Below, piece after piece: positions 1 through 64,000 of a stretch of DNA of 64,000 nt. The notes beneath the pieces were generated by a model. It did no database searches. It had not been told where the DNA came from and saw only the letters and a program-made list of their open reading frames with translations. The position numbers were made by a program, and so were the translations under genes. Position 1 is the stretch's first letter; every line of letters begins with the position of its first letter. Origin of the DNA: Owenia fusiformis (taxonomy: Eukaryota > Annelida > Polychaeta > Sabellida > Oweniidae); NCBI GenBank assembly GCA_903813345.2, contig CAIIXF020000009.1, positions 29,858,740 through 29,922,739 of the forward strand, in the 5' to 3' direction.

Positions 1-1129
1 AAAAATAGACAATACAAAAACTATGGTGAATATTCTAAACAGCAGTCACACAATAATGGACCTTTGGCACCACACCAACAGGTGGCACCAAATCATCAGG
101 TGGCACCAAATCAGCAGGCAGCACCAAATCACCATGTGGCACCAAATCACCAGCAGACAGCCTGGAACAAGGAGAATAAACATCTCAATCAAAGCATGGA
201 CCCCAAAAAGAGACTGACTGCACATGAACTTTTAGGTCTAGTACCAAAGAGTAAGACTGATCAGGATATAAAACAAATGACCTCTAGCCAGACCCCAATA
301 GTCCGAAAGAGGCCAAGTAGTGCACATGCTGCCCCCTATACTTCAAATATGGACACTAAATCGAAATATGCAGCCCCATCAAACAATGGTGTACTAAGAC
401 ATGCAATGTCTACAACCAATACAAGCAGCTACCATGCTAGCCAAAGTAACATTACAACTAACACTGCTGATGTAAATAAAACCAGACCCAAGGTCCAGAG
501 ATCTCAGTCTGCCAAAAACCCAGTGAACCATTACAGAGATGAACACCAGGATGATCCCAGCTACATCAATCGGAAGGCTGTAGAAAGTGTATTGAGCTAC
601 CAGAGGCAGATGAGTGGCGCTAGTTTGATTGCACAGGGGAGTGGCAATCGTAGCAGTAACAGCAGTCTTGATTCACTTACAGATACACAGCTACGTGAGG
701 CGGCGAAACAGTTGCCATCAGCCAATGGTGCGCCCTATATTAAACCAGCGTTGAAGATTGATATCACAGATAGTGTATCATCTGGCTACAACAGCGGAGA
801 TAGGAATAGCGCTAGTTCAGCTAGTAGTGCTTCAAACGATGGTCAAGGTATTGATCCAACACCTGTCAATCAATCCAAGAACCCATTTGTTTATCCCAGC
901 AGCAATCTCCTGAAGCCAAGAGGTCAAGGCTATGAGTCAAGGTCATCAAGTGAAAGTCTCAATTCTCTCCCTAGTAGCGATAATGGGTGTAAGGCACCAT
1001 CTGATGGCCTGAATAGAAAGTCTCATCTAATGACACAGATTCCAGAAGGGCTGTCAACATCTTATAATACAAAGTCAACAGCTTTCTTTAAGGAGAAACT
1101 TTCAGGGGGCATGAGTCACAACTCTCAAG
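1..1129 (+). CDS. Exon (5'-truncated by window) of the large low-complexity protein
   Basis: Reading frame 1 is open from base 1 to the donor CAAG|GTATGT at 1129/1130. Near the start the protein has about five copies of a VAPNHQ-like heptad (bases 64-160), encoded by an imperfect short tandem repeat. The rest is Ser/Asn-rich with motifs such as SSGYNSGDRNSASS and LTAHELLGLVPKSK. The exon ends after the first base of a codon, matching the acceptor at 8308/8309. Confidence 0.75.
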
Positions 1130-4100
1130 GTATGTAGTTGAACATTACATGTGTTCATTGCTTTTATGTATATTTATTAATTTTTTATTCAACTATTTGG
1201 TATTTGGGTAAACATTGGGGTCATCTGTAACTTGTGGTTTGGTAGTTGCATGTTACTAAAGAAAATGTAGGAATATTGTTGTAATAGGAACAATATGAGG
1301 TAGCAAAGTGTTTTCCCCAGTATATTTTCTTAACAAGGTGATGATATTTTTTTCACTCAATTTCACATTGACCATAATATGCCAATTTCTCATGATTTTT
1401 GATTTGAGTTATGTAAATGTGTTTTCAAGTTTGTCCTTGAAATTTCAATTGGAGCACAACAACTGGTTGCTTCAATGCTGGGGATAGTCCTGCGGAATGG
1501 AAGGAGGTGGTTTCCTTCTAGGATGTATGCTATGTCTTTATATTTTCTTTATCTATAGGTTATTTACTTTCAAAATCTGAACTGTGCCGATTTGGCACTG
1601 GTGGGCAAAATTTTTTACAGCATTGTATAGGCGGCGCCCCCTGTGAAATACCCCTTTAATTAAGGATTTTTTTTAAAATGATCTTGAGCAGAGTCTTAAA
1701 CTCAAATCACCTAATTTAACCTGTGGTATATCCTCAATAAGATGTCTATTTTTTTTCTTTACCTGAAATTTCATAATTATGGAGTAATGGTCATTTATCT
1801 ACCCTGGCGTCACATATTTCCAAAGGGGTCACTATGTTTTAAAGGCATAAAATTTGAACGAAGCAAAATTGTGATCTGAAAATATTCAATTATATGCCAT
1901 GATACATGTTTGGCAAAGTGTAAAAAAAACAAGCTTCTGTCTTATATAATTTAAGAGAAAAAAATTATTTGTTATTATATCCTATTGTTCACCGATATAC
2001 AAGTTATATGAAAAGCCACATTCAAAAATTTATTTTGACTAAATTTATCCTTAACACCAACATGGCTTTACTTTAAATAAAATATTATCTATATGTTATT
2101 GAATATAAAGGGACTATTTTAACACACACAAAAACTAAAATCAGGGATTGAGTACCTACTTGCTGTTCACAATTGCAGCGCCATCTTTTAAGGGGGAGGA
2201 AGGGTTAATTTTTTATGATACCGACATTCTGCCAATGACTGAATTGGTTTGAAAAAATGTTTCCATTAAAATTAGTACTAATCATTACTAAATTAATTTA
2301 CCATTATTTGTCAAGGATATTGTAGCTAATTGAATGTCAGTTTTTGTTCAGTTATCAAGGGTCTCATTTCTGGTCTCTTTATCCAGTACTTCCTGAACAG
2401 CTTGCAGAACAATTTCATCATCAAGATCATCATCTTTTGTTTCATTGGTGACTGTGACCATTAGTCTGGTGTGTTCATTGCAACACTCTTCTCCGCCTTT
2501 GCAAAGGCAAAATATAGTGCAAGACAAGGCAGTCTTACGGCAAAGACAACGATCTGTACCACATATGTTATCATTGCTGGCACAATTACAATGTATCATC
2601 TTTAGCACTGAGTCTGGTGCGCATGAAACATTTGGTGGAAGGGTAACGGGCACTAACATGTTGTTGACAATATCCATTTGCCAGCCATACTCTGTTGGTT
2701 TCAACTTAGGAGGTAATGGTTTGTCTGCATGTTTCCACAGGGATGTTTGTAGATGAGCACGTTTTACATGTTCCTCAAAGGCCTTGTTTGAAGGTGGCAA
2801 TGACCGTAGTTCTTGGGATTTAGTAATGTTCTTGGCAGCATTTTTCTTGGTCCACACTTCATATCTAACATCAGACATAGTTTCAGATGACTTTGGATTG
2901 ATGCCATAACATGCTGCTATGAATTTAGTAGCCTGTGTCACTACATCTGATATTGGTATATTGTCTTCTCCAATCAGACTCAAAGGAGCATTTCCAGTCT
3001 TGATTATGTTAACTGCCTTAGTCTTGCCTATGCGGTAAAGACTGGATGTTGTGTCACAGCCTGTCAGGCTATGGGCAGCAAGCAGTTGTGAGGTGACATT
3101 TTTGTTGGAAGCTGACTCCTTCAATTTATTTACAGATGCTTTGATGTTAATAACTTTTCTTCCAGCTAACACAGACTCCATAGTAACATGGGCAATTAGA
3201 TGGTGTTTATCATAGTGGTGAAGCAACAGGATGAAGACATCAGTGTCGTCACATACAACATTGATATTTTTACTTCCAGTCTTGGTTGCAGCTAGCATCT
3301 GGTGCACCATAATGACATCTGCTTCCTCATGCTCATTTTTCAGGTCAACCCGTTGACTAACAACTCCCCGATAGATTTGCATAGGCACTGGGTCAGGGCC
3401 TGTTATCACCAGCTTGTTGGCATTCTCACGAATAGTGCTCGTAAGATGATTAATGATTAAGTTTATCAGCTGAACTTTGTTTTTTGTTACATTGAGCACA
3501 ACATTCTGGGGAGGTAGTGGAGTGTTTGGTCCCAACTGGTAAATACGTGTATTATTGGCGCTTCGGGCAGAGCGAGTACACCCCTTAGGACTATGCTCGT
3601 GGTACCTGTCAAACACCAGATACACATCTGCTACATCATTCAGTTTCATCACATATTTTGTAAAGGCTGCACAGTAGCTACTGACAGTCCCTTGTACACT
3701 AGGCCATTGAATAGCCCATAAGATAGCACAACCATCTAAGATTTGGATCTCTGGTTTGTTTCCTCTTGCTGGCCTTTCAATTTTCAACATATTCTTCATA
3801 ACAGACTTGTTTGTTGGTGTTTTCAGGTTACCAGATTCATCGAACATAGAGGTAGGGATGGGTGCCAGCTCAAATGACATTACAGTTTTCATATCAAGTT
3901 GCCGGGTCATTACTAGGCCACAAACACGAGAGTAAACAAGATTGGTGTCATAGACAGGTGTTTCATCTACTTGTATGCTCTTTTTCCCAACAGCCATGGT
4001 CACAACCTAAAAAATATGCACCCTTTATGGAATAAAAAGTAAATCTAAATCAATGAAATAGAGATAAGAGGTTGAATAGGTTATCTAAATAAGACTGATC

Positions 4101-7100
4101 TCTGAAAATTCAAAATTTTTCTAATCTCAAAAATTATGTATTACCTTTGAAGTCAGTGGTTCATAGAATCCCTCAGGCCAGGTGGCTTCATATTTCACCA
4201 AGCACTCTCTACCTAGGATCACAGAGTCTTGAGCATTGACCTTGGCAGAGCTAATCCGTCCTGTAACTATGTTTATAACACCATCAGGATGACCACTAGG
4301 ATCTAGAGGATCGATTACAGTACTCAGGGATTCTCTGAGCTTCAGTCTGTCACTGCAATCACCATCAACATGTGTAAGACCCTCTTCTTTGTGTCTGGTC
4401 ACAACTGTGGATTGGGCCTTGACAGTTTCACCAAGGTCCTGGATATCGTTTAGGATCTGACTGCATATATGCATGCTGAGAGCCCATCTTTTGAGAAGAG
4501 TTGGACTGAGTGTGTTGCCTATAATTCCAGAGGGTCCATGCCCATACCTCATATATGTGGTTTCTATCATCATATCTGACCAGATTCCATTCCAAATACC
4601 AGGCTGATGACGGGTAACATGCTGTCCTTGTAGGAATTTCTCAACAACATTCTGTGGAAGTCTCTCCATGTCTCGAAGATAGAACAGTCCATACCTAGCG
4701 TAGTTGTAGTGTCGTGCAGCAAAGAAATAGGGTAGCATAGATTCAACAGCAGCCAAATGGAGCAGCCAGTTGCCTTCCCTTTCAGCCCTGACAAATTGCA
4801 TCATGATGAATACTGGCTTGATAACATTCTCCACCCACAGTTTTGTAGTTTTGCTTTCTGATGATCTAGTGTTAAGGACATCTATGAGTTCTTGATAACT
4901 GTTAACCTGATGAATTACTGGTCTCAAAAGTTCTTCAACAAGGAGTCTCAATGCTCGAACATTGTTAGGATAATTCTTGCCTGTTAACATCTTGGTAACC
5001 CCAGCAAAGGAAGAACTGAGTATCTCTACTATTCCACTGTCTGACATTAGAATGCCGACACAACCAACAAAACTCATGAGCATGTGCATGCCCCCAAGTC
5101 TATTGATGAATGTATTATCAAAGGTTGTTGGGGTCCAGAAAATGACATCAGTGGCTACTTTGTACAACTGCTGGTCTGTTGTCAAAATTGTGTAATCTTG
5201 CTTACATGCTTGGGTCATCTCCTTTGCCTGATGCATGATGGTTAACATTGTGCTTGGGTCTGCTGGCTTAACATCAAGAAGTGGCCTATAGGCAAGTTTT
5301 GTTGCAGGTTTAATGATGGCGCCACTAGTCCTCGCTAACCTAGTATTGTAGCCCCCGAATTCTGGTGTCCCTGGTACAGATGTAACACGACTAAAGAATT
5401 CAAAGTCTATCTCTTGGACTCTATGAACATGATCAGTTTGTTGTTGTAATAGATCATTATTGAGAGGCTGTCGTTTGGCTAATTCTGGAGGCATCTTTGG
5501 TTTCTTTGGACCATCATATATGCGCAACTCAATGTCTGGTAGCTCTGGACTTCTAGAAGCTTGCTTTGTTAGCCTAGGGATAGTTAAGTCAAAGTCTTCA
5601 TCATCATTTTCTACTTCATTACTGCTTCCAGATTGGGTTATCAGCATTGCAATAGCATGTGTTGATTTAAGGCCATTTTGTGAACAAATGTTAGCATCGA
5701 AGTTGTCTGTCATGACTTGTACTAGACCATTTTCCTGATTAAACAAACCCTGTTTTCCAATACGTGATTCCTCAGATTGTGCTGCACTAGACTTAAATCT
5801 TAACATCTCATCATATGAACAGCAGGTGTGGTATTGATGCATTGTGTCAATCATATTTCTGTCTTTCAGTTTAACACCTAGGTCTACTAGTAGTGGAGTA
5901 TACCTATTGGTCACAAGACTGGTAATCATATTGCCTATCATGATTGCTGGGAGGCATTCATAAGTTAGGCTCTTTGAAATCCTTGTTAACAACTTTATCA
6001 ATGTTGGTGATACTGGCCTTGTTGCTATGTCTTTATTCATTCGAATGTTGTATTTTCCATTTTCAGGTTGACGATCTTTGCTCTCATTTTTTATCTTTGC
6101 AGCAATATTCCCTATGTAGACATCATCAGTTTCTTCAGCAGCATCTTTATCATCTACCAGCTTGATGAGCTTATTTGCACCAGATTTATGCACCATAATG
6201 CTTGCATAATTGTGGCAAGAAAGAACAACATGTGTTGAAGCCAGCATTGTTTTCAGGTTTAACATCATTCTTTTTCTTTTAATGTTTCCACCATATTCCA
6301 GGTACAAATTATGGAGCTCTAATGAGTTCCAAATTTCATGCTGATGTTGATTCACATAGTCAGCCAACATGATTAATGCTTGGTCAGTTTCATCTGTTTT
6401 TTCAGATTTTAAATGGTCAATGTTTTTTTTATTTATGAATTTTTTGTAACAATCAAGGTGATAACGAGCTTCAACAGCATGTAAATCAGATACTGCTCCT
6501 TCAACACGTGTACGCACCTGTCGTGCAAGCTCATCACCCCGTTCATGACAAATTCTCAGGATATTGCTTTTGAAACTTGCTTGGCCAATTTCTTTTCTAT
6601 CACCAGTTCGGCAATAAACTATTTTTGATCCTCTGTTTGGATGCTTGGGATCTTCTTTACATAAGTTTCCGCAAAATAAGCAATTAAATTGGAAATGGAA
6701 AAGTTTTTCTGAATGCCTTGTCCGCTTAGGTGATGAGGGAGTAGCATTTAATGTCCCACTGTCTGATTTCCCTGAGTGTCGACGACAATGTTCTTTTGAA
6801 GTATAAGTCGAAATACAGGAATGATGGGCTCTTAGGGTCAAAGTTGGGTTTTCTAGCAATTTTTTCTCAAGCTGATCATGAATATCATCATCTCGTCGTT
6901 TGCTGTAATCTATTATAGTTCTAACACGTTTTGTTGTTATATTATTAGTCTCTTTTGCTGAACCGGGGCATGACAGGTGTGAGTTGTCAGCAAAGAAACA
7001 GGGATCCATCCTGGAATAATCAATCATCAATTGTTTTCACAATTAAATCTCATTGAAATCTAACTAGACTTAACAAAATCTTGTCATTTATTGCTAATTA

Positions 7101-10100
7101 TGCTATTTTCTGACTTCCAAATCAAAGAGAGATATGTGTTACCTGATTATAATGGTATCCTTATTTCACTGTAGTAATCATTTCCTAATCTTCTTTCTTG
7201 ACTTATCTAACTCATATATGCTTCTGATACTTGTACAAGAAACTGTAAAATACTGACCTAAAAGGACTGTACTCCAGATTTCATGTTTATGCTATCAGGA
7301 ATCTACCCAAAAAATATCCATTGATCATTCTCTGATGTAACAAGCAAATAAACAATACTGGAGGTGAACTTGCTACACTGTTTACATTTTCCAGTACATG
7401 GTCTAAAATCTAATCCTTACACAACAAAGATGACCTTCTGTTTGAACTGTCAACAATGAGTTTCTTTAACATTTTACACCCGTACCTCTACCCCCCCCCA
7501 TCCCCATCCCCATCCCCCCCCATCCCCACCCCCTCCCCCTATTAAAGGGTATACATTATAATTTTCTGAAATATTTTGATTTAAAGAACATATGTATATA
7601 ACATAAATAGCTTAGTAAGATACAATCACAGAATCTGCTGATATTATACTTTTTAATGTTTCACAGTGTTATTTTCTATCCATATTAATATTGCTGGATA
7701 TAAGGTTGTCTATATCAATATTTTTTTTCTCTTCAACTAAATAAAATGCAACTCTCATATTTTCACACTTTCTCTAACATAGAGTAATTCAAAGTCATGA
7801 ATAATTTCAGTTCACAATTTTGTTTAGTTTGCAAAATATGCTTATTAAACATAGTGACCCCTTAAAAATAGGTGGCGCTAGGGTAACAAATCAAGCATAT
7901 CTTATTAATTATGTGATTTTATATAATGAAACATAATTGACATGTAGTTTAGGTTAAATATAGTTTATCTGAATTGGTTAAAGTTTTCAACTCTACCAAC
8001 AGCCCTTTAAAAAAAATATTTTGTGGAATGGGCATATTATACGGGGGCGCCCCCTATACAATGCTGTAAAAAATTTTGCCCGCCAGTGCCAGACCGGCAC
8101 AGTTCTGATTTTGAAAGAAAATAACCTATAGATAAAAAAAATACAAAGATATAGCATACATCCTGGAGGGCAACCAAAAGTTTCAATATGCCATTATTCC
8201 GCTGGACTAGGAGATCACTTACAGTATAGGATTTCAAAGCATGGATGTTTTATAAGCTTGGATATTGGATGCTTTACTTATACTTCATTGCATGGATTTT
8301 CTCTTTAGGTCATCCTCCCAACAGACCAATGGTAGCCACCCATAAAGAGGCATCACCCCCTAGGAATGACTCTTCCAATCGTGAACCAGTCCATTTTAGA
8401 CCAACAGACCGGTCCACTAATGCTGGAAGAGGGGGGATAGCTAGTTGTCCTACTACCCCTCTAGTAGGGCGTAAACTAGGTCGTAGATTAGATTATGAGA
8501 ACTTAGATTCAATGAACAGTGATTTGATGAGTCACCCAACTCAACCTGTCCATGATAGACCACCATTAGGATTAGGTATAAAATATCTTCTTATTGGACA
8601 CATTTTTTCTCATATCTTTAGAATAGATGTTTGTTTTGTTAATTCTAACATACAACATATGCATGTCTCGTCTTCAAATTTTTTTCAGAAACTTATTTTG
8701 TTGAAATATTTTGATAGTATAAGGTGTTCTAACAAAGTGTTCGCTGCACTCTCCTATGTTAAAGTTTTGCCATGATATCCTTTGTATATAGAAAAAAATT
8801 ATGAGGTATTCTTGATTATCTTGAGATAATGTTTTGGATAATATCCAACATCCAGTAAATAGATGGCATATGGGTTTATGTTTGTATGTTGATACATCAA
8901 TAATACATCTCACACCCTTTTCCCATTGCTCCTCCAAAATTACCATTTAAGTTCTAAAAGTAATCAGAGATTTAAGTCTCAAGGCATGGGGGACGATTTT
9001 TTTTTATATATATACATTTTGAACCCCTTACACATACATGTATATGTATACTAAGCAGAATAAACCTTGGAATTGGTTAATACCATCCCTACATCTAACC
9101 TCACATACATACATAAGTCACAGTGCACTATTTCAGCTGGAGAAGAAAGAGCTGAATGGCTATGTAGCAAAGCTGAGGATCTAATAGAGCAGTCACTCCT
9201 GAAGGAGAAAGAGGGAGACCTCCCAATGTCCATGTGTTTGTGTACTAATGCAATAAGTAAGTCTCTGCCTAACATCACAAGATACCAAAAAATATATATT
9301 AAATGTCATTTCTCTACTCCAACATTGAAGTAAGGGAGAATGTTTGTGTCCAAATATTCCTCAAGAAACAATGTATTTTGTTGTATTATAAAGTATTCTA
9401 TGTTCACGATTATACTAACCAGTGAAAATATTTAATGTAGATAAGTTTTAATAACCACAATTCTAGTTATGTGTGATCTGTTTGATGTTTTAGGCCTTTG
9501 ATTTCATGGAGCAAAATCTTTCTTTGGATATTGTATTGTACACTCACAATCATATTTTCTCATATTAAATTACAACTTTCTGGCCTATTTTGAAATTTTT
9601 AACAGCTACAGTATATCCACTCTTATGGCAATAACGCCAAGTAATTAACCAAATCTTATGTTATTCCAGCATATCTAAAAGAAGCTATGACATTGGGGAA
9701 CATAAGCCAACAGAGCGTGATCCATGCCCAGATGAAGCACAACACAAGTGTTCTGAGGTCACGTAAGCTGCACCGTATGATCCAGCAGACGAACAAACAA
9801 GATTCAAGTAGCGTCACAACCAGCGAAACTGGGAGTGAAGACAGATCGAGGTAGGTGTTTGTAAGAACTTTAATGTGATATAAAGAGATTTTGTGCATGG
9901 TTCTATTTAACATAATGCACAGACTTAACACAAGGATATCATTTGACCTTTAGATTCAAACTTATGAAATCAATTTCTAAGAATGAAAACATTTTCAAAT
10001 TTTTCTTTTTCAGCCTGAGTTCCATGGAGCCTGCATACCCTCCTCAAAGGGAGCCCCTAAAGAATCTAATTGACCTCTCAGAGAAACCAAAGGAGCAACA

Positions 10101-13100
10101 CGAAGAGCTGAGGGAGCAACTAGATAAACTCTATATCCAACAAAACAAAGATGGAACTCCAGTCTGTATGCAGGATATGAAATATGGACAGAACAGTAAT
10201 GATGCTCATGTAGTTGAATTGAATGTGAAATATGATCACTATAGACAGGCTAGCAATGCTAGTACAAGTACACTGGTATCTGCCACTAGCCAGGAGCACC
10301 TCAGACAGGGGAGTTGTAGTAGTACTAATACACTAGGGGCCTCCACTGAGAATGTTCATACAGGGGTATATTCTGATCCCCCAATCTCAAACACAACTAC
10401 AGTGATCAGACCAAGGACAAGTTATGAAATGACTGATACCCCTGTGAGGAGTGCGTTAAGTGATGAAAAAACTACCCCACCAAGGACCGTGACTGCATTT
10501 TCAGTAACTGATAGCCCAGCTGCACGTATCGTTGACCTATATGGGACATTACCAAGAAAAAAAGATAAGAATAAACCTCTTGTTAAGCCTCATGTTAAAC
10601 AGAGCAAAGAGAAGGAGGCAGAAGTTTACCAGGCTTTCCTGAAAAAACAACGTCGCAATACAACCTCATCATTTGAAATGGATCTCAAACGTGGTACTAT
10701 TGACAGTAGCAGCGATAGCGACTACAGATCTGGAAGTAGTCACATCTCTGATGATACTAACTCCATCCACCAGAGGGCACCTGAGGTGGGCAAATCACGC
10801 AGAATGTCAAAAGAGGAGCTGAGGAAAGTAGTCAGTCAAGGTGTGATGTCTCGATGGGGAGAGGAGGCTGTTACCCATAAACCCAAGCAGCCTACTCCAA
10901 GCTCACAACAGAGCTACAATAACTATGGACTACATACTAGCCAGTCTACTCCTCACATGTCTCAGTATACAAGCCAATATAACAGTTCTATCCCTTCAAC
11001 AAACACAAGCCAACATATCACTTCCTCAACTAATAGTACACTGTATAGTAACCCTAAATCCAGTTCAAGTCAATACAGTGGCAACCCTCATGCTGCACAA
11101 TATAACAATGTACCTAATCATAATTCAAATACTTATAATAGTCAGAAATCCAATACAAACCAATACAGTAGTAATTCCATTCCAATCTCGAGCCAATATA
11201 ACAATACAACTTATATGAACTACAATCAAATTCAATCTAAAAACCAAGAGAATCTTTCGAGAAATTCCAAACCAGCTCCTAACCCAAAGCCCAAAATAGC
11301 ACAAAAGCCAACAAAATACATGGAGAAACAATCAGTAGGCTTCAGCTCATCGTACCGTGTACCTAGCACTAAGGACTATGAACAAGCAGGGATGGGGTAT
11401 GCGCAAATGATGACTAAGCAGCAACAGGACTTGCTGTTAGATGCACAGAAAGAAGACTGCATGGTGGTTGACTATAGCTGGAGGGATGAACACGGTAAGA
11501 TCATCAACATGAATGGATGAGTTTTGAACTGATAATGAGATTTTGTTTTTCAACAGTTCACATAAAATAAAACCTTTACAGGTATTACTGTACTGGGTTA
11601 CTTAATCTTCAATTTAATTTTTAAAAATGTCTAGTGAATCTACAAGTATTGACATAAAACTCTGGTACTATTTTTCTCTCTACAAATTTTTAATTTAAAT
11701 TTTTAACAATGTTTTTTGTTTTGTTTTGCAGGCAATGCCACATGTCCCAAGTGTCAGAGTTGTGATGGCTGGGTCCCTGAGACTCAAGTCTGCATCCATT
11801 GTGACATGATCCATGTAGAGAACAAATACCAGGAGGCCTCCATTGGAAGTGCTCCCAGAATCACCAAGTCTAACTCCCAGATACATCTCTCTCGACCAAT
11901 CAATGGTGAGTATATTATAATAACAAAGGAGGGTTATTTACCCACAATCACATAGATGTTAATATGTTTAGAAATGAAAAACTACCCCTACCCAACATCA
12001 CACATTAACATACTGAAAAAATCAATAATTGTTCCAATTTTTTTTTTAATGGGAAGTGATGTCTAATCAGAAATCATCAATTGAAATTGAAATGAAATCA
12101 TCAGTGAAACGTAACCTGTTAAAAGAAGCTTATGAAATTCCAATAATTTACACTAACCCCTCACCTCGTGGTACAGAAATACATCTAACTGTCATAGACT
12201 TAGACACACTTCACTGCATAGATTGTGTAGATAAAACCACTAGAGCCCAATAGATATAATTTTTTTATAATAAATTTATTTCTGATTTCATAAACATATC
12301 CATACAGGTGTATGATTCAGGGGAAAGTCTCATTGAACAATCTTAAGAATTATGGTTGGTCAATCATATAAGTCTTGGAACTAAAAGGACAATTTCCATC
12401 TTAGGTACTGCATATACTAATACACCTTTCATGGATAAGTGCTCTCTGAATGTTACAAATGTTATTTATTTATACAGTTACTGTGGTGGTGGCCCAGCCA
12501 CATTTATGCACCATCTCATATGCTTTCTACTAAGTTCTGCAAACAAGTCTCTTTCATTTTGTTGCCCCAAAATACTCTTAAATTAAGAAGTGAATTGGAT
12601 GATGGAAGATTTACATGTAGAATTTAGTGTGAAACTTTTTAGATAACCCCTTATGGCTCAAATCTAAATATGTTTCACTGTATGTATACTTTTAACAGAT
12701 TAAGTGTACACTAGTAATATTAAATTGATTTTGACTTTGTAATTTCTGTATTTTTTTATAAAGTAGAATTCCAATTCCTCATGCTAATCTTTGCTTTTTA
12801 ACCATTTCTCATCCAATCAGAATCTGGAGAAGACTTCACTGCATCTAAAATTCCATCCAATGTAAGTATGCACCTAGGTACAGTTCCACCTAGTGTTGTT
12901 GAGATCAAATTAACTACTGCCTTGCAACACAAACCATTTGACTTTTGCTTCCTAAGTGTGCATTCCTAGATCATCAGAGCATATCTGAATGTGGCATACA
13001 GAATCTGCATGGTTTTTATGGGGTACTAACATCTGAATGCAAATCCGGGTTGTTGAGGTTAAGTGGTTGTCTCTAATTGTATACCCCCCAATTTTGGTGT

Positions 13101-14674
13101 TGGTTCATCCCCATCTTGCTAGATTTTATTTCATTTTATTTCATTTGATTCTTAATTATTTTTCTCGATTTTGAATTTTCCTCCTGCCAGTGAGACAATG
13201 TTGCTGGGCCCATTTATACTTGGTAGTTAAAAACAGTAGTTACGTTGTAAAATCTTTATTTTAGGCATAGACAGTATATGTTGTAATGTAGTCCTATGTT
13301 TTAACTTAGGCCGGGAGTAGTCTCATTTTTAACTTCTCCCTATTAGCCCTTGAGAAATGCTACACCACAGGTTTTGGATTACAATTGCTTGAAAACATGT
13401 TATAATTAAGCATGATTGTTGAAACCTGAAGGACTGTGTCTTCTATACATGAATGTCTTAGAGTTGGAAGTGCATCGTGTATTACTGCTGTTTTTATACT
13501 GGGAATTTTGATTTTGAAAATTGCCATATTTACTTCACGGAATCAGGAATCATGATTCATAGTAATATTAACAAATAAGTTTATGTCTGTGCATGACTTA
13601 ATACATGTATTGTGTTGCTTGTAGAGTTAGGCTATGTTGTGATGACTAGAGCATGGCACATATCGTAGTTGCAACTTGCATGTTGGCTAATTGGATAATG
13701 CATGTCTTATACATAGTTATATCTTGGCGATTATATAGTATAATCTTATTGGCAAAATTGTTTATTGTTTTATTGGGTAATTTTTCATTTAAAAAGTTTA
13801 TTTTTGGCTTGCTCATAATATCAGTGGTTATGATCAATCTGAGTGTGATCTTTTGCAGATGATTTAAGACAAGAGTATATACATGTGGTATTAATTTGAA
13901 TTTTCCATGTGTTTTCAGGTGGAGATAGAAGAGTCCACTTTAGAGATTGATCAACACAATAAACAAGACAATAATTTATCACAACAATCCATCCATCAAG
14001 TCCCAGTTGATCAACAATCAAATAAACAACAAAGTATCCAGCACCAAAGTGTCCAACAACAAAATATCCAACAGCATAAACATTCTGAACAAGTAAATGT
14101 TAATTCTGGTAATCATCAGCAAACTATACCTGATAATACTGAATCTGAAGAAAAATTCTATGAACGCGTAGCTGTAAAAGACCTTGCGAAAAGATTTGAG
14201 AAAAATTCAAATGAACGAAAAATTGATGATGAAACTTTAAGCCCTTGTAGCATACCTAGAAGTCGAAGCTTCTCAGGGACAGGGACACCCAAACCTGCGC
14301 TAGTGAAACGTCGTAGGAAACATCGCACTAGGAAAAGCGTAACATTCTGTGAAAACATTGCTTTGGTGGCCGGAGAGGCTGAAGATCTCGCATATAGGAA
14401 ACCAGATTATATCACTTATCTTGCTAAACTTGGGCATGGGGTTAGTGCGGACAATGTCACTGGTGAAGCCATTGATAAATCAGAGAATGGTGACACAAAG
14501 CAGAACACTGGATATGATTCAGATTATGACGGAAGTACATCTGATTCTGAACCAGAAGCTGATAAACCTGTGGACCGCATTCGATGTTCTCTGTGTAGAA
14601 AACGTTGGATATCCCAGGATAAAGTTTATTGCGCACATTGTGAGGCTTACATGTCTCGTCTACAGACTGCTTGA
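1..14674 (+). CDS. Large Ser/Asn/Gln-rich protein with C-terminal Cys motifs, 3' part of gene (possibly USP53/USP54/echinus-like)
   Basis: Eight coding exons join in one frame with GT..AG introns: 1-1129, 8309-8575, 9137-9256, 9670-9850, 10014-11494, 11732-11905, 12821-12861, 13919-14674. They total 4149 nt, or 1,382 residues plus TGA. The frame is open at base 1, so the N terminus, including any enzymatic domain, lies off the window. Most of the protein is low-complexity Ser/Asn/Gln/Thr sequence. Structured parts are a helical hairpin resembling an MIT or TPR-like unit (exons 3-4), a CPKC..CIHC Cys cluster (exon 6) and a CSLC..CAHC cluster at the very end. I suspect a USP53/USP54/echinus-type inactive deubiquitinase tail because of the hairpin with a conserved MKHNT..LRSRKLHRM stretch, but this is from memory and uncertain. 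The exon structure is far better supported than the family name. Confidence 0.7.
1485..2030. repeat. Left terminal inverted repeat of the Academ-like element
   Basis: About 0.5 kb pairs with 7660-8209 in inverted orientation. Identity is highest over roughly the outer 150 bp (1510-1635) and again around 1800-1850. Further inward the match weakens, and the exact inner limit was judged by eye. Confidence 0.75.
2348..7027 (-). CDS. Academ-like transposase/nuclease, two exons (7027-4145 and 4006-2348)
   Basis: Two long minus-strand ORFs join across a 138-nt intron (4007-4144). The donor is TCAAAG|GTAATA, the acceptor TATTTTTTAG|GTTGTG, and the phase is 0 on both sides, giving about 1,513 residues. 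Exon 1 has Cys/His clusters near the N terminus (CLFCGNLC; YHLDC), then MTDNFDANICSQNG, RAEREGNWLLHL and GIWSDMMIETTYMRYG. I read these as a possible RNase-H-fold catalytic region (acidic residues only inferred). Exon 2 has ILDGCAILWA, VYLVFDRYHEHSPKG, EEADVIMVHQM, CDDTDVFILLLHHY and LTGCDTTSSLYRIGKTKA. This is the order of conserved acidic blocks in XPG/FEN1-type nucleases. The end is Cys-rich (CNCA..CLCRK..CLCKGGEECCN). The start is 7027, or 7009 if an acceptor-like CAG just upstream is used. Confidence 0.75.
4007..4144 (-). other. Intron of the Academ-like gene
   Basis: This 138-nt minus-strand intron joins the two transposon ORFs in frame. Downstream, the first in-frame ATG would otherwise be MAVGKKS. 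Splicing adds only three codons (V V T) ahead of it, so the second ORF loses nothing. Confidence 0.7.
7030..7660. other. Non-coding 5' part of the transposon, with a C-rich simple repeat
   Basis: No ORF is supported here. It probably holds the promoter and 5' UTR of the minus-strand transposon gene. A poly-C/CCCCAT run at about 7491-7537 is low-complexity. Confidence 0.5.
7660..8209. repeat. Right terminal inverted repeat of the Academ-like element
   Basis: This is the inverted partner of 1485-2030. It contains the same CGGCACAG, AAAATTTTGCCC and GGGGGCGCCCCC-type blocks on the opposite strand. Confidence 0.75.
8309..8575 (+). CDS. Exon of the large low-complexity protein
   Basis: The acceptor ..CTCTTTAG|GTCATCC and donor GATTAG|GTATAA bound a 267-nt exon. 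Its frame continues from the upstream exon (G + GT gives Gly). The product is basic and proline/arginine-rich, with a TTPLVGRKLGRRLDYENL stretch. No domain is recognised. Confidence 0.65.
9137..9850 (+). CDS. Two exons (9137-9256, 9670-9850) encoding an MIT/TPR-like helical hairpin
   Basis: Exon 9137-9256 (acceptor TTTCAG, donor AATAA|GTAAGT) encodes AEWLCSKAEDLIEQSLLKEK, then EGDLPMSMCLCTNAI. Exon 9670-9850 (acceptor TTATTCCAG, donor ATCGAG|GTAGGT) continues TYLKEAMTLG, then MKHNTSVLRSRKLHRMIQQ. Phases fit on both sides (1 nt then 2 nt carried over). The pattern of two amphipathic helices with a G-D turn resembles MIT or TPR-like helical repeats. It is the best-conserved-looking part of the visible protein and the main reason for suggesting USP53/54. 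Confidence 0.65.
10014..11494 (+). CDS. Long central exon, Ser/Thr/Tyr/Asn/Gln-rich
   Basis: The acceptor TTTTTCAG|CCTGAG completes the AGC codon begun in the previous exon, and the donor CACG|GTAAGA lies at 11494/11495. A charged helical segment (KPKEQHEELREQLDKLYIQ) is near the start. The second half is a prion-like stretch with recurring SQY, NQY and TSQ motifs (about 10900-11220). It ends with a better-folded-looking block containing GMGYAQMMTKQQQDLLLDAQ and VVDYSWRDEHG. Confidence 0.7.
11732..11905 (+). CDS. Exon encoding a Cys4-type zinc-ribbon-like motif
   Basis: The acceptor TTTTGCAG and donor AATG|GTGAGT give 174 nt. The start encodes ATCPKCQSCDGW then VCIHCDMIH, so CxxC(xx)C and CxxC pairs lie 19-22 residues apart, as in a zinc ribbon. 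The frame joins exactly to the upstream exon (G + GC) and to the 41-nt exon downstream (G + AA). Confidence 0.65.
12821..12861 (+). CDS. 41-nt micro-exon
   Basis: The acceptor CCAATCAG|AATC and donor CCAAT|GTAAGT bound 41 nt encoding ESGEDFTASKIPSN. It converts the phase-1 end of the zinc-ribbon exon into phase 0, exactly what the last exon (GTG GAG ATA..) needs. Without it the downstream ORF would be out of frame, so it is well supported despite its size. Confidence 0.6.
13919..14674 (+). CDS. Terminal exon with Gln-rich stretch and C-terminal Cys motif
   Basis: The acceptor GTTTTCAG leads into VEIEESTLEIDQ, then a Gln-rich stretch, a basic patch (KRRRKHRTRKSVTFCENIAL) and a final CSLCRKRW..YCAHCEAYM motif (CxxC x11 CxxC). 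The stop TGA is at 14672-14674. The last codons lie inside the first unit of the 70-bp tandem array that follows. Confidence 0.75.
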   Translation: MEIEESTLEIDQHNKQDNNLSQQSIHQVPVDQQSNKQQSIQHQSVQQQNIQQHKHSEQVNVNSGNHQQTIPDNTESEEKFYERVAVKDLAKRFEKNSNERKIDDETLSPCSIPRSRSFSGTGTPKPALVKRRRKHRTRKSVTFCENIALVAGEAEDLAYRKPDYITYLAKLGHGVSADNVTGEAIDKSENGDTKQNTGYDSDYDGSTSDSEPEADKPVDRIRCSLCRKRWISQDKVYCAHCEAYMSRLQTA

Positions 14675-15220
14675 TGACAGCACAATATAGCTGTCATTTA
14701 GTTGTGTGCTTGCCCCTTTAGTGAATATGCACAGACTGCTTTATGACAACATAAACATAGCTGTCATTTAGCTGTGTGCTGGCCCCTTTAGTGAATATGC
14801 ACAGACTGCTTGATGACAACATAAACATAGCTGTCATTTAGCTGTGTGCTGGCCCCTTTAGTGAATATGCACAGACTGCCTGATGACAACATAAACATAG
14901 TTGTCATTTAGCTGTGTGTTGGCCCCTTTAGTGAATATGCACAGACTGCTTGATGACAACATAAACATAGTTGTCATTTAGTTGTGTGCTTGCCCCTTTA
15001 GTGAATATGCACAGACTGCTTTATGACAACATAAACATAGCTGTCATTTAGCTGTGTGCTGGCCCCTTTAGTGAATATGCACAGACTGCCTGATGACAAC
15101 ATAAACATAGTTGTCATTTAGCTGTGTGTTGGCCCCTTTAGTGAATATGCACAGACTGCTTGATGACAACATAAACATAGTTGTCATTTAGCTGTGTGCT
15201 GGCCTCTTTAGTGAATATGC
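14662..15220 (+). repeat. 70-bp tandem array (8 units) overlapping the stop codon
   Basis: Units begin ACAGACTGC at 14662, 14731, 14801, 14871, 14941, 15011, 15081 and 15151, and end in GTGAATATGC. The first unit is 69 bp and includes the last codons and TGA of the preceding CDS. Shared variants (TTATGAC in units 2 and 6, CCTGATGAC in units 4 and 8-1) show that a block of about four units was itself duplicated. Confidence 0.9.
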
Positions 15221-16254
15221 ACACTTCTCAAATCAACTGTGATACCATTGTGCTGTTCAGTGTTTTACTCATTGTGTTCATTTTTATTGGTATGTTAATT
15301 TAATGTCCATGACTTAAATGAAATGATACGAATTGTTATATTTTATATTACTAAATGGAAAATATATGCAATACTCGAAATAATGTTGCCAAAGTTGAAA
15401 GTTTTGATTAATGTAATAATGTAATTGTCTTCATGTGCTCTGTTGAGTGCTTATGATTGTGTTCAGATATCGTGTTCAGAATTGATATGTCTCGATTTAA
15501 TGCCTTAGTCACATTTGATCTACGGCAGGTGTAGCTTCCCAAAATTTAGAGAAATATGAAGCATAAAATTAATTGATATGCAGTTCACTCCAGATAAGCC
15601 TGCTGTAAAGCAAATGTGACTGAGCCTTAATTAAAAAATAATTTTAGTGTTCAGTTAGGGAAATCTTGTTTGTGAATGGAATTTTCTGCATAATGATATG
15701 GAATCTCCATTTGGAAAGTTGTGCCCCAAGATGTTTAGATTTTAGCTATAACATCATTGAAGTTATACTTGTTATACAAGTCTATGAAATGAGTATTCAT
15801 GGTTTGTAATACCACCCCAACTTCTTGAAAAAGAGTCATTTGTGTATAAGAATGTAAATATGAGAATAATGTAAGAACGTCTCCCATGTCCATTAACCTT
15901 TTTGCTTTACATTGGCTTTTATCTTATATGCTAACACTGTTTGTGTATATATGTATGACAAGAACAATATGAAACTATTTATTTCAATATATTTTTCTTT
16001 AAATTTTGACTGTAGTCCTTGAGTAACTGATTATTTTATCTGTGCAAAATCTTTTTACATATTCGACTTTATTTTAGTCAAAATGTTGAACAAGATATGA
16101 AATATTCATGATTTATACATAATTAGCTGTAGATTTCACAATTCACTCATGTGTAAATGTTGACAGAGAGAGACATCTATAGTTCTCTTGAACAACAGAA
16201 TAATTTTATATCCACAAGAAAGCATTGCTTTCAAGGCTATTTTTGTAAAATAAA
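14675..16254 (+). other. Probable 3' UTR of the large low-complexity gene
   Basis: The region after the stop has no ORF. It contains the 70-bp array, then AT-rich sequence, a small TTAA-flanked inverted-repeat element (15501-15626) and an AATAAA at 16249-16254 that could be the polyadenylation signal. The end point is inferred. Confidence 0.4.
15501..15626. mobile_element. piggyBac-type MITE, 126 bp
   Basis: TTAA lies on both sides (15497-15500 and 15627-15630). The ends are imperfect inverted repeats of about 28 bp sharing AGTCACATTTG and GGCAGG / AGCAGG blocks. A TTAA duplication with short inverted ends is the piggyBac signature. No coding capacity. Confidence 0.6.
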
Positions 16255-16433
16255 TTATATAGCTACAAAATAGTTTGTTTTGTTCATGCTTTTGTGCGTC
16301 ATACCAGCTGTATGAGAGATGTGATTAAGAATGTACAAAGGGCAATACTGAAACAAAATCAAAAAAGTATCTTGTCTAAAATGTTTTATCTTGAAAATAA
16401 GCATTTGCTCTCTGGTCAGATAACTAGACTAAG

Positions 16434-16574
16434 CCGGTGTGAAAGAAATGATGGTCCCCTTACTGGCACTGATTGCGTATAAGATAATGAGGGAAAGAGT
16501 TGTATTGAGGTCACCATATATATCAATGGAGAGCAGGACCATAATTTGATAGGACCTCTTACCCTTTTACACCG
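16434..16574. mobile_element. hAT-type MITE, copy 1 (decayed)
   Basis: The ends are CCGGTGTGAAAG and CTTTTACACCG. The interior matches the copy at 47575-47748 over most of its length (GGTCACCATATA, AATGGAGAG, AGGACCATAAT), with a deletion. No target duplication is visible at this copy. Confidence 0.7.
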
Positions 16575-19500
16575 TATACACTGAAAATTGCATTTCAATC
16601 ATTTTAAGCAATTCGGCCTTTTCAACTGCAATGAACTACTGTAGGTCCTCACACTGGGTAACATTTACTTTAGATAGTACCTATTCTGGGGGTCTCATGT
16701 ATCAGCTTAATAACATTACATCTTCAATCATCATTTAATTGAGGAACACAAACTTGATTAATTAAAAGTTTAATTTTTACACATAATCAATTTGTGGTAA
16801 GATTCACCTGTCGGTCACGTGACCTAACTCAGCTGGGACATAGTATAACCTGGGGCAATAGGTAGGCGTCCAATATAAGTAAAACTTGCTGGATCCACTA
16901 TTCTGACCCTGGTAGCCGTCCCGTGTGTACATTCTTTACATATATGAGTGGGTGGGTGGAGCTATTATCTGTATCTCCGTAGTAAACTATGCTAGCCCTG
17001 GGCTTCATATGATGTCAGAAAGGTGAGTCTGAAAAGCAATTAACAATAGTAAAAGCATACGGACGAGATTAACTTGATTTTAAACCGAATTCCTTTGAAA
17101 CAAATTGTGGATAGTTGAAAAATGCTATATTAGAATATTTTGTAATGCATTACATGTAACGCACGGATTTGTAAGTAGTACTTTTATTTCGATTTCAGTG
17201 TCGTGATATTTTATGTTGATTTTATTCCTTAATCAAATTTGAAATCAGTACTTTGTTTCAGTTGTCTACGTTTATTGTTGCTATCAAAATTATCATCCTA
17301 AAAATACAAATACAAAAATAATTATAAGATCTTTTTCCATGTTAAGCGGACAGTATTTTCTACTAAATGGCATTGGGTAGTTTTGATATATCAAAATAAT
17401 GCCAAAATGAGTCGGGAAATTTCAATAACCAGAAAAAAGCAATCACGACATTTTACACGCTATACGTTTAGTTGCCGTCGCTAACATGTAAATTGTATAG
17501 AAATACAAAATTATAAAAACTTAATGTGGATTTTCTCCTATACTGACAATGTTCTTGTGACAGCCATTTAAGAATAGTAAATACAAAATCTGATAAATGG
17601 GACATTCATTTTTAGAAGTACTATTTTTTATTTGAATTATACTATTGCAGTTATATAACAGCTAGACAGAATTTCTTTCTGCTAAACATGTTGCAAAGTA
17701 CTTTACATAAAACTAGTAATTCTAATAATTATTCAATTTTGTAGATTCACAAATTTACAAATTATCAGGTATGACGTGAAGTATTAATTTTCACAATTAA
17801 AAATTCTAAATGAATATCTATAATTTTTAATTGTTAAAAATGACATTGACAGAACGCTCGTTCATCAATTTCTTTCGAGTCTCCATCTGTGTGCGTAATT
17901 TACTGATATTGGTAAGTGTTTAGCATTAATTAAGTCATTACCTGTCAGGTAGGCCAGGTAGGCGTTCACCTGAGAATCCACTTGAATTTTAATTCAATAA
18001 ATTGCAATTAAACATATGAAATAATAGTTCAAACATGTATTTCACTAGACCTGTGCATTACATAATTATACCTAGGTGACAGGTTCATAACGTGCGTGTT
18101 GATTTTGGTCTGAGTCTGGGATTTATTTTCTTAAAGTTGCTCTTTTTGTTAGTACACAAGTCAGAGGTTGGTCTTCAGATAGATTGACAATTTATTTGAA
18201 TCACTTAAAGTGTAGGGATTCCAGAAATTCAATTGACAAGAAATGACATGAAATTAGATGATCTCAAACTTTTTCAAAATTTTTAACTTTGGAAATGTTA
18301 CTCCCTGATCTGATTCTGCAAGCATGTGTAAAGCCAAAATAAGTTCTTGGATAATCTTGTAGAACGTTTATGAAAATTTTATCTGGATTTAAATTTTAAG
18401 GTATGGCTTGATATTGAGCATATGTAAATTCTATTCAGACACCACGTCCAAAGTGCATTAACCCTTCAGGCATCTTTATGATCACGACAGCTTGAATGTC
18501 TTGGGTACCTTGCGTATTACACGTCCAAGACGATGGGACAAGATGGTCTAGTCTGGAACCTAGTCTCAATCTCCTTTTCCTGATATCATTCATTTATTTT
18601 TCCTTTTGCTGGAAAACTGAATGTAAAAGTCAAAATAAAAGAGCCCGAGTGCCAAGCTAAACTGGTACTTTCAAAACTTTATATACAAAGCTATATGAAC
18701 GTGAATCAGTGTAAGTGACAAAGTATCGCATTTGTGCAATATTCATTTTTGAGCACATTGTCTTCATGAGTCTGGGACCCAGAAGTTTTCTTTATTTTGA
18801 CTTTGATCAGTTATAAGTAAAATGTCGAGAAATTAGAAATCAAAAATGGAAACTAGTTGTCACGTGTCATTAGTTGCCATTCTATTTATTCATTAATCAA
18901 AAAGAGATGCAGTGATTTTACAAAAAAACGTTGTCGTACATACTTTGTACAGAACATATATCTGAATTGAAAATGAAAGAGGTAGAATACATGGAATACT
19001 TCAGCGGTGTGAAAACATCATAATTTATTATCAAATTATACTGAAAATTACTAGAGGCGATGGAAACGTCGCTAAAACAAACTAGTAATGAGATCATTTT
19101 GGTGAAGTCACCTGTAATTTGAGAGAAAATGATGAGTTAACCGGGAGTCTTAAATAAACAACTGCAAATAAAGAAAACTGGAAAATATACATATCGAGCT
19201 TTTCTTTGAATGCAATTTCAACGTTATTCTGATTTTGTAAGATTATTGTTCTAATTTCCTGTAATCAGGAAAGACGAAGCAAGAACTAATCAACAATTAT
19301 TTAATCAATATCAGGTACGTAATCAATTCATTAAAATATAGTAAAACATAAAAATCATGACTTTTATACTAAATTAGATCTGTTTTGAGTTTTCCCACAC
19401 TTTTAACTCACGTTTTGCCGTCAGACCAATCCTCGTAAAACTACTAAATTATAAATTCTAAAATTACAATTCGCAAGGTCGCATTTCCAGCTTCATTAGT

Positions 19501-20172
19501 ATGCAATCCTGTCATCGTGTTTGCCCCGGGAAATTGTAGAAGCCACTAAGGTTGGCCGAGGTACCTGGAACAGGGCGCATCAATTACGCCCCGCTCCCAA
19601 TCGCCCCCTCGGTTACTCAGTGATACCGATCACATAGTTACTAAATAAACACTAAGTCTAATTTGCACCATCATAAAAATGAATAAAGTCATATAAAACA
19701 AGTTTTTATCAAATACAAAATGAATAAATGTGGTTACGGAAAATTATAAAAATTATTATAAAAACTTTAAGGCTATGACACTTGGATACTCTCGTCTTAA
19801 AGGCATAATCTTTAAATCTTAATTTTCTAATTTTGAATTAGAACCTTTTGGTGTTTTCAGGAATGACTCGTGGCTTGAGGTGAGGACTAATACCCGATAT
19901 TACATGCTATTCGGCCGTATTGCCCCCTAACCGAAGACATATGGTACACAACATTGTTGATGGATCGCATGTATGCCATGCACGTTCTACGAACTACTAT
20001 AATTATTTGTCAATCAAAATTTGACTTTAAATACAATGAGGAAGTGAGCCCCATCATTTTGGATTCGGAGTCGAACCAATAAACTCATCGGGAAAAAGTG
20101 ATCCGCATAGGGCTTTGAATACTTCAATAAAGATTACTTTGAGCTATTACAAAAGATTTTAATTTGAATGAG
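16575..20172. promoter_or_regulatory. Intergenic / putative promoter and 5' UTR intron of the zinc-finger gene
   Basis: No protein-coding exon is evident. Candidate signals are a perfect 12-bp palindrome GGTCACGTGACC (16813-16824, containing a CACGTG E-box), a good donor AGAAAG|GTGAGT at 17032/17033, an acceptor TGTTTTCAG at 19860, and a cluster of CAGGTA/CACCTG sites at 17939-17977. A model with a non-coding first exon near 16870-17032 and a second beginning at 19861 fits but is inferred only. A GC-richer patch lies at 19525-19620. Confidence 0.3.
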
Positions 20173-22185
20173 ATGGCAGCTTTTAGTCACGACACTGATA
20201 CAATATACAGCATCGCAAGCATCCTTTGTAATGATCTTCATCAACCAAGGCATCTATCAGAGACATCTGTTGGCACCCAGCATAACTATGATAGTGGGCA
20301 TGTTTCTCCACCAAACACTTCGAGTGCTTCATATCAAGTGAATTTCACCATAACTGATCTAGACTATTGTAGTAATGGACGACACTGGCTACAGGCAAAA
20401 CCTGCAAACGATGCCCAAAACGACAACTTCGCTACACTTGTATCTCGACAAAACTGTATGGGAACAGAAATGGCTCAACAGCCCCCGACGAGGTATGTAC
20501 ACCCTTTCCGAGGACAACCACAACAAAATCTTCCTAGTATTTCATCAAAGAAATCTTCAACTTTGATTGTACCACTGCCACTTTATCCAGAAGAGGTTCT
20601 ACATTACAGAGGACTTGGTAAAGCAATGTTCCCTTCATCGCATGCAGCTCAACAACTTTCCGCCGCACCATCATATCACCTGATGGGGTACGAAGAAAGG
20701 GGGATAATTGGTAATACACCTACGAGAAGCACTGCAAACGCTTATAAACATTCAAAACAAATCATCGCCCCTTCAGCACCATCATCGTCAGTGATCGCAT
20801 CAACGAACATTCAACAGTTACCAAAAGAGCATGATGCAAACACGAACAATGTCGAGACTGTTAATGGAACACATCGTATCAAATCAGACAGCATGGGAGA
20901 CGTACCAAATGGCAGTAAAATGCCTGAGTTGACAACGATATCTCTTAATCTGGAAGAACACCGTAAAGATTCTGCATCTTCGTCGTCCGTTGTTGCGTCT
21001 TCAGAATGTATGACTTTATCAACATTGAATGTATCCCCTACAGTTTCAACGAGTTCACTATCGTCCTCATCCTCGTATTCACCGTCTTCATTTCACACTA
21101 GTTCGCCATCATCATCTGGTACATGCTCTCCATCAGCTCCAGTTGAGTGTTCACCATCTGCAACATCATCAATGCCATCATCAACCGATTCTTCACCACC
21201 TAAACACGATGGCCTTGATTTCAAGAAATTCCTAACAGACAAGAAGACGTACACGTGTCCAAAGTGCCCGTATGTCACAGACCGGAAGAACAATCTGAAG
21301 CGACACGTAGTTACCATGCATGAAAAATGCGATAAGGCCCTGGAGTGTTGCAACACAGCGTTTGCCAATAAGGCCTTGCTCCGGGCGCATGTAGTGTCGT
21401 GCCACAAACACGGATATAACTGCCTCATATGTGGGAGGATTTTCTGTCGGAAAGCACTCCTAAAGAGACACGTGACGGTCCATAACGGGCAGAAGGACTA
21501 TCGATGCTCACTTTGCGGTTATGCAACAAGCCACAAGAGCAACCTTGATCGACATCGTAGACGTCACGTTGAGCAAGGAGAAGGATGCTGCGACCAACAG
21601 AACATGATGACAGAAAATACGGACATTGTGTATGGACCGATGATTGGTCAACATCTACGAGAAAACAGTCCAAATATGGAGCTTGATAACCGAACAGTGA
21701 TTGGAAATCTAAGCACACAAACATCAATTGGAGTCAATCACATACCAGGTGTTGATAATATTAATAAAAACAATGGACATGATATGGTAAACTATACAAA
21801 CAATTTAGTAACAATGTTTGAGTCTTTCACTATCAGCCATCCCCACAAGAAAACGGCAATTGCTGGCTGCATTCTTAACAGGACATCGAAATTGTACAAT
21901 GAAAATAACTCCAAAGACAGAATTGTTGAAAAGCCCAACTCTAAATCTAAAACAAAGTATAAAAATTTGATCACTTCCAACGCAAAACGAATGTGTATCT
22001 CTCCTTATAAGTGTCAATTTTGTGATATTGTATTCGATAACCAAATGAAACTATTGGACCACATTGACACTTTCCACGAGAGTTCTATTTGGATGAGTCG
22101 CCCATTAACACTAGCAGCTAAAATCAAACATTCGTTTTACAACAGTGATCAAAAGAACAGTCAGAGCAAGATATCAATTTCATAA
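20173..22185 (+). CDS. C2H2 zinc-finger protein (probable transcription factor)
   Basis: Single-exon ORF of 670 residues. An in-frame TGA at 20140-20142 and no earlier ATG fix the start at ATG 20173 (MAAFSHDTDTIYSIASIL). The N-terminal half is unstructured, with a Ser-rich block at about residues 256-345. A zinc-finger cluster spans about 360-465. Finger 1 is YTCPKCPYVTDRKNNLKRH. The second is degenerate (LECCNTAF..H..CH, first Cys displaced). Finger 3 is YNCLICGRIFCRKALLKRH and finger 4 is YRCSLCGYATSHKSNLDRH. An isolated finger sits near the C terminus at about 612-635 (YKCQFCDIVFDNQMKLLDH). It likely binds DNA in the nucleus. I do not recognise a named orthologue. An AATAAA at 22203-22208 may end the transcript. 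Confidence 0.85.
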   Translation: MAAFSHDTDTIYSIASILCNDLHQPRHLSETSVGTQHNYDSGHVSPPNTSSASYQVNFTITDLDYCSNGRHWLQAKPANDAQNDNFATLVSRQNCMGTEMAQQPPTRYVHPFRGQPQQNLPSISSKKSSTLIVPLPLYPEEVLHYRGLGKAMFPSSHAAQQLSAAPSYHLMGYEERGIIGNTPTRSTANAYKHSKQIIAPSAPSSSVIASTNIQQLPKEHDANTNNVETVNGTHRIKSDSMGDVPNGSKMPELTTISLNLEEHRKDSASSSSVVASSECMTLSTLNVSPTVSTSSLSSSSSYSPSSFHTSSPSSSGTCSPSAPVECSPSATSSMPSSTDSSPPKHDGLDFKKFLTDKKTYTCPKCPYVTDRKNNLKRHVVTMHEKCDKALECCNTAFANKALLRAHVVSCHKHGYNCLICGRIFCRKALLKRHVTVHNGQKDYRCSLCGYATSHKSNLDRHRRRHVEQGEGCCDQQNMMTENTDIVYGPMIGQHLRENSPNMELDNRTVIGNLSTQTSIGVNHIPGVDNINKNNGHDMVNYTNNLVTMFESFTISHPHKKTAIAGCILNRTSKLYNENNSKDRIVEKPNSKSKTKYKNLITSNAKRMCISPYKCQFCDIVFDNQMKLLDHIDTFHESSIWMSRPLTLAAKIKHSFYNSDQKNSQSKISIS

Positions 22186-22285
22186 ATTAATCACTAAATG
22201 ATAATAAAAGTATAATGAACATCATCCAATTTTTTAATTTTCCCCTCGTTCTACTGTTGGCCATTGTCCCAAATGTGGATGTTAA

Positions 22286-22447
22286 GGTTGATGCAAAAGT
22301 ATGATCTTCTCATGTTTGCGCCTCTCAATTATGATGTATGTAAAGGTTGATTCAAAAGTATGATCTTCTCATGTTTGCGGCTCTCGATGATGTATGTAAA
22401 GGGTGATTCAAAAAGTATGATCTTCCCATTTTTGCCACTCTCAATTA
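22286..22447 (+). repeat. Three-unit tandem repeat, about 59 bp
   Basis: Units start at 22286, 22345 and 22401 with GG(T/G)TGATKCAAAAAGTATGATC-like sequence, followed by a TTTGC..CTCTC tail. The third unit is 4 bp shorter at one place. It lies about 100 bp after the zinc-finger gene. Confidence 0.8.
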
Positions 22448-23071
22448 TATGGTGAAAACATTTTGTAAAGCTAGTTGTGAGTAGTGTATCATATAACATC
22501 AAAGACTAAGATTTTGTGAAATAATATTTTATATCCAGGCACTGATACAATGAAAATTAAATGAGTGGTTTTCTTGGCCATCATTTGAGTCCATTCTGTA
22601 TTGTTCTCACTACCGTCCTCTTATACGTTTAACTAATGGTGCTTTATGATTTACCAACTTTCCGGAATAACAGTTCTGTGTGACATGCCAGTTTGATAAT
22701 ATAATGAAAGAGTAGGCAGAATTTTTTACTTGTATCATTTAGCATTTCTAGTCGGAAAATATGAATTCTCTAAATCTCAAACTGGCATATATAATATACG
22801 AACAGTATACACATAGTTGTATCAACGTTTCACACATGGGATACATCGTCGGTTCCCACGCTCAATCACTACGTTCTATCTACGTTCTATGAGGATAGGT
22901 CCGAAGCTACTCAAGAATATCCAAGAGACTCCACAGCAGTTGAAAATAGTGAAAAATATGAGTACAATAAACATCAAGGTCAATGTAAACGAGAAATCGT
23001 ATGAAGCTTTTAAAAAATCAGTTTTAATGTCATTCTAATGATCGATTTCAAGTGATGTCCAAGTACACTGT
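22448..23071. other. Intergenic, nothing recognised
   Basis: AT-rich sequence with only short incidental ORFs (for example 22817-23038), which have no recognisable motif. Confidence 0.5.
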
Positions 23072-23555
23072 TCCACAACTAGTTACTTTGACGGAACGTC
23101 AATGTAACAAAATTGATGAACTTTCTGGTTACGAGTTTTTTGTCTTCTCGATTTAAACCTACTTATAAGTCAAGTTGCAGATTATAATATGACACAAAGC
23201 TAGAAAATATAGTCTAGTTTCAATGAGTTTCTTCGATTTGGAATTTGTTTTGTACATGCCCCTCGATTTTGTTACATTGACGAAACTCGGCTATATTACC
23301 AATGTAGGTTACTTTGGCGACTTACGTCAATGTAACAAAAGCGATGGTCTAAATGCATGAATTACAGCTTTATTTAAAAATAAAATTCCAAACCGAGAGC
23401 ATTTCTAATAACTAGACTTGCCTTACTTTGTGCCAAATGATAATCCGCAACATGACTTATACGTAAGTTTAAATCGAGAAAACAAAAAAAACTCGTATCC
23501 AAGAAGTTCATCCATTTTGTTACATTGACGCTCCGTCAAAGTAACTAATTGTGGA
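23072..23555. mobile_element. Fold-back element with about 170-bp inverted arms
   Basis: The left arm starts TCCACAACTAGTTACTTTGA. The right arm is its inverted copy (TCCACAATTAGTTACTTTGA on the other strand). Matching continues through CGTCAATGTAACAAAAT, a GATTTAAAC block and a GACACAAAG-like block. TCAATGTAACAAAA also recurs twice in the middle. I saw no clear target duplication, and there is no coding capacity. Confidence 0.75.
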
Positions 23556-26500
23556 GTGAAGTATAGATGTCACCCTCGCCAATTCAAAAATATAGATTGA
23601 GAAAAATACTGATAAATTCATCATAAGGAACACATTTGTATAATCCAGTATAAATCACCAATGCAGAAATAAATAATAATGCATACGATTTTTCGTGACC
23701 ATATTTACTTTTATTGAAAAATATATTTGTTGACTTGAAATAAAATATTTGGCATAAACCGAACTAATGAGTATAATCGATACAAGTAACCTTTATAAAC
23801 ATACTTTAACATGCTCCCAACGAATGGGGATTTAGGACTGCTATTTTTTGTTGGACGAGGAGTGTATAATTTCATTTTTTGTGCACTAGTAATCATATAA
23901 GTAAATTCACGAAAGCTAGAAATAAACAAAAAATGAATCACATTGCCGCTTCATAACCGTCCTTTCGTTGACTGACCATTCGATCAAGCAGGGGTTGCGA
24001 CTCACAACGCGGTTAATTAGGCTGGTGATACATTACAAGAAACAGATATTTGAGAGAATGGGACGGGCTGGGGTGGAATTGTGAGTTAATTATTCGTAAA
24101 CATCGCTAATTAGTATTGTTTGTAATATAATATTGAAGATACCATACGTGTTAACTTGTCAGTGTGTTACCCAATTATTTTTGTATTCCAACTTGTGAGT
24201 TCAGTTTTATCAGAGTGAAGAATGCCGTCTTATTATATTACCCACATTGTAAAGATTTGCCATCATTAGTTAGTTGTTTAACGAACAGCCCCAGAGACGC
24301 CCAATACGATTATAAATTCTCTGCCACTAATGTCCGTTTCCTCAAGTCCACCAAGTTGGCAATTAGAATACCTAAGAGTGGAATCATTCTATTAATTAGT
24401 AAATATCTATGCGTAAGTGTAAAATATCATAGAGAAGGATTAATGTTACATACGTATAGTATATGATCTACATCGTAAAAGAGTGTTCACCTCTGTGTTA
24501 CATTTCTGCATATACTTTAATTAGTATTAAATTAACTTTAATTTGGAACTTAATTATAGAATGCATATTTCTTGAATTATCGGACATTTTACAAACATAG
24601 TACCTTTGACTGTAACAACTGCAAATGTTTTAAATGTATGAAGGTATACAAAAATGATTGTTTTCAAATGCCCAGCCATAAGTTATTCCAGAATTTTTTA
24701 ATTAGTCTAATAAGAATACGCTCTTTTACCTGATTATTCCCACAATTTTCAGTGACGGAATAATTTCTGGAAAATGAAAAATATTGTTAATTACAAAGGC
24801 GTCCATTTCCCTGGACAGAATATGAAGATAAATGAAAAAGAGAGCACATTGGACGAAATCAATGATAAATTGGAAATTTTCCATAAAATACAAGCAACGG
24901 TGTGTCGTGATTTACATTGATTATTTGCTCTGTTGAAAGTCCATGTTCAGACTAAACGTTGGCAATGACTTTGACTGCCATTTATTCATCAAGCAAAATA
25001 GAAGCAAAGTAAATCAAATTTCCGTTTATATTTTAAACTTTTAACCAAGGTACAGGAATACAATTTAACAATAATAATTGTCATAAATAACATCAGCAGG
25101 GTGTTGTCTTAAAAATGTTATAACAGAGTGTGTATAGCTAGTTTCACTGGGAATCATAACATGAAACTGGAATTGTAGTGCAGGGGATCTGCGTCCGGTG
25201 TTTAGCAACTGTAAACTAGGAGACAAACCTCTCAAATTATTGTAAATAGTTTTTTAAATGAACTATTGACGTATATCCTATTAATGTTGTTATTTATCTA
25301 TGTATTTGTGACATTAACATTGTAAAGAAACTAAGGTCGATGCATCGCTTTGGATTTGTTCAACGAACCCCTGCAAGGCTTTTACCTTTATATATTTGTG
25401 AAAGTGATAGGCCCTAATGGCGCTCAGACGCCTCTGTAGAACGTTAACAACACATCAAATATTCAATCTGTTTTATTAAAGCAATCTTTTTGCAAAATCA
25501 AGCGCGTAAATTTCACTTAAAATGCATAGAGGGATCATGAAGTTTATTACAAGTGACAGCGACGTTAGTGTTTTACTGAGAGATAATTGCTCCAGGAGGC
25601 TATCGTAATTATACGGTCCATATTTCGCCATATTCCGCCTCGTAAACCAGTAGGCTCAAGCTTAAGGATATAGGAGACACATCGGGTATGTAATTTTAGA
25701 TTTAAACATTTAAGAACATAAAGGATGACGTGTTTTTTATTCTTGATTTTCTCAAATAAATAAACCGATTGTAAAAGTATAAAGGCTAGGGCGTAAGGCT
25801 AGCCTGGTAAAACAACAGTTGGTATTAAATCCAAAACGACCATGTGGTATTCCATCTTGTTTTATCAATTTCGTATTCTTGAAGGAATACATCGTGGATT
25901 TTTTGGATAACTAAGAATTACACGTTCTCATACGTGTGAGAGAAAATAAAACTGATAAGTGAGTATGGAAGTATGAGACCCAGTATTTTTACACTAACAT
26001 CATTAGAACAACTAGGGAGCATTCAGCTTTGCCCATCATCAACGGCCTCTATCAGTACTAGTCCCTTTGTAAACATCCTTCTGAATCGTATGACTGAGCT
26101 TCATATTTTGAAGATCCTCGTCTACATTAATTTAAAACAAAATTCAGAAAGATGCTGTAACTCGTGGATGGCGAGTATGGTGGAGAGACGTATGTTGATG
26201 GCGAGTATGCGATAGAGACATCTATGGCGAGTATTATATGGAAAGAGACTTTTTTTTACTTACCATGATGAACATCCAAGTGAATTGACTTATTAACTAC
26301 AGTAATGCTGAACTTCACAACTCAATAATGTTAGAGACATCAAAGTGTTAGCTATTCACGGTGAAAGACATCGTTGCTTTCCACTGGGTCTAGAGAGGTA
26401 GGAATAATCGAAACCTTGTGAATCAAGATGTGTGAAAGATAAAACAATGCGCATCGAATAACAACAATCCAATTAGGTCTTGAAGGTAGACGGTGATGGC

Positions 26501-26766
26501 ATTTATACACGCAATTAATGAACGTATTGTGATATATTATTCATGTACTGAAATAACGTGATGCCCCTTTCAGTTCCTCGCAACATAGTCAGAATAATCA
26601 TCAAGCTATCTTGCAGTATCTGAATGTATTTGAACAATCACTCTGTGGGGTACACAGTCGATATGAATCGGATTTGAGGGTTTACCGTTTGAATATAGAT
26701 AAAAGACAGGCAGAAAATACAATTTTTACTTATTGAACATTGCGAGGATAGGAAAATAATGAGCTG
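23556..26766. other. Intergenic, no gene supported
   Basis: AT-rich DNA with only short random ORFs (such as 24164-24466 and 25973-26215). One local repeat is seen: TGGCGAGTAT occurs three times between 26167 and 26236 at about 30-bp spacing. Confidence 0.5.
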
Positions 26767-27370
26767 GGCCCCGTTTTTGTACCGTTCGTAGTAACGAACG
26801 TTCGTAAGTCCATTGTTTAATTTGCGAATTTCGCAAAGTTGCATTTTCGTAAGATTCGTAAAGTTACGAACGATTCGTAACTTTACGAAAATAGTGACGT
26901 CATGCCTGTTTTCGTTCGTAGATTTAATACCACCTCTGACCCTTTCGTAACTTTACGAACGGCCTCTTATTTATTCATTTATATTGTGATTTGTGACGTT
27001 TTGTCATTCTAAATCAGAGAACACAAAGGGCAACACCGTTATCAACGTATTATCAACCTATTTCTATATCTATTTTAGTACTTTTCATGGAATTTTTATT
27101 TTTATAAAGTTCTTATTGTATGACTTTGGTTTTATTATTTTGATCAACCCTGTTTGTTGTACTATCTGTCCTGACAACTGTGGAATATGACGTCAACCAA
27201 TTCGTAAATCTTACTCTAAACAATTGGAAAGTTACGAATGACTTACGAAAGCGTACAAAAATGATCCATTCGCAACTTTACGAATTCGCAACTCATTCGT
27301 AACTTTTTAAATATTTACGAATTTACGAATTGCGAACGTTCGTTACTACGAACGGTACAAAAACGGACTC
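26767..27370. mobile_element. Harbinger-type fold-back MITE, 604 bp
   Basis: The ends are G(G/A)(C/G)(C/T)CCGTTTTTGTACCG in inverted orientation. They continue identically through TTCGTAGTAACGAACGTTCG. CTG flanks both sides (26764-26766 and 27371-27373), a 3-bp duplication. The interior is crowded with TTCGTAA / TTACGAA motifs, several arranged as the palindrome TTCGTAACTTTACGAA. The GGNCC-type end and 3-bp duplication suggest PIF/Harbinger, which is an inference. Confidence 0.7.
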
Positions 27371-27726
27371 CTGGGCAGTATTTACTTTTGGCTGCAAATT
27401 ATCGATGAAAATACGCACGTATAAGTTATTGAAGTTGAAACTAATACAAAATGTGGTATGATGTGAGTTTAAATGGATTTAAAATATCATGGGAAATTTC
27501 CCTAAAAGCTTCGTAAACCTTTGGGAAATTGGAATTAGTGTTCATGGCTACACAGTTGTCACCTACACTGAATACAAATCGACCTGTCATGTTGTACGAT
27601 CTGAATCTATCCAATAGAATAATTGTTGGCATTTTGACGTGTGTTTCTAACACCCTTTGTGAATACTACTTAGGGTAACCCTTTTCGAAAATGCTCTTCT
27701 TGAAAAAATTATTATTGATGTCTTTT
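27371..27726. other. Intergenic, nothing recognised
   Basis: No supported ORF or repeat. Confidence 0.5.
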
Positions 27727-27811
27727 CAGTGATCTCCCCATGTCACTTTTACCGGGAACCCCCCGAATTGAAACCAAAGTCCCCCCCCCCCAGTTGGGAC
27801 CCTGCACTCCA
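27727..27811 (-). repeat. Dispersed repeat, copy 1
   Basis: In reverse complement this matches 60136-60223: GTGCAGGGT.CCAACTG, then a G-run, GGTAAAAGTGACAT and GGGAGATCACT. It contains a poly-C run. The family is unknown. Confidence 0.6.
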
Positions 27812-28545
27812 ATTTCTGATTTGCAAAATGAGTGAAGTAAGCACCCACCTGCAGATTGCGACTGTAGCGAGCGCCAATTTTTTTTGAAAAATTTCACCCA
27901 GTTGAATTTTTAGGGGAGAACACTGATTGCTCTATTGACTGATTGTTCTATTGACTATTTCAGTTTGATGCAATTAATTATTGTAATAAACTCTCTATTT
28001 GCCGAACTCATATCAAGTACAGACAATGTTCGAGAACGCATTTAATTGTCTATGTTAAACTGTAGAATACACGTATGTCACTAGAACAAGCCACGATTAC
28101 ATTGGTCGATCTAACAATCTGGAATTCACTACGAACCGATTTCGCTTTGATCATATCTCCACTCATACATATGAGGTGAACTGTATGCCCCAAATAATGT
28201 TAAATAATGTTTTTAAATTCAGAGAATCAAATATGCCTTTCGACTAGGAAGGAACTAATAGAAGGCCATCATTTCTCATGGTGTAATCTAGTTAAATATC
28301 GACTAGATTCATCTAGAGATCCAAATATCAAATAAATACCTAGATAAGTCATGATGCTCCGGGAATTGATGATCCGAGCTTGTGAATATCCAAGGTGATT
28401 CACGTTCACCAAACAAAAAATACTAATGCGATGAAATATACAGTACATGTAACTTACCCTTTTCCAAACAACTCATCGAGCCATCTTTTTAGGGGGGGGG
28501 GAGGGTTTATCTTCGACTTCCATGGTGGTTATAACAGACCCAGGT
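27812..28545. other. Intergenic, nothing recognised
   Basis: No supported ORF or repeat except a G-run at about 28492-28501. Confidence 0.5.
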
Positions 28546-28772
28546 CAGTGGCGGATACAGGAATTAACAAGGGGGAGGGGCAAATTTTGAGTGTGGACAA
28601 AAACTTTTGGGCCCCTAAAAACAAAAAGTGGGCCCAAATTTTGAAAAATTGGCCAAAAGAGGCCAATTATGCCAAAAATGCCCATTTTTTGAGGCCCTAC
28701 AAAATTTTGGGGCCCAAAAACTGAAAAAAATTTGGCCCCCCATGCCCCCCCCCCCCCCCGGATCCGCCACTG
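28546..28772. mobile_element. MITE with CAGTGGCGGA ends, copy A (5-bp duplication)
   Basis: The element starts CAGTGGCGGATAC and ends GGATCCGCCACTG. CAGGT flanks it on both sides (28541-28545 and 28773-28777). The interior is rich in GGGCCC / AAATTTT. Copies B (45056-45161) and C (48634-48923) share the ends. A 5-bp duplication fits the hAT5 group, from memory. Confidence 0.7.
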
Positions 28773-29758
28773 CAGGTGAAGTTTGAGCGACCGAAACCTT
28801 GGGAATCAAGATGACATAATTTAGCACACGAATGGTCTGGGTCTTATCGTTCCTCAAGATTCATATCATTGAATGATTGAGGAAATTGAAATTTTAGAAA
28901 GAAACAGAGATATTTGGACCAAAGTCAACATTGAACCTTAGCAATGTGCAGATTATGCATCTCTCCTCGACACTCGGGAGAAGGTAGATCGAGAGTAGCA
29001 TGTAAAGATCACGTAATCAGGAAGCAGTGTGATTAACTTTCCAACCTGATATATGATCATTGAAGACTGCGATCTCTTTCAGGCAACAATCAATCAGCTC
29101 TTCGATGATGCACAGGATAAGTTTAATCTTCCTTTTCCATTTATCATGGCATGTGTTAATCCACTATGGATTAAATGATCGAAAGATTGAATATTTGTTA
29201 AAGTAATCGTTAGTGTTCTAATGAGCTAACAAAAGCACTATTCCCGTTTTCATAGTATCAGTTTACGTAAATCAATTCGTAGATTAATGATGAAACCTTC
29301 GACGTGACTTATTTACAATTTGGAATAATCTACATAAGAGTCGGGCATTTTCCTCCATTGAACACTCAAGCCACGTATTCCTTTCATTATAACGAATTTT
29401 ATGTTACATGACTAAATGTTTTTATTCCGCTATTTAATATACGCTCTACCATGAGTGTTTGGTATCAAATTAAACGTCTCTTAATCCTGCAAAATATCAT
29501 TTAGTTTTTATCTCAGGGTTATAAAAGCTGAACGCATTATCAATCGTCGAACATTCCAAACTATCATTTTTTGCCTTGTAACCGATCACCCTTATGTTGA
29601 TTGACAGTAACTTTTTGATATTCTGAAACGTATTTTGTTATTATAATTGACTATTTCATCACAAAGACTGCATCGTGTCGATTGTACGTTAGCTGGAATT
29701 AATTTATTTGCTAATTTACTATTGGAAAATCGACATTAAGTATATGTAGCCCTCGAAG
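28773..29758. other. Intergenic, nothing recognised
   Basis: AT-rich; no supported ORF or repeat. Confidence 0.5.
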
Positions 29759-32036
29759 GCACCATCATCGACACCATGCTTGAAATCAACGGTGTCGAGA
29801 AGCCTCTGCACTATTCATGATAAAGCCCCATTTACTTCTTTGAAATATAAATTGCCTTATTAACGGATGTAAAACATTTTCACAATACATTTGAATTTAA
29901 CATATTTAGCTTGTTACGTTTTTTTCGACGTAAAGTACTATTTTTCAAAATCATCATCGACTCTACAAGTACGTTGTCTTTGCACTCTGCTTTCAATCAA
30001 AATCAGGTTTCAATGTTAAGTAATGGTGTTGACGGTTTGTCTCAATGTATTTTGATAATATAAACATACGCTTTATTGATGTTATTCTTTGACCACGTAA
30101 AGATTGAGATATTTACGACCATCAACGACTCCACCACATACGACTCCAAAATACTATCCACATATTAAGTAGGTCACATGCATAATCGAACGCTATATAT
30201 TTGTTGAATGAACCTACATTCATTAAATGACTATTTTGTTGTATGTGTAGCATTTTACAGTGATACCGAGCTAAAGATTTAGAGCATATTGTTCAATTGT
30301 GATTACAACGTATAGTGATAAGTAAAATTGAATCTATTAAGCAGATCATGTTATTTACTTATGATGCATATTCTGTTTGTCTTGAAATGCTAAGGTAATG
30401 TGACACAAGAATTGGGATGATTGAGCAGTTCATAGTTTTATAAAATCACTGACAAATATAGATGCACATTCCCCGATATTTCTTAATTTATAAACGTTTC
30501 GTTCAGTGTACAACTAGACGAAATGTATTTCTTGCCATTATTGTAAAACAATAAATATTTCATTGGGATAATCAGTTTTGTGACATTTTATTAATGTGCA
30601 TAACTTCCCACACTCTCATTAGTATATCTGTCTTACTTATCAGACCTTTCTGATGATATAAGAATATGGCACTCACCAACGCCGAGAAGTGCCGTCGTTC
30701 CCTACAGACTACAGTACAGGGAGATAAAGAAAAAGGAAGATACCAAAGGCTACTTAGAGCAAGAACGATTGCGACAGCGAGCATCGTATACACCGAGAAA
30801 AAAACTGTCTATTGAAGCTCTTCAACAGATCAGAGAAAAGAACAACAAGGCATCCCGGGAATACAGGGCACGCATACGCCAAGTGTATATGGAGAAACGA
30901 TCAAAACACGCCAGACTGAAGGGAACGCTCAGAGTCTAAAAGTGAAACTGCCAGGACACAAATGAAACTCCAAGAAATCCCAGAACACATTATTAAAACA
31001 TTGAAGATTGGATTTAAACCAGTTGGACTTAAACCAGTACCAGGTGCCTTTCGAATCAATGCTGTGAGAGGGGTTTCCGATAATATTGTTGAAACGCGAG
31101 AATTATCGTGCTATTGTGACGCATGCAGAACATTTACGTCATTCTCACCCTGTGGTTGGCAAAGGAACCTTATTATATTACCGTTAGGAAGACCCAGCAG
31201 GCAGCTAAGCTGGTCACCGAGCTACCATCTTTAAAACCAAAACGGACCACACGACGAGCACCCCCGACACCCAGTACGTCAAGTACGTAAAGCATCGACG
31301 CCCTCCGACGTTTCCACTCTTTCAACCACATTGAAGCGTCGGCCTTTAGTACCCCATCTACAAGTTCAAAGTCTTCAGACACAATTGTTTCCACGAAGAA
31401 AAGGAGAGGCCTGATAAAAAAAACAGACACTGTAATATTTGAAAGGCATGCGGTGTCAACTGTTATTCGTATTTACAATCGCAGTTCGAATGGATCAAGT
31501 GCTCTAAATGCCACGACTGGTTTCATGATTCCGGGAAACGTTCTCGTGTAAAGGGATACTCATTGGAGAAATATTTACATGCTTTAATTACAATAAAAGA
31601 CGACCTTAAATGTGTAAATTATGTAAACGTTATTGTTTAAAAACCTAAGCGACCATCAGCGACACTGTTAAATAACACTTAATATCACAAGGAGGAGTGA
31701 TTGACCTATTCGTAACAATGTTGTATTTTGATGTAAGAAGACATGTGTGTCTAATTTGTACATTCATTTTGTCGATCTACGAATTGACCTGGCATATTAT
31801 TTAGCTTAGAAAACAAAATCTTGAACTCAATTATCTTTAGGGAAACTCAAAACAATGTATTTCAATGATTATCTTAATAAAATTATCTTGTTAAGATAAA
31901 CAACAACTATTGCAATTTATTTTTGTTCATGTGATTAAATAATTCAAACTTAATACATTAGTTTATCTTTATACTCAAAATTAATTTTGATACATGAATC
32001 AATGTAAGCCTATGTATGCACCATCATCGACACCAG
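29759..32036 (+). repeat. Iterated ACCATCA.CGAC motif bracketing a decayed gene
   Basis: The 18-mer GCACCATCATCGACACCA occurs identically at 29759-29776 and 32019-32036, same strand. Variants occur at about 29951 (TCATCATCGACTCT), 30118 (GACCATCAACGACTCC) and 31651 (GACCATCAGCGACACTG). The decayed gene at 30666-31560 lies between them. Possibly subterminal repeats of an old mobile element; inferred. Confidence 0.45.
30666..31560 (+). pseudogene. Decayed gene with basic N terminus and PHD-like C terminus
   Basis: Pieces in different frames line up in one direction. 30666 begins MALTNAEKCRR. After a one-base shift near 30700 the frame continues with a basic helical stretch (YLEQERLRQRASYTPRKKLS) to a stop at about 30938. 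30962-31150 gives PEHIIKTLKIGFKPVGLKPV then RELSCYCDACRTF. 31444-31545, in another frame, gives ACGVNCYS then FEWIKCSKCHDWFHDSGK, which looks like the second half of a PHD-type zinc finger. I recall similar proteins (MxLTNAEKxRRYRxR start, treble-clef or PHD-like end) as multicopy families in marine invertebrates. Several stops and frameshifts make this copy non-functional. Confidence 0.5.
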
Positions 32037-32966
32037 CAACCTAAGAGTATATTTACGTTTTGATGCACAATCAAGTAATTGTTTAAAGGGTAATAAAAAT
32101 ATTTTGAGAAACGCTTCTTAAACCCCATGGCTAATGGTGTGTGCATTTATATCTCAATCTAAAATTTCATTTTTTCAACTTTTATATTGATCAAATGTGA
32201 AAGAGATTCGTGGCTTGACTGTGAAGTCTCCCTGTCACACTGGACATGCAATCCATCTATCCCCTTCAATCCACTTAAACATTTTGGGCGGATTGATATA
32301 ATTGGTATTTATGACCCTTCTCTCGAATGCCTACATAACACGGCTGAACAATAATTCCAGTCACTCAAAGCAAAGGGGTTAGAATATATATGTGCTCGGT
32401 GAAAATTAATATCTTCTATCTACATATTTGGAACGGATGCAATCTTTTAAAAAGGAATTCTGTGTATATTCTGACATAATGAAAAGGGCTCTATCGATTC
32501 CATTGTATTAAATTACCCTTGGGGCAATCCAAGAACTAATTACTATTAATACACATGGGGGAATGGGATCCAGTTGAGATTCTGATTTTCCTGCAAGCTC
32601 CGTAGTTAGGAAAGATCAATAGATAAAATGTATGTATGTGAAGAATTTTTGTGTGGGTTATTTTTCACTCTTAATATAATTCTTTTCATGCCAGGCTTTT
32701 AGTGGCACAGGTGGCTTATGGTTAGGCCTGTTGTATGCAAGGGATTGGTAACGTAACGTTGGGGATTACTTTTTCGGTTGTATTAAATATGCATGGAATC
32801 CGATTTGATCATACTCAGTGTTCATGAAGAAAAAAAATATTCAGATCTTGGGAAATCAAAACAATTCATTTTCTGAATCAATTATGACAAACAATTCTTT
32901 CTACCAAATCTAAGCAAGCGGGGTCACATTTCATCATAATGATTTAGGCTATTTCCAACGGGATGT
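32037..32966. other. Intergenic, nothing recognised
   Basis: No ORF or repeat supported. Confidence 0.5.
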
Positions 32967-33138
32967 ACCCTCGACAACGTACAGTGACAAAACATACCGT
33001 CGTGCACTTTAGATGTACTGTGTCACTATTAACTGATTTGAAACAAAAACTATGATGTAGATTTGATGTAGGTTTTAAAAAATTAATCTGGAGAATACAT
33101 GACGACGGTATATTTTGTCACTGTACGTTGTCGATGGT
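32967..33138. mobile_element. Small inverted-repeat element, about 170 bp
   Basis: The arms are about 38 bp, CC(C/A)TCGACAACGTACAGTG followed by ACAAAA(C/T)ATACCGTCGT, facing each other. The middle is AT-rich. The target duplication is not clear (GTA left, TTA right). Confidence 0.7.
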
Positions 33139-33614
33139 TAGGCGTGCCTTTGCATTCGTTCGATTTCGTTTCTCAAAAGAGAGCTTCGGTAGCTTAAAAC
33201 TAGACTGCACGCAGACTAAACGGAATGGTGTTATAGTCCAAGCCCAGAATGTTCAAAATATATTTTGGACCCAAAATAGTTTGTAAAAGGAAAAGTCAAG
33301 CATTGTCGATTCATTTATTATTTTCGTTCATGATCAGCCCTTACCGTCAACCACTTGTGTTGTGATAATGCAAAAGGGACATACTGAAGAATCTTATAAA
33401 GGATGATAAATGATTTGTTGATTTTGGAGAGATATTAGTTTACAGAGGTTAATGAAAAGAACAATCTTACCGGGCGTAATAATCATATTGACAATATTTC
33501 AGAGGATATCATCGTTTCAGCGACATTAATCATTCTTCTTAGTATGGGTTCAATTTTCCGGAATGAAAAGGAAGAACTGGTTTTACTTTTTTTAATACAG
33601 AATATCTCACTTCG
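33139..33614. other. Intergenic, nothing recognised
   Basis: No ORF or repeat supported. Confidence 0.5.
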
Positions 33615-34199
33615 AAGGGATATCCCTTGCAAGACCATCTTTTTCTTATATGGTAGCTATAACCAAATATGTACTTTCCATGTTCAGTAAAACATGGACA
33701 AATGTTTTGATATAGTCAATACTGATCAGTTGAAAATACAGTGCTCAATTCCAGTAGGCTAGATACAAACAAACAAACAACAAACAAACAAATAAACAAC
33801 TGAACAAACGGGAAGTGAATTACAAAACCAGCTGAATAATGTTTTCAATTATGTCTATGATTTAATGATCCCTCTGATAATTCCTTCGTTAATTCTAAGT
33901 TGACTTGCCCTGAAAATAATTTTTGCACAGGAAGTAAAGAGTACTTGCCTAGAAATGATCTTGTGCCACTTTTCCATTATAGGCAAGGTATGAGGCAAGG
34001 TTTATAACAGTCGATGACATCACTTCCTGTATGAGATTTTAAGAAGCAGTTTACTGCAAATGAGCACATGTACATTTTTAAATGATCAATATTGACCATA
34101 TTTAAACATTTTCCCGGGTTTTGCTAAATATGGAAAGTATACATATGATTATAGCTACTATATCAGGAGAGAAATGATCTTGCAAGGAATGTCCCTTTA
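33615..34199. mobile_element. Inverted-repeat element, about 585 bp
   Basis: Left arm 33615-33730 matches the reverse complement of 34078-34199: AAGGGA.AT.CCTTGCAAGA, ATA.TAGCTATAA, TACTTTCCAT, GTCAATA.TGATCA. The interior has an (AAAC)n run at about 33768-33800 and no ORF. Ends and target duplication are blurred. Confidence 0.65.
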
Positions 34200-35149
34200 A
34201 ATCTTTTCTCAATACGAAAGATTTCCATGTACGTAAGAATAACTCCACAAAATCGCATTTGTACACATGAAATGATTTTTACAAGTGAAATGATTTAACG
34301 CGGAAACGTAACGCCATCTCCTAAAGAATTACCAGTTACCAGAATAATAATTAGCATTAATTCCATCGGGTTTTAACTTCAACAACATTTGAACATATTC
34401 TAATTTCTCTTCCAGACGCACCTCAAGTTATATATAACTTAATACGCCGATAGTCTTCTTTGATAAATCAGTTTTTAGTATCAATAGTTGCGACGTCTGT
34501 TTTTTCTTTCAGACACAAGCTGTGGCAGATTACTCATCAATACCAATCGACATTTGAGATACAGATGAAGATATCTTGATTAGTGTGATTAGAACTGAGC
34601 TCCAAGTCAATTGCTGAGATCGACCATCGAGTGGAATCTTGGGTTTATTTGGTCAAGCACTTTGTCTCGATAGATTTTAATAAGTCTCTCGGATTAGACT
34701 TCTCAGGGACTAACACAATCTGTGACGCTCCGTCGGTCTAAGTGGAACCCAACTAAGCGATTCGGGAACAAGTTGCAGAAGGCTCGAGGAACAACAACCA
34801 GACTGATGCAGAACTTTATATCATCCTAGAACTTTAGTTGTTGCTACACCAAAGTTCACCAGTCGGATTATACAATCTTGAATGCCAAAAGTGAATTGTG
34901 CGATATTTTTCGTGCATGTAGGGTTTTTATGTTTTACCAGTGTATTCAGAATATCATCTGACGTTCTATCATGGATCGAAATATATCTAGGGGATAAGTT
35001 CTGAAACAGACGAGAATGTACACATTTCAAACCGGTTTGAGGCTATGTAAAGTAAAATTACCAGTGCGATACAGGAAACAATTGGAATAATGTTTCGGAC
35101 ATTTGATAACTACTGATGAGTCAACTCTTTTTCATCCTAGAGGGGGATC
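34200..35149 (+). promoter_or_regulatory. Upstream region of the GT31 gene
   Basis: No coding exon is seen. There are acceptor-like sites at TTCTTTCAG (34513) and CATCCTAG (35139), the latter 10 bases before the GT31 ATG. A spliced 5' UTR is therefore plausible but unproven. Confidence 0.3.
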
Positions 35150-36679
35150 ATGAAGACAAATGCTAGAATTTTAATAATTTTTACAGTATTTTCAGTATTC
35201 ACTGTCAACTTGTTATTTTACAAAAGGTTGGATTTTAACAATAACGTCATTATGAAGAGACGATATGCTGTGGAGAAACGTATGAATAAATTCTTCGTCG
35301 ATCCGAATTCTGAACTTTCACCAGAGACTATCGCACAATCAAAAGACATGAAGAAACAAAGCAACTCAAAACGGAGCATTTTAACGATGAATCACAACGA
35401 AGAAAACGGTGTAAGATTAAACAGCAACCCCATTAACAAAGCTACAAATCACTTTCAACAAAGGATAATGAATTCTGACGAGAGAGGTAATCGAGTTTCA
35501 GCTAAAAGGAGATCAATACGTCATATCATTGCAGATCAAAGGGGCAATTTAAAAAGATCTTGGAACCGGCAATCCCATATCCTGCGCACTCAAATGATGC
35601 CCAACTCTCCCAGCCCAAGGACCTCCAACGGGTCAAGTTCTATTGATGAAGATATAACAAGAAAATACAAAAGCATTGCTCAAACTTATAGAAATCCCTT
35701 AATGACAACGATTTCATCGACATTAGATAAATCAGATGGTGAAAAAATAGTTGGAAAGAGCATAATATCTGATAACGACGATGTAAATAGCCCAATCATC
35801 GGTATAAATGCCAGCGAAACCAGGAAAACCTATAAGTATCTTATCAACCCTTATGATATCTGTAATATACCAGCCTCAGAAGGGCCTTATGTTCTTATTC
35901 TGGTACTGTCAAAACCCGAGCATTTTGATAGGCGAAATGCGATTCGGGAGACATGGGGTAATATTGCAAGAACTAAATACTCGAGACTTGCTTTTGCTGC
36001 TGGTAAACTTGTACGTGTTGTATTTGTATTGGGAATTTCAAATGAACCGCATTGGAAACATTTTATTCAAAGCGAAAGTGCTACATATCGTGATGTCCTA
36101 CAGGGTGATATTTTGGAGGATTACCGGAACCTCACCCACAAGTCTCTACTGGCGCTAGGGTGGGTCACTGAATCTTGTTCCACCGTGAATTTTATAGTCA
36201 AATCTGATGACGATACTTTTATAAACATACCATTTCTAGTTAAGACCCTCAAGAAACAAATAAACGAGAATGTACTCATTGGAGCATTGAATCCTCATTC
36301 CAAGGTGCCAAGGCAGGGTCTCTGGAAAACTACGCGAAGAGAATGGCCAGGGGATTACTTTCCACCGTACTGCTCAGGGGTCGCCTACGCCATGTCAACA
36401 AGAACTGCAATGAAACTAATGGAGACTCCCTCTGTTCCACTAATTCATCTTGAAGACGTTTATATCACAGGTATTCTTGCAAAAGCAGCTTCGATAGAGC
36501 CGAAAGGAGTTGAAGGCTTTTCATTTTGGATTTCAAATCAACTAAATGTATGCGATATCGTTCAAGATAAGATACTTACTAGCCATCATATCACTCCGCA
36601 CACAATGCATGACATTTGGAGTCAATTAAAAAACAAATCCGTCCATTCTAAGTCTAACTGTAGGACGGTAAAAAGTTGA
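35150..36679 (+). CDS. Beta-1,3-galactosyl/N-acetylglucosaminyltransferase, GT31 family
   Basis: Single-exon ORF of 509 residues starting at ATG 35150. It is a type II membrane protein. After KTNAR there is one hydrophobic anchor (about residues 7-25, ILIIFTVFSVFTVNLLFY). A long basic, Asn/Ser-rich stem runs to about residue 235, unusually long for the family. The GT31 domain then has, in order, GPYVLILVLSKP (245), RRNAIRETWG (about 260), VFVLG, E.YRNLTHKSLLALGW, KSDDDTF (351-357, the metal/UDP-sugar DxD equivalent), YCSGVAYAMS and EDVYITG (435). It would act in the Golgi lumen, transferring Gal or GlcNAc in beta-1,3 linkage to glycoprotein or glycolipid chains. Motifs do not settle donor or acceptor. 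AATAAA at 37004-37009 may end the transcript. Confidence 0.9.
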   Translation: MKTNARILIIFTVFSVFTVNLLFYKRLDFNNNVIMKRRYAVEKRMNKFFVDPNSELSPETIAQSKDMKKQSNSKRSILTMNHNEENGVRLNSNPINKATNHFQQRIMNSDERGNRVSAKRRSIRHIIADQRGNLKRSWNRQSHILRTQMMPNSPSPRTSNGSSSIDEDITRKYKSIAQTYRNPLMTTISSTLDKSDGEKIVGKSIISDNDDVNSPIIGINASETRKTYKYLINPYDICNIPASEGPYVLILVLSKPEHFDRRNAIRETWGNIARTKYSRLAFAAGKLVRVVFVLGISNEPHWKHFIQSESATYRDVLQGDILEDYRNLTHKSLLALGWVTESCSTVNFIVKSDDDTFINIPFLVKTLKKQINENVLIGALNPHSKVPRQGLWKTTRREWPGDYFPPYCSGVAYAMSTRTAMKLMETPSVPLIHLEDVYITGILAKAASIEPKGVEGFSFWISNQLNVCDIVQDKILTSHHITPHTMHDIWSQLKNKSVHSKSNCRTVKS

Positions 36680-37318
36680 TGTATTTTGTAAATGCTATAC
36701 TGCTATATTGATATAGGGTATACAGGATACTAATAACCTTATTTCAAAGGGCGACATAGTGAAATCTTGGCCCAAAGGCCGAAAGCTATTAGTTTCCTGA
36801 CCACTTATTGAAAACGAATTCCAAATTAGTTATTTTCACTGGACTAGCGCGGATAATGACCACGGAAGGTGGTGATAAAACGGTTTATAAGCATAATTCA
36901 AGTTGCAGGATCTGAAATATGCTCGTGATTTGCATGTCAGAAAAAACAAGAATAAGTCCATGTACAGGTCCATCTCTAACACTAACACATATAATCTCTG
37001 ATTAATAAATCCATGGAACTCTGCTTTAATGGAATCCTCAATCCTTCATCAGCAAATAATACATTAGGTGTCATTATTGACATAGTTGTCACTTTTGTTT
37101 GACGCTTAATATTTCACAGGATTCAATTTTATATTAAAGCAATGCATCACTTGGAGGGGTGGTTAGGGGCGATTACTTTCCATCTTGTTATATTCCGTTA
37201 ATAAGAATAATCTTTATTCTTTAACCTGACAGACTGACAATTTAGTCTAACCCAACAAACGTCATTTCAATTCCCCTCTCCTCGAATTTGAAAATTGTTA
37301 AAGCACTCTACAGATGTA
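36680..37318. other. 3' UTR and intergenic
   Basis: No ORF. Contains the possible polyadenylation signal at 37004-37009. Confidence 0.5.
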
Positions 37319-38285
37319 CACTACCCTCCATAAGTTTGGCAACCTTTTATCCCATAAGCTTACCCGTTAAAGCACCTCTATGTTTGCAATGAAAAAACAA
37401 TAATGAAGACGAAGATGCGACTTGACTTTATTTTCTATACCTCTAACTTTTTCATTTTTTCCTCAATTACAATAGGTTAAAATTGATGAAAATTTTGATG
37501 AATTTTTGAAAATCGTCATTCCTATGTAAACCAATGGGAAATTGTGGGTTCGGGGCAAATTAGATTTCGAAGATTCAACAAATTTCGACCTATTGTAATT
37601 GATTTTTCTTCTAGAAAATTCGGAGGTCATAAAATAAAGTCGTTACATCTCCTTCTGTATAGCTTTTTTTATTTGCAGGTTTTGAAAATAAAAATTGAAA
37701 CATAGAGAGGCTTTAACACATATTGGTAAACACATAAATATCGCACTTTGAAGACCAAAATGGTCACCATGAAAGTTATGCAGCAAGCCCAAAACCCAAT
37801 CAGGTCATGGCACTTGTCTGTTCTTGCATCTGTAAAAAGTTCAAGTTGAACAGGTAAGCAGTTATCCTGGAAATTTCATGTCAAGATTTGATTTATGTGG
37901 CGCCCATCCGACCATCAGCACAAGAGGATAGCAGTATTGTGTAGCTCTTTTTTAGTTTGTCTTTTGTGATTAAGCTGATCTAAAAACCATAAAGCCAATT
38001 GAGAAAATCAACTTTTTTGACCTTTCGAAGGTCACCGAAGGTCAAGCAAATCTCGAGTTGTTTTCTTGGAATTTTGATGACAAGATCTATCGAAAAATTC
38101 AAAACGGCAGCCGAGTAATTTACCCAGCATGCCCTAAACCTAATCAGATCTTAGCATTATTCTGCTCCTGCTCCTATATAAGTTTCAAGTTGAACAGGTA
38201 AGCGGTTATCATGGAAATTTCATGACAAGATATGATTTATAATAAGTGCGATAAAAACGTTGCCAAATCTATATGGAGGGGAGTG
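37319..38285. mobile_element. Tc1/mariner-like non-autonomous element, about 970 bp
   Basis: The ends are inverted: CACTACCCTCCATAAGTTTG and, on the other strand, CACTCCCCTCCATATAGATTTG, both running into GGCAAC. The left side has TA. Inside, a block at about 37770-37880 is repeated directly at about 38120-38240 (AGTTGAACAGGTAAGC, GGAAATTTCATG). No transposase reading frame remains. Confidence 0.6.
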
Positions 38286-38564
38286 AATATTGACACGGTT
38301 ACAAAACAGTAGGTCAAAGAGCTCGCGGTCTTTAGCGGTTTTTCACTTTCTAACAAAAATATGCATTTTTGATAACAAAATGGCAGCTGCTAGTGCAACA
38401 TGCATCTGTAGGTAGCCGAAAACTGTTTATATACAGTTATCAATACACTTTGTGAAGTAAGTACACTCACCACCAAAAAAGATTGACAATCCTAACCACT
38501 ATGTATGATACGACTATTCATTTATTTACGTAGGCCTAATCTGTACATGAGGACATACTTTGTT

Positions 38565-39202
38565 AAAGGACCACGGAAGGTATCGCAACAGATTTTAGAC
38601 AGTCATATGTTGGATTGTGGTTATTTTTGTACGATTTAAAAAGGAGCATATGTTAGGCCAACGCATTATCAAAAAGAAGAGTACTCATAGATGATCAAAT
38701 AAATTGGACTTCGAGACAGGGAAGGTGCAAACACCCCAGCTTTTTTCATTTTTTTCTCCTGATTTTCATCCCCTTCGACTACTCGTGTTTTTCAATGTTT
38801 TACGCACCAATGTGTTGCATTTGTAGACACAGTTAACCTCTTAAAAGGAAAATATGTTTCAAGCAGGGATTTTAAAGATATCATTCTGGGAGACCAAAAT
38901 TAAGCTGAAAACAATGAATCGCATGTGTTTTTCCTATGGGAAAATAGCAATTGTAACATATTTTCCTGTTAAGAGGTTAACTGTGTCTACAAATGCAACA
39001 CATTGGTGCGTAAAACATTGAAAAACACGAGTAGAAGGGGATGAAAATCAGGAAATCATCTCTGTGTCGAAGTCCAAAATATTTGACCATAACTTCTATG
39101 AGTACTTTTCCTTTAGATTATGGATAGGCCAAACAACACCTTTTTAAAATAGCCACAATCATGACTGTGTAAAATATGTTGCGATACCTTCCTTGATCCT
39201 TT
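38565..39202. repeat. Long palindrome (fold-back element), about 640 bp
   Basis: The arms of about 280 bp are inverted copies. The outer ends are AAAGGA(C/T)CA(C/A)GGAAGGTATCGCAACA. An inner block of about 95 bp around 38765-38860 and 38948-39045 is nearly identical (ACGCACCAATGTGTTGCATT, TGTAGACACAGTTAACCTCTTAA). A spacer of about 90 bp is not palindromic. No ORF. Confidence 0.85.
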
Positions 39203-39371
39203 CTTGTGTATCAGCAATATATAAGCAAACTCTACTGAAAAACTAGAAAAGTATTGGGAATTGTTATTAGGCCGATTGATAAATCAATAAGAGGGGGACA
39301 AGAACCCATGGGGTATCTCCTATCCATCAATGAGTGGTACACTATGGGTTACACGATGCTTGTATTAAGTA

Positions 39372-41258
39372 CTAAATAATAACGTATGAGAACGTCGATG
39401 CTGCAAATATCAATAGGGGATTAGAATAGAAGATTTGGGAGTTTGTCTTTAGGCTTGGTACTGATCCTTTACGCTGTTTTTTTTCACCGAATTCACGTGT
39501 TCCTTCGGAAAGATCCTTATCCGACGTTGCATGTATGTCGTCATTCGGATTCTTAACATCCCATGTCATATCTACTGTGATATTTACTGTAACATTACCA
39601 AGCAACAAGTGTCGGAATTCATTTTTGTTTTTCAACATAATTTCGTTAAGAATGGATTCTTTTTCCACCATTATCTTGAACCACGATTCGTGCACAATGT
39701 TGAAGTACAAAACGTCCTCTTTTCGTCTGATATCCAGATCAAACAAGTATTTAATAGTGCCGATTAGTTTATTGAATATTTTTTGGATGATGCGTGGTAT
39801 TCGTCGCCTTAGTGTGTCCTTTTCATGATCTGCTTCATCCCGGTTTTGATGAATCGTGGTGACGGCAATCCAAATATCTACACTTATTGAAGCCAACACA
39901 CACGTTCCTTGGGTACTTGCAACGAAATTAACCGGACATCGTATTGCGGAGCAACTGCCAGACGCTATGTCATCGGCACAACCATATACGACATCACCCA
40001 CATTGAATATACCCTCATTCTCAATTGTTGTGGTGTAGACATCTTTTTGAAGAACATCGTCTTCATTCACATTTACAAGAATTGACAATGAAAACCATTC
40101 AAGCTGCGATGTTCCGAGGTTTCTACCGGGAGCTATTTTATGCGTCCCACATTTAAGGTTAAAATGAGATTCATGACACATCCCACAATAAATGTTTCTG
40201 TATTTAGTGGAGAAATAACCGTAAACCGGTGTCATCCCAAATGTTGCCTTACAAAGCTGAATTAAAGTTGGATCAGCACAGTCCCCACATGTTGAAAGGA
40301 CATCAAAACAAGGTCGTGGAGATGCAATCGAAGCAGTGGCATTAAATACATAGTTTAGTTCACACGTGTGCTTCGATCTGAATGAACTGCGTGATATCAA
40401 ATACATAACCGTATCCAGAGATATTTCATTTGGAATCTCATCTTGCCTTTGATCGCCGATATTTCTGCAATATATTGTCACTTTCCAAGTATAAATGTCA
40501 ACGGGATTTGCCTTGTTACATTTAGCGCAAAACCGATTCTTGTAGTGAACACCTGATTTCATATCACTGACTGGTATAGCTTCCAACAAATTAAAAGCCT
40601 CGTTCTCTTCTTCACAACGTTTTGCTAAATTTTTCTCCGTGTGTGATGGGCATTTTCTTACCAAGTAAAACCAACTAGAGGGAGTGGCTTTGAAACAGAT
40701 CATGTTTGACGGATTCCACGTGTAAGACATGTTTCCCATTGGGTACCCTTCAGGTTTTCTTTTTTCCTTTGGAACATCAACGTTGCACCATTTCCCAAAA
40801 TCCCTACAACAATCCTTGAAGACTACGCATTTATCATCACAATGGCACAAAAACTCAGAGTCCGGTTGCGTGCGACAACGGTTCTCGCACGAGGCAGACA
40901 CAGTATCCATGCATGTTTGATTCGAGGATTCTATGATCGCCGTTGTTGATTCACAATCTTCACTCCTAAAATACCACGTTGAACGTTTTTGCAGCCTTCT
41001 ATTTGGTGATTTTGTCTTGAAGAGTTGTGAGTTTGTCTTTAGGCTTGGTACTGATCCTTTACGCCGATTTCTTTCATCTAATTCGTTTATTCCTTCGGAA
41101 AGATCCTCATTCGACGTCGTTAACTCTGCATGTATGTCATTTGGATGTCTAACATGCCACGTCATTTTGTCCCCATCATGTTTATTTTTCAATAGATGAT
41201 TGAGAAGAGCAAAAAGCATCGCTATTGAGAAAATACGAAGACATCTAAGTGTCGACAT
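39372..41258 (-). CDS. Secreted somatomedin-B domain protein
   Basis: Single-exon ORF. The first true ATG is at 41258 (MSTLRCLRIFSIAMLFALLN, a signal peptide), giving 628 residues. Residues 124-158 form a somatomedin-B domain with eight cysteines spaced C x3 C x9 C x C x3 C x5 CC x6 C. Further Cys-rich modules follow (VRKCP..RCEEENEAFNLLE, YKNRFCAKCN, CGDCADP, YCGMCHES), resembling the extracellular parts of invertebrate SMB-containing receptors. No seven-helix region follows. The end has a short hydrophobic tail (NPLLIFAASTFSYVII), possibly a membrane or GPI-type signal. About 49 residues near the C terminus repeat the residues after the signal peptide (MTW.V..PND..HA, then RKGSVPSLKTNSQ). 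Confidence 0.75.
   Translation of the reverse strand: MSTLRCLRIFSIAMLFALLNHLLKNKHDGDKMTWHVRHPNDIHAELTTSNEDLSEGINELDERNRRKGSVPSLKTNSQLFKTKSPNRRLQKRSTWYFRSEDCESTTAIIESSNQTCMDTVSASCENRCRTQPDSEFLCHCDDKCVVFKDCCRDFGKWCNVDVPKEKRKPEGYPMGNMSYTWNPSNMICFKATPSSWFYLVRKCPSHTEKNLAKRCEEENEAFNLLEAIPVSDMKSGVHYKNRFCAKCNKANPVDIYTWKVTIYCRNIGDQRQDEIPNEISLDTVMYLISRSSFRSKHTCELNYVFNATASIASPRPCFDVLSTCGDCADPTLIQLCKATFGMTPVYGYFSTKYRNIYCGMCHESHFNLKCGTHKIAPGRNLGTSQLEWFSLSILVNVNEDDVLQKDVYTTTIENEGIFNVGDVVYGCADDIASGSCSAIRCPVNFVASTQGTCVLASISVDIWIAVTTIHQNRDEADHEKDTLRRRIPRIIQKIFNKLIGTIKYLFDLDIRRKEDVLYFNIVHESWFKIMVEKESILNEIMLKNKNEFRHLLLGNVTVNITVDMTWDVKNPNDDIHATSDKDLSEGTREFGEKKQRKGSVPSLKTNSQIFYSNPLLIFAASTFSYVII
39430..39580 (-). 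repeat. Direct repeat within the somatomedin-B gene, copy near the C terminus
   Basis: About 145 bp matches 41020-41165 in the same orientation (GAGTTTGTCTTTAGGCTTGG and TCCTTCGGAAAGATCC shared exactly). Both copies are read in the same frame. Confidence 0.85.
41020..41165 (-). repeat. Direct repeat within the somatomedin-B gene, copy near the N terminus
   Basis: This is the partner of 39430-39580, about 1.59 kb away. It encodes the stretch just after the signal peptide. Confidence 0.85.
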
Positions 41259-41340
41259 TCTCGGGCCTGTCGCCACGTCCAATAGAGCGAATATGAGAGG
41301 CTATACAGGATGAAGAAACCAAGAGCTTCAAGGCTATATA

Positions 41341-41854
41341 CAGGGTGAGCCAAAAAAGGAAACCCAAACAAATGTTAATAACTCAGTCATGTTTTGTAAA
41401 ATGGCCATAAAATCGTAACCTTTTGGATTAGACCTATAAAACTAACTTGGTAGAATGAAAAAAAAACATCAAATAAGGTTCAATTCCTTACCAGATGGTA
41501 AATTAAAACATAACCCCATTTTGATGCAGCCTATTATATAACTTCTATAACAGTTTTTTTTAATATTACTTTCGATTTATCAAGCCAGATAGGAACTACT
41601 ATTTGAATCAGACTCAGAATATATTTATGAATAACTGTGACAAAGTTTAGCTAACTCTATGCAAAAAATACTAGAGATTGATATTAAAAACAGGCCTGTG
41701 AAGTGTCAGATTTTGTGGACATTTAAATTTTCAAACATGCTATTACATCATTTTCTAATTGACGTTCTGCTTTTATAGCGGAACCCTGCCTCTAAACCCA
41801 TGTTGAATGACTGAGTTTTCAACATTTGTCTGGGTTACCGTTTGGCCCACCTTG
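41341..41854. mobile_element. Mariner-type MITE, 514 bp
   Basis: The ends are CAGGGTGAGCC and GGCCCACCTTG, with TA on both sides (41339-41340 and 41855-41856). The arms continue with AAACCCA / TGGGTT and ATAACTCAGTCA / TGACTGAGTT matches. Non-coding. Confidence 0.75.
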
Positions 41855-41856
41855 TA

Positions 41857-42640
41857 TGTTGTAGGTATGAAAAATAAGTTATGTAAGACATTTCCATTAT
41901 GTAAATAGTTGTGGCGACACTAGATCACGACCAAGGTGTTGCAACATCTTTGACAGCAGATATATATTAAGTTACATCTTATTACTTATTACTATGGAAA
42001 CGGGCTTTGAAAAATACGTATGGAGACGTGCGGATATTCTATTTTCGCAATTAGTTGATTCTAGAAGTACATGTTTCGTCATATTATTCTTTGAAATTAA
42101 TAATCTATAAATGATATAGTTTTTACTATGTATGATTCAAAGAATAGTTGGTGTTATTCCACTTGATGTTTATATGCTAGTCTTGAAACTCTGTCTAAAT
42201 CCATCGTTTGAATCTACAAATATGATTCTGTTATGGATAAAGTATGAGTACTGAGTTTAATGATAAATAATAGCCACATGTGCAACACTGATCTTAGACA
42301 GCTTGTCAGGTTTCAATTCTTTAACAACAATAGAAAAATAATGTACTCTTCTTTGTTATAATTGTATATTCTTTACAATAAACTACAGTTCATTCTATTG
42401 TGTTGTTACCTAAGCCGGGTCTAATATGCAATAAATCACCAACTTTGGCTTAATCCCTTAATCACTGTGTTAAACAATCGAGACGTTGTACTTTTTATTT
42501 GCAAATATTCAGTCTCTAATACTCGCAGATTTAACAAGGAAGATTGTTCAGTTTGAAATTCCATTTTACAAAGCAATACTAGTAAGTGCAATAGAACGTT
42601 GTACAATATAATCCAAAGTAATAATAAAACAGAGCGATAT
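41857..42640. other. Intergenic, nothing recognised
   Basis: AT-rich; between the MITE and the amidohydrolase stop codon. Probably includes the 3' UTR of the minus-strand gene. Confidence 0.5.
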
Positions 42641-42934
42641 TCATTTTACTGAATCATATATGTTTAATTTCCTTTTTCCAGCGACCCAAACCTCTGCTGC
42701 TTTTGCTGTTAGGAACCTGCGTGGATCTTCACAGACATCCTCGTTGTCATCCATTACTACAAAATCTGCAAAATATCCCTGTGAGAGTTGTCCCAAATTA
42801 CCTTCACGATGCGTAGCATATGCCCCTCCTTTTGTGTACAGATCAACCGCCTCCTTTAAGCTGTAACATTGGTCTGGCCTGCAACTCATAATTACATTTG
42901 GAATCAAGGTTTTTATTCCGTCGGTCATTGTTTC
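42641..42934 (-). CDS. Amidohydrolase exon 5
   Basis: Acceptor TTTCTTTAG|GAAACA at 42934. It encodes SLKEAVDLYTKGGAYATHRE, then GQLSQGYFADFVVMDD and the C terminus, as in family members. Confidence 0.85.
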   Translation of the reverse strand, partial: ETMTDGIKTLIPNVIMSCRPDQCYSLKEAVDLYTKGGAYATHREGNLGQLSQGYFADFVVMDDNEDVCEDPRRFLTAKAAEVWVAGKRKLNIYDSVK

Positions 42935-45900
42935 CTAAAGAAATAATATATTTGGTTCCTTTTGGACCCCGTTTACACATCTAAATACTTAGTTTGTATA
43001 ACCTGAAAAGGCCATGAATTTTCTGTTTTTTCTGTTTTCTATATCAAAACTATTTCTCTTATAGATGCATTTCAAAATTATTTTATTTCCTTATGTAGTT
43101 GGTGTGTCCATGTAGTTGGTGTGTTCAATGGAGCAAACATACATGTAGTTCGCATCATGTTAAAAAATTAAGGTTTTGAAGTAAGGCTTATCTTTAATTT
43201 CTCAGTCATTATTTTTTCAATTGAGCACGACGCCAATTCTTGTTTTCACACACCTGGAGTGTACCATTCTGATACTCTAGTACTCAACACATATTCTAAT
43301 AGAAAAAAAACTAATAGAATGCCATGGCCATGATTTCTGTACCCTGCGTGCAGAGTCTAGTTAAACTACACGAAGACGAAGCTCTCTTTTAAGGGTATGA
43401 TTTCTGATGAGGTGTCCTCTAATGACAAAGACAATGAAGATTAATTTTGTCTTACGGATTGAATTCTGACGAGCTTCAAAGTATATCTTTATTTTTTACA
43501 TTTGAAGACAATAACATATGACCTATATAAATTGATAAGGATTGACATAGAAGGATAAGCGAACCTATGTACAGGAGAATTTGCTCCTCTCGTCCCCACA
43601 TGTCGAAAGATGGCGTCGTAGATACCTAAGAATGGTTCTGGCGACTCCACGGGAGCATCTGATCCACCAGCAACATGTATTCCTGTGAATGAGAACCCAT
43701 CGAGAATATCAAAGGCCTACATCAAGTATTGATTAATTGGTTCAATATACAGGGTGTCCAAAAAATATGACCGTAAGAAAGTTGAATAACTCGGTCAATT
43801 TTGCATAATTGTTCATTCAATGTGAATTTTGTTGTGAAAGTTTGATAATAATCTGCCAGTTCAGTCAAAAACCGTTCCTTACAAAACATGCCCCAAATAT
43901 GCACCTCTCCTCTTTATGCACAATTCAATCCGGCGAACAAAGTTGTTGATGATCCTCCTACACACATATCTTTCAGAATGGACAAGTTTACTCCAAGAAC
44001 AGTTGAAACTGGGACTTACATCCTCCTGATTAAGAGTTACAGCATCCATTGCATTCTGAACAATGCATTGCCTGGGTGGCAATGGGGAAACATGGAATCA
44101 TCAGTCCTTTTTGGTTCGAAGGTGACTGGGGACGTGCTTTCACCATGAGCAAGGATCAGTAAGTTCTCATTAAGATTTGGAGGTCACTAAGCACCAGTAG
44201 GGACATCTAATTAGGAGATAAGCAGTGGTTTCAACAAGCCAAAACCACCCGAACACTGCAAATGGTATGCTGAAATGGTTTAGGCAATGCGTTTGGGGTC
44301 AGATCATCAGTCGCAGAACGCAAACAATATGGGCAGCTCATTCGCCAGATCTAAATCCCCCAGATTTATATCTTTGGGGATTTCTCAAAGCCAATATGTA
44401 TACTGATAGGCCCCTAACAATCTTAAGAGGGCAATAACTACCCCAATATGTACCATCCACATTGATGTGTATTGGTTAGGGTCATTAACAACTTGGCAGT
44501 ATAGAGTATATGTATTCGTTTGTGCATGGAGAGGAGAAGTGCCCACTTTGAGCTTGTTTTGTAAAGTACCGTAGTTTTTGACACAAAAGACAGATTATCA
44601 TTAAACTTTCGGGACAAAATTCATATTGAATCAACTAAATAATTCAAAATTTTCAAGGCAAAATATGCAAAATTGACCGAATTATCTAACTTTCTTACGG
44701 TCCTGTGAGCTGGTTTTTTTGGACACCCTACATATAAAAGTGCATAACGTTGGTCACATGCATATATATTATACTCGTACATGTACGTCAGGGTCTATGT
44801 CATGATCTGAGGGGGATCTGAGTTTGGTACTAAAATGAATCAAATATATTCGGTATACCATTCTCCAGTAGTGTCTTCCAGACGTACGAATATTCCAATA
44901 AACTTCCAGCTAGTCTGTCATTTAACCAGGCTCCGTCTGTGTTGACAAACTGGGGTTGGATGTTAGCAACAACTCCCAATCGCTTCATCCTAGCAAGCAA
45001 GTCTTCACGAAGGATCTGCGAACAAGTAGGAAAACGTAATATAAGAACCTTAATTCAGTGGCGGGTCCGGGGGGGGGGGCATGGCATCTTCAAAATTAGG
45101 GCCCAATTTTTAGTTTTACGGGCCGAAATTTTTTTCTTGTTAATTTGTGGATCTGCCACTGTAATTACTGATTTATCTAGAGTCGTCGGAAATCGACCAT
45201 GTATCCCTCCCTATATAACTAATAGGGATGTCAGCATCCTCTGAACACAGGCCTCCAGAACTTCTTCAAGAAAGAAGGAACTTAGTGGATTACGTCTGGA
45301 ACCCTGCGTTCGGAGGATGGGGTCTGTCAATTTTAAGAAAATCTGAATACACAGACCACAACGACAGTACGACTAGTCGACTACGCACTACTGCCATCTT
45401 TCTGTTCACCTACTGTAGTGGCTGCTCATGATAATACGTTTTTCAATACAATCTAAACATCCCGATTATCTTCCAAGATGATGTTATAGAAAAAAACATA
45501 GTGGAGGATAGTCTTGCATTAGCATTAGCCGTTGGTGACCCGTCCTTTTCTAAATTGGGCGATATTTTTAAGGGAACACGTTGCAAGACTAAAAAAAGAG
45601 TGAAAATATAAAACCTGACAATGGGTCAAAATAGGTCTGTCTTTTGCCAGAACGCCAGCTTTCTCCAATGCTTCAATCGCAGCGTTTGCAGCCTCATCCC
45701 CAATGACATGAATTTCTAAACGATAACCCGTTGTATGCGCCTCTGCCACCAGATCATTGATCACCTCTTGCGGTTGGAGTAGAAGACCTTTATGTTGGCA
45801 TCCCTTATATGGTTCACTTAGTGCAGCTGTACTCGCCCCCAATGCTCCATCTGCAAACACCTTCACACGATCACATGACAGAAGCTCACCATGGGCTTCC

Positions 45901-47486
45901 TTTGGCTTTGGATTGGACGCTTCGGGATTAGCTTTTAAGCTTTCAAAGTACTCGGCAAAGAACACACGAATCGGAAGACGGTTTTCGTCAGCAAGTTCGC
46001 AATATTCTCCCCATGTACATGGCTCATTGCTATGCACAGCTGTTATGCCCTTCTCTAAGCAATGCTTTAGTGCCAGTTCAATGCTTTCTTTCCATTCTGT
46101 ACTATCGGGTGTTATGAAAAGATCAAATAAATCTAACGCTTTCTCCTTTACTATACCAGTGAGTTTACCCTCGTGAATATGTCCAGGAGGATACCGTTCA
46201 AATTTCCCACCAACTATATCCTTAGTTGTTTCATCAAATCCTGAAGAAGATGATGATAAGAACATATAGCATTAAGGTGCGATACGAGGCCTAGTCAACA
46301 TTATTGCATTAATGAATAAGATGAAACTGTAAAATGAATTTCAAAATGCTCCATTTCGTTTGAAAATTACAAACAATAAAGGCGATCGCTGCAGAAATGT
46401 TGAGATGTCAAGTGTGGTAATCAAGATGATTTTAATAAGAATTTAGCGTTTTGATTTTCGTACATTGAAAACAGTCATCATGATAAACCATGACATTTTA
46501 AATCTTCTCAGCCCTGAGATGTTTCAGGTGAAACAGAAAGATGCCATGAGTATCAGAATAGAAAATAGCATCGTGGTAAGCCACGCCCTCTCCATGTCTA
46601 TCCTTCTGGAGATGCAACAGAGAGAGATGCTATGAGTATCAGAGTGGGAAAATAGTGTTTAATTGCACTTCTTTAATTGACCACGTACTTAAGTTCGTGA
46701 TCTAAGAGTAATTTGTTCGAACAGTTCTAAAATTGTGCCGTAAGATGACACACTTCTCTTCATTGCAATTCACACGCAATTCTAAAAGGCTGAAAGGTGC
46801 ACATCAGATTTAATTTGAAAAATATGAATCAGAGGTCGAAGAACTACAAAAATGCAACGAAGACGATCAGTTTAGGACATGGCTGGTGATATTTGCTGGT
46901 TGAATTTTATATCAGTTCATAGGTAAAAGGTTCAAATAAAAAAGGAAACAGGACATGGCCAGTACTTCATCTTCAATGTTTCTCATATACTAGTAACTGA
47001 CTGAAGAATTTGTCTACCTGCAATTTCGAATGCTTTGGAGTTGACCACGGCTATGTGCCCACAAGCTCTACTAACTATAACTGGTCTATTCGGACACACA
47101 TCTTCAATGTCGTCCTTTGTGGGATATCGCCCCATAACATCTTCCTCCCAGTGTCTACCAAACAACCACTCTCTTTCTGGGTGAGCTGCAGCGAAGCTAC
47201 GAATCCGTTCTTTAAATTCATCAATCGATCCAGCTCCGTTAAGCTCAATGTTTCGCATTGCCTGACCTAATAAACTTACGTGGATGTGAGAATCATGGAA
47301 ACCTGGGAAAATGCGTTTGCCTTTGTAATCTATGGAACATGATACATCCGGTGCTTTCAAAGGAGGATCTGCTCTACCAAGCGTCTTGATTAATCCTGTT
47401 GTAGTGCTAAATACCATCCACGACGCATCTTCGCCACCACTCTGCCATATTCTTGCATTGTACACTAGGGTATCTGCTGCCGCCAT
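42641..47486 (-). CDS. YtcJ-type amidohydrolase (amidohydrolase family 3), five exons
   Basis: The exons are 47486-47018, 46240-45615, 45015-44859, 43682-43573 and 42934-42641, which join in one frame to 1656 nt (551 residues), the usual family length. Splice signals are GT..AG throughout. The last donor (CCT|GTACAT at 43573) was chosen because it alone keeps the final exon in frame. Motifs: FPGFHDSHIHVS (H67, H69 metal ligands), VKVFADGALGASTAAL, LEIHVIGDEAANAAI, ILTHCQ, VVANIQPQFVNTDGAW, AGGSDAPVESPEPFLGIY (Asp ligand) and YFADFVVMD near the end. It is expected to be a metal-dependent hydrolase acting on an amide or related C-N bond. The natural substrate in animals is unclear. There is no signal peptide (MAAADTLVYNARIW), so it is probably cytosolic. 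Confidence 0.85.
43573..43682 (-). CDS. Amidohydrolase exon 4
   Basis: Acceptor ATTCACAG|GAATAC at 43682. It encodes GIHVAGGSDAPVESPEPFLG through GANSP. The 3' end at 43573 is the phase-compatible donor; GTTCGC a few bases on would break the frame. Confidence 0.7.
43879..44082 (-). pseudogene. Mariner/Tc-type transposase fragment, inverted C-terminal copy
   Basis: The minus-strand ORF ends NNFVRRIELCIKRRGAYLGH, the same C-terminal segment that appears on the plus strand at about 44470-44560. It is thus an inverted duplicate within one element. Confidence 0.7.
44225..44560 (+). pseudogene. Mariner/Tc-type transposase fragment, C-terminal part
   Basis: Encodes AAHSPDLNPPDLYLWGFLKA, the SPDLxPxDxxLWG segment around the last catalytic Asp of mariner-type transposases. 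After a stop near 44438 and further damage come RLCMERRSAHFELVL and a stop (about 44515-44560), the family's C-terminal RR..H(F)..L pattern. The N-terminal half is missing. Confidence 0.75.
44859..45015 (-). CDS. Amidohydrolase exon 3
   Basis: Acceptor GTTCGCAG|ATCCTT at 45015 and donor GAATG|GTATAC at 44859, 157 nt. It encodes ILREDLLARMKRLGVVANIQ and then PQFVNTDGAWLNDRLAGSLL. Confidence 0.8.
45056..45161. mobile_element. MITE with CAGTGGCGGA ends, copy B (106 bp)
   Basis: Starts CAGTGGCGGGTCC and ends GGATCTGCCACTG. TAATT flanks both sides (45051-45055 and 45162-45166), again a 5-bp duplication. It lies in intron 2 of the amidohydrolase gene. Confidence 0.75.
45615..46240 (-). CDS. Amidohydrolase exon 2
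   Basis: Acceptor CTTCTTCAG|GATTTG at 46240 and donor TGTCAG|GTTTTA at 45615. It encodes GFDETTKDIVGG through PILTHCQ and contains the HVIGDEA and THCQ metal-site segments. Confidence 0.85.
46983..47486 (-). CDS. Amidohydrolase exon 1 (47486-47018)
   Basis: ATG at 47486, donor ATTGCAG|GTAGAC at 47018. It carries the HxH metal motif (residues 67 and 69). The ORF reads a few codons into the intron, to 46983. Confidence 0.85.
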   Translation of the reverse strand: MAAADTLVYNARIWQSGGEDASWMVFSTTTGLIKTLGRADPPLKAPDVSCSIDYKGKRIFPGFHDSHIHVSLLGQAMRNIELNGAGSIDEFKERIRSFAAAHPEREWLFGRHWEEDVMGRYPTKDDIEDVCPNRPVIVSRACGHIAVVNSKAFEIAGRQILQSVTSI

Positions 47487-47574
47487 TCCACCAGGTTTAA
47501 TTAAAGCAGATGTTATTATAAGTCTCTGATTTAAGGTTCATGTCCTTGTACATTCTATGATACTTATGATAAGT

Positions 47575-47748
47575 CCGGTGTGAAAGAAATTATGGTCCCC
47601 TGGGGATTATGGTCTCCTTTCTAAACGGCCCTTACTGGCCCTGATTGTGTACAAGATAATAAGAGAAAGATTTGTATTTAGGTCACCATATAAATCAATG
47701 GAGAGTAGGACCATAATCTGAAAGGACCTCCTACCCTTTTACACCGGG
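47575..47748. mobile_element. hAT-type MITE, copy 2 (174 bp, intact)
   Basis: Starts CCGGTGTGAAAG and ends CTTTTACACCGGG. TGATAAGT is present on both sides (47567-47574 and 47749-47756), a perfect 8-bp target duplication as in hAT elements. It lies just upstream of the amidohydrolase start. Related to 16434-16574. Confidence 0.85.
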
Positions 47749-47756
47749 TGATAAGT

Positions 47757-48633
47757 CTTGACATCGGTAAAGTAAACAAATTCAGATAACCGTCGTCTAT
47801 GACATAGCCTATTTGTCTAGTTAATATGTACTTAAAGTTGCGATGATGGTACCTTTATTTTTGTAAAACTTGATAAATAAAATAATAGATGTGAATTAAC
47901 ACATTTTGCAGGAAAATCAGTTTTTCTCTTGTAACTTGAATCTTCTCTGAGTGAGCTAAACTTTGAAATAAAGCAATTCTGGCAATTCTCAACATTTTTG
48001 GGCAAAATAAAGACTTTCATTTAAATTTCATTGTATGTCCAATGTATTGATAAGAACCTTATCTTTCATTTGACACCAACAACAGCTTAAATGGACCACA
48101 TCAAAGCTTAAAATAAATTATCAAAAAATATTTTCGATCTGTCAAGTTTTATGTATCAAGTTTTTTATCAATGTCATTGAAAGATGGCGAAGTTGTTTAT
48201 ATTACATGATACGTTCATTTTTATAGAAGTGTCGCCATCTTTTTAATCAATAGTAATTTAAAACATGAACTTTGTTTAACATGTGCATGCATGTCTATGT
48301 GAGTTTTTTCTCTTGGTCCAATATAAAAGCAAAACAAACTTTGTGTCATATTTGAGCAAGTGTGTGAGTAACATGTTTCAATGATTATTTTTTATTTTTT
48401 CTCCAAAATTAAGTATAGTTTGCCTTTAAATGTCCAATCATATATTCCTGATTCTTTAGATACGTATGGCCACTGTGATGGTGTAATCACTGTAATGTAA
48501 TTAATTTCATATCTTATATGATATTATGTAAGCTTACCTACTTTTAACCTACTGCCAACAATGTACTATAACATGTTTAACTTACCATAAACTTAATTTA
48601 TGAAATAAATGATTAAAAAATGGACTACCACTC
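47757..48633. other. Intergenic
   Basis: AT-rich. One short inverted repeat, AAGATGGCGA at about 48184 and TCGCCATCTT at about 48233, is seen. No gene. Confidence 0.5.
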
Positions 48634-48923
48634 CAGGGCCGTCAGATTCAGAAGCTAACAAGGGGGATCAAAGACCCACTTATTTAGGTCCATCCAAGGG
48701 GGCCCTATAGGCCTCCTGGACACAGGCCCAGGAAGACGATTTAAATCCCCCACACTCACTGTGTACAGGAAAAAAATACTGTATTTTTTTATCAGGTAAG
48801 TAAAAATACTGTATTTTTTACTGTACACAGTGAGTGTGGGGGGATTGAAATCTTCTTTACTGTACACATGGTGGGGGGGGGTTAAATCTTCTTCCTGGGC
48901 CTGTGCTCCTGGATACGCCACTG
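48634..48923. mobile_element. MITE with CAGTGGCGGA ends, copy C (degraded)
   Basis: The left end CAGGGCCGTCAGATTCAG and AACAAGGGGG resemble copy A. The right end is GGATACGCCACTG. Inside is a hairpin built on CACACTCACTGTGTACAG around 48749-48840, with ACTGTATTTTTT repeated. No target duplication is visible. Confidence 0.55.
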
Positions 48924-49521
48924 GTTACAGAACCCACCTTGATAGTAAGTAGTAGTACTATGGAATCAACCCGTTAGTTGAACTCCCATACTCTCGGTAT
49001 AGTCTACACGGGAGTTTGCCGGTTAGTTTCACGAACATCACGGTGTTTTCGAATTTCGCGCCATAAGCTATACAATTAGCCTCGTCTTCAAAGCTCCATT
49101 ACGAGGCCGTCTGCAAGATACAAAATTTATGGAAAAAGATTCTCCCGGCGTATTTGCGAGTTTCAGGTAAATGATCTGATGCTCACTTATTTTCAAGCAA
49201 TCACAGGGAACTAGATTTCTAAAGCAAAAGTTCTATTCACTTTTCTGTCATTCAATCATGTTAGTTCTTTCAAATTGACGGTAGGAAACAAAAAAAGCTG
49301 AGCCGAGGGGTCGTCTCATTGTACTTTCTCCTCAGGCTCCTGCTAGGCCTATCTACAGAGAGCTTTTTACATATGATTTGTATCGTAACAAGAAAATGCA
49401 GCAAACTCCTCGAGTCGAGGTCTCCAAGTCAAAAAAATGCCTGACCCTCTCATGTATCTGTTGATTATCCCTGTTTATAACTGATTCAAGAGCGTGGCAC
49501 TGAACGAACCTAATATGCCTA
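48924..49521. other. Intergenic, nothing recognised
   Basis: No supported ORF or repeat. Confidence 0.5.
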
Positions 49522-50013
49522 CTGTAAAACGGGTATTGTTAGCGAGGGGTAATTGTTAGCGATTGTTAGCGATCGCTATAGTTTCGCTAAAAATTCAATT
49601 CGCTAAAATAAACCGGGGTTAAAATAAACCGGGCGCTGAAATTCCCGGTAAACTACATGAATACTAGTATTTAAGGAGCTTTTCGTTCAGTGCTCGACTT
49701 CCGGTTTGTAATTTGAGATTAGTTTGGACCGAAAAATCAACGATTTTAAATGCTTCCGTGATTTTGTGATTAGTCTGATGAGATTACAGTAGTTTGGACC
49801 AATACCATGTGCGTTAGAAGTCTTACATTTTGATAATTCCTCTGTCATGTCCGTTATTCATTCTTCTGCCATAAATGATAAAATTTCTAATGCATTTCGC
49901 TAATTTGATTTTTTAAAGATTAATCTTCATTTCGCTAAAATTTCCCGCGCTAAAACCCCCTAAAATTGAAAAATCGCTAAAATTTCCCGGTGTCAAAATT
50001 ACCCGTTTTACAG
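49522..50013. mobile_element. MITE, 492 bp, TA duplication
   Basis: The ends CTGTAAAACGGGTA and TACCCGTTTTACAG face each other, with TA on both sides (49520-49521 and 50014-50015). The subterminal parts are full of GCTAAAAT / TTAGCGA and CCCGG motifs in both orientations. Non-coding. Confidence 0.7.
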
Positions 50014-50348
50014 TATTTGTTATTTGTTTAGTTGTTGGTTGGTAACATGTTTATGACGTTACAAATGATGCGAAGAATCTTTAAACCAATCAGTGAAGTC
50101 TATATTAATTGTTTTGTTGATGTGGCAATACGTGTCTGACGTCACGGGTGATTGCATCCTATTCCAGTCACGCCATTTCATAATTTTAGCTGATTTTGGC
50201 TTCATTTCACTTTATTTGAAAGAATTTTAAAAATATAATAATGAGTCAATATTTTTTTTAATAAATATTAATATTTGAATTCGAGCGAAAAAACGAAGCG
50301 AAAAAACAAGGATTCTCCCCCCCATAAAATTTTGGTTTGGTTGTACTG
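50014..50348. other. Intergenic, nothing recognised
   Basis: No supported ORF or repeat. Confidence 0.5.
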
Positions 50349-50535
50349 AGGCCCATGGCCAGGATTTACCTGGGGAGCAGTTTTTCCAAGGGGGAGCTTT
50401 TGCCAAGGGGGAGCTTTTTGACAGTGCTTTTTGGCCATAAATCATGTGGTGAAAAACTGCGTAATTTTGAAAGAATTTCTGGCCAGGGGGTGGGGATGGG
50501 CAACCGATTCCTCCACTCCCCCTGGCCACGGGCCT
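50349..50535. mobile_element. Short inverted-repeat element, GGCCCRTGGCCAGG ends
   Basis: The left end (A/G)GGCCCATGGCCAGGA pairs with AGGCCCGTGGCCAGG on the other strand at the right. The interior repeats CAAGGGGGAGCTTTT. ORFs here are incidental. The target duplication is unclear (GTACT is near both ends). Confidence 0.5.
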
Positions 50536-53100
50536 GGTACTTGGAGTGTTTTTGCAACCATCTGTTATGCCTGTGTGCCTGTGCGTATCAAGCATACCTC
50601 ACTATGCCCATGACTATATTGCAGCCTCACTCGTATCATACATCTGTAAATCCCATGTGTTTTATTCTGCCTGTATATGAGGCTTGTTGCGATCATAAAA
50701 TTTGAAATCAGCTCTATCTACAATAACAATACAAATGCTTTGTAAATTGTAGAAATACTTTATTGATATTAGACACTCTGTATATCAAGTATAGTCATCT
50801 CCATAATATCAAAAATGGCGGGCTTTATTTGACGAGTTTACATGGCAAAGAATACAAAGTGTAAATGCTGTCAGAACGTAATATTTCCAATAAATATATA
50901 AACAGCGAATCAATTTTATTCAATAAGTAGAGATCAACATTCACACATTTCTTGCATCTTTATCTTGATATTAAAATCAAGCATTACTTGGTGGGATTAG
51001 GATGAATGGAATTCGTATGATTGGGGTACTGAATGGGATTCTGACCATTGGGTTTTGGACCATTGGGATTTGGACCAATAAGGCGACCCCTTAGGGAAGA
51101 TTCAATTCTGTAAAGATGGAAGACTATATATATATTCTACCTGATACATTCTTAAAAATATATAAGGCTGTTATTTCATGAGTTGATTGTTAGACAGAAT
51201 TTTTATTTATTTATTTAGCCTCCAATACTGAAGACATTACCATCCAGCTGAATTAAGATTCAGCTGGATGGTAAAAAATTAATTTAATGTTAATCTGGGG
51301 CTGAAAACTCACTCGGTTGGTTTATTAAAATGGTACTGGGTGTGTATGACCGCCCAAAAAACAGAGGTATTTTTAACGAAGCTGGACTACATACGTGTGC
51401 CCATTCAGAGAAAATAGTCGAGGGAAAGAGATATCCATTTGGAATTTGGAATTGTGGCACCCACTTAATTTCGCCCTAACAGCAAATGGAAGAAATGGAA
51501 GGCCTCTAAAAAATTGATGCCCCAAATCTGCTTCTCCCCACATAAATTTGGCCAAATTAAATGTTTGTGCCAAATTAAATGTTTGTGCCAAATTAACCCA
51601 AGTTACAGTAAAATAGCATGTTAATCTTGGCTATTATCAAAAATAACTTTATTGTTGATTAAAAGAGGGCAGTTCAATACAACTTAGTACATTCGGTATT
51701 TGGCAAAGCACTGGAGCAATTACCTTAGATCAATGTACGTTGAAGGATCAATTAATTTTTTTATAACAAAATGTTTGAGCATTGGCTTTTGGGCATTCTT
51801 GTACTCTTACATAATATGTCACATTCAAACTGGCAGTACTAGGTATTATATCAAATGTGTTTCTTTGAAATTACAAGGGAATTTTCAGAATTTTCTAAAA
51901 ATCATTAGAATAGGCAGGGAATTTTTAGATTCTTAAAAAAATCAGATAAAGTTTTTGTGAAATTTTGAAAAGTTGGAAATTGGACCACAACCTCATAAGA
52001 TACAATATTGAAAAATTTAGGAGAACTACTAAAATGATTTACATTGCTGATGCAGTCAAAGAACATTTTTTGTCTCTTTAATTTTTAATTTTTTTTCAAT
52101 AAAGCCCAGGAATCTCAATAGATAATTAAATTTTGATTCGGTTTAACATTTGAATCAGGGAAAAGCCAGTGAATTTCGATTTTTATAATTTTCAACAGGC
52201 AACCTTTTACATGTGGTCTATTACTTAAAATATTCAATAATCAATTTAAAATTAACCTTATTTAAAAATGCTGCCTATTGGTAAATAATATCTACCTATG
52301 GATGCTCCTACTATTAATATAGTTAGCTATAAAACACTGAACTGTTGAACAGATGAATGATATAGCCAGATAGATGTAATTGATATGCTCTTGGCAGAAA
52401 GTATTGAACTCATATTGAAAGTATTATATTTTGCATTAGGCTCTATATAATACTCTTCCGACACTATCCTTTATTTCTATTTCAGAATTGTGATTTTTAT
52501 TAGTTAATGTAATATATTATGATATAATATAATTCAATATAAAATAATACAATATAATACATGTACAATATAATATAATATTAATGAAAGTATTGTGAAG
52601 CAGGTGATAATTTTTTCGTATTAACATACATGTACATGTTTTACGTTAATTAATTTATCTGCTTAAAATGCACAAAATTAATTATAGATATGTAATTGCA
52701 TGGATATCCATTTTCCTGATGGTTCCCTTGGTGTTTTTGGGAACAATCTTGTTGATTATACCTGCCTGCGTAAAGTTAAAGAAAGTTAATTATGGAATTT
52801 TGTAACTTAGATTATAAACCCTAGATGCATTTCACATGGAAAATAATCATTGATCTCTTTTAGTTATCAGCTTTGCACATATTGATTGATTTTTAGTTTT
52901 CAAATGTTCTGTATATTTTGATCAAGGGTGTATTCATGTTTAAATCCTATGTGCACACATAAACCACATTTAATACATCTACCTTAAACAACTTTACATT
53001 CAGTAAATGCAACACGCTTAAATAGAAGGAATGTCATCTTTTTTTATAATTTAAGTCATATATATATAAGCGCAGTAGTAATAAGAAGCTATAGGAGTTT
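50536..53100. other. Intergenic, with a perfect hairpin and simple repeats
   Basis: No gene is supported. A perfect 17-bp hairpin lies at 51237-51274. Short direct repeats occur at about 51050-51085 (GACCATTGGG) and 51541-51597 (GCCAAATTAAATGTTTGT). An AT-rich (AATAT)n-like stretch lies at about 52505-52582. Confidence 0.45.
51237..51274 (+). repeat. Perfect 17-bp hairpin, 4-nt loop
   Basis: TTACCATCCAGCTGAAT, loop TAAG, then the exact inverse complement. No gene is nearby. Confidence 0.9.
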
Positions 53101-53243
53101 GATATAGCATTTACATTTACAATTCAGTGACTTTAGCCCTCCGGAGTATACAGCAATAGAGACCTAGCCTATATTTTCTGGATTTAAAAGCAGGAGGATT
53201 TTTATTACATCTCTAGTCAATGGAAAGTTAACTCTTACTGGAG

Positions 53244-53315
53244 ATGGATTGGTGTTTAAAAGGGAGAGTTTATCTCCCATTTATGGTGCTATATTGTTTA
53301 ATCTTAGTTTCACAA
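53244..53315 (+). CDS. Signal-peptide exon of the cadherin-like gene
   Basis: ATG 53244 encodes MDWCLKGRVYLPFMVLYCLI then LVSQ, and ends at CACAA|GTAAGT. A charged start and a hydrophobic core fit a signal peptide. It is too short for routine ORF detection. Confidence 0.55.
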
Positions 53316-56300
53316 GTAAGTAGTGCTTTTTACCGAGTTTAATATTGTGTGTATTGTCGCTACAGCTAAAAGTGCCTGTAACTGTAAAACATGATTTTAC
53401 CTTAATTGGGCGTTTATATAGAAAACAATATTAAAGCTTGATTTTTAAATTTAAATTACAACCCATATTGCAGTATTGAACAGCAAATGATATGTTGTCA
53501 TATGGCGTGCGGAACACTATTATTCGTAGATGCATAGTTGATATGATTAATTACACTTTGCTACTAAAACATATGAATTTGATTTCAATATTAATAGATT
53601 GTTTTATTGGTAATGTAGTGCAAGTTCACCTGTATTATGGCTGTATGTAAATGATATGTCAAGGTGGGATATATTATGGTTCATTTGATGATTAATTTAG
53701 ACTTAATGTTTTTTCTCCAATGTCTTCATAGTAATTGTAATATATGATATAGGGGACACTTCCCCCAACCTTGGATGTTACTGGTCATTATCAGAAAGTA
53801 ACAGTCATTTTCTCATTTAAAATGAGACCATAACATTGCAATTTTTACTCCCTTTAGTCAGACAGATTGTAGCATAAGGCCTCCTCAACCTTGAATGAAA
53901 ACTCCCCGACATCCTGGCTGTGTTAATTGATAGTTATTGTCTGAGAAGGGCTTCAAAACAGGACTGTACCTTTCTTACCCTTTCAAATTATATTTTGCCA
54001 GCTTTTCTTTTAAGGACATGCCCTTCATGCCTAATAGGATTGAAGTGTTTATCATCTATTAAAACACATTAAGTTCCATGCATTTCTTAAAATAAACAAC
54101 TTTTGTATTTTGAGAGGATATTTATTGATATTTGTCACACCTAAATACTAGAGAATTAGAATAGTCTAGGAATCTTGTTTAAGATCTCATTAAGCTAGAT
54201 TATTAGGTACTTTTAGGGTTGACCGGTCTGGTATTATCAAGTATTACATAGCTCAGTCAATAAATGAAATGTAATCTAGTTTTATCTAACAATGGAGGTT
54301 AGTGGGATATGGAATGTTTTCTCAACAAATTAAGGTCCAAGTTTTCCTTTAAGTAATCCCAATGAATTTTTCATGAGATTATACTACGATATATTAGAAG
54401 AATCAAATACAGCATGACAAAATGTAAAATATAAGCATAATGTATCATCAAACCAGTTTTTGAAGGAACGATAAATGTTCTTTGCTTAATGTGAAATTAC
54501 ATAAGGATTTTTATGAGATATCAGCTTTAATATTCTTTGAGATACAAATCTTATTGCATGTTCACATGTTTAAAATAAAAGTTGGCCTTTTGACTCGACT
54601 GATTGTTGATTTCGTTCATATGGGATAGTTAATAAAAACACATAAAATGAAATTTTTCTCTAAGGTTAATGAAATGGGTTATGTCCTTTGCAAAAATGAT
54701 TACCATCATATAACAGATAAACTTCCTATTTCACTGAGACAATCAAACCCTCTCATTTTATGTCATGTTTTTACATACGGTCATTTAATTCATTAAACGG
54801 ACTTAATTGGTGTATACTCTACATGTATACTTGTTGGTTATTTGGCACACTACAATGATTCGTTAGTAGTGTATTCAAGCTGCAAAATCGTTCATACTTT
54901 AATTTTTAAAACATCATTTAGTAGTATTCAAGATCAGGTTTCCTTAAAACTAAATTCAACAAAGTTTAAATTTTTTTTTTTAGAAATTGAAAACTGTTTT
55001 ATCTTGAATCACAAGGTAAATCAACATTCTTTTATATATGTATTGGAATCCTGGTATGAATCAACAATCTTTAATGTAAAAAAGTCAATTTGTAATGTGA
55101 ATAAGAAATCTCACTGCCTACATACATTTTGTATGCATGGCTCATGAGGTGCCAATTTTGAATCATAAATTCTAAATTATGCCTCCAAGTATCTATCTCA
55201 TGTAGTCAACATGTAAAGTTGTTTTATGCTCCTCAAGCAAAAGATGCTCAATACAAGTTAATGACATTAAATATATATTCGCCTCTGGCCTAGCAAAAAA
55301 ACATTTAGTCAAGGCCTAATAAAGTTCTATATTGTATTTTAAGCTACATCCCTCCTATCTGAATACATGTATTTATATTACCTGTATAGGGTGGGCCAAA
55401 AAAACAATACCCAAGTTTAAAGATAATTGATTCATATGATATATTTTAAATTTAAACAATGCTATGTATTATACAGGGTGTCAAATAAGTCCCGTCCCCC
55501 CTGCTACAGCTAAAACCTTAACAGACGGTACCTAGTGTGATATACCATTGGAAAGATCATCCAAAGTTATGTTAACTCACCAACTGTCAAGTATTTTGGA
55601 TGAAATTTACCTATATTTTTATGATGTCTTTTATAGTTAACGTGCCCTCCCTTAAGTAGCTTTTTTGCGTCAAAATGACAAGGATATGACCTCAGAAATA
55701 CGTCAAAAAGTTAATCTTTTACTCATTCCACTTGTTACAAAAAGGTTTTCACCACTTTCCTTGTACCTCTATTTTCTACACATCTAACCCTATCCAGAAA
55801 TTGGTCAAATTCATCATCATAAACATATTTAGTCATATTTTGGTCCCTTGACCTTTCTTATACCCGATTCTTAATATCCTGCCAAATACGCCAAATTGCC
55901 ACGTTTCTAGGCATATGGTCACCTCAATTGATACAATGTAAAAATTTGTGGGATTGATTGACATGTGTCAGATATATGCCAATCAACGTAACTTTGGAAG
56001 ACCTTTCCAATGATATATCACACTTGGTACCAAATATCTTGGTTTTGGCTGTAGAGGGGGGGACGGGACTTATTTGACACCCTGTATATCATTTTATAAT
56101 GATATTTTTAGGAAATGATTTATCTTTAAAATGATATATAATATATGGCATGATTTAACATATATCATAGAACTACATATGATACTCATCTTTAAACTTG
56201 GGTATTGTTTTTTGGCCCACCCTGTATATTGCATAAAATGTATAAATCTCCATGAGGTAATTAGGATTTTGTTGGTTTGATGAATTTTTGGTTAAATATA

Positions 56301-59300
56301 TGTGTAATCACCTGCAGGGGTTTAAAATTATCACAGTGTGATAACCCCCATCCATGAGTTAGGCAACCTGAAGTCCAAAGTTTGATAGTATGTTAGGCAT
56401 GTACTGTGGTAGATTGTTTCTTCTTTTTCATCCTCAGTTACAGAACATTTGAAATTAGTGAATATGTGATGAATTTGTTGCATTTGCCAAACATCAACAT
56501 CTTTAACATAAAGTCCAAATGGACTTCCACTTACCACTTCCATTTGCCAAACCTCAACTTAGGTTTTAACTTTCATTTTTAAGCAACATGGGGTGGGGGG
56601 AGGGGGGGGGGGATATTGAGGGTAACATGATGCAAGATGTTAATTATTTTTACATAATTTTATCCATGTAAAAAAATGCTCTTGAACACTTTATCTGTTT
56701 CAAACATTTTGATATGTAATCACAAAAAATATGTGAACACTGTTTTTATCTCTTAAGTGGTGACATATTGTTATAGTCTTCAATTTTTTTATAGACAGTT
56801 TTTGGTGATTGATGTTCAGTATCTATAATAAATGGCAGGTGGTGACATTTTGCATGTTAATGCCTTGTCTGAATCTATTCTTACTACTGATTATGAACAT
56901 TCAATGATATAAAAGTAAAAGTAACATAATATATTCAAAACCCTATTTTACTATAGTTAACTCTGAATGTCTTGTTTTGAAGTATAAAAATGAATATATA
57001 AGGAGAAACATGCTATTTAAGGTGCATAGTTTAAACATGTAGTTTTCATGTCTTAAGGCTTTCATTCATCAAATATGAATCAAACCTTTATTTATTCAAG
57101 TTTTGAGGAACCAATAAAATAGATGTTGTACTTACTTGTCTGAAAGTGTAAACTGTAAATGTGTGTTTTTGTGACATTTTCTGTTTAAATATTTTCAGGC
57201 TAGTTTGAATTAATGTATTTTTCTTGATATTCACCAATATCGAAATATTCAGCATTTTACGATCGGATGATGTCTAACTCAATATGGAATTATAAGCTTG
57301 CATCCAACAGAAAACTTATTTGTGCCCATTAGAAAATGAGAAAACTTTTATTCAGGGCCTTAAAATTGAATTAAGTTCCGAGTCTCTAACACAAAATAAA
57401 GCATGAAATCTGCATCAATTAAAAACTTTGATATAAACTTTATTACCTGATGATATTGATAAAATTGATTGCCAGGTAAGAAGTATTCCAAGTGCAAATG
57501 GTGAAATTTTTTATTATAAAAAATATAGAAAAATCAAAAGCCTGAAACAATGTTGCTATACAACTACAAAAAGTGAACATCCCTAGTTGGTAATTATGAA
57601 TTATCTCATATAACCAGATTCATGAATCAATTTCTGATGCAGTAAAATCACAGGTTATTGTTTGGAGAGCAATGAGTCTGTAGGGAATGACAAACAATTA
57701 ATTATGCCCCGATTACTAGCTGACAGAGGGGTGAATCCAGAAGTCTTTGTGGAGAATAAAGACTTCTGTGAAGATGGAACCTCTATAAGGAAAAATATCT
57801 GAATATTGTTTGACATACTCAGCTCCAGGGCTTATGTAAATAAACATGAATTAAATGAACAATGTACATGTATGAATCCCATATAAATTTTGTGAAGTAG
57901 AATTTAAGAATGTCACATCTCTATAAAGGACTTGTTATATGGGTGAATAAATATAGATGGCAGTTTTAGTTCTGGAAACTCAATTAGATGATCTTGTTGA
58001 CATAAAGATTATCCTTTAGATTATGATCCTTAAAAGAATAAATCAACTTTTAAAGATTTTGACTTATCATTGTGTTAAATGGAATTAAATCTTTTTGCAG
58101 AACCTAAAAAATCATTGGAAATTAAGTACAAGAATGTTAATCAAAGTTCTAGAAAACTGTATACAGAATTCAAATATGTTATAAATTAGTAAAACACTTT
58201 AAATACTTTTTGCATAAATATATGAGATTTTGGAAATAGGCTTTCACCCACCTGAAAATCCATTTGCACCCACTTGAAAATGAGAAAAATCATGAAAAAT
58301 TGGCATTTTTTGACCAATTATGGGCTGAATGTGAAAATGAGAATTTTGCATCCACCTGAGAAAAAAATCCTGGGGAGATCACTGGAATAACATCATCAAG
58401 ATCTCAAAGCTATATGCGATCGCAAATATGGTGATCGCATAGATTGACATATTTTTCTATATTTGAAAGGGACTAACATAAGGCTGCAATCTCTCACAAT
58501 GAGTTTTAGACACACTTTGATATATTTAGTACTATGCAACTGTTAAGTACAATGTTTGTATCCTTCAATTTTTCAGGTTCATACTGCCCCATCTTTCACT
58601 AAGAGTACTTTCGATCCTGAGGTGAATGAAGACGTTGCCATAGGAACAAGTCTTCTGCAACTAACTGCTGTTGATCCTAGCTCAGTAAGTATTCCATATT
58701 TTAAATTGGATATTATGAATTTGAATTCTAACCAATCAGAATACAATATAGCCATTCTATATATTTACAACAGATGGATGGCTTATAAAGGAAAAATATT
58801 AAGTCATGGTGATGACTGACATATTGAAATTGATACTTTGCCAGCTTGACCCTTGCAAAAAAAGTGTCATTGAAAACATGTTCTTTTAGTGAGTTTGTAT
58901 CTTTTAGATGATTTTGTAGAAAATATTTTGCAATGCGTAAAAAGAATTGAAGCCCAAGACTTAAAACATTGTGTAATGACCATTCCTTAAAATTAACACA
59001 TCTCGTGCAAATTTTGGAAAGCAACACCTTCAAGGAATGGTAAATCCTTAAATTGTCTATGTTAAACAGGTATGGAATTGGTCAATTTGGCTTTTGAGAC
59101 ATACTTTTAGTATATATACCTGTATATCAGGTATATACAGTAATTAATTTTTTTTAATAAGATAAGTATTAGGTTTTAACTATACCTTAAAACACACACA
59201 CTTATTCCATTATGTATTTTCAGTCAGGTCTAATATTCTCATTGAACAATAGAGATGGGAGTCCTGCCATGGAGTATGTCATCCTTGAACCAACCACTGG

Positions 59301-59355
59301 GAATATCTTCCTTAAAAGATCTCTTGAGGACTCCTTGAGTGCCAATGAACTCAAG
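53244..59355 (+). CDS. Cadherin-family protein, 5' end of gene (three exons visible)
   Basis: The exons 53244-53315, 58577-58684 and 59224-59355 are all phase 0 with consensus splice sites, and give 104 residues. Exon 1 is a signal peptide. Exons 2-3 form the first extracellular cadherin repeat: APSFTKSTFDPEVNEDVAIG, TSLLQLTAVDPSS, then SGLIFSLNNRDG and EYVILEPTTGNIFLKRSLED. This is the V.E....GT..L.L.A.D ... F.L......F.....TG.I.L...L order of cadherin strands. The gene continues right, beyond an intron of more than 2 kb in which no further exon was found. Adhesion or signalling at the cell surface is expected. The subtype cannot be told. Confidence 0.65.
53316..55386 (+). other. Cadherin intron 1, left part
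   Basis: AT-rich; no nested gene. The 54842-55147 ORF has no recognisable motif. Confidence 0.5.
55387..56224. mobile_element. Mariner-type MITE, outer element of a nest
   Basis: The ends (T/C)AGGGTGGGCCAAAAAA and TTTTTTGGCCCACCCTG face each other and continue with CAATACCCAAGTTTAAAGAT. TA flanks both sides (55385-55386 and 56225-56226). Its body is split by the element at 55474-56084. Without that insert it would be only about 225 bp. Confidence 0.85.
55474..56084. mobile_element. Mariner-type MITE, inner element of a nest (611 bp)
   Basis: The ends CAGGGTGTCAAATAAGTCCC and GGGACTTATTTGACACCCTG face each other. TA flanks both sides (55472-55473 and 56085-56086). The arms match for more than 100 bp (CTACAGC.AAAACC, GTGTGATATA.CATTGGAAAG). 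Non-coding. Confidence 0.9.
56227..58576 (+). other. Cadherin intron 1, right part
   Basis: No nested gene. Contains a G-run at about 56590-56612 and a local region (about 58245-58370) with repeated CACCCAC.TGAAAAT-like phrases. Confidence 0.5.
58577..58684 (+). CDS. Cadherin exon 2 (first half of EC1)
   Basis: Acceptor TTTTTCAG|GTTCAT and donor GCTCA|GTAAGT, 108 nt in phase 0. Contains the V-N-E and AVD residues typical of a cadherin repeat. Confidence 0.7.
59224..59355 (+). CDS. Cadherin exon 3 (second half of EC1)
   Basis: Acceptor TATTTTCAG|TCAGGT and donor CTCAAG|GTATGT, 132 nt in phase 0. Contains IFSLNN and TTGNIFLKRSL, the central strands of the repeat. Confidence 0.7.
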
Positions 59356-61528
59356 GTATGTGATGCTTTATACAATCTCCTTGCAAATATGATGACAATA
59401 TTAAGTGTGAATTCAAGTTGTTTACACCCTGGCTGGCTATTTGCCTTAATTAAAATGATCACATCATGGCAAGTGATTTGCATATCTTTTACCCTAGGGA
59501 TTTTCTAACCATGAATTTGGCAAATCTCATGAGAACTTTTAAAAGTATATTTTCTTTAGAAAGAGCACTGCTACGATTCATATTCATATTTAGATGAGTT
59601 GACCATAAAATAGCAATCAGATCGTTAGCCAACAGCCAGCAGTTGATACCAATTAATACTAGCTGAGTAATAGCAAGTAAAGAAAGAATTAGTTATGATT
59701 AACATTTTGAGTTCATAAGACGAAAATGTCAAACTGACAATATCTGCTTTGGCAATTGTTCTTTATATTACTAAAATTGTGTTACATGACTTAGCCCATA
59801 TACTGTAACTAAATTAGTACATATTTCAATATGTGGGTCAGATGTAATGCAATGAAGTATAAGAGCATATTAATACAAGGTTAATTCAGGTGTCCCATTA
59901 CTCCCATATGCTTTCATATCATACACTTATTACATTTTTACTTTGGTTATGCATGTATTTTTCATCTAACAGAGACTGCTACAAATGGCAGATTTCAGTA
60001 ATTCTTTGTTGACCTATACTTTAGTTCACTGTTATACTGTTTGATCAATGTTAAGATCTTAGGAGCATTTGCTATCCATTCCAATGTTCTCTATATTTCA
60101 AGTTTTACTTCACTCATTTTTCAAATCTGAAGTTGAAGTGCAGGGTGCCAACTGAGTGGAATTTTGTTTCAAGTAGGGGCCCCTCCCCCCTCCCCTGGTA
60201 AAAGTGACATTGGGAGATCACTCAGTTCAATTATGTTTGAATTGGTACCTAGAACTTGTGTGTATAATGTCGTTATGGCCTCATTCGTCCCATAACTTAT
60301 TATACTGTATGTTTCCAGGTGAATTATTTCATGGATCGAATTAAAATTTTCAGGGATGATTCTCTGTATGAAAACCTCGAACCAATTAGCTTTTGGGCAT
60401 TCTGGGTAAATGTTAATGTGGCCATTTTGAATTTCTTATGTGTTTAAGTCATCATGGCCTCATTCATCCTATGTCTTATTATACTCTCATTGGCATTAAT
60501 ATTTAATAACACAATCATTGTTGATGCTTTTATTATGAGCATCTAGCTATTGTATCAGAGCATTCTATCAAATGAATGCTTGAAAATGAATAGCATTGTA
60601 TTGTATTGAGCAAGAAAGGTTGTATTGTATCCAACATCTAGCATGAGAACTCATATAAATGGATAGGCAGAAACCCCTTGTTTTTTATTTATATTCAAAA
60701 TTGTTCCAAAGGTTAATGCTAAAACTACTTATGAGTTGTCTTCTTACAGTCTAGAGGGAATGATGTTATTAAAAATGCTATCTTTGCTATCATCCTTTGA
60801 TTTATAGTGGAGGAACATGATTAGAATATCCTGTTTTTGTATTATTACAGTTTACACTCCTTGAAGATTGTGTAAGCTAAAATGCAACAATATTGCTAGC
60901 AAATAATAGAAAGGACGAGGCTATGAAAAAGCAAATGTTGAGCTCGTTATTGTACAGTGCATTAGTATTCTTATTTATATTCTGAAGACAGAAGAAAAGT
61001 CTTAAGTTCTACTTCATATTGTCCTCATTATTTATGTATTTAATCACTCTACATTTAGTGCATGTAATCTTGAATCCAGAATAATCATATAACCACCATA
61101 CACTGAGATCCACATGTAGATAAATAATTGATTGATATATTTTCTATTCTATCACGCCTTTTCATGGATATTGTAAAACATGTCATTTATTGTTAAGCTA
61201 CATGTACATGTTATTTGAAGATCTTTTCATGCAACCTTAGAATTTTTTATTAAGTCTATTTGATTTGGGTTTCTTGATAATTACTTCATCTCATGCTCAT
61301 TTTGTCCACTATGGAGGATCCAGTTCAAACATGAAATAAGATTCTCTTAGCAGACAAGAAATTTTAACCTTTAACAAGAAAACACCCACGACCCCTATAC
61401 TTGGGATGCTAACAAATAGATTTATAAAAACAGGTAGAGAGATTGATGGGCCATTTAGAACAGCTAAGCTGACACAAACAGTAATCTAAGGCAATCAAAA
61501 CAAGAGTAAAACGAAAAAGAAATGTTTT
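59356..61528 (+). other. Cadherin intron (continues), no exon found
   Basis: No convincing third cadherin exon. Holds one dispersed-repeat copy at 60136-60223. GGCCTCATTCRTCC-like sequence occurs twice (about 60278 and 60460). Confidence 0.4.
60136..60223 (+). repeat. Dispersed repeat, copy 2
   Basis: Matches the reverse complement of 27727-27811, sharing GTGCAGGGT, GGTAAAAGTGACAT and GGGAGATCACT. Confidence 0.6.
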
Positions 61529-61683
61529 AAATAACCTCACAACTTATAGGAACTGTGATAAAGAATTATAATTATTATATACCCCTCTGCAATAAAATAA
61601 CATGACCTAATTCTTGTTTGGGCACAGTAGAACTTTATTTAATCTAAATTGTTTACAAATAAACAAAGCTAGTTTCTACTCCC
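61529..61683 (-). repeat. B2 split direct repeat (outer end of the element)
   Basis: Identical to 62108-62262, offset 579 bp. Its left end is the presumed insertion boundary (AAATAACCTC). Confidence 0.9.
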
Positions 61684-62107
61684 TACACTAAACTACAATC
61701 AGTTCTACTTGACACAGAGGCAAGCCAAAGTTCAAGGGTGAACTTGAATTATCTGTATAAAGATACAAGTGTGAGTGTCATTAACATTTAATAGGCTATA
61801 ATAGAGTAAGCATAATTGAGTACCATAAAGTAATGATTATTTGATAGTCTAAATCTAATAACCTGCAGGGAGGGTTGGGTGGTATTTAAATTAGCGAGCA
61901 AACATTTATCATTACAGCCAGTTAGCAGGCTAAGAAGCAACTGAAGGGAGCATAGACCAGAACACGTGTCTGGGAATGACATCTGTCATAGATAAGGCCA
62001 GCCCCCTTGACAAATGATTTGTAGGTTTAATGTTAGAGGCTGGCCCTATCTGAGACGATCTGTTGCTGCATAATTTAAATCAAGTTTAATTAATTAAACT
62101 TACAATT
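61684..62107 (-). repeat. Presumed A2 repeat between B1 and B2
   Basis: 424 bp of non-coding sequence. By the A1-B1-A2-B2 model its partner A1 would be at the 5' end of the element, off-window. It has a short inverted repeat of GGCCAGCC / GGCTGGCC at about 61997 and 62039. Confidence 0.5.
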
Positions 62108-62262
62108 AAATAACCTCACAACTTATAGGAACTGTGATAAAGAATTATAATTATTATATACCCCTCTGCAATAAAATAACATGACCTAATTCTTGTTTGG
62201 GCACAGTAGAACTTTATTTAATCTAAATTGTTTACAAATAAACAAAGCTAGTTTCTACTCCC
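62108..62262 (-). repeat. B1 split direct repeat
   Basis: 155 bp, identical by eye to 61529-61683. Its right end covers the last five codons, including the stop, of the recombinase. Confidence 0.9.
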
Positions 62263-63273
62263 AAAGTTGCCCAAACATGAAGTAGGTTTTGTTGGTAAGT
62301 TGTGTAGAAGTGACTTAGCAAGTTTAATGTTCATATCATCTGATACACTGAGGAACTCCTTATAACAGTCAGAGCGCCAATCACCAAGAATTCTTATCAA
62401 TTCTGGATTTGCATTTTGAGACAGGGCAAAGCTAGCCCCGCCCCTTCGAAAACTATGTCCGGAATACTTATCCCCTGGCAAACCCACAGCTTGGAGACAG
62501 GATCTCAGTCGGCTTGAGAAGAAATTATAAGTCAGTGGTGAAAAACCATTGCGAGTATTGCAAATAACAAAGGCTGGACCCTGAGTGGGTGCAGTGGAAG
62601 TACACTGAAATGCCCACAGAATGGCATGTACAGGACACAATGGATGTCCATCATTAAATGGTAAGGGAATACGTAAAGTGCGACCATGAGTTTGAATGGT
62701 TTTTGACCACCTTATGTTTACAATAAATCCCATAGTGGGATATAATGAGAAATCATCTCTAGTTAAGTGCCTACTGGGATTGAACCCTGTGGCTGTTGGG
62801 CATGCTATATTTGATTTACGTAACATTCCATAAAACCCTGTTAAGCAGGCAGCCCAAAAGTTGGCATCTGTCTGATCATTCAGGTTTAATTGAGTTCTAA
62901 TTTGTAACAGAATCTGAGGAGTGATAGGGAGCTTCTTTGTAACATGAGTACCTAGGTCCCTGTTCACTCCTTTTAAGACCATTTGTAAATGCCAATTAGA
63001 CCACACAGGACTCTCCAGAGAATGTTCTTTATGTAAGATTGTGATAATGTTCAAGTATTGTTTCACAGAATTAGCTTTTAATGTTTCTGCTAAATATGCA
63101 GCATAGCGACATAATGTAGACGTTGATGCGGGTACAGGTGTATATCCCATTGTTCTGCAAAAATCTAGGTAAGATTTACGATGGGTGCTGTAGGTACGTT
63201 TGGTACTTGATGCAAAGGCCATGTCTGTGAACCGAGAGACAGCTTCATCCAATTGCTTTTCCATTTCCACCAC
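62248..63273 (-). CDS. Tyrosine recombinase of the retrotransposon
   Basis: About 338 residues from ATG 63264 (the frame opens at GTG 63273, upstream of that ATG). An N-terminal SAM-like DNA-binding part (SSTKRTYSTHRKSYLDFCRT) precedes the catalytic domain. This has Arg in FYGMLRKSN, the HSFRRGG box (HxxR) and GDWRSD. At the usual nucleophile position, eight residues after that Trp, the sequence has Phe (CYKEFL, codon 62353-62355) rather than Tyr. A Tyr lies three residues earlier. The stop (62248-62250) lies inside the B1 repeat. It normally integrates the circular cDNA without target duplication. Confidence 0.85.
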   Translation of the reverse strand: MVEMEKQLDEAVSRFTDMAFASSTKRTYSTHRKSYLDFCRTMGYTPVPASTSTLCRYAAYLAETLKANSVKQYLNIITILHKEHSLESPVWSNWHLQMVLKGVNRDLGTHVTKKLPITPQILLQIRTQLNLNDQTDANFWAACLTGFYGMLRKSNIACPTATGFNPSRHLTRDDFSLYPTMGFIVNIRWSKTIQTHGRTLRIPLPFNDGHPLCPVHAILWAFQCTSTAPTQGPAFVICNTRNGFSPLTYNFFSSRLRSCLQAVGLPGDKYSGHSFRRGGASFALSQNANPELIRILGDWRSDCYKEFLSVSDDMNIKLAKSLLHNLPTKPTSCLGNFGSRN

Positions 63274-64000
63274 TTGACCACCTGCGGAATAATAGAATGC
63301 AGTGATGTTTTAGTCATATGATATACGATACTATGGGGGGTCAAGCCACAAAATGGATAAAGTCCCTCAGACAAGAGGCAGTCTAAGCGTGATAATTGGT
63401 GAGCCTGGTGCAGTCTGGATATTGCATCAGGGATGCAATTAAGGTGTCCTGGAATGTGAATAGCTTTCACATCAAAGTTGTACATAACAGACAACCAGAA
63501 GAGTTCACGCAGCACAGACATCACTAAATTGTCCTTTGATGTTCCCTTGTTTAGCAGATACATGGCTACTTTAGAGTCTGTGTGAATAATTACCATCTTG
63601 TTAGTCCATAACTGACCCCACCTCCTGGCAGCAATCAGAAACGTGATAACCTCAAGATAGTTTATATGTAGAGAGGATGCCGCAGGCCAGTCTGATGACC
63701 AATTTGTATAACACCAGTCACCTTGGTGATAAACTCCTGCTCCTACTCCACAGGCATCCATGTGCACATCTGTTATGGGAAGTGACTCCAAGAATAGAGC
63801 CTTCCCATTAAAAGTATCTAGGCACTGTATCCACCATTCTAAGTCCTGGTAAAAATGATAGTCCAGTTTTACCTTATGCGAAGTTTTGCGAAGTGTAGTC
63901 ATAGTTTGTAAGATACGACGAAGGTAAGTTCTACCTCCTCTTACAAGTTGGGACGCCCAATTGAGCTTCCCTGCGAGTGACTGCAATTGTTTTAGGGAGG
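63165..64000 (-). CDS. Reverse transcriptase (C-terminal) and RNase H of the retrotransposon, partial
   Basis: The frame is open at the window edge, so the polymerase palm domain is off-window. It opens with a connection/thumb-like LAGKLNWASQLVRGGRTYLR. RNase H follows with its four acidic positions: DVHMDACGVGAGV, NYLEVITF, IIHTDSKVAMYLL and CIPDAISRL, plus IPGHLN. The 3' end overlaps the recombinase frame by about 100 nt in another frame. Confidence 0.85.
   Translation of the reverse strand, partial: SLKQLQSLAGKLNWASQLVRGGRTYLRRILQTMTTLRKTSHKVKLDYHFYQDLEWWIQCLDTFNGKALFLESLPITDVHMDACGVGAGVYHQGDWCYTNWSSDWPAASSLHINYLEVITFLIAARRWGQLWTNKMVIIHTDSKVAMYLLNKGTSKDNLVMSVLRELFWLSVMYNFDVKAIHIPGHLNCIPDAISRLHQAHQLSRLDCLLSEGLYPFCGLTPHSIVYHMTKTSLHSIIPQVVKWWKWKSNWMKLSLGSQTWPLHQVPNVPTAPIVNLT

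Follow-up and report, generated by a model that had tools for sequence, protein, structure and literature searches.

Within the Academ superfamily of DNA transposons, the length of the target site duplication (TSD) has been linked to the enzymatic equipment of the element, being 3 or 4 bp in the nuclease-encoding AcademX elements and 9 or 10 bp in the helicase-encoding AcademH elements (PMC10045372). The AcademX lineage is traced to Kapitonov and Jurka 2010 and Kojima 2020, as cited in PMC10045372. Curated Academ elements of bivalves have a mean length of 5,565 bp, and in the mollusc-centred survey that describes them the superfamily was nearly confined to bivalves, two annelids having yielded few ORFs (PMC10294476).

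The window analysed here, a stretch of 64,000 nucleotides from the annelid Owenia fusiformis, contains an element that is very probably an autonomous Academ-superfamily DNA transposon of the nuclease-bearing AcademX type. A sequence-only reading of the window had proposed a complete Academ-like transposon with 0.5-kb inverted ends, a 3-bp target duplication and long open frames, located antisense in an intron of a host gene. These claims were followed up by comparison with the remaining copies in the genome and by analysis of the encoded protein.

Element boundaries and target sites

The element spans positions 1485–8209 of the window (6,725 bp; the coordinates proposed earlier are exact), from the first T of TAGTCC at 1485 to the last A of GGACTA at 8209, and its termini correspond to TAGTCC(T/A)GCGGAAT (Table 1). 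The outer ends of the terminal inverted repeats (TIRs) are 15 bp long and contain one or two mismatches (one within the outermost 14 bp), and are followed inward by a short unmatched stretch and then by the long arms (1508–1975 and 7712–8176), in which 360 of 478 aligned columns are identical (75 % with gaps, E = 4e-75), the best gapless block being 134 bp at 91 %. The proposed 0.5-kb inverted ends are therefore present, but they are imperfect. Since the only near-twin of the element, on contig C6, has between-arm differences identical to those of the window copy, the imperfection of the arms is a family trait and not the result of decay of the window copy. A C-rich simple repeat at 7490–7540, inside the element and upstream of its gene, differs in length in the twin.

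Table 1. Features of the Academ-like element (positions in the window)
Feature	Position	Strand	Basis
Left TSD, GGA	1482..1484	.	Flank read, both-end copies compared
Left terminus, TAGTCCTGCGGAATG (outer TIR)	1485..1499	+	Sharp boundary common to 23 other copies
Left long inverted arm	1508..1975	+	75 % over 478 aligned columns; 134 bp at 91 %
Exon 2, 552 aa + stop: XPG/FEN1-like nuclease, Cys cluster	2348..4006	-	
Cysteine cluster CxC-x6-C-x4-CxC-x6-C-x3-CxC plus extra Cys (CXC/Cys8 type)	2480..2590	-	
XPG-like core, acids D91, D133, E228, D230, D254, D256, D318 (exon 2 numbering), then GK motif	3023..3736	-	
Intron, 138 bp, phase 0, GT-AG	4007..4144	-	Splice sites; intronless 1,468-aa relative in L081
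Exon 1, 955 aa from ATG: N-terminal Cys/His region, putative DDE transposase core	4145..7009	-	
Right long inverted arm	7712..8176	-	Arm-vs-arm alignment
Right terminus, inward reading TAGTCCAGCGGAATA	8195..8209	-	End sequence read
Right TSD, GGA	8210..8212	.	Flank read, both-end copies compared

A search of the 498-Mb genome, in which the window is located at G000:C9:29858740, with the left end of the element returned at least 28 left ends. Besides the window copy, 23 copies begin exactly at TAGTCC and have unrelated flanks, while the remaining left ends are truncated or altered at the tip. The possibility that other copies would end at different points, or that TIR-bounded copies would be missing elsewhere, is contradicted by these 23 copies with the same start. 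Right-end stretches were extracted for 20 copies, and both termini could be read in 12, every one of which is flanked by a 3-bp TSD (GGA, TTG, ATA, ATG, CTT, TTT, ATT, TTA, ATT, CTT, ATA and TGT). When the flanks of these 12 insertions were joined, with the trinucleotide retained once, and searched against the genome, uninterrupted empty sites that are continuous across the junction were found for six insertions. One of these sites has more than 12 paralogues at 99–100 % over the full 197 bp, another matches at 100 % over 201 bp and the others at 88–97 %; two of the six are at 100 % identity. The six insertions with empty sites hit other repeats, the intact copies of which represent the target before insertion. 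No empty site was found in the same genome search for either the window insertion or that of the twin.

The empty sites fix both the ends of the element and the 3-bp length of its TSD. As TA is the outermost dinucleotide at either end of the element, a single copy is ambiguous: the TSD might really be TA, the element GTCC...GGAC and the GGA match fortuitous. However, the trinucleotide outside the TA matches in 12 of 12 copies, and the empty sites hold a single trinucleotide and lack any additional TA where the flanks meet; a TA-dinucleotide TSD was therefore rejected and retains next to no probability. The same applies to a composite structure, or a chance pair of unrelated inverted repeats around host sequence, which the mere 75 % likeness of the arms could suggest, but which is refuted by the recurrence of the whole unit elsewhere with identical ends and by the empty sites of sister copies. 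A complete TIR-bounded transposon with a 3-bp GGA duplication on both flanks, as originally described, is thus confirmed by its exact ends, the copies sharing those ends and the empty sites.

Plus-strand open frames occur on either side of the element, and phase-compatible splice sites, a GT donor and an AG acceptor, lie near 1131 and 8311, respectively. The proposed antisense insertion within a host intron is likely and plausible as judged from the sequence. At the far end of the window (62248–63998, minus strand), adjacent frames resemble a tyrosine recombinase (weak Phage_int_SAM_4 match, E 0.0098) together with a region similar to RNase H, and look like those of a DIRS-type retrotransposon.

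The encoded protein

The antisense gene of the element consists of a joined frame of 1,507 codons without an internal stop. The join between the exons is supported by a relative on contig C10, in which both parts lie in a single intronless frame of 1,468 codons. The long open frames noted earlier are intact and are better described as two exons of one protein.

In an alignment of exon 2 that includes a 23 %-identical relative, nine acidic columns are invariant between residues 60 and 400, and seven of them match the catalytic acids of XPG/FEN1 in order and spacing. Only 3 of 200,000 random placements fitted the same spacing windows, which were chosen after the motif was seen. The last acid is followed by RIGK in the window copy and by GxGK in most relatives. 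The protein resembles the Rad2/XPG nucleases (FEN1, EXO1) in having the seven acids in the same order and at similar spacing, as well as a GK-containing motif after the last of them, but differs in that the profile similarity is not significant. The exon 2 profile did not match archaeal FEN1 significantly (29 of 200 shuffles reached the score), and a PDB profile search with exon 2 returned Exonuclease 1 only, as a weak match (E about 1). The window element's own proteins, from both exons, had no match in Pfam, nor did sequence searches against the PDB yield a significant match for either exon. A single-sequence AlphaFold model of the nuclease part was discarded (pLDDT 35). The acids and their spacing favour the XPG-like nuclease previously suggested, while profile similarity does not.

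The Cys8-type finger is borne out by eight cysteines in CXC-type spacing, which are present in the window copy and conserved with minor gaps in relatives, and the cluster gives weak TCR/CXC matches. Its pattern is presumably the published Cys8 motif.

The invariant acids of exon 1 (D435, D438, D579, D612, E743, D812 and E816) include a candidate DDE triad. Searches with relatives of exon 1 reached only sub-threshold similarity to DUF6589 (best E 0.0012) and to a hAT-like RNase-H domain (E 0.09). No relatives were found among viral contigs.

Classification and Academ diversity in the genome

The element shares with AcademX the 3-bp TSD, the long TIRs, a typical size and one large protein that combines a putative XPG-like nuclease with a Cys8-type finger. 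With AcademH it has the superfamily in common, whereas AcademH encodes a helicase and generates a 9–10-bp TSD (PMC10045372); neither exon of the element has a Pfam match, and hence none to a helicase. The 3-bp TSD and the putative nuclease, in place of a helicase, suggest that the element belongs to the AcademX lineage. The kind of element is known, while the family is new. The probable assignment to Academ is based on the TSD, the TIRs, the nuclease acids and the cysteine cluster, the Academ references having been compared by description.

The weak affinities of exon 1 (DUF6589 and hAT-like RNase-H), together with the fact that Academ is known here by description rather than by direct sequence comparison, would be compatible with a cut-and-paste element of another superfamily (e.g. 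Kolobok, hAT, KDZ-like or CMC) whose likeness to Academ is superficial. We consider this improbable in view of the 3-bp TSD, which is seen in 12 of 12 copies and again in five members of a sister family, as well as the presence of XPG-type acids and a Cys8-type cluster in one protein. The TSD of hAT elements is 8 bp, and that of Kolobok is the 4-bp TTAA.

The Academ complement of the genome comprises at least 89 protein matches in several families. Sister families exhibit approximately 50 % protein identity, and their ends also read TAGTC. Five loci (L037, L039, L040, L042 and L060) hold palindromic Academ derivatives of about 3.3 kb each, composed of nested inverted blocks of approximately 1.3 kb per side (about 96–97 %), in which the part of exon 2 that encodes the C-terminus is inversely duplicated around a nuclease core and no match to exon 1 is present. 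Their ends, TAGTCTGG...CCGGACTA, resemble those of the full-length L033/L034 family, and their 3-bp TSDs are TAG, TTT, GAT, CTA and ATA. A more distant Academ-like lineage (L138 and matches on C1, C9, C180, C10 and C267; 27 % identity in exon 1 and 23 % in exon 2) has single frames of approximately 1,450–1,620 codons, several copies of which contain no stop; the L138 frame fuses both halves.

Recent activity and possible mechanism

The only close twin of the window copy, on contig C6, shows 42 substitutions relative to it (0.63 %) as well as a single 364-bp insertion, and its gene contains two stop codons. Between the two copies, dN is approximately 0.0034 and dS approximately 0.0091, a dN/dS ratio of about 0.37 that is based on only 21 changes. 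The insertion lies at positions 6125–6488 of the twin (L061), between 10-bp direct repeats, and other copies are without it. In a search with the last 45 bp of the insert and the adjoining element sequence, these 45 bp were found alone at many unrelated loci, while other Academ copies matched only the element sequence beyond the insert. The insert is a mobile repeat nested within the twin and has the appearance of a MITE that made a 10-bp duplication. A deletion in the window copy was rejected as the source of the 364-bp difference on the grounds of the multi-locus occurrence of the insert end, the other copies without the insert and the direct repeats.

The remaining copies constitute a second group, which is 86 % identical to the window copy and 93–99.7 % identical mutually (first 0.4 kb), and whose coding remains contain many stops. 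Some sets of copies, for example L011, L014 and L017, are near-identical in the first 0.4 kb and are located at different loci. According to the simplest reading, these defective copies were probably mobilized in trans recently. The element has been recently active and its family has recently spread, in agreement with the suggestion, made from the long open frames, that the window copy may be recently active; the intact ORF, the near-twin and the near-identical relatives at different loci all support it.

The observations on this family show that insertion is precise and duplicates 3 bp, that the ends are shared, that an intact gene is present and that spread has been recent. With regard to mechanism, we infer that the element protein would bind both ends, and that a putative DDE-type core in exon 1 would excise the element and join it to a target cut with a 3-nt stagger. 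Strands at the element–flank junction might be trimmed or nicked by the XPG-like domain, the cysteine cluster may bind DNA, and protein supplied by intact copies could move defective copies in trans. That the XPG-like nuclease itself takes a catalytic part in transposition (e.g. by cleaving the non-transferred strand) and determines the short 3-bp stagger, unlike in the helicase-bearing AcademH, is a tentative and rather doubtful proposal. The palindromic derivatives that retain only the nuclease core hint that the nuclease half can persist and be amplified on its own.

To our knowledge, the biochemistry of Academ transposons has been little studied. The exact ends, the unbroken gene and the sister copies with empty sites make this element a practical starting point for an excision and integration assay, and the window copy is also useful for asking what role the fused nuclease plays. 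Moreover, a rich Academ complement is hereby documented in one invertebrate genome.
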